34,864 bases of DNA from contig JAJYFF010000026.1 in assembly GCA_021785405.1 (NCBI GenBank), forward strand, positions 1-34,864, given 5' to 3'. Below, piece after piece: positions 1 through 34,864 of this stretch. Each line of letters starts with the position of its first letter. Position 1 is the stretch's first letter. Origin of the DNA: Pseudomonadota bacterium (GTDB lineage: Bacteria > Pseudomonadota > Gammaproteobacteria > Steroidobacterales > Steroidobacteraceae). The notes under the pieces are model-generated. The model was not told the DNA's origin. It saw nothing but the letters and a program-made list of their open reading frames with translations, and did not search any database. Position numbers and translations under genes: made by a program.

Positions 1-1
1 C

Positions 2-760
2 GCGGGCGCGCCGCGCGCCGCCGTCACGAGCGACCCGCCGCTCGTCGCGCTGTGCGACGTGGACCTGTACGTCGAGTATCGCTGCGTGCTGCGCGCGGTG
101 ACCTGGACGCTGCGGCCCGGCGAGCACTGGGCGGTCGTCGGCGCGAACGGCGCCGGCAAGAGCAGCTTCCTGAAGCTGCTGTACGGCGACCTGGCGCCCG
201 CGCTCGGGGGCCGCGTCGAGCGCGCCGGCTGCCCCCCGGGCACGCCGATCGACGCGTGGAAACGCAACGTGGGCTACGTGTCGGCCGAGCTGCAAGCCGA
301 CTACGACGCGGACGTCGACCTCGCGACGCTGGTCGCGAGCGGCGGCCGCGCGAGCATCGGCCTCGTCGAGCCGCTCGCGGCCGCCGAACTCGCGCGCGCG
401 CGCGCGACGCTGCGGGTCTTCGGGCTCGCGGCGGTGGCACGCCGCCGCCCGCGCGAACTCTCGTACGGCCAAATGCGCCGGGCGCTGATCGCGCGGGCGG
501 TTGCGCACGCGCCGCGGCTGCTACTGCTCGACGAGCCGTTGACCGGCCTCGATCCCCGTCAACGCGCAGCGATGCGGCGTGGCCTCGCGCGGCTCGCGCG
601 TGCCGGCACGACGCTGGTGGTCGCCGTGCATCACCTCGAGGACCTGCCGGTGCCGGTCGTCGGCCGCATCGTGCTCGAGTCGCGGCGTGCCCGCGTCGCG
701 CATACAATGCGGCCACGCACGGCGTCTCGCGTGCAGCCGGGGAACTCGAAGTGTCGTTGA
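2..760 (+). CDS. ABC transporter ATP-binding protein, 5'-partial
   Basis: The reading frame is open to the left edge, and residues before the first GTG (position 59) already look like the usual first strand of an ABC domain, so the gene starts upstream of the window. Visible parts are Walker A (GANGAGKSS), the signature region (LSYGQMRRA), Walker B plus D-loop (LLLLDEPLTGLDP) and the H-loop (VAVHHLEDLP). About 252 residues are in view, the size of one nucleotide-binding domain. It resembles the stand-alone ATPases related to ModF/PhrA, but no permease is visible and the substrate cannot be named. Its last codons overlap the start of the TPR protein by 10 bases, so the two are probably translated together. 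The family call is firm; the transported substrate is unknown. Confidence 0.9.
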   Translation, partial: AGAPRAAVTSDPPLVALCDVDLYVEYRCVLRAVTWTLRPGEHWAVVGANGAGKSSFLKLLYGDLAPALGGRVERAGCPPGTPIDAWKRNVGYVSAELQADYDADVDLATLVASGGRASIGLVEPLAAAELARARATLRVFGLAAVARRRPRELSYGQMRRALIARAVAHAPRLLLLDEPLTGLDPRQRAAMRRGLARLARAGTTLVVAVHHLEDLPVPVVGRIVLESRRARVAHTMRPRTASRVQPGNSKCR

Positions 761-1485
761 TCGTCCTGTCGCTGCTGATCCAGGTCGCGCTGATCGTGCA
801 CGTGCTGAGGACCGGTCGGAACACGCTGTGGATACTCGCGATCGGGCTGCTGCCGTTCGCCGGATCGCTCGCTTACCTCGTCGTCGAGATCCTGCCGGAC
901 CTCGCGGGCGGCCGGACGGCGCGCCGCGCGGGCCGCGGGCTCGGACGCTGGGTCGATCCGGATCGTTCGCTGCGCAAGGCGCGCACCGAGGTCGAGGTCG
1001 CCGGCAACGTCGATGCCCGCCGCCGGCTCGCCGAGGAACTGACCCGGCGGGGTCGCTACCAGGAGGCGATCGAGGTCTGCCGCGGCGGGCTCGTCGGGGT
1101 GTTCGAGCACGACCCGACGCTGCTCCACGAACTGGCGCGCGCGAGCTTCGCGATCGGGGACTACGCCGGCGCGCGGACCAGCCTCGAGCGGCTCGAGCGG
1201 CACAACCCGGAGTTCGGGTCGGCCGACGCGCGGCTCCTGTACGCGCGGACGCTCGAGGCGGGGGGTGCGCTCGACGAAGCCTTGCGAGAATATGCAAAGG
1301 TCGCGCCGGTCTTCCCCGGCGCCGAGGCGCGGCTGCGGTACGGGCAACTGCTGAAGCGACTCGGCCGCACCGAGGAGGCCGCGCGGGAGTTCCGCGAGCT
1401 GCTGGAGGCGGCCCGGATCTCGCCGGCGCACTACCGGCGGGCGCAGGCCGAGTGGCTGGGGATCGCCCGGCGCGAGCTCGGCTAG
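751..1485 (+). CDS. Membrane-anchored TPR protein with PLDc_N-type N-terminus
   Basis: About 244 residues. Residues 1-50 hold two hydrophobic segments separated by a short turn with W and a PFAGSLAY stretch. This is typical of the 'phospholipase D-nuclease N-terminal' (PLDc_N) membrane hairpin, which is not itself a nuclease. The rest is helical with repeated TPR-like units (RRGRYQEAIEVCRGGL, FAIGDYAGARTSLERLERHNP, LEAGGALDEALREYAKVAP, LKRLGRTEEAAREFRELLEA). The GTG start at 751 is chosen because it begins the first membrane segment and is preceded at seven bases by GGGGA (739-743). The protein probably sits in the inner membrane with the TPRs as a protein-binding surface. Its role is unknown. 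It overlaps the ABC ATPase gene by 10 bases. A TACAAT hexamer at 703-708 could be a -10 box of its own, but no -35 is convincing. Confidence 0.85.
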   Translation: MSLIVLSLLIQVALIVHVLRTGRNTLWILAIGLLPFAGSLAYLVVEILPDLAGGRTARRAGRGLGRWVDPDRSLRKARTEVEVAGNVDARRRLAEELTRRGRYQEAIEVCRGGLVGVFEHDPTLLHELARASFAIGDYAGARTSLERLERHNPEFGSADARLLYARTLEAGGALDEALREYAKVAPVFPGAEARLRYGQLLKRLGRTEEAAREFRELLEAARISPAHYRRAQAEWLGIARRELG

Positions 1486-1569
1486 GATTCGCTGGCGCCG
1501 CGGTGCACGAACGCGGTAATCTCGGTAGGCGAATTCCTAGAATCGAACCTGCGGGGAGGAGCTAGTCCC

Positions 1570-2202
1570 ATGACCCGGATCCACCGATTACGTAGCTATG
1601 CGGTGATTGCGGCGGCCACCGTCGCGCTGGCCGCGTGCGCGAGCAAGATGCAGCCCGCGCAACAGATGATTTCCAAGATCGAAGCGGTCGTCGCCGCGGC
1701 GCAACCAGAGGCGGCGAAGTACGTTCCGGACCAGTTGAAGGACGTGCAGGACAAGGTCGCGAACCTCAAGACGGCCTTCGCGCAGCAGGACTACGGTGCG
1801 GTGATCACCGCCGCGCCGTCGGTGCTCGCGTCCGCGCAGGGCCTCGCGGCCGCCGCCGCCCAGAAGAAGTCGGTCGTGATGGGCGAGCTGAACGAGCAAT
1901 GGTCGCGGATCTCCGCGAACCTGCCGGCGAACGTCGCAGCGATCCAGAAGCGGATCGAGGTGCTTTCCCACAACGCGCGCCTGCGCAAGGGAATCGACCT
2001 CGCGGCCGCGAAGAAGGGCCTCGACGACGTGAACACCGCGTGGACCACCGCGCAGAGCGACTTCACGTCCGGGCACCTCGGCCAGGCCGTCACGGCGGCC
2101 AAGGGCGTGCAGACGCAGCTGCAGAGTCTCGCTCAGTCGATCAAGTTCCAGCTGCCGCAGCCGGACGACGCCAGCGGGTCGTCGGCTGCCTCGACGAACT
2201 GA
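1570..2202 (+). CDS. Predicted outer-membrane lipoprotein, helical
   Basis: 210 residues, beginning with a basic n-region, a hydrophobic stretch and a lipobox LAAC ending at Cys23, so it is expected to be lipidated and anchored by signal peptidase II. Asp is not at position +2 (Ala-Ser follow the Cys), which favours outer-membrane sorting by the Lol system in gammaproteobacteria. The mature part is rich in Ala, Lys and Gln and appears almost wholly alpha-helical, with probable coiled-coil stretches. It contains no cysteine or known catalytic motif. A strong Shine-Dalgarno sequence (GGGGAGGA, 1553-1560) lies nine bases before the ATG, and a TAGAAT (1538-1543) may be its -10 box. I do not recognise a named family. 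A perfect hairpin follows the stop codon. Confidence 0.8.
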   Translation: MTRIHRLRSYAVIAAATVALAACASKMQPAQQMISKIEAVVAAAQPEAAKYVPDQLKDVQDKVANLKTAFAQQDYGAVITAAPSVLASAQGLAAAAAQKKSVVMGELNEQWSRISANLPANVAAIQKRIEVLSHNARLRKGIDLAAAKKGLDDVNTAWTTAQSDFTSGHLGQAVTAAKGVQTQLQSLAQSIKFQLPQPDDASGSSAASTN

Positions 2203-2216
2203 CTCGACTCAACCCC

Positions 2217-2244
2217 GGTGGCGGGCGCGCAAGCGCCCGCCACC
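2217..2244. terminator. Perfect 12-bp hairpin with GCAA loop between convergent genes
   Basis: GGTGGCGGGCGC (2217-2228) pairs exactly with GCGCCCGCCACC (2233-2244) across a GCAA loop, a GNRA tetraloop. It lies 14 bases after the lipoprotein stop and 22 bases past the stop of the convergent PhzF gene. No T-run follows on either strand, so classic intrinsic termination is doubtful. It may act as a bidirectional terminator, an mRNA 3'-end stabiliser or a REP-like element. Confidence 0.5.
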
Positions 2245-2266
2245 GCCGTCGCGCGTCGCGCGTCGT

Positions 2267-3166
2267 TCATAGCGCGAGCGTCCCCTCGCCGACGATCACT
2301 GCGTGACCGCCGATGCGCACCGTGGCCGGCCGGCCGGCCTCCAGGTCCCAGCGGACCTCGACGCGTCCCGGGCGCCCGAGATGCGCGCCCTGCAAGCCGA
2401 CGAAACCGGGATCGGCCGGACCGAGTAGCGCCGCCTCGAGCAGGTAGCTCGCGAGCATCGCATGCGCGTTGCCGCTGACCGGATCCTCGGGGATGCCGAT
2501 CGCCGGACAGAACATGCGCGATTCGGTCGTCGCACCGTCGGCGCCCCGCTGGAACGCGAACGCGAAGAATCCGTCGACGCCGAGCTCGCGGCCGAGCGCG
2601 AGCAGCGGTTCGGTCCGCGGCGCGAGCGGTTCGAGCGCGTCCGCGTCGGCGAGCGGGATCAGCAGCCGCGCGCCGCCGTCGCGGCACGCGCGCGCCGCAA
2701 ACGCCTCGTGCAGGCGTTCCCCCGGGAGGCCCAGGGCCTCGGCGACCCGCAGCGTCGTCTTCAGCGGCAGCGGCGCCTCGAGGCGCGGCACGGCCCGTCG
2801 GAACTCGATCGTCGGCGGCCGCTCGGGTCGCCGCGCGTCGCCGCGCACCTCGACCTCGACGATCCCGATCCCGCAGCGCTGCCGGGCGATGCCGGGGGCG
2901 CGGCGGCCGGCGGCGAGCAACGCGGCGTGCGCCGCGAGCGTCGCATGGCCGACGAACGGGGCTTCCTTGCGCGCGCTGAAGAAGCGGATCGCGAGGTCCG
3001 CGTCCGGCGCGCCCGGGCGGCGCACGAACGCGCATTCGGCGTGCGCGAACTCGCGCGCGATCGCTTGCATCCGCCCCGCGTCGAGGCCGTCGGCATCGAG
3101 CACGACCATCGCCGGATTCCCGCCGAACGGGCTCTGCGTGAACGCATCGACATGGAACATCCGCAC
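2267..3166 (-). CDS. PhzF family protein (isomerase/epimerase fold)
   Basis: About 299 residues. The N-terminus VDAFTQSPFGGNPAMVVL, the acidic residue in EFAHAECAFV (the position of the catalytic Glu of PhzF) and the later GHATLAAHAALL and DPVSGNAHAML are the family's two diaminopimelate-epimerase-like half motifs. PhzF itself isomerises a phenazine precursor, but most chromosomal members, such as E. coli YddE, have no proven substrate, and no phenazine genes are present here. The GTG at 3166 is preferred because AGGAGG (3172-3177) precedes it by six bases. The ATG at 3160 and the upstream ATG at 3181 are alternatives; the latter contains the ribosome site. CATAAT on the minus strand (3190-3195) may be the -10 box. 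It diverges from the thiamine operon. Confidence 0.88.
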   Translation of the reverse strand: MRMFHVDAFTQSPFGGNPAMVVLDADGLDAGRMQAIAREFAHAECAFVRRPGAPDADLAIRFFSARKEAPFVGHATLAAHAALLAAGRRAPGIARQRCGIGIVEVEVRGDARRPERPPTIEFRRAVPRLEAPLPLKTTLRVAEALGLPGERLHEAFAARACRDGGARLLIPLADADALEPLAPRTEPLLALGRELGVDGFFAFAFQRGADGATTESRMFCPAIGIPEDPVSGNAHAMLASYLLEAALLGPADPGFVGLQGAHLGRPGRVEVRWDLEAGRPATVRIGGHAVIVGEGTLAL

Positions 3167-3202
3167 GCGCGTCCTCCTCATACGCTGAGATTATGGCGAG
3201 TT

Positions 3203-3231
3203 TTGCACGGGCGCCTCCGGGCCGCTACACT
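3203..3231 (+). promoter_or_regulatory. Sigma-70-type promoter of the thiamine operon
   Basis: TTGCAC (3203-3208) and TACACT (3226-3231) are separated by exactly 17 bases, close to the consensus. The predicted start of transcription, about 3238, falls right at the 5' edge of the TPP aptamer. Confidence 0.75.
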
Positions 3232-3238
3232 GGTCGCG

Positions 3239-3338
3239 CCCAAGGGGTGGCCGCGAGGCCTGAGATGCGCCGCGGTCGCGATGTCGACCCGCGGCGCGAA
3301 CCCGTCGAACCTGATCCGGCTAGTACCGGCGTAGGGAG
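3239..3338 (+). promoter_or_regulatory. TPP riboswitch (THI element)
   Basis: The conserved blocks appear in order: GGGGTGGCC (3244-3252), CCTGAGA (3259-3265), then GAACCCGTCGAACCTGAT (3298-3315) and GGCGTAGGGAG (3328-3338). These are the hallmarks of the thiamine pyrophosphate aptamer. A small GGCC/GGCC helix lies before the CTGAGA block. An optional nine-pair GC helix (GCGCCGCGG with CCGCGGCGC) lies between it and the ACCC block. The final conserved GGGAG also serves as the Shine-Dalgarno sequence of the next gene, nine bases before its ATG, and there is no room for a separate terminator or sequestor. Ligand-bound aptamer would therefore hide the ribosome site directly, repressing translation when TPP is plentiful. 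This mechanism is inferred from the layout. Confidence 0.95.
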
Positions 3339-3347
3339 TGGTCGATC

Positions 3348-3614
3348 ATGCACGCAGCCGTCGAAATCAGCCTGTATCCGCTCGGCGAGGACTACATTCC
3401 GCGGATCCTCGCGTTCATCGAGCGATTGAACCGTCACCGGGATCTGCGCGTCGTCACCAACGACCTCAGCACCCAGATCTGGGGCGAACTCCACCACGTG
3501 ATGCGCGTGCTGAGCGAGGAGTTCGAGCGCGCCGCGAACGACGGGCCGCAGCTCATCTTCGTGATGAAGGTGCTGCCGAAGCTCGCCGCGCCGGCGGCGT
3601 CCGCGCCGACCTGA
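3348..3614 (+). CDS. YkoF-like thiamine/HMP-binding protein, single domain
   Basis: 88 residues. The pattern VEISLYPLGEDYIPRILAFIERLNRH followed by DLRVVTNDLSTQIWGELHHVM and a final strand PQLIFVMKVLP matches the ferredoxin-like fold of the YkoF/MTH1187 group, which binds thiamine or its pyrimidine moiety. B. subtilis YkoF has two such domains in about 200 residues; this one has a single domain and would need to dimerise. There is no signal peptide, so it is probably cytoplasmic. It lies directly under the TPP riboswitch and three bases before the permease gene, so a role in binding or passing on imported thiamine is likely. The exact ligand is an inference. Confidence 0.85.
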   Translation: MHAAVEISLYPLGEDYIPRILAFIERLNRHRDLRVVTNDLSTQIWGELHHVMRVLSEEFERAANDGPQLIFVMKVLPKLAAPAASAPT

Positions 3615-3617
3615 CCG

Positions 3618-4214
3618 ATGCGCGAAGTCCTTGCCCAGCTCGCGGTGGCCTGGCACACCGCGAGCTGGATCGAGATCGTCGCGGCGGTTCTCGCGATCCT
3701 CTATCTGCTGCTCGCGATCGGGCAGCGGCGCAGCTGCTGGGTCGCCGCGTTCACGAGCTCGGCCCTGTACGTGATCGTGATGTTCCACGCGCGGCTCTAC
3801 ATGGAGTCCGTGCTGAACGCGTTCTACGCCGCGATCGCGGTGTACGGATGGTGGCAGTGGTCGCGCCGCTCGAACGAGGCGAACCGCGGGGTGCAGCGCT
3901 GGCCGATCGGCCGCCACGTGTTCGGGTTCCTCGGCGTCGTCGTTTGCTCGCTGTGCAGCGCGTACTTCCTGCGCCGCTACACGCCGGCCGCGTGGCCGTT
4001 CGTCGACTCGATGGTGACCTGGTCGAGCGCGTTCGCGACCTACCTCGTCGCGGTGAAGGTCTACGAGAACTGGCACTGGTGGCTGGTGATCGATTCGGTC
4101 GCGATCTTCGTGTACTTCCGCCGCGAGCTGTATCCGACGATGCTGCTGTTCGGCGTGTACCTGGTGATGATCGGCTTCGGCCTCCGCGAGTGGCGACGGA
4201 GTCTGCCGGCGTGA
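3618..4214 (+). CDS. pnuT: PnuC/PnuT-type vitamin permease, predicted thiamine importer
   Basis: 198 residues with about seven hydrophobic segments. The sequence AVYGWWQWSRR, the later KVYENWHWWLVIDSVAIFVYF and the closing LLFGVYLVMIGFGLREWRR are typical of the PnuC family of facilitators. PnuC members move nicotinamide riboside, riboflavin (PnuX) or thiamine (PnuT) down a gradient, with uptake driven by phosphorylation inside the cell. The TPP riboswitch upstream and the kinase gene downstream favour thiamine. The start ATG is three bases after the previous stop, and its own stop overlaps the kinase start (GTGA). Nicotinamide riboside is the main alternative substrate, but no NAD gene is nearby. 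Confidence 0.9.
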   Translation: MREVLAQLAVAWHTASWIEIVAAVLAILYLLLAIGQRRSCWVAAFTSSALYVIVMFHARLYMESVLNAFYAAIAVYGWWQWSRRSNEANRGVQRWPIGRHVFGFLGVVVCSLCSAYFLRRYTPAAWPFVDSMVTWSSAFATYLVAVKVYENWHWWLVIDSVAIFVYFRRELYPTMLLFGVYLVMIGFGLREWRRSLPA

Positions 4215-5140
4215 CCGGTGCGCCGCACGCCGAGATCGAGCCGATCGCCCGACGCTGCATCCCGGGACGCGGCGCGGTGCGGTTGCAGCGGGTCGGCACC
4301 GGGCTCGGCAGCCGCACCTATCGTGCCGAGCGCGCGGGGCACGCGTATGCGCTGCGGCTCGCACCCGCCGCCGAGCGCGGCGAGGGCTTCGATCCGCGCT
4401 GGGAACATGCGGTGCGCGCGGTCGCCGGCGGGGCGGGCCTCGCGCCCGAGGTCGTGCACTCCGACCCGGTCGCCGGCATCCTCGTGTCGCGCTGGGTCGA
4501 CGGCCGTTCCTGGGACGCGGTCGCGGTCGACGACCCCGGACGCATCGCCGCGGTCGCGGGGCTGATGCGCGCGATCCATGCGCTCACGCCGCCGCAGCCC
4601 GCCCGTCGGGTCGGCGTCGCCGACTGGATCGCCCACTACGAGCGTGCGCTCGGCGGGCCGGCGACGCTCGTCGACGCCGGCGACGCGTTGCGCGCCGCGG
4701 CAAGGCGCCGATTGGCGGTGCTCGCCCGGGTCGACGAGGGCGCCGCGGCGCTGTGCCACAGCGACCTGCACGCGCTGAATCTCGTCGAGACCGCGAGCGG
4801 GCTCGTCGCGCTCGACTGGGAGTACGCACACGTCGGCGATCCGTTCTGGGACGTCGTCGGCTGGAGCTGCGCGAACGACTGGACGGCGGCGACGCGGGCG
4901 GCCTTGCTCGAACGCTATCTGGGGCGCGCGCCGAGCGCTCGCGAAGCGGCGCGCTTCGCGGTGGTCGGGTGGCTGTACGACTACGTCGGCGTGCTGTGGA
5001 GCGAATTGTTCCTGCGCCGCGCCGGCGATGCCGACGCAGCGGACGTGCGCGCGCGCGCCCGGCGGATGATCGAGCGGCTCGAGTCCGCGCACGAGGCTCC
5101 GCTCGTTGCCGAGGATCGGCCCTTTGAGGCAAAATATTGA
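4211..5140 (+). CDS. Aminoglycoside/choline-kinase-fold phosphotransferase, predicted thiamine kinase
   Basis: About 309 residues, starting at a GTG that overlaps the permease stop. The catalytic loop HSDLHALN (His183, Asp185, Asn190) and the metal-binding DWE (Asp202-Glu204) followed by YAHVGDPFWDV are the Brenner and DxD-type motifs of the APH/choline kinase family. E. coli thiamine kinase ThiK (YcfN) belongs here. With the riboswitch and permease the likely reaction is thiamine + ATP to thiamine phosphate, trapping the imported vitamin; thiL elsewhere would then make TPP. It is not a ThiN/TPK-type pyrophosphokinase. Choline or another amino alcohol cannot be excluded from the sequence alone. 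Confidence 0.85.
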   Translation: MTGAPHAEIEPIARRCIPGRGAVRLQRVGTGLGSRTYRAERAGHAYALRLAPAAERGEGFDPRWEHAVRAVAGGAGLAPEVVHSDPVAGILVSRWVDGRSWDAVAVDDPGRIAAVAGLMRAIHALTPPQPARRVGVADWIAHYERALGGPATLVDAGDALRAAARRRLAVLARVDEGAAALCHSDLHALNLVETASGLVALDWEYAHVGDPFWDVVGWSCANDWTAATRAALLERYLGRAPSAREAARFAVVGWLYDYVGVLWSELFLRRAGDADAADVRARARRMIERLESAHEAPLVAEDRPFEAKY

Positions 5141-5190
5141 GTTCGGCGGCAGTCTCGTCCGCCATCGAGCGATTGCAACGGGGTTCAGGC

Positions 5191-5508
5191 ATGACGCGGA
5201 TGACGGTGGTGGACCGGGACGGCAAAGAGCACGTGATCGATGCGAAGCCGGGTTTGAAGTTGATGGAGATCCTGCGGGAATTGGATTACGGCGTCGCCGC
5301 GATCTGCGGCGGGCTGTGTTCCTGCGCGAGCTGCCACGTCTACGTCGACCCCGCGTGGGTCGACCGCCTGCCGAAGAAGCAGAGCGACGAACAGGACCTG
5401 CTGACCGAGCTGTCGGACTACCGGCCGGAGGTCTCGCGGCTGTCCTGCCAGGTCGACTTCACCGAGGCCCTCGAGGGCCTGAAGATCGCGATCGCGCCGG
5501 ATACCTGA
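5191..5508 (+). CDS. Adrenodoxin-type [2Fe-2S] ferredoxin
   Basis: 105 residues from the ATG at 5191, which has GGGG at 5180-5183 seven bases upstream; an in-frame TTG at 5137 would add 18 unconserved residues. Cluster ligands are Cys39, Cys45, Cys48 (C-x5-C-x2-C) and Cys86 in RLSCQ, the spacing of vertebrate-type ferredoxins; Cys43 is extra. It is closer in look to the terpredoxin/FdVI group that serves P450s or other oxygenases than to the Fdx of ISC operons, which is missing from the ISC locus in this window. It should shuttle single electrons in the cytoplasm. The partner is unknown. Its stop lies six bases from the convergent gpmA stop. Confidence 0.92.
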   Translation: MTRMTVVDRDGKEHVIDAKPGLKLMEILRELDYGVAAICGGLCSCASCHVYVDPAWVDRLPKKQSDEQDLLTELSDYRPEVSRLSCQVDFTEALEGLKIAIAPDT

Positions 5509-5514
5509 GGTCGG

Positions 5515-6264
5515 TCATTGCTTGCGGCCCTGGCGGCTGACCGCCTCCTGGGCCGCCGCGATCGCCGCGGGATCGCCGAGGAAGCGGCGCGCGGTCGGCG
5601 CGAGGCTCGCGTCGAATTCGTAGAGGATCGGGACGCCGGTCGGGATGTTGAAGTCGACGATCTCGGCGTCGGACATCCGGTCGAGCATCTTCACCAGCGC
5701 GCGCAGCGAGTTGCCGTGCGCGACGACGAGGACGTTCTGGTTCGCCGCGAGCCGCGGCGCGATCCTCGCGCTCCAGTCCGGACTCACCCGGGACAGCGTG
5801 TCCTTCAGCGATTCGCCCGACGGCAGCTCCCGCGGATCCACGCTCGCGTAACGCGGGTCGAAGCGGGGATGGCTGGGGTCGTCCGCCGGCAGCGGCGGCG
5901 GCGGGATGTCGTAACTGCGGCGCCACAGCTTCACCTGCGCTTCGCCGTGGCGAGCGGCGGTTTGGGCCTTGTCGAGCCCCTGCAAGGCGCCGTAGTGGCG
6001 TTCGTTCAGCCGCCAGCTGTTCTCGACCGGAATCCACATCCGGTCCATCGTGTCGAGCGCGATCCACAGCGTGCGGATCGCGCGCTTCAGGACCGAGGTG
6101 AGCGCGATCTGCGGCAGGATGCGCTCGGCGAGCAGTTCCCGGCCGACCCGCTCGGCCTCGGCGCGGCCTTGGTCGCTCAGGTCGACGTCGACCCAACCGG
6201 TGAACAGGTTCTCCAGGTTCCAGATGCTCTGTCCGTGACGGACGAGGATCAATCTTCCGGGCAT
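5515..6264 (-). CDS. gpmA: 2,3-bisphosphoglycerate-dependent phosphoglycerate mutase
   Basis: 249 residues, the normal length. It interconverts 3- and 2-phosphoglycerate in glycolysis and gluconeogenesis. The N-terminal LVRHGQSIWN carries the phospho-accepting His10. The middle NERHYGALQGLDK holds the acid/base Glu, and VVAHGNSLRAL the second catalytic His. GAGAGG (6274-6279) just at the end of the upstream glutamate dehydrogenase gene gives a ribosome site nine bases before the ATG. The gap to that gene is 13 bases, so it looks like the last gene of the long minus-strand catabolic run. This is an uncommon place for gpmA, and it would couple gluconeogenic flux to amino-acid breakdown. Confidence 0.97.
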   Translation of the reverse strand: MPGRLILVRHGQSIWNLENLFTGWVDVDLSDQGRAEAERVGRELLAERILPQIALTSVLKRAIRTLWIALDTMDRMWIPVENSWRLNERHYGALQGLDKAQTAARHGEAQVKLWRRSYDIPPPPLPADDPSHPRFDPRYASVDPRELPSGESLKDTLSRVSPDWSARIAPRLAANQNVLVVAHGNSLRALVKMLDRMSDAEIVDFNIPTGVPILYEFDASLAPTARRFLGDPAAIAAAQEAVSRQGRKQ

Positions 6265-6277
6265 GGTCGTTTGCCTC

Positions 6278-9200
6278 TCACTCGCCGGCCAGGCGGCGTA
6301 TCGACTGCAGCGCGACCGACAGGGTCGCGAAGTCCGCGCCCCCGCTCGAGCGCAGGTCCGCGATCAAGCCGTCGAGGCTCGCGATCTCGGTGCGCCGCCC
6401 GCCGAGCCAGGACTCGACGCGCGCCGCCGCGGACCCCTTGTGGCTCGCGAGCACCGCGGCGGTGATCTTCCGCTGCAGCGCGAACGAGGTGTCGCGCAAG
6501 GTCGCGCGCGCGACCGCGTGCCAGTGCGCGTCGCTCGGCAGCGCGTCGATCTGTTCCTTCGCCCACGCGAGACCGATGCGTTCGCCGAGCGCGAAATAGG
6601 CCTGCGCCGCGAACGTGACCGGCACGCGGGCCGCCGCCGCCACCTCGACCAGGTCGAGCGCCCCGTGGAGCGAGGCGAGCGCGGCGATCCGTGCCGCGAG
6701 CCCGTCGGGGACGCGCTCGCCGACGAGGCGCATCCGCGCCGCGTCGTAGCGCATCCGTTCGCCGGCGCCCAGGGTCGAATGGACCTCGCGCATCAGTTCG
6801 CGCACGCCTTCGGCGTAGCGCCGCACGCCGCGCCGGACGTCGAGGTCGACGCGCTTCTGCATCAGCAACCAATAGATCATGTGCCGCAGGATCCGCACCG
6901 TCTGCTCGAACGCGTCGTACTGGATCGAGCTCGCGACCCGGTTGTCGAGCGCCTCGATCTGCAGCCAGATCTCGCGCATCGCGAACACCTCGCGGGCGAT
7001 CGTGTACGCGCGCGCGACCGCGGCCGGGCTCGCGCCGGTGTCCTCGACCGCGCGCACCGGAAACACCGGACCCATCCGGTTGATCAGTCCGTTCGTGACC
7101 GCGGTCGCGATGATCTCCCGGCGCAGCCGATGGCGCTTGATGCGCGTCGCGAAACGCGCGCGCACCGGCGCCGGGAAGTAGCGCTCGAGTTCGTCGGCGA
7201 GATAGTCGTCCTCCGGCACGTCGGACTCGATCAGCGCCTTGTCGAGCCAGATCTTGCCGTAGGAGAGCGCGATCGCGATCTCCGGCCGGGTGAGGCCTTC
7301 GCCCGATTTGCGCCGCTCCGCGATCTCCTCGTCGCTCGGCAGGGACTCGAGCGCCCGGTTCAGCTGCCCGGCGCGCTCGAGCGCGCGCAACAGGAACGCG
7401 CTCTCGCCGAGCCGCTCCTTCGCCCGGTCCTGCGTCACGCTGATCGCGAGGCTCTGCAGATAGTTGTTCCGCAGCACCAGCGCGGCGACCTCGTCGGTCA
7501 TCTTCGCGAGCAGGCGGTCGCGCGCGGCGCGGGTGATCTCCCCGGCCTGCATCGCGCCGTTCAGCAGGATCTTCAGATTGACCTCGACGTCGGAGGTGTT
7601 CACGCCGGCCGAGTTGTCGATGAAATCGGTGTTCAGCCGGCCGCCGCGGCGCGCGTACTCGACCCGCGCGGCCTGCGACAGGCCGAGATTGCCGCCTTCG
7701 CCGACGACCTTGCAGCGCAAGTCGCGCGCATCGACACGGACCGCGTCATTGGTCCGGTCGCCGACGTCCGCGTGGCTCTCGTGGCTCGCTTTCACGTAGG
7801 TGCCGATGCCGCCGTTCCACAACAGGTCCACGTCGAGCTTGAGGATCGCCTTGATCGCCTCGTTCGGCGTGGTTTGCGCCGGCAGCCCGAGCAGGGCTTG
7901 CGCTTCGCGCGACAGCGGGATGCTCTTCGCGTTGCGCAGGTAGATCCCGCCGCCCTTCGACAGCACGTCGGTCGAGTAGTCGTCCCAGCCCGAGCGCGGC
8001 AGCTTGAACAAGCGGGTGCGCTCGCGGAACGAGCGCGCCGCGTCCGGCGACGGGTCGATGAACACGTGCTGGTGGTTGAAGGCCGCGAGCAGGCGGATGT
8101 GCGGAGACTGCAGCATTCCGTTGCCGAACACGTCGCCCGCCATGTCGCCGATCCCGGCGACGCTGAACTCGCGGCGCTGGATGTCGACCCCCATCTCGCG
8201 GAAGTGCCGCTTCACGCACTCCCAGGCGCCGCGCGCGGTGATCGCCATCTTCTTGTGGTCGTAGCCCGCGGAACCGCCGGATGCGAACGCGTCGCCGAGC
8301 CAGAACCCGTAGGACTCGGAGATCTCGTTCGCGATGTCGGAGAACGTCGCGGTGCCCTTGTCCGCGGCGACGACCAGGTAGGGGTCGTCGTCGTCGTGGC
8401 GCACGACCCGCGGCGGGGGCACGATCCGGTCGCCGGCGATGTTGTCGGTCAGATCGAGCAGGCCGCGGATCAGCGTGCGGTAGCACGCGACGACCTCCGC
8501 CTGCTGCGCGTCGCGCCCGCCCTCCGGGAGCCGCTTCGCGACGAAACCGCCCTTCGCGCCGACCGGCACGATCATCGTGTTCTTGACGTTCTGCGCCTTC
8601 ATCAGCCCGAGGATCTCGGTGCGGAAATCCTCGAGGCGGTCCGACCAGCGGATGCCGCCGCGCGCGACCCGCCCCATGCGCAGGTGCACGCCCTCCATCC
8701 GCGTGGAGTACACGAAGATCTCCCACAGCGGCTTCGGCAGCGGCAGCTCCCGCACCCGCTGGCTCGCGATCTTGAAGGACAGGTACTCCTTCCCGGCGCC
8801 GGCCGCATCGCGCTGCCACGCGTTGGTGCGCACGGTCGCGTCGATCGCGTTCCACAGCGCGCGCAGGATCCGGTCCTCGTCCGAGCGGCGGACCGCCTCG
8901 AGCGCGGTGCCGAGCGAGGTGGTCAGGCGCTTCTGCGCGGTCCGGCGCGGGCCGGGCCCGAGGTCGGGGTCGAAGCGCGCGACGAACAGGTCGGCGAGCA
9001 ACCGGGCGGCGCCGGCGTTCTGCGTGAGCACCTGCGCGACGTAGCCCTGGCTGTACGGCAGGCCCGTCTGCAGCAGGTAGCGGGCGTACGCGCGCAGCAC
9101 CGTCACGAGCCGCCACGGCACGCCCGCGTGCAGCGTCAAGCGGTTGAGTCCGTCGTTGTCCATCCGGCCCGACCAGACGGCGGTGAACGTGTTCTTCAGC

Positions 9201-11101
9201 TCCGCCGCGCGCGACTCGAATCGCGCCTGGACGGACGCCGGCACCTCGAGTTCGAGGTCCTGGATCCAGCCGTGCTGGCCGTCCAGGTAGTCGAGTCCAT
9301 AGGGCCGCTCGGCGATCACGCGCAGCCCCATGTTCTCGAGCATCGGCAGCAGGTCCGAGATCGGGATCGCGTCCCCGCCGCGGTAGATCTTCAGGAACAC
9401 CCGGTCCTTGCGCTTCGGGTCCGCGCGGTAGATGTCGAGCTGCGGCTTCGCCGGGTCGCGCGCGATCGCCTCGAGGAACGACACGTCGTTCGCGGCCACC
9501 TCGCCGCCGAAGTCCTCGGTGTAGGCGGCCGGGAACGCCGGTGCGTACTTCTCGAACAGCTCGAGCGCGTGGGCTTCGTCCAGACGCGCGAGCAGCGCGG
9601 CCTTGAATCCGTCGGCCCAGGAGCGCACCGCCGCCTCGATCGCGCGCTCGACCGTCGCCGCGTCGACGCGCTGCGTCTCGCTCGGCTGCGTGCGCGCGAC
9701 GACGTGGATGCGCGCCAGGTTCGACTGCGCGATCTCGACCTGCGAGTCGAGATGGAACGCCTCGGTCGCCTCCTGCAGCACCCGTTCGATGCGCTGGCGA
9801 ACCTGGGTGTTGTACTTCTCGCGCGGCACGAACACGAGGCAGGAGTAGAAGCGGCGGAACGGATCGCGACGCATCAGCAGGCGCACGCGCGGCCGCTCCT
9901 GCAGGCCGAAGATCCCGCTCGCGATGCGCACGAGATCCGGGACGCTCGCCTGGAACAGCTCGTCGCAGGGGAAGGCCTCGAGGATGTGCTGCAGCGCCTT
10001 GCCGTCGTGGCTGTCCGGGGCGAGCGCGAACTCGGCGACCACGCGCGCGAACTTGTGGCGCACGAGCGGAATGTCGCGCGGATTGGCGTTGTACGCGCTC
10101 GAGGTCCACAGGCCGAGGAAACGCCGCTCGCCGAGCAAGCGCCCGGACGGGTCGAAGCGCTTCACGCCGACGTAGTCGAGATAGCCGGCGCGATGCACGG
10201 TCGACTGCGTGTTCGACTTGGTGACCAGCGCGAGCTCGCTGCGCCGGCTCTCGCGACGGATGTCGCCCGGCAGCGCCCGCGCGCCCCGCGCGCCGCGGCG
10301 GGGCCCGTGCCGCAGGATCCCGAGACTGCTCTCCTCGATCGGCACCAGGGTCTCGCGCCCGGGTGCGCCGCCGAGGCGGTATTCGCGATAGCCGAGGAAC
10401 GTGAAGTGCCGGTCGACCATCCAGTCGAGCAAGGCCCGGGTCTCCTCGGCGTCGCGCTCGTCGCCGCGTACCGGACCGTGCTGCAGCTCGTACGCGATCT
10501 CCCGCGCCGCCGCCTCCATCTTGTGCCAGTCGCCGTACGCGAGCCGCACGTCGTCGAGGTTGCGCTCGATCTCCTGCGCGAGCGCCGCGAGCGCTGCGGC
10601 GTCGACGATGCGGTCGACCTCGATGTGCTGGAAGGATTCCAGGCGGGCGCCGCGCGCGCTCTCGCGCACGGTGCGCGGATGCAGCGCGGTGAGGTGCCCG
10701 CGCGGATCGCGCGAGACCGCGAAGATCGGGTGCGCGAGGAAGTGCATCGTGAGGCCGCGACGCTGGAACGCGAGGCCGATCGAGTCGACGAGGAACGGCA
10801 TGTCCTCGCCGACCATTTCGACGACCGTGTGGGGCGAGGAATACCCGTCCTCGCGCACGGTCGGGTTGAACACGCGGACCGCGCAGCGTCCGCGGCGCCG
10901 CACGCGCGCGAACTTCAGGTGCGCGAGCGCGCTCGCCGCGAGCTCCGCCGGCGCGCGTGCGGCGATGTCCTCCGGATCGACGTTCTCGAAATACGCGCGC
11001 AGGTAGGATGCGGCGTGCACCCCCGCGACCGGGCTGCGGCGCACGGCCGCGGCGATCGCCCGGATCGACTGTTGATGGGACTCGGACATGGTCAACGACA
11101 T
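6278..11101 (-). CDS. gdhB: NAD-specific glutamate dehydrogenase, large (180-kDa) class
   Basis: 1607 residues, the size of the large NAD-GDH class found in Pseudomonas, Caulobacter and Streptomyces. It oxidises glutamate to 2-oxoglutarate and ammonia with NAD+. The first 700 residues form the long regulatory part with ACT-like segments. The catalytic core begins near residue 800 with GGIRWSDRLEDFRTEILGL and PVGAKGGFV, the second holding the active-site Lys. A helical C-terminal part follows. The start ATG has AAGGAG (11110-11115) eight bases upstream; this ribosome site overlaps the stop codon of the E2 gene, showing tight coupling. The start at 11089 is a weaker choice. Co-transcription with a 2-oxoacid dehydrogenase suggests a catabolic role. 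Confidence 0.97.
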   Translation of the reverse strand: MSLTMSESHQQSIRAIAAAVRRSPVAGVHAASYLRAYFENVDPEDIAARAPAELAASALAHLKFARVRRRGRCAVRVFNPTVREDGYSSPHTVVEMVGEDMPFLVDSIGLAFQRRGLTMHFLAHPIFAVSRDPRGHLTALHPRTVRESARGARLESFQHIEVDRIVDAAALAALAQEIERNLDDVRLAYGDWHKMEAAAREIAYELQHGPVRGDERDAEETRALLDWMVDRHFTFLGYREYRLGGAPGRETLVPIEESSLGILRHGPRRGARGARALPGDIRRESRRSELALVTKSNTQSTVHRAGYLDYVGVKRFDPSGRLLGERRFLGLWTSSAYNANPRDIPLVRHKFARVVAEFALAPDSHDGKALQHILEAFPCDELFQASVPDLVRIASGIFGLQERPRVRLLMRRDPFRRFYSCLVFVPREKYNTQVRQRIERVLQEATEAFHLDSQVEIAQSNLARIHVVARTQPSETQRVDAATVERAIEAAVRSWADGFKAALLARLDEAHALELFEKYAPAFPAAYTEDFGGEVAANDVSFLEAIARDPAKPQLDIYRADPKRKDRVFLKIYRGGDAIPISDLLPMLENMGLRVIAERPYGLDYLDGQHGWIQDLELEVPASVQARFESRAAELKNTFTAVWSGRMDNDGLNRLTLHAGVPWRLVTVLRAYARYLLQTGLPYSQGYVAQVLTQNAGAARLLADLFVARFDPDLGPGPRRTAQKRLTTSLGTALEAVRRSDEDRILRALWNAIDATVRTNAWQRDAAGAGKEYLSFKIASQRVRELPLPKPLWEIFVYSTRMEGVHLRMGRVARGGIRWSDRLEDFRTEILGLMKAQNVKNTMIVPVGAKGGFVAKRLPEGGRDAQQAEVVACYRTLIRGLLDLTDNIAGDRIVPPPRVVRHDDDDPYLVVAADKGTATFSDIANEISESYGFWLGDAFASGGSAGYDHKKMAITARGAWECVKRHFREMGVDIQRREFSVAGIGDMAGDVFGNGMLQSPHIRLLAAFNHQHVFIDPSPDAARSFRERTRLFKLPRSGWDDYSTDVLSKGGGIYLRNAKSIPLSREAQALLGLPAQTTPNEAIKAILKLDVDLLWNGGIGTYVKASHESHADVGDRTNDAVRVDARDLRCKVVGEGGNLGLSQAARVEYARRGGRLNTDFIDNSAGVNTSDVEVNLKILLNGAMQAGEITRAARDRLLAKMTDEVAALVLRNNYLQSLAISVTQDRAKERLGESAFLLRALERAGQLNRALESLPSDEEIAERRKSGEGLTRPEIAIALSYGKIWLDKALIESDVPEDDYLADELERYFPAPVRARFATRIKRHRLRREIIATAVTNGLINRMGPVFPVRAVEDTGASPAAVARAYTIAREVFAMREIWLQIEALDNRVASSIQYDAFEQTVRILRHMIYWLLMQKRVDLDVRRGVRRYAEGVRELMREVHSTLGAGERMRYDAARMRLVGERVPDGLAARIAALASLHGALDLVEVAAAARVPVTFAAQAYFALGERIGLAWAKEQIDALPSDAHWHAVARATLRDTSFALQRKITAAVLASHKGSAAARVESWLGGRRTEIASLDGLIADLRSSGGADFATLSVALQSIRRLAGE

Positions 11102-11113
11102 GGACCGATCTCC

Positions 11114-12211
11114 TTAACGGGGCTCCTGGAGGTCCGCGATCACCGCGGCGAGGAATCGGCAGGCTTCGCCGCCGGTCACGCAGCGGTGATCGAAGCTGAG
11201 CGAGAGCGGCAAGCGGCGCCGCGCGAGGATCCGTCCGTCGCGCGCCACCGGCTCGACGCGCACCCTGCCGGCGCCGAGGATCGCGACCGCCGGGGGGACG
11301 ACCTGCGGGATCGCGTAGCGACCGGCGACCGTGCCGTAGTTCGACAGCGTGAACGTCGCGTCGCGCAGGTCCTCCGGCGCGAGCTTGCGCGCGTGGGCCG
11401 CCGCCTTGCGCTCGGCGAGCGCGGCGGCCAGCGCCTGCGGCGCGAGCGCACCAGCGTCGCGGATCACCGGCACGATCAGACCATCGGCGGTGTCGACCGC
11501 GATCGCGAGGTCGAGACGCGAATGCAGGGTGCGCGCCTCGCGATCGGGGTCGAACCAGGCGTTCAGCGCCGGCTCCACGCGCGCCGCCGCGGCGATCGCC
11601 CGGATCAGCCGCTGCGTGCAGCCGCCCGCGTGTTCCCAGTCGTCGACGTCGGCGTCGTCGCACACGGTGCTGAGCGCGACCTGGGCATGCGCGAGCGCCA
11701 TCGACGCGCGCATCGCGCGCCGCAGCCCGCGCAAGGGCTGGCCCGCGGCATCCACCGCTCGCGGCGCCGCGCCGAGCACGTCGTCGATCGTGATCAGGCC
11801 GGCGCGGCCGGTCCCGGCGACGGACCCGAGGTCGACCGCGAGGCGCTTCGCGAGCGCTCTCGCGGCGGGCATCGCGCGCACGCGCGCGCTCGCGCGGGGG
11901 CCGTCGCGACGGTCGTCGCTCGCGACCGGCTCCGGCGGCAGCTCGACGTTCGATCGGGGGATCTCGCCGACGACGGTGCCGTCGTCGAAGTCGATCAGCG
12001 GCGCGCCGGTCGCGATCACGTCGCCCGCCGCGCCGTGCAGTGCGAGCACCGTGCCCGCGAACGGCGCGGGCACCTCGACGACCGCCTTCGCCGTCTCGAC
12101 CGAGAGCATCGGTTGATCCGCGGCGACGCGATCGCCGACCTGCACGTGCCATGCGACGATCTCGGCCTCGCTCAGCCCTTCGCCGAGATCGGGCAGGTGG
12201 AACGTCGTCAT
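11114..12211 (-). CDS. 2-oxoacid dehydrogenase E2, dihydrolipoyl acyltransferase
   Basis: 365 residues. Residues 1-80 form one lipoyl domain with the lipoylated Lys in SVETAKAVVEVPAP. A short linker is followed by a peripheral-subunit-binding domain near 110-150 (MPAARALAKRLAVDLGSVAGTGRAG) and the acyltransferase domain. The catalytic His342 lies in SFDHRCVTGGEA; the usual HRxxDG reads HRCVTG, with Thr346 where Asp is common. It forms the core of the E1-E2-E3 complex and passes the acyl group to CoA. The ATG overlaps the E1beta stop (ATGA). Pyruvate, branched-chain oxoacids or acetoin could be the substrate; thiolase and ETF-QO neighbours favour branched-chain oxoacids. No E3 gene is in the window. 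Confidence 0.92.
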   Translation of the reverse strand: MTTFHLPDLGEGLSEAEIVAWHVQVGDRVAADQPMLSVETAKAVVEVPAPFAGTVLALHGAAGDVIATGAPLIDFDDGTVVGEIPRSNVELPPEPVASDDRRDGPRASARVRAMPAARALAKRLAVDLGSVAGTGRAGLITIDDVLGAAPRAVDAAGQPLRGLRRAMRASMALAHAQVALSTVCDDADVDDWEHAGGCTQRLIRAIAAAARVEPALNAWFDPDREARTLHSRLDLAIAVDTADGLIVPVIRDAGALAPQALAAALAERKAAAHARKLAPEDLRDATFTLSNYGTVAGRYAIPQVVPPAVAILGAGRVRVEPVARDGRILARRRLPLSLSFDHRCVTGGEACRFLAAVIADLQEPR

Positions 12212-13203
12212 CGCGAGTCGACCATCACGGCGCGGACCGCGTCGACGATCCGGCGAACGCTCGGGATGTACTCGCGTTCGAGCCGATAGAGCGGCATCAC
12301 CGTGTCGTAGCCGGCGACCCGCCGGATCGGCGCGAGCAGGTCGTACAAGCCGTCCTCGGCGACGATCGCGGCGACCTCGGCGCCGACGCCGACGTTGCGC
12401 GCGGCTTCCTGGACGATCACCAGTCGACCGGTCTTCGCGACCGAGTCGAGGATCGTCGTCGCGTCGATCGGGCTCAGGCTCGCCAGGTCGATCACTTCGG
12501 CGTCCACGCCGGCCGCGACGAGCTCGGCGGCGGCCTGCAGGGTCTCGGCGATCATCGCCCCCCAGGAGACGATCGTCACGTCGGCCCCTTCGCGCAGCAC
12601 GAACGCCCGGTCGAGCGGCAGCGCCCGGCCGTCGTCGGGGACTTCCTGCCGCGACGCGCGGTACAGCCGCGTCGGCTCGAGGAACATCACCGGATCCGGG
12701 TCCCGGATCGCGGCGAGCAGCAGCCCGTACGCCCGCGCGGGCGAGGAGGGGCACACGACGCGCAGGCCGGGGACGTGACACAGCAAGGTCTCGACGCTCT
12801 CGGAATGGTGCTCCGGCGCGTGGATCCCGCCGCCGTGCGGCATCCGCATCACGATCGGGCAACTCAGGCGCCCGCGGGTGCGGTGACGCATGCGCGACAT
12901 GTGGTTGATGATCTGGTCGAGCGCGGGATACAGGAAACCCATGAACTGGATCTCCGCGATCGGCTTCAAGCCTTGCGCGGCCATGCCGATCGCGACGCCG
13001 GCGATCGCCGCCTCCGCGAGCGGCGTGTCCTGCACGCGCTCGGCGCCGAAGCGCTGCTGCAGTCCCTGGGTCGCGCGGAACACGCCGCCGTTCGCGCCGA
13101 CGTCCTCGCCGATCACGACGACCGCCGGATCGTGCTGCAGCTCCCAGGCGTGCGCCATCGCGACCGCCTCGACCATCGTCACCTTCGTCAAGTCAGTGCC
13201 CAC
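12208..13203 (-). CDS. 2-oxoacid dehydrogenase E1 component, beta subunit
   Basis: About 331 residues. LTKVTMVEAVAMAHAWEL, VIGEDVGANGGVFRAT, QDTPLAEAAIAGVAIGMA and the central MRMPHGGGIHAPEHHSES are the standard E1beta motifs of heterotetrameric branched-chain and pyruvate dehydrogenases. EDV contacts the TPP aminopyrimidine region and the paired His sit near the active site. With E1alpha it decarboxylates a 2-oxoacid and acylates the E2 lipoyl group. The GTG at 13203 overlaps the E1alpha end by 11 bases; a TTG at 13191 is also possible, and neither has a strong ribosome site, so the start is uncertain by a few residues. The substrate is probably a branched-chain oxoacid from context. Confidence 0.92.
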   Translation of the reverse strand: MGTDLTKVTMVEAVAMAHAWELQHDPAVVVIGEDVGANGGVFRATQGLQQRFGAERVQDTPLAEAAIAGVAIGMAAQGLKPIAEIQFMGFLYPALDQIINHMSRMRHRTRGRLSCPIVMRMPHGGGIHAPEHHSESVETLLCHVPGLRVVCPSSPARAYGLLLAAIRDPDPVMFLEPTRLYRASRQEVPDDGRALPLDRAFVLREGADVTIVSWGAMIAETLQAAAELVAAGVDAEVIDLASLSPIDATTILDSVAKTGRLVIVQEAARNVGVGAEVAAIVAEDGLYDLLAPIRRVAGYDTVMPLYRLEREYIPSVRRIVDAVRAVMVDSR

Positions 13204-14272
13204 CCGTCCCGGCGCTGCGGCGAGCCGCCGCACGCTGCTCGCGGATCCGCTCGGGCAGGTTCGCGAACAAGTGATCGAACATCGCGTCGGTCGTCGGCGG
13301 CGGCGCCGCGAGGTACTCGGCGACGGCCGCGTCGATCTCCCGCGCGCAGGCCTGGAGGAGTTCGCGCTCGCGCTCGGCGTCCCATCGATCCGCCTTCTCG
13401 AGGAAGCGCCGGGTGCGCAGCAGCGGCTCGAGCGCGCGCGCGGCGTCGACCTCGCGCGCGCTGCGGTAGCGGCTCGCGTCGTCCGCGGTCGTGTGATCGC
13501 TCAGCCGGTAGGTGAGCGCCTCGACGAGCGTCGGACCGCCGCCGCCGCGGGCGCGCTCGAGCGCCGCGGACATCGCTTCGCGCACCGCGATCACGTCGTT
13601 GCCGTCGACCTGCAGGCCCGGGATGCCGGCGGCGACCGCCTTCTGCGCGAGCGTCCGCGCCGCGGTCTGCGCGGCGACCGGGACCGAGATCGCCCAGCCG
13701 TTGTTCACGACGACGAAGACGACCGGCAGCGCGCGGGCGCCCGCGACGTTCAGCGCTTCGTAGAACGCGCCTTCGGAGGTGCCGCCGTCGCCGATCGTCG
13801 CGACCGCGCAGCGCGGCTCGCGGCGGATCTTGAACGCCATCGCGGCGCCGGTCGCATGCAGCGTCTGCGTCGCGATCGGCACGCACCAGGGAAAGTCCGC
13901 GCGGGGGCCCGAGAAGTCGTTGCCGCGCTCGTCCCCGCCCCAGTACAGCAGGATCTCGTGCATCGTGACGCCGCGCCACAGCTGCGTGCCGACCTCGCGA
14001 TACACCGGGGCGAGCACGTCCTCGGCGCGCATCGCCGCGCCGATCCCGATGTGGGTCGCTTCGTGGCCGAGGCAGGAGGCGTAGGTGCCGAGCTGGCCGG
14101 TGCGCTGCAGGTTCACCGCCTTCGCGTCGAACGCCCGCGCGAGCGTCATCGCGCGGTACATCCGCAGGACCTCGTCGGCGTCGCATGCGAACGCCGGCGG
14201 GTCGCCGACCAGGTCGCCGTCGGGAGCGAGGCGCTGCAGGTACTCGATCCGGAATTCGATCACCGTGCGCAT
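13193..14272 (-). CDS. 2-oxoacid dehydrogenase E1 component, alpha subunit
   Basis: 359 residues. The TPP-binding motif is clear: IGDGGTSEGAF through VFVVVNNGWAIS (GDG-x(~25)-NN). DHTTADDASRYR is the conserved phosphorylation-loop-like segment of the family, and RTGQLGTYASCLGHEA is the typical N-terminal signature. The family includes both pyruvate and branched-chain 2-oxoacid dehydrogenases, and I cannot separate them by eye; the operon context favours branched-chain. The ATG begins a well-conserved N-terminus. No Shine-Dalgarno sequence precedes it. An extended -10 (TGG then CATAAT, 14279-14284) ends six bases before the ATG, so transcription from it would give a leaderless mRNA. Confidence 0.93.
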   Translation of the reverse strand: MRTVIEFRIEYLQRLAPDGDLVGDPPAFACDADEVLRMYRAMTLARAFDAKAVNLQRTGQLGTYASCLGHEATHIGIGAAMRAEDVLAPVYREVGTQLWRGVTMHEILLYWGGDERGNDFSGPRADFPWCVPIATQTLHATGAAMAFKIRREPRCAVATIGDGGTSEGAFYEALNVAGARALPVVFVVVNNGWAISVPVAAQTAARTLAQKAVAAGIPGLQVDGNDVIAVREAMSAALERARGGGGPTLVEALTYRLSDHTTADDASRYRSAREVDAARALEPLLRTRRFLEKADRWDAERERELLQACAREIDAAVAEYLAAPPPTTDAMFDHLFANLPERIREQRAAARRSAGTGGH

Positions 14273-14278
14273 CGGCGA

Positions 14279-14287
14279 ATTATGCCA
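14279..14287 (-). promoter_or_regulatory. Extended -10 element for the E1alpha gene (possible leaderless start)
   Basis: On the minus strand TGG is followed directly by CATAAT, fitting TGnTATAAT at all but one base. The likely transcription start falls on the A of the E1alpha ATG. No -35 match is seen, as is common for extended -10 promoters. This would let the dehydrogenase genes be transcribed apart from zapE. Confidence 0.45.
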
Positions 14288-14317
14288 GGGCGTCGCGCGT
14301 CGTGCTCGCGGGCGCGC

Positions 14318-15415
14318 TCAGGCCCGATGCTCGCTCGACAGATAACGCTCGGATTGCATCTCGATCAGGCGGCTGGTCGCGCGCGCGAACTCGAACCGCA
14401 GCCGTTCGCCCCGATAGAGCGCGTCCGGCGCCGCGGCGGCGGACAGCACCAGGTTCACGCCGCGGTCGTAGAGCGCGTCGACCAAGGTGAGGAATCGCCG
14501 GGCGCCGTCGTCGTGCGCCGCGGTCAGCACCGGCACCGCGGACAGGAAGATCGTGTGATAGCGGTGCGCGAGCTCGAGGTAGTCGTTCGCGCCGTGCGCG
14601 GTCTCGCAGAGCTCGGCGAACTCGAACCATGCGATCCCCTGGGCCGTGTCGCGCGCGGCAAGCGTCCGCCCGCCGACGTCGAGCGCGATCGCGCCGGTCG
14701 GCGCCGACGTCGCGAGGTTCAGGAACAGCGCCCGCATCGCGGCGTCGCTGCCGGGATCGGCGGCGTCGAAGTAGGTGCGCTTGCCCGCGAAGCTCGCCAG
14801 GCGATAGTCGATCGTCCCGTCCAGATGGACGACGTCCAGGTGCTGCTCCAGTTGCGCGATCGCGGGCAGGAACCGCGCGCGCTGCAGCCCGTCCTTGTAC
14901 AACTCGCGAGGCGGCTGGTTCGACGTCGCGACCAGGGTGACGCCGCGGCGAAACAGCCCGTCGAGCAAGCCCGACAGGATCATCGCGTCGCCGATGTCGG
15001 AGACGAAGAACTCGTCGAGGCACACGAGGCGCACGCGCGACGCGAGGCGCTCCGCGGCGAGTTCGAGCGGCGAGCTCCGCTCGCCGATCGCGCGCAGCTC
15101 CGCGTGGATGGAGCGCATCAACACGTAGAAGTGGGTTCGCTCGCGCTCGGCGAACGTGAGGGACTCGTAGAACAGGTCCATCAACCGGGTCTTGCCGCGG
15201 CCGACGCCGCCCCACAGATAGACGCCGCGCGGACTCGACGCGCGGCCGAGGCGGCGTGCGATCCGCTGTCGCCAGACCGGCGGCGGGCGATCGAGTTCGG
15301 CCGCGAGCACGTCGAGGCGCGCGGCCGCGGCGAGCTGTCCCCGGTCGAACGCCAGTCGCCCCGCCGAGAACTCGCGTTCCAGCCGCGCGGCGACGCCATC
15401 GCGCTGCGAGCGCAC
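14318..15415 (-). CDS. zapE: Cell division ATPase ZapE (AFG1-like)
   Basis: 365 residues. Walker A is GGVGRGKTRLMD, and the Walker B region is VRLVCLDEFFVSDIGDAMIL. LVATSNQPPRELYKDGLQR is the sensor-1 region typical of the AFG1/ZapE family. In E. coli ZapE is linked to Z-ring function and respiratory growth; the mitochondrial AFG1/LACE1 homologue is linked to turnover of respiratory-chain proteins. The GTG start is supported by GAAGG seven bases upstream, next to the ETF-QO stop. It lies between two catabolic genes and is likely to be transcribed with ETF-QO. Confidence 0.93.
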   Translation of the reverse strand: MRSQRDGVAARLEREFSAGRLAFDRGQLAAAARLDVLAAELDRPPPVWRQRIARRLGRASSPRGVYLWGGVGRGKTRLMDLFYESLTFAERERTHFYVLMRSIHAELRAIGERSSPLELAAERLASRVRLVCLDEFFVSDIGDAMILSGLLDGLFRRGVTLVATSNQPPRELYKDGLQRARFLPAIAQLEQHLDVVHLDGTIDYRLASFAGKRTYFDAADPGSDAAMRALFLNLATSAPTGAIALDVGGRTLAARDTAQGIAWFEFAELCETAHGANDYLELAHRYHTIFLSAVPVLTAAHDDGARRFLTLVDALYDRGVNLVLSAAAAPDALYRGERLRFEFARATSRLIEMQSERYLSSEHRA

Positions 15416-15425
15416 TCCGGCGCCT

Positions 15426-17036
15426 TCAGAGCCCTTGGTAATTCGGTCCCGAGCCGCCCTCCGGCGTCGTCCAGGTGATCTGGTCGGTGTAGGGCTCCTT
15501 GATGTCGCAGGCCTTGCAGTGCACGCAGTTCGAGGCGTTGATCTGCAGCTTGCGGCCGCCGGCGCCGTCGTCGACCATCTCGTAGACGTTCGCCGGGCAG
15601 AAATTCGTGCAGGGATTGCCGAACTCGGTCGCGCAGCGGGTCGCGCAAATCGACGTGTCGGCGACCCGCAGGTGGATCGGCTGGTTCTCCTCGTGCGCGG
15701 TCGCGGCGAAGAACACCGCGGCGAGGCGGTCGCGCGGCGGCAGCTCGCGCTCGCCCCAGCCCCGGTCCGGCGACGCGTAATCCTCGAGCTTGCGCAGCGC
15801 GAGATGATCGTCGTGATTCGCGAGGGTCCACGGCGACTTGCCCATCGTGACCGTCTCGAGCGCGGCGTTCGCGAGGCCGAACCACAGACCGCGGCGGAAG
15901 CCCGGACGGATGTTGCGCACCTTGCGCAGCTCGCGTCCGCCGGTCGATTCGCGCCAGCGTCGATCGAAGCCCGCGCTGGTCCCGGTCTCGGCGTAGTGCT
16001 CCGCGGCGGTCACGCCCGAGCGGATCGCCTGGTGGATGCCCTTGATCTTCGGCGTGTTCAGCGTGCCGCCCGCGTCGCCGATCAGCACCGCGCCCGGCAT
16101 CTCGAGCATCGGCGCCGACTGGTAGCCGCCCTCGATCAGCGTGCGCGCGCCGGCCGACAGGATCTCGCCGCCGGCGAACAGCGGCTTGACGAGCGGATGG
16201 TTCTTGAATTGCTGGAACGCCTCGAAGGGCTTCAAGCGCGGGTCCTCGTAGTCCAGACCGACCACGAAGCCGACGTAGACGCGGTCGTTGTCGAGGTGAT
16301 AGAGGAAGCTGCCGCCATAGGTCCGGTTGTCGAGCGGCCAGCCGAGCGAATGCTGGATCAAGCCCGGTTCGACGCGACCCGGCGGCAACTGCCACAGCTC
16401 CTTGAACCCGAGACCGTAGGTCTGCGGGGACTTGTCGCGATCGAGTCCGTAGCGACGGATCATCTGCTTCGTGGTGCTGCCGCGGCAGCCCTCGGCGAAC
16501 ATCGTGAGCTTCGCGTGGATCCGCGGCCCCGGGGCGTAGTTGGGCCCCGGCTCGCCGGTCTTCTCGACACCCATGTCGCCGATCTGCACGCCCATCACCG
16601 CGCCGCCGTCGTCGATCAGGGCCTCGGCGGCGGCGAATCCCGGGAACACGTCGACGCCGAGCCGCTCGGCTTCTTGCGCGAGGATCGGCGTCAGTTGACC
16701 GAGCGAGACGATCAGGTTGCCGTGATTCCCCATCTGCGGGGGCGTCGGCAGCCGATAGCGCTTGCGGCGGGTCATCCACCAGAATTCGTCGCGGGCCGCG
16801 GGCACGCAGGTCGCCGGCGGCGTGTTGCGCCAACCCGGCAACAGCTCGTCGAGCGGTCCCGGCTCGAGCACCGCTCCGGACAAGGAATGCGCGCCGACGC
16901 TCGCTCCCTTCTCGAGCATGCAGACGCTGAGGTCGGGCTTCAGCTGCTTGAGCCGGATCGCGGCCGCAAGCCCCGCGGGTCCGGCACCGACGATCGCCAC
17001 TTCGTATTCCATGACGTCGCGCTGCGTTTCGCTCAT
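15426..17036 (-). CDS. Electron transfer flavoprotein-ubiquinone oxidoreductase
   Basis: 536 residues, the expected length. An N-terminal FAD-binding motif (AIVGAGPAGLAAAIRLKQL) is followed by the GAHSLSGAVLEP region. The C-terminus carries the 4Fe-4S ligands: NCVHCKACDIKEP with an earlier Cys in GNPCTNFCPANVYE. The enzyme takes electrons from reduced ETF, fed by acyl-CoA and isovaleryl-CoA dehydrogenases, and reduces ubiquinone at the inner membrane. AGGTGA (17046-17051) gives a ribosome site seven bases before the ATG. It lies 57 bases after the thiolase stop and 10 bases before zapE, so the three are probably one unit. The position next to the oxoacid dehydrogenase supports fatty-acid or branched-chain amino-acid catabolism. 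Confidence 0.96.
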   Translation of the reverse strand: MSETQRDVMEYEVAIVGAGPAGLAAAIRLKQLKPDLSVCMLEKGASVGAHSLSGAVLEPGPLDELLPGWRNTPPATCVPAARDEFWWMTRRKRYRLPTPPQMGNHGNLIVSLGQLTPILAQEAERLGVDVFPGFAAAEALIDDGGAVMGVQIGDMGVEKTGEPGPNYAPGPRIHAKLTMFAEGCRGSTTKQMIRRYGLDRDKSPQTYGLGFKELWQLPPGRVEPGLIQHSLGWPLDNRTYGGSFLYHLDNDRVYVGFVVGLDYEDPRLKPFEAFQQFKNHPLVKPLFAGGEILSAGARTLIEGGYQSAPMLEMPGAVLIGDAGGTLNTPKIKGIHQAIRSGVTAAEHYAETGTSAGFDRRWRESTGGRELRKVRNIRPGFRRGLWFGLANAALETVTMGKSPWTLANHDDHLALRKLEDYASPDRGWGERELPPRDRLAAVFFAATAHEENQPIHLRVADTSICATRCATEFGNPCTNFCPANVYEMVDDGAGGRKLQINASNCVHCKACDIKEPYTDQITWTTPEGGSGPNYQGL

Positions 17037-17093
17037 CGAACGGTCACCTCGGTAATCCCCTGAAATTCGCCCGGCGGATCTTCGCGTCCGCGT

Positions 17094-18275
17094 TCAATCG
17101 AGTTCGACGGCGACCGCGGTCGCCTCGCCGCCGCCGATGCACAGGCTCGCGATGCCGCGGCGCCCGCCGCGCGCGCGCAGCGCATGCACCAGGGTCGCGA
17201 GGATCCGGGCGCCGGTCGCGCCGATCGGATGGCCGAGCGCGCAGGCGCCGCCGTGGACGTTCACCTTCGCCGGATCCAGGCCGAGGTCGCGGGTCGCCGC
17301 CATCGTGACGACCGCGAACGCCTCGTTCACCTCGAACAGATCCACGGCGTCGGCGCGCCAGCCGATCCGGTCGAGCAGCTTGCCGATCGCGCCGATCGGC
17401 GCGAGCGTGAACCACTCCGGCTCGCGGGCGAAACTCGCGTGGCCGACGATGCGCGCGATCGGCGCGAGGCCGAGCGCCTTCGCGTGCGAGGCCGAGGCGA
17501 GCACCAGCGCCGCGGCGCCGTCCGCGATGCTCGACGAGCTCGCGGCGGTGACCGTGCCGTCCTTCTTGAACGCGGGCTTCAAGGACGGGATCTTGTCGAT
17601 CGACACCAGGTGGGGAGTCTCGTCCGCGGCCACCGTCGTCTCGCCCGCGCGGCTGCGGGCCGTGACCGGCGTGATCTCCGCGGCGAACGCGCCGCGGCGC
17701 GCCGCATCCTGCGCGCGGCGCACCGACTCGGTCGCGAACGCGTCCTGCTCCGCGCGGCCGAAGCCGTAGCGCTCGGCGGTCGCCTCGGCGAACACGCCCA
17801 TCAACTTGCCGTCCCAGGGGCTCTGCAGTCCGTCGGTGAACATGTGGTCGAGGACTTCTTGATGGCCCATCCGGTAGCCGGCGCGGGCCTTCGGCAGCAG
17901 GTACGGCGCGTTCGTCATCGACTCGAGACCGCCGGCGACGACGACCGCGGCGGAACCCGCGGCAATCTGATCGGCCGCGCTCATCACCGCGCGCATGCCG
18001 GACCCGCACATCTTGTTGAGCGTGGTCGCCGGGATCGAGTCGCGCAGGCCGGCGCCGAGCGCCGCCTGCCGCGCCGGGGCTTGCCCCAAGCCGGCGGGCA
18101 GCACGCAGCCCATCACGACCTCGTCGATCCCGGTCGGCTCGATGCGCGCGGCCGCGACCGCGCCGCGAATCGCGGCCGCACCGAGTTGCGTGGCACTCAG
18201 CGAGGCGAGCGCGCCCTGGAAACCGCCCATCGGCGTACGTTGCGCGGCGAGAATCACGATCGGATCGGTGGACAT
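17094..18275 (-). CDS. Acetyl-CoA acetyltransferase (thiolase)
   Basis: 393 residues, normal for a biosynthetic or short-chain thiolase. The nucleophilic Cys lies in NKMCGSGMRAV, the second active-site region in VNEAFAVV, the His in ALGHPIGATGAR and the C-terminal Cys in LCIGGGEATAVAVE. It either cleaves acetoacetyl-CoA or condenses two acetyl-CoA. With ETF-QO and the oxoacid dehydrogenase following, a degradative role is more likely, though no PHA genes are in view to exclude the other. GAGGGG lies nine bases before the ATG. A TATACT (minus strand, 18316-18321) is a good -10 about 40 bases upstream, with no clear -35. Confidence 0.95.
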   Translation of the reverse strand: MSTDPIVILAAQRTPMGGFQGALASLSATQLGAAAIRGAVAAARIEPTGIDEVVMGCVLPAGLGQAPARQAALGAGLRDSIPATTLNKMCGSGMRAVMSAADQIAAGSAAVVVAGGLESMTNAPYLLPKARAGYRMGHQEVLDHMFTDGLQSPWDGKLMGVFAEATAERYGFGRAEQDAFATESVRRAQDAARRGAFAAEITPVTARSRAGETTVAADETPHLVSIDKIPSLKPAFKKDGTVTAASSSSIADGAAALVLASASHAKALGLAPIARIVGHASFAREPEWFTLAPIGAIGKLLDRIGWRADAVDLFEVNEAFAVVTMAATRDLGLDPAKVNVHGGACALGHPIGATGARILATLVHALRARGGRRGIASLCIGGGEATAVAVELD

Positions 18276-18363
18276 CGGCGCTTTCCCCTCGATTGGCGGC
18301 CATTACCGGCCGCCCAGTATAACCGGCGGAGCCCCGAAGACGGGCGTCCCCCGGGGGCTGCGC

Positions 18364-19044
18364 TCAGGCGAGGGGCTCGCCGATCGCGGCCGCGATCAGT
18401 TCCCGGCTCCGGTCGCGCGCATCCTCGCCGCGCAGCACCGCGATGACCTCGACCTTGATCGGCCGCCGGCGCAGCAGCGCGGTGCCCGAGGGCAGCACCT
18501 CGCGCGTGCCGTGGATCGCGACCGCGACGATCGGCATGCCCGCGCGGGCCGCGGTCGTGAACGCGCCCCGCAGGAACCGGCCGACCTGCCGGATCTCGGT
18601 GAACGTGCCTTCCGGGAAGAACACCAGCGACTGACCGCGCGCCGCGCGCTTGACCACGCGCCGCGCGTCGGCCGCGCCGCGCCGCGGATCGAAACGCTCG
18701 ACGAATTCGGATCCCAGCCGGCGCAGCAGGAAGCCCGCGAGCGGGACGCGAATCATTTCGCGCTTGATCACGAACGCGAAGTGCGGCGGGAGCGCGGCGA
18801 TCGCGACGATGCCGTCGAGATAACTGGCGTGGTTCGCGACCACGACGCAGGCCTCTGCCGGCAGCCGGTCGATGCCCTCGACCGAGAACGGAATCCGCGC
18901 CGCCCGGAGGAACGCGCGGGCGCAGCGGCCGGCGATCCGCCGGCGCGCATGGTCGTCGCGGACGAACGCGTTGACCACCAGCACGAGGGACCCGAGTCCG
19001 ACGAACCAGACGCCGCAGTACAGCGAGTAGATGGCGCGGCGCAT
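18364..19044 (-). CDS. PlsC-type 1-acyl-sn-glycerol-3-phosphate acyltransferase family protein
   Basis: 226 residues. One N-terminal membrane segment (about residues 7-27) anchors it to the inner membrane. Motif I is NHASYLD (H-x4-D catalytic pair), motif II includes FAFVIKREM, motif III is FFPEGTFT and motif IV lies in VAVAIHG. These fit lysophosphatidic acid acyltransferases and ornithine-lipid type relatives; the exact acceptor cannot be told. No ribosome site lies near the ATG; AAGGAG (19084-19089) is 39 bases upstream with no usable start nearby, so the 5' end deserves checking. The gene diverges from xerD, and a CRP-like palindrome lies in the shared upstream region. Confidence 0.9.
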   Translation of the reverse strand: MRRAIYSLYCGVWFVGLGSLVLVVNAFVRDDHARRRIAGRCARAFLRAARIPFSVEGIDRLPAEACVVVANHASYLDGIVAIAALPPHFAFVIKREMIRVPLAGFLLRRLGSEFVERFDPRRGAADARRVVKRAARGQSLVFFPEGTFTEIRQVGRFLRGAFTTAARAGMPIVAVAIHGTREVLPSGTALLRRRPIKVEVIAVLRGEDARDRSRELIAAAIGEPLA

Positions 19045-19110
19045 CGGCAGTCGGCGCGTGGAACGACGGACTGTGATCTGTGTCTCCTTATGTTAATACT
19101 GGCGACCGAC

Positions 19111-19126
19111 TGTGATTCGGGTCACG
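19111..19126. promoter_or_regulatory. CRP/Clp/Vfr-like binding site
   Basis: TGTGA-N6-TCACG matches the CRP-family consensus TGTGA-N6-TCACA at nine of ten positions. It lies between the divergent acyltransferase and xerD genes. A second half-site (TGTGA at 19072-19076) lies 39 bases away within a nine-base direct repeat GACTGTGAT. Which gene it controls cannot be told from position alone. Confidence 0.5.
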
Positions 19127-19195
19127 TCGCCCGCGGCGCAGCGACCCGATACTGCCGTCCAAACCACGGCGGCTCGGTGACGTCGCGGTGTCACG

Positions 19196-20167
19196 ATGCG
19201 AGACAACATGACGACGGCTCTCAAGCGCTCGGTTTACACACGCAGTTCGGGAGCGGCGGTCCTGCCGCGGGAGCGCGACGCGGCGGCCCCGGAGCTGCAG
19301 CGCTTCCTCGACGCGGTCTGGGCCGAACGCGGCCTCTCGGCGAACACGCTCGCGGCCTACCGCGCCGACTTGACCGCGCTCGGCCGCTGGCTCGACGCGC
19401 GCCACAGCTCGCTGCTCGGGGCGACGCGGATCGAGTTGCTCGGCTTCATCGCCGCGCGCGCCGAGGGCGGCTCGCGACCGCGGTCGACCGCCCGGCAGCT
19501 GTCGAGTTTCCGGCGCTTCTACCGTTACATGATCCGCGAGGGGGCGATCGCCGCGGATCCGACCGAGCAGATCGCGATGCCGAAGATCGGGCGTTCGCTG
19601 CCGAAGTCGCTGACCGAGGCCGAAGTCGAGGCGCTGCTCGAGGCGCCGGTCGTCACCGATCCGCTCGGCCACCGCGATCGCACGATGCTCGAGGTGCTGT
19701 ACGCGACGGGGCTGCGCGTGTCCGAGCTCGTGAACCTGAAGCACAGCCAGGTGAATCTCACGCAGGGCGTGATGCGCATCGTCGGCAAGGGCAACCGGGA
19801 GCGGTTGATCCCGCTCGGCGACGAGGCGGTCGGCTGGCTGCAGCAATTCAGCGCCGGTCCGCGGATCGAGATCCTCCTCGAGCGGCAGACCGATTACCTG
19901 TTCCCGACCCGGCGCGGCGACCGGATGACGCGGCAGGCGTTCTGGCACATCATCAAGCGGTACTCCCGCAAGGCCGGGATCGCGAAGGAACTCTCGCCGC
20001 ACACGCTGCGGCATGCGTTCGCGACGCATCTGCTCAACCACGGGGCGGACTTGCGGGTCGTGCAGATGCTGCTCGGGCACAGCGACCTGTCGACGACCCA
20101 GATCTACACCCACGTCGCTCGCGAGCGGCTCAAGGAGCTGCACGCGCAGCACCACCCGCGCGGCTGA
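19196..20167 (+). CDS. xerD: Site-specific tyrosine recombinase XerD
   Basis: 323 residues. The N-terminal SAM-like domain begins at LQRFLDAVWAERGLSANTL. The catalytic domain has the first Arg in YATGLRVSELVNL, the His-x-x-Arg pair in SPHTLRHAFATHLL, and the His/Tyr in LLGHSDLSTTQIYTHV. SDLSTTQIYTHVARERLKEL is the XerD rather than XerC type. It acts with XerC at dif to resolve chromosome dimers. The protein is about 25 residues longer at the N-terminus than E. coli XerD. The ATG at 19208 is an alternative start, and no strong ribosome site precedes either. It is a housekeeping enzyme here, not an element's integrase: no island surrounds it. Confidence 0.94.
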   Translation: MRDNMTTALKRSVYTRSSGAAVLPRERDAAAPELQRFLDAVWAERGLSANTLAAYRADLTALGRWLDARHSSLLGATRIELLGFIAARAEGGSRPRSTARQLSSFRRFYRYMIREGAIAADPTEQIAMPKIGRSLPKSLTEAEVEALLEAPVVTDPLGHRDRTMLEVLYATGLRVSELVNLKHSQVNLTQGVMRIVGKGNRERLIPLGDEAVGWLQQFSAGPRIEILLERQTDYLFPTRRGDRMTRQAFWHIIKRYSRKAGIAKELSPHTLRHAFATHLLNHGADLRVVQMLLGHSDLSTTQIYTHVARERLKELHAQHHPRG

Positions 20168-20215
20168 GCCGGCCGGGCCAGGGGCCGCGGGGTCGCGGCC
20201 GGCCGGACGTCTCAG
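20164..20215. terminator. Long GC hairpin between convergent xerD and fdxA
   Basis: GCCGGCCG (20168-20175) pairs with CGGCCGGC (20196-20203), and an outer CTGAG (20164-20168) can pair with CTCAG (20211-20215) across a small bulge. It sits exactly between the two convergent stop codons, so a bidirectional terminator is plausible. No T-run is present on either strand. Confidence 0.4.
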
Positions 20216-20535
20216 CGCTCGAGCATCTTCAGTTTGTCGGGGACCCCTTCCCACTGCTTCGCGTCGGCCGGCGCCGCGCGCTTCTCGCTGATCACCGGCC
20301 ACTGCTTCGCGAGCTCCGCATTCAGCTGCTTGAACGCCTCCTGGCCGGCGGGGATGTCTTCCTCGGAGACGATCGCCTCGACCGGGCATTCCGGCTCGCA
20401 GAGCGTGCAGTCGATGCACTCGTCGGGGTCGATCACGAGGAAATTCGGGCCCTCGTGGAAGCAATCCACGGGACAGACCTCGACGCAATCGGTGTACTTG
20501 CACTTGATGCAGTTCTCGGTGACCACAAACGCCAT
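20212..20535 (-). CDS. fdxA: 7Fe ferredoxin ([3Fe-4S][4Fe-4S])
   Basis: 107 residues. The N-terminus [17 protein letters not shown] and [10 protein letters not shown], then [16 protein letters not shown], give the ligand pattern of the Azotobacter vinelandii FdI type, where C-x7-C-x3-C binds the first cluster and C-x2-C-x2-C-x3-C the second. The tail of about 45 residues after the clusters ([16 protein letters not shown]) is also typical. It is a low-potential cytoplasmic electron carrier, often linked to oxidative-stress response in its family. AAGGGA lies five bases before the ATG. It is convergent with xerD. Confidence 0.96.
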
Positions 20536-20607
20536 GGCGTTCCCTTCTGATGTGTTGCCGTGGGATGGCCGGATATTTTGCCACAGAGCGCGCCGAGCGG
20601 GCGCGCG

Positions 20608-21162
20608 TCAGCGCTTCAGCGGGTGCTGCAGCTCGGTGAAGTGGTGCGCTTCGCGCCCGGCGGCGCGGTCCGCGAAATAGCGGCGCAAGGTGAATTCGCC
20701 GCTCGGAAACGCGAGGTCCTCCCAGGGGATCTCGCGTTCCTCGAGCAGGCGGACCTCGAGGCTCTCGGGCCCCGCCGCGTAGCGCGGCGAGAGCATCCGC
20801 GCGCGGAACATCACGTGGACCTGCGCGGCGTGGGTCACGCTCACCACCGCGAGCAGCGAGCCGATCTCGACGTCGGCCTGGGCTTCCTCGTGGCATTCGC
20901 GCTGCGCCGCGTGCTGCATCGTCTCGCCGATCTCCATGAAGCCGGCCGGGACGGTCCAGAAGCCGAGCCGCGGCTCGATCGCGCGCCGGCACAGCAGGAT
21001 CCTGCCTTCCCATTCGGGGACGCAGCCCAGCACCAGCAACGGATTCTTGTAGTGCACCGTTCCGCAGGCGTCGCACACGAAACGCGGCAGGTGATCGCCC
21101 GGAGGGACCTTGGTGACGACGGCGGCGCCGCAGTGGCTGCAGAACTTCAAAGAACCATCCAT
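20608..21162 (-). CDS. NUDIX hydrolase with N-terminal zinc ribbon
   Basis: 184 residues. A zinc ribbon (CSHCGAA ... CDACGTVHY, two CxxC pairs) precedes the NUDIX domain. The NUDIX box runs GFMEIGETMQHAAQ then RECHEEAQADV: G-x5-E-x7-REC-x-EE is intact, while the usual Gly near its end is Ala. The family hydrolyses nucleoside diphosphate derivatives; the zinc ribbon recalls NudC-like enzymes acting on NADH or capped RNA, but the QPWPFPxS motif of true NudC is not seen, so the substrate is open. The start is fixed by the conserved FCSHCG close behind it. It begins only 15 bases after the 3' CCA of the tRNA-Leu gene on the same strand and has no good ribosome site. Confidence 0.9.
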   Translation of the reverse strand: MDGSLKFCSHCGAAVVTKVPPGDHLPRFVCDACGTVHYKNPLLVLGCVPEWEGRILLCRRAIEPRLGFWTVPAGFMEIGETMQHAAQRECHEEAQADVEIGSLLAVVSVTHAAQVHVMFRARMLSPRYAAGPESLEVRLLEEREIPWEDLAFPSGEFTLRRYFADRAAGREAHHFTELQHPLKR

Positions 21163-21177
21163 TCGAGCAGGGGGATC

Positions 21178-21264
21178 TGGTGCCCGGAGAGGGAATCGAA
21201 CCCACACGATGTCACCACCACCGGATTTTGAGTCCGGCGCGTCTACCAGTTCCGCCATCCGGGC
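21178..21264 (-). tRNA. tRNA-Leu(CAA), CCA encoded
   Basis: Read on the minus strand, the acceptor arm GCCCGGA pairs with TCCGGGC, the T arm contains GGTTCGATTCC, and the D arm contains TGGTAGACGC. The anticodon stem CCGGA/TCCGG carries the loop CTCAAAA, giving anticodon CAA, which reads UUG. The long variable arm marks it as class II. The body is 21181-21264 and the CCA end (21178-21180) is in the DNA. A TATACT on the minus strand (21279-21284) is a likely -10 box, about eight bases before the expected transcript start. There is no sign of an integrated element at its 3' end. Confidence 0.97.
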
Positions 21265-21302
21265 AGGCCAGGTCCGACAGTATATGCGAACCGCGGTATT
21301 GT

Positions 21303-23484
<2,182 letters not shown>

Positions 23485-23531
23485 CCCGGCCTTTCCGCCG
23501 CGGCCCCAGCCGCGCAGAGTGGGTGAAAGCC

Positions 23532-23864
23532 ATGAATTTCTTCATCAAATCGGCCTATGCGCAAGCGGCCGCGACGGGTGGTGGGCAGGGGCTGTTCGGT
23601 GCGCTGCTGCTGCCGGTCGCGTTGCTGGTGGTGTTCTACTTCCTGCTGATCCGCCCGCAGAACAAGCGGGCCAAGGAACAGAAGGAGATGCTCGGCAAGA
23701 TCGCCGCCGGTGACGAGGTCGCGACCAACGGCGGGATCCTCGGCAAGGTGGTCGAGGTCCGCGACCAGTTCGTGACGCTGGAGATCGCGCCCGACGTCAA
23801 CGTGAAGCTGCAGAAGTTCCAGATCTCGCAGCTGTTGCCCAAGGGCACGGTCAAGAACGCATGA
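23532..23864 (+). CDS. yajC: Sec translocon accessory subunit YajC
   Basis: 110 residues. A single membrane segment (about residues 21-42, LFGALLLPVALLVVFYFLLI) is followed by the conserved RPQNKRAKEQKEML. A soluble domain then follows with IAAGDEVATNGGILGKV. It joins SecD and SecF in the inner-membrane SecDF-YajC complex. The ATG at 23532 gives the usual short MNFFIKSAYAQ beginning; GGGTGA lies just upstream, and the in-frame GTG at 23523 lies inside that ribosome site. The stop overlaps the secD start (ATGA). Confidence 0.97.
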   Translation: MNFFIKSAYAQAAATGGGQGLFGALLLPVALLVVFYFLLIRPQNKRAKEQKEMLGKIAAGDEVATNGGILGKVVEVRDQFVTLEIAPDVNVKLQKFQISQLLPKGTVKNA

Positions 23865-25714
23865 CCGCGTATCCCCGCTGGAAGATCGCGCTCGTCGCGA
23901 TCGTGATGCTGGCCGGGATCCTGCTGGCCTCGCCGAACCTGTTCGGGGAGCAGAGCGCGCTGCAGCTCGCGAAGGACCAATCCGCGGTCGTCGACGCCGA
24001 CCGCGTCGCGGTCGAGAAACTGCTCGCCTCGAAGGGCGTCCCGGTCGCCGGCTCGTTCCTCGAGCACGGCCGGCTCACGCTGCGCTTCCCGACGGCCGCG
24101 GACCGCGCGAAGGCGCGGGCGGTGATCTCCGCCGGGATGCCGAACGAGTACACGATCGCGCTCGCGAGCGCCTCGCGCGTCCCGACGTGGATGCGCGACC
24201 TCGGTCTCACGCCGGTCAAGCTCGGCCTCGACCTGCGCGGCGGCGTCTATCTCGTGTACCAGGTCGACGTCCAGGCCGCGGTGAAGCAGGAACTCGAGCG
24301 TTACGACCAGGATTTCCGCGCCTCCTTGCGCAACGCGCACGTGCCGTACGACGACGTGCGGGTGGACTACCCGGACAACCGCGTCGTGGTCATCTTCCGC
24401 GACGCGGCGAGCTTCGCGAAGGGCCGGGACGCGATCGAGAACGACAACCGCACGGTGAACTTCGGCGAGACGACGGTCGGCAAGCTGCCCGCGCTGCAGC
24501 TCACGCTGACCCCGCAGCAGATCCAGCAACGCGAGACTTACGCGGTCCAGCAGAACATCGTGATCCTGCGCAACCGCCTGAACAGCCCGGAACTCGCGGT
24601 CTCCGAGCCGCAGGTCGCGCAGCAGGGCGCCGACCAGATCGCGATCCAGCTGCCGGGCCTGCAGAACTCGGCCGAGGTCAAGAAGATCCTCGGCAAGACC
24701 GCGACCCTCGAGTTCCACATGGTCGACGAGACCGACAATCCGTTCGAGGCGGCGCAGACCGGGCAAATCCCGCTCGGCACCAAGCTCTACTACACCCGCC
24801 ACAAGCGCCCGGTCCTGCTGAAGCGGGACATCGTCGTGACCGGCGATCAGCTCACCGACGCATCGTTCCAGCCGAACACGCAGGAAGGCCCGGCGGTCTC
24901 CGTGTCGCTCGACAGCCGGGGCGCGGAGAAGATGCTGCGCAACACCGAGGAGAACATCGGCCACATGATGGCGGTCGTGTTCATCGACCGCTCGAGCGAG
25001 AAGAACGCGGCCGGCGTCCAGGTGGTGCGCAAGAAGGAAGAGGTGATCAACGAGGCGACGATCCGCGGCGTCTTCAGCAACAATTTCCAGATCACCGGAA
25101 TCAACCCGATCGAGGGACGGGAGCTCGCGCTGCTGCTGCGCGCGGGCGGACTCGCGGCGCCGCTGTCGGAGATCGAGGAGCGCGCGATCGGCCCGAGTCT
25201 CGGCCAGGACAACATCGACAAGGGCATCCATGCGATGGTGTTCGGCACGCTCGCGGCGTTCGTGTTCATGGCCGTGTACTACAAGTGGTTCGGGGTGATC
25301 GCGGACGTGGTGCTCGCCGCGAACGTGGTGCTGCTGACCGCGCTGCTGTCGCTGGTCGGGGCCGCGCTCACGCTGCCCGGGATCGCCGCGGTCGTGCTCA
25401 CCGTCGGCATGGCCGTCGACGCGAACATCCTGATCTACGAGCGCATCCGCGAGGAGTTGCGCGCCGGGGTGTCGCCGCGCACGGCGATCTCGGCGGGCTT
25501 CGAGCGCGCGTTCTCGGCGATCTTCGATTCCAACGTGACCGCCGCGATCGCCGGCGTCGTCCTGTGGTTGTTCGGCTCCGGAGCGGTCCGCGGCTTCGCG
25601 GTGGTGCTCGTGCTCGGCATCGCGACCTCGATGTTCACGTCGCTGATGGGGAGCCGGGCGCTCGTGCACATCGTGTTCGGCGGCCGCCGCAAGATCGAGC
25701 GCCTGCCGATCTGA
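23861..25714 (+). CDS. secD: Protein translocase subunit SecD
   Basis: 617 residues, the length of E. coli SecD. An N-terminal membrane segment (residues 7-25) is followed by the LGLDLRGGVYLVYQVD motif (D1). The large periplasmic P1 region comes next, including ENDNRTVNFGETTV and SVSLDSRGAEKML. The C-terminal five-helix RND-like part begins at ERAIGPSLGQDNIDKGI, with VGMAVDANILIYERIREE (D4). With SecF it uses the proton gradient to pull preproteins out on the periplasmic side. Its ATG overlaps the yajC stop. Confidence 0.98.
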   Translation: MTAYPRWKIALVAIVMLAGILLASPNLFGEQSALQLAKDQSAVVDADRVAVEKLLASKGVPVAGSFLEHGRLTLRFPTAADRAKARAVISAGMPNEYTIALASASRVPTWMRDLGLTPVKLGLDLRGGVYLVYQVDVQAAVKQELERYDQDFRASLRNAHVPYDDVRVDYPDNRVVVIFRDAASFAKGRDAIENDNRTVNFGETTVGKLPALQLTLTPQQIQQRETYAVQQNIVILRNRLNSPELAVSEPQVAQQGADQIAIQLPGLQNSAEVKKILGKTATLEFHMVDETDNPFEAAQTGQIPLGTKLYYTRHKRPVLLKRDIVVTGDQLTDASFQPNTQEGPAVSVSLDSRGAEKMLRNTEENIGHMMAVVFIDRSSEKNAAGVQVVRKKEEVINEATIRGVFSNNFQITGINPIEGRELALLLRAGGLAAPLSEIEERAIGPSLGQDNIDKGIHAMVFGTLAAFVFMAVYYKWFGVIADVVLAANVVLLTALLSLVGAALTLPGIAAVVLTVGMAVDANILIYERIREELRAGVSPRTAISAGFERAFSAIFDSNVTAAIAGVVLWLFGSGAVRGFAVVLVLGIATSMFTSLMGSRALVHIVFGGRRKIERLPI

Positions 25715-25739
25715 GGCCGGCGCCGAGGGAGATTCATCG

Positions 25740-26678
25740 ATGGAGTTCTTTCACAAGGTCACGCGCTTCCCGTTCATGCACACCCGCAAGGTGTGGTACG
25801 GGTTGTCGGCGGTCCTGATCGTCGGTTCCCTGGTCCTGGTCGCGGCGCGCGGCCTGAATCTCGGCATCGATTTCACCGGGGGCATCGTCGTCGAGACGTA
25901 CTTCCCGACCGCGCCGAACATCGACCGGCTGCGCGCCGCGCTCGCCGGCGCGAAGATCGCGGACGCGCAGGTGCAGCAGTTCGGGAGCGCGCGCGACATC
26001 CTGGTGCGCCTGCCGCCCGACGGGAACGTCAAGGGCGGCGAGATCGGCACGCGGATCCTCGATCTGTTCCGTCCGATCGAGTCCGGCGTCACGCTGCGCT
26101 CGACCGAGGTCGTCGGGCCGCAGGTCGGCGAGGAGCTGTTCATCAAGGGGGCCTGGGCGCTCGCGGCGACGCTGGTGCTGATCATGGTCTACGTGTTGGT
26201 CCGCTTCACGCCGAAGCTCGCGCTGGGCGCGATCTTCGCGGTATTGCACGACCCGATCTGCGTGCTCGGCTTCTTCGCGATCTCGCGGATGACGTTCGAC
26301 CTCACCGCGATCTCGGCGATCCTCGCGGTGATCGGCTATTCGCTGAACGACACGGTGATCGTGTTCGACCGGGTGCGCGAGCGCGCGCGCTCGGCGCGGC
26401 GGTTGCCGGTCGCGCAGGTGATCGACGAGTCGATCAACCAGACCCTGTCGCGAACCCTGATGACCAAGCTCGTCACGCTGCTGGTCGTGCTCGCGCTGCT
26501 GATCTTCGGCGGGCAGACCTTGCACAGCTTCTCGGCGGCGCTGGTGATCGGGATCGTCGCCGGCACCTATTCGTCGATCTACATCTCCGCCGCGATCGCG
26601 CTCGACATGGGATTGCGGACCGACGATCTGCTCGAGCGGCGGATCGCGAAGCCGGAAGAGGTCGACGGCCTGCCGTGA
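25740..26678 (+). CDS. secF: Protein translocase subunit SecF
   Basis: 312 residues. The start region MEFFHKVTRFPFMHTRKVWY leads into one membrane segment, then GLNLGIDFTGGIVVE, a short periplasmic domain, and five helices with IGYSLNDTVIVFDRVRE and LSRTLMTKLVTLLVVLAL. GAGGGAG (25725-25731) gives a ribosome site eight bases before the ATG. It partners SecD, which ends 25 bases upstream. It is the last gene of the queA-secF run. Confidence 0.98.
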   Translation: MEFFHKVTRFPFMHTRKVWYGLSAVLIVGSLVLVAARGLNLGIDFTGGIVVETYFPTAPNIDRLRAALAGAKIADAQVQQFGSARDILVRLPPDGNVKGGEIGTRILDLFRPIESGVTLRSTEVVGPQVGEELFIKGAWALAATLVLIMVYVLVRFTPKLALGAIFAVLHDPICVLGFFAISRMTFDLTAISAILAVIGYSLNDTVIVFDRVRERARSARRLPVAQVIDESINQTLSRTLMTKLVTLLVVLALLIFGGQTLHSFSAALVIGIVAGTYSSIYISAAIALDMGLRTDDLLERRIAKPEEVDGLP

Positions 26679-26702
26679 GCGTCGCGCGAGCGGCGAATTC
26701 GC

Positions 26703-26732
26703 TTGGCGGGGAGTCCGGAAAGCCGCTAGAGT
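26703..26732 (+). promoter_or_regulatory. Sigma-70-type promoter of the amino-acid permease
   Basis: TTGGCG (26703-26708) and TAGAGT (26727-26732) are 18 bases apart. A 16-base palindrome (GCCGCGCCGGCGCGGC, 26745-26760) lies in the early leader and could form a six-pair hairpin before the permease start. Confidence 0.5.
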
Positions 26733-26791
26733 CGGTCGCCGGAGGCCGCGCCGGCGCGGCTGCCGCCACTGGGTCACCACGGGTGCAATAG

Positions 26792-28267
26792 ATGAAATTC
26801 AGCGCTCTGTTCGCAACCAAGCCGATCTCCGACTACCACGAAGAGGCCGCGAGCAAGAACCTCGTGCGCGCGCTCGGCATTCCGTCGCTGGTCGCCTTCG
26901 GCATCGGCGGAATCATCGGCACCGGCATATTCGTGTTGACCGGCCTCGCGGCCGCGCAGCACGCCGGGCCCGCGATCGTCATTTCGTTCGTGATCGCCGG
27001 CGTCGGCTGCATGTTCGCGGGCCTGTGCTACTCGGAGTTCGCGACGATGGTTCCGGTCGCCGGCAGCGCCTACGCGTACAGCTACGCGACGCTCGGCGAG
27101 TTCATCGCATGGTTCGTCGGCTGGAACCTCGTGCTGGAGTACATGATGGCCTGCTCGACCGTCGCGGTCGGGTGGAGCCGGTACTTCGTGAAGCTGCTCG
27201 ACTTCTTCCACGTCGATTTCATCCCGAAGTGGCTGGAATCGGCGCCGCTGCGCGCGGCCAGCGCCGGCTACCAGGTGCACCTGACCGGCACCTACCTGAA
27301 CGTGCCGGCGGTCGTGATCATCGCGGCCGCGACCTGGCTCTGCTACCGCGGGATCCAGGAGTCGACCCTCGTGAACACGATCATCGTCGCGATCAAGGTC
27401 GCGATCGTGATCGCGGTGATCGCGTTCGGCGCGTTCTACGTGGACCCGAAGCACTGGGTGCCGTTCATTCCGAAGAACACCGGCCATTTCGGCGTGTTCG
27501 GCTGGAGCGGGATCATCCAGGCGGCGGGCATCATCTTCTTCGCGTACATCGGCTTCGACGGCGTGTCGACGGTCGCGCAGGAGTCGAAGGACCCGAGCCG
27601 CGGCATGCCGATCGGGATCCTCGGCAGTCTCGCGATCTGCACGGTGCTCTACATCCTGATGTCGGGCGTGATGACCGGCCTCGTGCCGTATCCGCTGCTG
27701 AACGACGCGGCGCCGGTCGCGGTCGCGATCGAGGCGCACCCGCAGCTCAACTGGCTCACCGGCTGGGTCCTGGTCGGCGCCCTGCTCGGTCTGACCTCGG
27801 TGATCATCACGATGATCATCCCGCAGGCGCGGATCTGGCTCACGATGGCGCACGACGGGCTGTTGCCGCCGATGTTCGGCGCGGTCCACCCGAAGTACCG
27901 GACGCCGCACATCTCGACGCTGATCACCGGCGGGCTGGCGGCGCTGTTCGCCGGCTTCCTGCCGATCGACATCCTCGGCGAACTGGTGTCGATCGGCACC
28001 CTGATCGCGTTCATCGTCGTCTGCGCGGGGGTGCTGGTGCTGCGTTACACGCGTCCCGACCTGCCGCGGCCGTTCAAGGTGCCGGCGGTGTGGTTCACCG
28101 CGACGATGGGCGTGATCTTCTGCGCCGGCATGGCGGCGTTCCTGCCCGAGGCGACCTGGGTGCGGCTCCTGGTGTGGAGCGCGATCGGGATCGTGCTGTA
28201 TTTCGCGTACGGCCACCAGCACAGTCGGCTGCGCGCGAAGACCGCGCGGGCGGCCGCGAAGGCCTGA
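26792..28267 (+). CDS. APC-family amino acid permease (cationic amino acid transporter type)
   Basis: 491 residues with about 12 hydrophobic segments. FGIGGIIGTGIFVLTGL in helix 1 is the unwound substrate-binding motif of the APC superfamily. The N-terminal YHEEAASKNLVRALG and the FFAYIGFDGVSTVAQESKDP region of helix 6 place it with the CAT/YfnA-like group. It should be an inner-membrane amino-acid importer, proton-coupled or an exchanger; which amino acid cannot be told. It has its own predicted promoter and is convergent with suhB, whose stop lies 37 bases away. The short gap is GC-rich without a clear terminator. Confidence 0.93.
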   Translation: MKFSALFATKPISDYHEEAASKNLVRALGIPSLVAFGIGGIIGTGIFVLTGLAAAQHAGPAIVISFVIAGVGCMFAGLCYSEFATMVPVAGSAYAYSYATLGEFIAWFVGWNLVLEYMMACSTVAVGWSRYFVKLLDFFHVDFIPKWLESAPLRAASAGYQVHLTGTYLNVPAVVIIAAATWLCYRGIQESTLVNTIIVAIKVAIVIAVIAFGAFYVDPKHWVPFIPKNTGHFGVFGWSGIIQAAGIIFFAYIGFDGVSTVAQESKDPSRGMPIGILGSLAICTVLYILMSGVMTGLVPYPLLNDAAPVAVAIEAHPQLNWLTGWVLVGALLGLTSVIITMIIPQARIWLTMAHDGLLPPMFGAVHPKYRTPHISTLITGGLAALFAGFLPIDILGELVSIGTLIAFIVVCAGVLVLRYTRPDLPRPFKVPAVWFTATMGVIFCAGMAAFLPEATWVRLLVWSAIGIVLYFAYGHQHSRLRAKTARAAAKA

Positions 28268-28304
28268 GGTTCGATCCGCCGCGCGGGGGCGGCGCCGGCG
28301 CGAG

Positions 28305-29102
28305 CTAGGCGCGCTGCTCGGCGGGGGTGAGCGGTCCGATCGTCGCGAGCAGCGCCGCGTAGACCTTCGGATTGCCGGCGACGACGTTCGGCCCCAAGCT
28401 GTAGTCGCCGCCACCCGGCGTGCCGAGGTGGCCGCCGGCTTCGCGGATCAGCAGTGAACCGGCGGCGGTATCCCAGGGCTTCAGCCCGAATTCCCAGAAT
28501 CCGTCGAGGCGACCGGCCGCGACGTACGCGAGGTCGAGCGCGGCGGCGCCCGGGCGGCGCACGCCGGCGGCGACGGCCATCACCGCCTTCATGATCGCGA
28601 GATAGGCGTCGACGTAGGCCGCGTCCTCGCGGAACGGAAAGCCGGTGCCGATGAGCGCGCCCTCGAGGTCGCGCTGCGCGCTGACCCGGATCCGCTTGCC
28701 GTCGAGCTGCGCGCCGTCGCCGCGCGACGCGGTGAACAGCTCCTGGCGCATCGGATCGTAGACGACCGCGTGCTCGAGGCGGCCGCGATGCTCGATCGCG
28801 ATCGACACCGCGAACACCGGAAAGCCGTGCAGGAAGTTCGTCGTGCCGTCGAGCGGATCGATGATCCAGAGGAACTCGCCGTCGCCGCTCCGCCCGCTCT
28901 CCTCGGCGAGGAACGCGTGGTCGGGATAACTGCGGCGCACGGTCGCGATGATCTCGGCCTCGGCGCGCCGGTCGACCTCGGTCACGAAGTCGTTGCGCCC
29001 CTTGGTGTCGATTTTCAGCGAGTCGAGCCGGCCGAGGCTCCGGATGATCGAGTCGCCGGCGCGGCGCGCGGCACGGATGCCTATGTTCAGCAGCGGATGC
29101 AT
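28305..29102 (-). CDS. suhB: Inositol-1-monophosphatase family protein SuhB
   Basis: 265 residues. Metal ligands lie in FLAEESG, WIIDPLDGTTNFLHGFP and LKPWDTAAGSLLIREAGG, the three motifs of the family. SuhB hydrolyses inositol monophosphate in vitro, and in E. coli is part of the rRNA antitermination complex. The ATG at 29102 gives the usual MHPLLNIGIRAARRAG. It diverges from trmJ across only 24 bases, the same arrangement as in many gammaproteobacteria. No ribosome site precedes the ATG, and a possible extended -10 (TGT then TATTCT) lies 11 bases upstream. Confidence 0.97.
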   Translation of the reverse strand: MHPLLNIGIRAARRAGDSIIRSLGRLDSLKIDTKGRNDFVTEVDRRAEAEIIATVRRSYPDHAFLAEESGRSGDGEFLWIIDPLDGTTNFLHGFPVFAVSIAIEHRGRLEHAVVYDPMRQELFTASRGDGAQLDGKRIRVSAQRDLEGALIGTGFPFREDAAYVDAYLAIMKAVMAVAAGVRRPGAAALDLAYVAAGRLDGFWEFGLKPWDTAAGSLLIREAGGHLGTPGGGDYSLGPNVVAGNPKVYAALLATIGPLTPAEQRA

Positions 29103-29112
29103 GATCGGGCGG

Positions 29113-29119
29113 TAGAATA
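29113..29119. promoter_or_regulatory. Shared symmetrical -10 element for suhB and trmJ
   Basis: The seven bases TAGAATA read TAGAAT toward trmJ and TATTCT toward suhB. Each hexamer ends 8-11 bases before its gene's ATG, so both messages would have leaders of about five bases or fewer. No Shine-Dalgarno sequence is seen for either gene. Confidence 0.45.
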
Positions 29120-29126
29120 ACAGAGC

Positions 29127-29858
29127 ATGACCGACCTCGTTCGCATCGTCCTCGTCGAGCCGAGCCATCCCGGCAACGTCGGCTCCGTCGCGCGCGCGAT
29201 GAAGACCATGGCGCTCTCGGACCTGGTGTTGGTGCGGCCGCGCGCGTTCCCGCACCCGGACGCGGTCGCGCTCGCGGCCGGCGCGGACGACGTGCTCGCC
29301 GCCGCGCGCGTCGTCGATTCGGTCGCGGACGCGGTCGCCGACTGCGCGTTCGTCGCCGGCACGACCTCCCGACCCCGCAACTTCAGCTGGGAGTTCGCGA
29401 CGCCGCGGGAGACCGCGGCGCGCGTCGCGGCGCTGCCCGACGGGACCCGCGCGGCGTTGTTGTTCGGCTCCGAGCGCTTCGGGCTCGCGAACGAGGATCT
29501 CGCGCATTGCGCGTTGCTCGTGCGCATACCGGCGAATCCCGCGTATGCCTCGTTGAACCTCGCGATGTCGGTGCAGTTGCTGACCTACGAGCTGTTCGTC
29601 GCGCGCGAGCGGCCCGAGGGGAAGCGGCAGTGGGAGGCGCCGCCCGCGGAGGCGGCGGAACTCGAACACCTCTACGCGCACCTCGCGCAGGTGCTCGCCG
29701 AGGTCGAGTTCGCGGACCGTACCGGGTACCTGATGGAGCGGTTGCGCCGATTGTTCAACCGGACCGGCCTCGACAAGAACGAGATCAATCTGCTGCGCGG
29801 GATCCTGAGCGCGGTCTCGGGCAAGCGTCGGCGCGCGGGGGCGGGACGCGGCGAATGA
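29127..29858 (+). CDS. trmJ: tRNA (cytidine/uridine-2'-O-)-methyltransferase TrmJ
   Basis: 243 residues. SPOUT-family motifs are present: PSHPGNVGSVARAMKTM near the N-terminus, LLFGSERFGLANEDL in the middle, and NPAYASLNLAMSVQLLTYEL in the knot. TrmJ methylates the 2'-OH of nucleotide 32 in several tRNAs. The C-terminal extension (about residues 165-230) is the dimer and tRNA-binding part. Its stop overlaps the iscS start (ATGA), so it heads the remaining isc genes. In relatives iscR would lie between the two. Confidence 0.97.
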   Translation: MTDLVRIVLVEPSHPGNVGSVARAMKTMALSDLVLVRPRAFPHPDAVALAAGADDVLAAARVVDSVADAVADCAFVAGTTSRPRNFSWEFATPRETAARVAALPDGTRAALLFGSERFGLANEDLAHCALLVRIPANPAYASLNLAMSVQLLTYELFVARERPEGKRQWEAPPAEAAELEHLYAHLAQVLAEVEFADRTGYLMERLRRLFNRTGLDKNEINLLRGILSAVSGKRRRAGAGRGE

Positions 29859-31036
29859 GCCCGCCGGTCTATCTCGACCATGCGGCGACGACGCCGGTGG
29901 ATCCGCGGGTCGCCGCGGCGATGGCCGAGTGCCTGACCGCGGACGGCGTGTTCGGCAATCCGGCCTCGGCCGGGCACGTCCACGGCGAGGCCGCATTCGA
30001 GCGCGTCGAGGCGGCGCGCGCCGCGGTCGCCGCCGCGGTCGGCGCGGATCCGCAGGAGGTCGTGTTCACCTCGGGAGCGACCGAGGCGGACAACCTCGCG
30101 ATCTTCGGCGTCGCGGAGCACGCGCGGCCGCGCGGCCGGCACGTGGTCACGGCGCGCACCGAGCACAAGGCCGTGCTCGATCCCTGCCGCGAACTCGAGC
30201 GGCGTGGCTGGCAGGTCACCTACCTGGCGCCGGACGAGCGCGGCCGGGTCGCGCCCGATCGGCTGGCGGCCGCGCTGCGCGCCGATACGGTGCTGGTCTC
30301 GCTGATGCACGTGAACAACGAGATCGGCACCGTGCAGGACGTCGCCGCGTTCGCGGCGGTCTGCGAACGGCACGGCGGGGCGTGGCTGCACGTCGACGCG
30401 GCGCAGAGCGTCGGCAAAGTCGCGCTCGATTTCCACGCGAGCGGCGCCGCGCTGATGTCGCTGTCCGCGCACAAGAGCCATGGCCCGAAGGGCGTCGGCG
30501 CGCTGCTGCTGTCGCGGCGCCACGGCGTGCGGATCGAGCCGCGCCAGTTCGGCGGCGGTCAGGAGCGGGGTCTGCGCTCCGGGACCGTCGCGACCCACCA
30601 GGTGGTCGGCATGGCCGCGGCCTTCGCGCTCGCGGTCGCCGCGCGGCCGGCCGAGGCGATCCGGCTCGCCGCGTTGCGCGAGCGCTTGTGGCGCGGTCTC
30701 GAGGCCCACGGCGGCGCGCTGCGCAACGGGGCGCCGGAGGACACCGTGGCGGCGATCCTGAACGTGTCGTTCGCCGACGTCGAGGGCGAAAGCCTGCTCG
30801 CGGCGGTGGCGCCGCGGATCTCGGTGTCGACCGGGTCGGCGTGCACGTCCGCGAGCGGCGAACCCTCGTACGTGCTGCGCGCGCTCGGGCGCGACGAGCG
30901 GCTCGCGGAGGCGAGCCTGCGCTTCGGGCTCGGGCGCTCGACCTCGGCCGAGGACGTCGACGAGGCGATCGCCGCGGTCGGCGCGGCCTTGTCGCGCCTG
31001 CGGCGGATCGGTGGCGGATGCGCTATAGCGAGCTGA
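29855..31036 (+). CDS. iscS: Cysteine desulfurase IscS, lacking the C-terminal tail
   Basis: 393 residues. It moves sulfur from cysteine as a persulfide for Fe-S clusters and tRNA thiolation. VYLDHAATTPVDPRV opens the protein; the PLP-binding Lys207 is in SAHKSHGPKGVGAL and the persulfide Cys330 in STGSACTSASGEPSYVLRAL. Register with E. coli IscS (Lys206, Cys328) is ungapped through the C-terminal half. At that point the E. coli protein has about 20 further residues ([20 protein letters not shown]), known to matter for IscU binding, and this one ends in a short unrelated [10 protein letters not shown]. The active loop has Gly in place of the usual Leu before EPSY. Its end overlaps the next gene by 19 bases. 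Confidence 0.95.
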   Translation: MSPPVYLDHAATTPVDPRVAAAMAECLTADGVFGNPASAGHVHGEAAFERVEAARAAVAAAVGADPQEVVFTSGATEADNLAIFGVAEHARPRGRHVVTARTEHKAVLDPCRELERRGWQVTYLAPDERGRVAPDRLAAALRADTVLVSLMHVNNEIGTVQDVAAFAAVCERHGGAWLHVDAAQSVGKVALDFHASGAALMSLSAHKSHGPKGVGALLLSRRHGVRIEPRQFGGGQERGLRSGTVATHQVVGMAAAFALAVAARPAEAIRLAALRERLWRGLEAHGGALRNGAPEDTVAAILNVSFADVEGESLLAAVAPRISVSTGSACTSASGEPSYVLRALGRDERLAEASLRFGLGRSTSAEDVDEAIAAVGAALSRLRRIGGGCAIAS

Positions 31037-31398
31037 CGCGGCAGTATTTCGAGCGAGCGCCGTGTGCCGGGACGCTCGCGGGGCCGGACGTCGTCTCGGG
31101 CGTCGCCGGCCGCCGGCCGCTCGGGACCTGGGTGCGCTTCGATCTGCGGATCGCGCCCGCCGCGGCGCGCGGGCCGCAGATCCTCGAGGCGCGCTTTCTC
31201 GCGTTCGGCTGTCCGCACACGATCGCGGTCGCCGCGTGGGTCGCCGAGCAGGCCGCCGGGCGCCCCGCGTCGGCCGAGTTGCCGCAACCGGTCGACGCAC
31301 TGCGGCGGTCGTTCGAGGTCCCGGTGGAGAAACTCGGCCGCTTGCTGGTGGTCGAAGATGCATGGCGGGCTGCGACCGCCGCCGCCGCGAAGAAATGA
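31018..31398 (+). CDS. Degenerate IscU-like scaffold homologue
   Basis: 126 residues, the length and fold pattern of IscU. It starts [15 protein letters not shown] (compare MAYSEKVIDHYENP in E. coli IscU), and [21 protein letters not shown] aligns with DARFKTYGCGSAIASSSLVTE. Of the three cluster cysteines only the middle one remains (Cys65). The first is Leu35 and the conserved Asp two residues on is Thr37; the His-Cys pair near the end is Gly107-Arg108. LPPVK, the HscA recognition motif, reads VPVEK. It therefore should not hold a [2Fe-2S] cluster as IscU does. It is read with iscS (19-base overlap) and precedes iscA. Its present function is unknown. Confidence 0.85.
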
Positions 31399-31405
31399 GA
31401 CGCAT

Positions 31406-31424
31406 GCGGCGTGCGTCACGCCGC
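31406..31424. repeat. Perfect 8-bp inverted repeat upstream of iscA
   Basis: GCGGCGTG (31406-31413) and CACGCCGC (31417-31424) flank a CGT loop. It lies 50 bases before iscA and ten bases before TATGTA (31434-31439), a possible -10 box. It could be an RNA hairpin separating iscU-like from iscA in the mRNA, or a DNA operator over the -35 region. IscR-type sequences are not recognised in it. Confidence 0.6.
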
Positions 31425-31474
31425 GGATCGTGTTATGTATCGCGCGGTCGGGATCACCGGGAGGCATCGAAGCG

Positions 31475-31798
31475 ATGGCGATCGTTTTGACGGAGGCGGC
31501 GGCGGAACGGGTGCGGACGCATCTCGCGAAGCGCGGCAGCGGCGTCGGGCTGCGGCTCGGGGTCAAGAAGACCGGATGTTCGGGTTTCGCCTACGTCGTG
31601 AACTACGCCGATGCGGTCGGCGCCGACGATGCGGTGTTCGAGGTCGGCGGCGTCACGGTCGTCGTCGACCGCACGAGCTTGCCGATGCTCGACGGGACGG
31701 TCGTCGACTTCGTGAAGCAGGGGCTGAACGAGGCGTTCAAGTTCCACAACCCGAGGGCGAAGAGCGAGTGCGGCTGCGGCGAGAGCTTTAGCGTCTGA
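31475..31798 (+). CDS. iscA: Iron-sulfur cluster assembly protein IscA
   Basis: 107 residues, the same as E. coli IscA. The three ligand cysteines are kept: Cys35 in [10 protein letters not shown] and Cys99/Cys101 in [11 protein letters not shown]. The stretch [18 protein letters not shown] is of the IscA rather than ErpA or SufA type. A-type proteins receive clusters from a scaffold and pass [4Fe-4S] clusters to targets. Since the neighbouring scaffold homologue is degenerate, it probably works with SUF-made clusters here. GGGAGG (31459-31464) is ten bases before the ATG. The 76-base gap before it, with a hairpin and possible -10, may give it separate control. Confidence 0.96.
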
Positions 31799-31843
31799 AC
31801 CGCCGCGAGGCGCTTGCCAGCGGCGGGCGCCTCGCCGGTTTTT
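31798..31843 (+). terminator. Rho-independent terminator after iscA
   Basis: GCGAGGCGC (31805-31813) pairs with GCGCCTCGC (31827-31835), with a further AACCG/CGGTT outer pairing, and is followed by five T (31839-31843). It begins at the iscA stop codon and separates the isc genes from ndk. Confidence 0.85.
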
Positions 31844-31877
31844 CCAATCAATACAGACACTTCGGTGTCCCGATCCA

Positions 31878-31906
31878 TTGCTTGGACCGCTCGGGTCCGG
31901 TAGAAT
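31878..31906 (+). promoter_or_regulatory. Sigma-70-type promoter of ndk
   Basis: TTGCTT (31878-31883) and TAGAAT (31901-31906) are 17 bases apart. The spacer carries an inverted repeat GGACC-N5-GGTCC (31884-31898), which could be an operator. The start is expected near 31913, leaving a leader of about 61 bases. Confidence 0.7.
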
Positions 31907-31919
31907 CCCGCGGCTTTGC

Positions 31920-31938
31920 CGGTCCCGCGGTGGGACCG
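31920..31938 (+). repeat. Stem-loop in the ndk leader
   Basis: CGGTCCC (31920-31926) pairs with GGGACCG (31932-31938) across GCGGT. It lies near the 5' end of the predicted ndk mRNA and is not followed by a T-run, so it is more likely a stabiliser or regulatory fold than a terminator. Confidence 0.55.
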
Positions 31939-31973
31939 CGATTTCCGCCCAACCGAAGTTCCCGAGGTCATTC

Positions 31974-32405
31974 ATGTCCATCGAGCGTACCCTTTCGATC
32001 GTCAAGCCCGACGGCGTCTCCCGCAACCTGATCGGCGAGGTCTATCGCCGGTTCGAGGCGGCGGGCTTGCGGATCGTCGCCGCGCGCATGCTGCACCTGT
32101 CGCAGGCGCAAGCCGAGGCGTTCTACGGCGTGCATCGCGAGCGGCCGTTCTTCAAGGACCTGGTGCGCTTCATGACCTCGGGACCGGTGATGGTGCAGGT
32201 GCTGGAGGGCGAGGGCGCGATCGCCAGGAACCGCGACGTCATGGGGGCGACGGATCCGAAGAAGGCGGCGCCGGGCACGATCCGCGCCGACCTCGCGAGC
32301 ACGATCGACGAGAACGTCGTGCACGGCTCGGATGCCGCCGACACCGCGGCGCGCGAGATCGCGTTCTTCTTCAGCGAGACCGAGATCTGTCCGCGAACCC
32401 GCTGA
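31974..32405 (+). CDS. ndk: Nucleoside diphosphate kinase
   Basis: 143 residues, the usual size. [18 protein letters not shown] is the standard opening, [18 protein letters not shown] and [18 protein letters not shown] follow, and [12 protein letters not shown] carries the phosphorylated His. It balances NTP and dNTP pools. The ATG at 31974 has GAGGT (31964-31968) five bases upstream; the upstream in-frame extension is not conserved. It begins the ndk-rlmN-pilF-rodZ run, which in Pseudomonas follows the complete isc operon. Confidence 0.98.
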
Positions 32406-32433
32406 CCGCGGGGTCGCGCAGGAGCGCTACGAG

Positions 32434-33564
32434 ATGTCCGCCTCGGTCGACGATCGCGTGAACCTCCTCGGCCTGCCGCGGGCCGAGCTCGAGGCGTTCG
32501 TCGCCGCGCGCTTCGGCGCGAAGCCGTTCCGTGCGCGGCAGCTGTTGCAATGGATCCACCGTCGCGGCGCGTCGAGCTTCCAGGAGATGACCGACCTCGC
32601 CAAGGGGTTTCGAGCCGAACTCGAGGCCGTGGCGACGATCGCGGTCCCGCAGATCGTCGCGTCCCAGTCCTCGAGCGACGGCACGCGCAAGTGGCTGCTG
32701 CGGATGGACGCGAGCCAGGGGATCGAGACCGTGTTCATCCCGGAGCCCGACCGCGGGACGCTGTGCATCTCGAGCCAGGTCGGTTGCGCGATGGACTGCG
32801 GCTTCTGCGCGACCGCGCGCCAGGGGTTCAATCGCAACCTGAGCGCCGCGGAGATCGTCGGCCAGGTGTGGCTCGCGCGGCGCGAACTCGCCGCGGCCGC
32901 CGCCGCCGGCGAGACGCCGCGCTCGATCACCAACGTGGTGTTCATGGGGATGGGCGAGCCGCTCGCGAACTACCGCAACGTGCTGCCGGCGACGCGGATC
33001 CTGCTCGACGACCTGGCCTACGATCTGTCGCGCCGCCGGGTCACGCTCAGCACCTCGGGTCTCGTGCCGCAGATCCATCGGCTCGCCGAGGACTGCAACG
33101 TCGCGCTCGCGGTGAGCCTGCACGCGCCGAACGATGCGCTGCGCGACCAGCTGGTGCCGATCAACCGCAAGCATCCGATCGCCGAGCTGCTCGCGGCGTG
33201 CTGGCACTACCTGGAGCGCCAGAACGGGCGCAGCGTGACGTTCGAGTACGTGATGCTGGATGGGGTGAACGACCAGCCGGAGCACGCGCGGCAGCTCGCG
33301 CGGCTGCTGCGCGGGCGGCCCGCGAAGCTCAACCTGATCCCGTTCAACCCCTTCGTCGGCACGCAGTTCGTTCGTTCGCCGGACGCGGCGATCCTCGCGT
33401 TTCGGGATATATTGAACGACATGGGAGTGATCGCGACGATACGGCGGACCCGCGGCGGCGACATCGACGCGGCCTGCGGCCAGCTGGCGGGCCGCGTCCA
33501 GGATCGCGTCGTGGTGCGGCTCGGCACGAAGCTCGCGCGAGCGCCCGCGGAGGCGCGGCCGTGA
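32434..33564 (+). CDS. rlmN: Dual-specificity 23S rRNA/tRNA adenine-C2 methyltransferase
   Basis: 376 residues. The radical-SAM motif C-x3-C-x2-C is Cys118, Cys122 and Cys125 in [25 protein letters not shown] and [18 protein letters not shown] are family signatures. Cys348 in [11 protein letters not shown] is the residue that forms the methylated intermediate. It methylates A2503 of 23S rRNA and A37 of some tRNAs, and needs a [4Fe-4S] cluster. The ATG at 32434 has GGAG nine bases upstream. Its stop overlaps the pilF start (GTGA). Confidence 0.98.
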
Positions 33565-34331
33565 ACGCGCGGCGAGCGAGGCTCGCGGCCACCGTGCTCG
33601 CCGCGGGGCTCGCGCTCGGGGGTTGCGCGTCGACCGGCGGCGACCTCGCGCCGGGCGCCAATCCGAAGCAGGCGGCGATCGACAACGTGCAGCTCTCGAT
33701 CGCCTATCTCAAGCTCGGCAAGCTCGCGGTCGCACGGCACTTCATCGAGCGCGCGATGCACGAGGATTCGAGCAGCGCCGTCGTCCAGGCGACCGCCGGC
33801 GTCGTCTATGAGCGGCTCGGCGAGGATTCGAAGGCGCGGCGCGCGTACCGCGAGGCCGCGCGCCTCGGGCACGACGACCCGGACGTGATGAACACCTACG
33901 GCGGTTACCTGTGCCGCACCCACCATTACGCCGCGGGCGAGAAGGTGTTTCGCGAGGTGATCGCGAACCCGCTGTACCAGACGCCGGAGGTCGCGATGGT
34001 GAACGCCGGCGTGTGCCTCGAGGGCGCCGGCAACGATGCGGGTGCGGCGAACTACTTCCAGCGCGCGCTGGTCGTGCGACCGAACATGCCCGAGGCGCTG
34101 CTCGAATCCGCGGATCTCGCGATGAAGCGCCACGATCCGGCGCAGGCGGCGAAGATCGTCCGCCAGGATCTCGCGGTCAACCCGCCGAGCGCGCCGGTGC
34201 TGTGGCTCGGCGTGCGCGCGGAGCGCGCGCTGCAACACGCGAACGCGGCCGACGCCTACGCCAGTGAGCTCGAACGCCAATTCCCCACGTCGACCGAAGC
34301 GCGGATGCTGAAAGCCGGCGTCGATCCATGA
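33561..34331 (+). CDS. pilF: Type IV pilus biogenesis lipoprotein PilF/PilW
   Basis: 256 residues, starting at a GTG overlapping the rlmN stop. A signal peptide ends in the lipobox LGGC at Cys22, so the protein is an outer-membrane lipoprotein. The rest is a set of six or so TPR units ([65 protein letters not shown] and others). PilF/PilW is the pilotin that carries the PilQ secretin to the outer membrane. The position between rlmN and rodZ supports this identity over a generic TPR protein. Its stop overlaps the rodZ start (ATGA). Confidence 0.93.
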
Positions 34332-34864
34332 GCGACGCCGTGGACCTTCCCGAGCGCCTGCGCGCGGAGCGGGAGCGCCGAGGACTCAGCGTGCAGCAGG
34401 CCGCCGACGACCTGCGGCTCGATCCGCGGGTCATCGCGGCGCTCGAGAGCGGCGAGTTCGCGAACGTGGGCGCGCCGGTCTACGCGAAGGGGCACCTGAA
34501 GAAATACGCGGCCCTGCTCGGGATACCGAGCGCGGACGTCGCCGCGATGATCGGCCAGCTGGACGTGCCGGTGCCGGAGCAGGTGAACGCGGACATGGCG
34601 ACCCGGATCGCCGCCGGTGCCCGGTTCGGCGGGCGCTCCTCGAAACGTCCGGCGGTCGGCGTCGCGTTGCTCGCGGTGCTGATCGCGGGCGTCCTGTGGT
34701 GGAAGCCGTGGCGCTGGGGCGCCGGCGAACGGGCGATCCCCGCCGTGTCCCCGGTGGCGGCCGACGCGAACCCGGCGCGGCCGGCGGCGGAGCGATCGCC
34801 GGCCGCGAGCGGGACGAGCGCCCCGGGACCCGCGGCCGAACCGCCCGCGCCGCAGGCGACCGCC
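34328..34864 (+). CDS. rodZ: Cytoskeleton protein RodZ, 3'-partial
   Basis: 179 residues are in view and the frame is open at the right edge. Residues 8-75 form a helix-turn-helix domain of the RodZ type (LRAERERRGLSVQQAADDL, AALESGEF, VYAKGHLKKYAALL). This domain contacts MreB rather than DNA in E. coli. A basic segment is followed by one membrane helix (about 109-125), then a Pro/Ala-rich periplasmic linker. The C-terminal beta domain is beyond the window. It couples MreB to cell-wall synthesis and rod shape. The ATG overlaps the pilF stop. In relatives ispG and hisS would come next. Confidence 0.95.
   Translation, partial: MSDAVDLPERLRAERERRGLSVQQAADDLRLDPRVIAALESGEFANVGAPVYAKGHLKKYAALLGIPSADVAAMIGQLDVPVPEQVNADMATRIAAGARFGGRSSKRPAVGVALLAVLIAGVLWWKPWRWGAGERAIPAVSPVAADANPARPAAERSPAASGTSAPGPAAEPPAPQATA

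Follow-up and report, generated by a model that had tools for sequence, protein, structure and literature searches.

SufU is a U-fold protein with three cysteines and an aspartate that acts with SufS as a zinc-dependent sulfurtransferase, taking sulfur from the desulfurase and not serving as a scaffold. The contacts of IscU with the cysteine desulfurase IscS, as given in an excerpt of PMC2854127, are Tyr3, Tyr11, Gly38, Val40, Lys42, Lys59-Gly64 and Lys103; the same excerpt cites a disulfide between Cys328 of E. coli IscS and Cys63 of IscU, and has TusA docking elsewhere on IscS than IscU. Excerpts of two other papers describe natural CD-rhodanese fusions, in which a desulfurase is joined to its own sulfur acceptor (PMC8931425), and a degenerated A-type domain of NfuA that has been kept although it lacks a ligand cysteine (PMC8593673).

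The window (the whole stretch of DNA analyzed, 34,864 nucleotides of contig JAJYFF010000026.1 from a member of the Steroidobacteraceae) contains an IscU-derived gene, here called U', whose product resembles IscU and ISCU2 in predicted fold, size, place after iscS, Gly38, Lys103 and Cys63 (numbered as in E. coli IscU), but differs from them in lacking Cys37, Asp39, His105, Cys106 and the LPPVK motif, in having Pro64 where they have glycine, in the absence of HscA, and in being often fused to IscS. Like SufU, U' would be a partner with the U fold that draws its sulfur from a desulfurase, but the three cysteines and aspartate kept in SufU, including the SufU of the window genome (L001), are absent from U'. 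As a proposed single-cysteine acceptor of sulfur from Cys328 of IscS for tRNA thiolation, U' would be comparable to TusA, which belongs to another protein family and, according to the excerpt of PMC2854127, has another docking site on IscS. The CD-rhodanese fusions in the excerpt of PMC8931425 have a rhodanese as acceptor, whereas U' is IscU-like, and the NfuA domain in that of PMC8593673 is of another family and is fused to Nfu, not to a desulfurase. Neither U' nor an IscS-IscU fusion was found in the titles or abstracts of open-licence PMC papers, and the novelty of both is provisional.

Identity of U' and conservation of its residues

U' (positions 31018 to 31398, plus strand, 126 amino acids) was identified by its NifU_N profile match, alignment and predicted fold. 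A MAFFT alignment with E. coli IscU (NC_000913.3) bears out the residue-by-residue alignment made by eye in the preliminary description: Cys37 is replaced by Leu35, Asp39 by Thr37, His105-Cys106 by Gly107-Arg108 and LPPVK by VPVEK, while Cys63 is kept as Cys65 (followed by Pro66 and His67) and Lys103 as Lys105. The second cysteine of the window protein, Cys16, lies in a column where cysteine occurs in 5 of 95 sequences. U' narrowly passes the gathering cut-off of Pfam family NifU_N (PF01592; 24.6 bits versus 22), and so belongs to that homology superfamily, but falls far short of the cut-off of the IscU equivalog TIGR01999 (24.4 bits versus 192.4). With neither the three cysteines and Asp39 nor LPPVK and an HscA partner, it is not classed as an IscU scaffold, nor is it classed as SufU, the zinc-ligand set of which (Cys, Asp, Cys, Cys) it lacks. 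The AF2 model of U' from six sequences is of moderate confidence (pLDDT 69, pTM 0.61), and its best Foldseek matches in the PDB are human ISCU2 (E 4.6e-6) and E. coli IscU (1.3e-5), both from desulfurase complexes. A profile of 41 diverse U' members, among which mean column identity is only 33%, gives solved IscU approximately 60 bits versus 23 bits for SufU. U' is related to IscU, and its predicted fold is that of IscU.

A relative of U' was found in 96 of the 100 Steroidobacteraceae genomes sampled (91 genomes with matches, the window's own included, plus G053 and four genomes of genus g15); no U' locus was found in G048, G064 and G096, and G097 yielded only a different desulfurase. A scan of GTDB with one protein gave five loci, the relative L035 being classed within the Steroidobacteraceae. 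Of the 95 rows in the family alignment, 90 come from the 91 matched family genomes (all but G036) and five are the GTDB records; tallies out of 94 omit L004, a duplicate of L034. By exact tally, Cys37, Asp39, His105 and Cys106 are kept in none of the 95 sequences, whereas Cys63 is kept in 91 of 94, Lys103 in 83 and Gly38 in 72; position 105 is glycine in 86 of 94 and position 106 arginine in 87 of 94, and histidine follows the Cys-Pro pair in 72 of 94. Leu99, Pro101 and Val102 of LPPVK, Val40 and the N-terminal tyrosines are not conserved. Thus, the homologue search suggested in the preliminary description finds the same substitutions fixed across the family, and relatives with all three cysteines, which would have contradicted it, do not appear (Cys37 and Cys106 in 0 of 95). 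Misalignment is out as the source of the ligand loss, the substitutions being fixed in 95 aligned relatives. Arg106 was also considered as a partner of Cys63, and was rejected because the association (Fisher p 2e-5, uncorrected) is not significant among kinship-corrected independent pairs (median p 0.25).

Outside the family, Cys63 is present in 28 of 30 sequences from the same order and in 7 of 13 from other Gammaproteobacteria with an eroded U protein. Over all 138 sequences, Cys37 is found in none, Asp39 in three, Cys106 in six and Cys63 in 127. Partly eroded forms occur as well: L163 lacks Cys37 and Asp39 and retains Cys63, His105 and Cys106; L164 and L166 have Cys106 and lack both Cys37 and Cys63 (the latter replaced by asparagine); and L165 has no cluster cysteine left.

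Gene order, IscS and IscS-U' fusions

In the window, U' is part of a plus-strand gene series consisting of trmJ (tRNA Cm32/Um32 methyltransferase, 29127 to 29858), iscS (cysteine desulfurase of 393 amino acids, 29855 to 31036), U', iscA (31475 to 31798; 147.4 bits against TIGR02011, cut-off 150.6), ndk (31974 to 32405) and rlmN (32434 to 33564), the last two being conserved downstream genes. The end of trmJ overlaps the start of iscS, and U' has an intact frame and shares 19 nucleotides with the end of iscS; the preliminary description likewise called the frame intact and tightly coupled to iscS. The order trmJ-iscS-U'-iscA-ndk-rlmN, without hscBA-fdx, is conserved in most loci: iscS is upstream of U' in 95 of 95 and iscA beside it in 94 of 95, trmJ is present in 58 of the 61 loci with at least 2.2 kb of upstream sequence, and ndk and rlmN are each present in 55 of the 58 with at least 2 kb of downstream sequence. 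Queries with E. coli HscB, HscA, Fdx, IscX and IscR gave no match within the fetched U' loci. The trmJ gene is an old neighbor of the iscS region, in E. coli also (NC_000913.3). Elsewhere in the window, long plus-strand ORFs, including one at 6263 to 12286, have no Pfam match; a gene for NAD-glutamate dehydrogenase (6278 to 11101, minus strand) lies under a plus-strand ORF of 2008 amino acids without a Pfam match, which is a GC-rich shadow ORF.

The window IscS keeps Cys328 and the PLP lysine (Lys206), and Cys328 is kept in all 95 loci. Canonical IscS proteins end in a tail of the form PLWxM...W, found in all eight canonical tails read (from 13 loci, of which four gave none and L123 was another protein), and the window IscS lacks this tail. 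No EWA or EWS end was found among 57 separate IscS proteins of the family, and no PLWxM...W end among 23 IscS tails from eroded loci outside it, where L163 has PLW followed by a stop (40 such loci were considered; 15 gave no tail and two, L159 and L162, have tandem desulfurases). Loss of the IscS tail accompanies loss of the IscU ligands. The tandem desulfurases of L159 and L162 consist of a second iscS-like ORF (274 and 237 bits, respectively) between trmJ and the U'-linked iscS.

The iscS frame continues without a stop into U' in 38 of the 95 loci, creating an IscS-U' fusion, and three fusions are found outside the family (L156, L171 and L174). Linkage and fusion mark U' as a genetic partner of IscS; of physical binding, fusion gives indirect evidence. 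Pfam recognizes both domains on one chain in L019, L065 and L156; in L171, which has no Cys63, it finds the desulfurase only, and the U' end is recognized by the family profile (44 bits). In some fusions, the N-terminal helix of U' is shortened or absent. Genus g15 has gone further, with a single ORF of approximately 800 amino acids encoding TrmJ, IscS and U' in G015, G035 and G052 (L175 of G015, positions 2026 to 4416 of the plus strand, 797 amino acids; also L177 and L178). In the G015 protein, Pfam finds TrmJ and the desulfurase and misses NifU_N; the family profile recognizes the U' end (46.5 bits), in which GCPH is kept. In G067, the fourth g15 genome, the two halves are on two contigs, both broken at the contig end. 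The fusion recurs across many draft genomes, and on an IscS tree made from 144 rows by a quick search the fused or separate state changes ten times, an approximate figure because 60 of the 140 inner branches have support below 80. A branch with support of 97.9 has all 133 rows with an eroded U protein on the same side. The preliminary description could not see the recurrent fusion, the TrmJ-IscS-U' protein, the missing IscS tail or the connection with HscA loss described below.

Selection, spread and accompanying pathways

Among six pairs drawn from four close loci, NG86 estimates of dN/dS are 0.29-0.37 for U', as against 0.17-0.29 in iscS and 0.05-0.12 in iscA, by which U' is evidently under purifying selection, looser than that on iscS and iscA. 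These ratios, the near-fixed motifs and the wide presence across the family uphold the earlier judgment that U' does not look like a decaying pseudogene; a pseudogene is unlikely, and that candidate was rejected. Among the matches listed, only G017 has a stop, at its C-terminal end. A tblastn search of 72,556 plasmid records for spread by plasmids found nothing at E<=1e-5. A phylum-wide draw found U' in 2 of 398 genomes, both of the same class, at E<=1e-18, a strict limit at which weaker members are missed.

HscA scored above its cut-off in none of 100 family genomes; weaker matches to the HscA model (E<=1e-100), by inference DnaK, are found in 90 of them, mostly one each. Outside the family, where the U proteins of all 40 genomes were read, HscA is above its cut-off in 1 of 24 genomes with an eroded U protein versus 15 of 16 with canonical IscU, the canonical set being the best-scoring among the matches listed and not random, and the eroded set likewise coming from among the matches listed. 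The sixteenth canonical genome (G144) has an HscA-like gene approximately 1 kb from its IscU, and in the lone eroded-U genome with HscA (G349) a further contig carries HscA together with a nearby canonical IscU that has all three cysteines. Both systems thus coexist in G349, the canonical IscU and HscA and the IscS-U' fusion being on separate contigs (L156, L187).

SufB is encoded by all 20 family representatives (one as a fragment), by 22 of the 24 outside genomes with an eroded U protein and by 4 of 16 genomes with canonical IscU, fragments counted. Erosion of the U protein goes along with disappearance of the ISC pathway. SUF is present in the window genome, where a canonical SufU is encoded in a sufS-sufU-sufT-Rieske series; this SufU is the genome's other NifU_N match, which leaves no true iscU elsewhere in that genome and disposes of the possibility, raised with the first observation, that U' is the dying copy of a pair. 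TusA is over its cut-off in 4 of 20 family representatives, 11 of 24 outside eroded-U genomes and 15 of 16 canonical-IscU genomes. Replacement of TusA by U' was considered and is suggestive only, TusA being present alongside U' in the window genome; absence of TusA does not by itself demand a substitute. Of 44 eroded-U genomes, 41 have MnmA; it is missing from G476, G122 and G369. Both MnmA and clear SufB matches are absent from G122 and G369 (L165 and L166), which are drafts 91% and 77% complete; the partly eroded L164, L165 and L166 belong to G212, G122 and G369, respectively.

Possible roles of U' on IscS

Most members of U' keep the IscS contacts Gly38, Cys63 and Lys103, though not Val40 or the N-terminal tyrosines, while the residues for the cluster and for HscA are gone, and a normal scaffold function is unlikely from these sequences. 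Given the contacts that are kept and the lasting attachment of U' to IscS in many lineages, U' is most simply read as a partner that resides on IscS and takes sulfur from it; being tethered for good would suit such a resident better than a scaffold, which has to depart for HscA and HscB. U' would then be a former IscU turned dedicated subunit or domain of IscS, docked at the IscU site beside the mobile Cys328 loop. It would build no clusters any more, cluster building having moved to SUF; Cys63 would take the persulfide of Cys328, and the sulfur would be handed to clients other than Fe-S proteins, above all tRNA thiolation of the MnmA or ThiI type, a role that in E. coli involves TusA. That IscU, after takeover by SUF, has become an IscS-resident subunit, whose Cys63 probably receives a persulfide meant for clients other than Fe-S proteins (tRNA thiolation, for example), is to our judgment an evenly balanced proposition. 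MnmA is nearly always present, in keeping with a tRNA client; the TrmJ fusion points to tRNA only weakly, since trmJ is an old neighbor, and gene adjacency alone may favor fusion without special function. The sulfur acceptor, the IscS regulator and the carrier for tRNA thiolation put forward in the preliminary description are all candidates on the sequence evidence.

In the main rival reading, U' would serve IscS structurally or allosterically as a subunit: seated at the IscU site, it would tune desulfurase activity and cover the Cys328 loop, or keep other partners away, its cysteine taking no part in the chemistry. Cys63 is not always needed, being gone in 11 of 138 sequences by approximately eight changes on the tree, the fused forms L091, L171 and L174 included, and Cys328 is still present in the IscS of L091, L084 and L037, the first of which is one of these cysteine-less fusions. 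Pro64 is kept more widely than Cys63 (93 of 94 sequences in the family, 30 of 30 in the order and 11 of 13 in the class), which suits a structural role, and the degenerated, retained A-type domain in the excerpt of PMC8593673 offers a precedent. The near-fixation of Cys63 in the family beside the complete loss of Cys37 and Cys106, however, is hard to explain unless most members use the thiol. A structural or allosteric part of this kind is a possibility that we hold tentatively, on the doubtful side; a role in the structure or regulation of IscS may all the same be the common denominator of the group.

Improbable in comparison with what is seen of the pathway is binding of a cluster or metal by U' through other ligands (Cys63, His65 and a ligand from Cys328 of IscS or from IscA) in the service of the adjacent IscA. 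The constant neighborhood of iscA and the frequent histidine after Cys-Pro would fit such binding, but there is no second conserved cysteine, Asp39 and Cys106 are gone, HscA is not over its cut-off in any family genome, hscB and fdx were not found within the fetched loci, SUF is present with its own SufU, and iscA may itself serve SUF. Least credible of all is that U' is a relic in decay, under relaxed selection and travelling with its operon, for although U' evolves faster than iscS and iscA and the forms L163 to L166 resemble steps of erosion, its occurrence in nearly every family genome, the single terminal stop, the nearly fixed Pro64, Gly105 and Arg106 and the many in-frame fusions tell against it.

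Returning to U' as a sulfur-taking subunit of IscS, a wider proposal, plausible but somewhat short of an even chance, is that IscS has acquired a permanent IscU-derived single-cysteine relay domain for tRNA modification, by repeated fusion after SUF replaced ISC, and that together with the three-domain TrmJ-IscS-U' protein of one genus this makes a distinct class of desulfurase. U' offers a natural experiment on the role of IscU beyond holding a cluster: in genomes that lack HscA and carry SUF, IscU has been kept with one cysteine and part of its IscS face, and is often joined to IscS. Sulfur handling is here separated from cluster scaffolding, and the role of individual IscU cysteines becomes testable. 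Annotation of a gene as IscU does not imply the ISC pathway. If the proposal is true, the built-in persulfide relay would define a distinct class of cysteine desulfurase.
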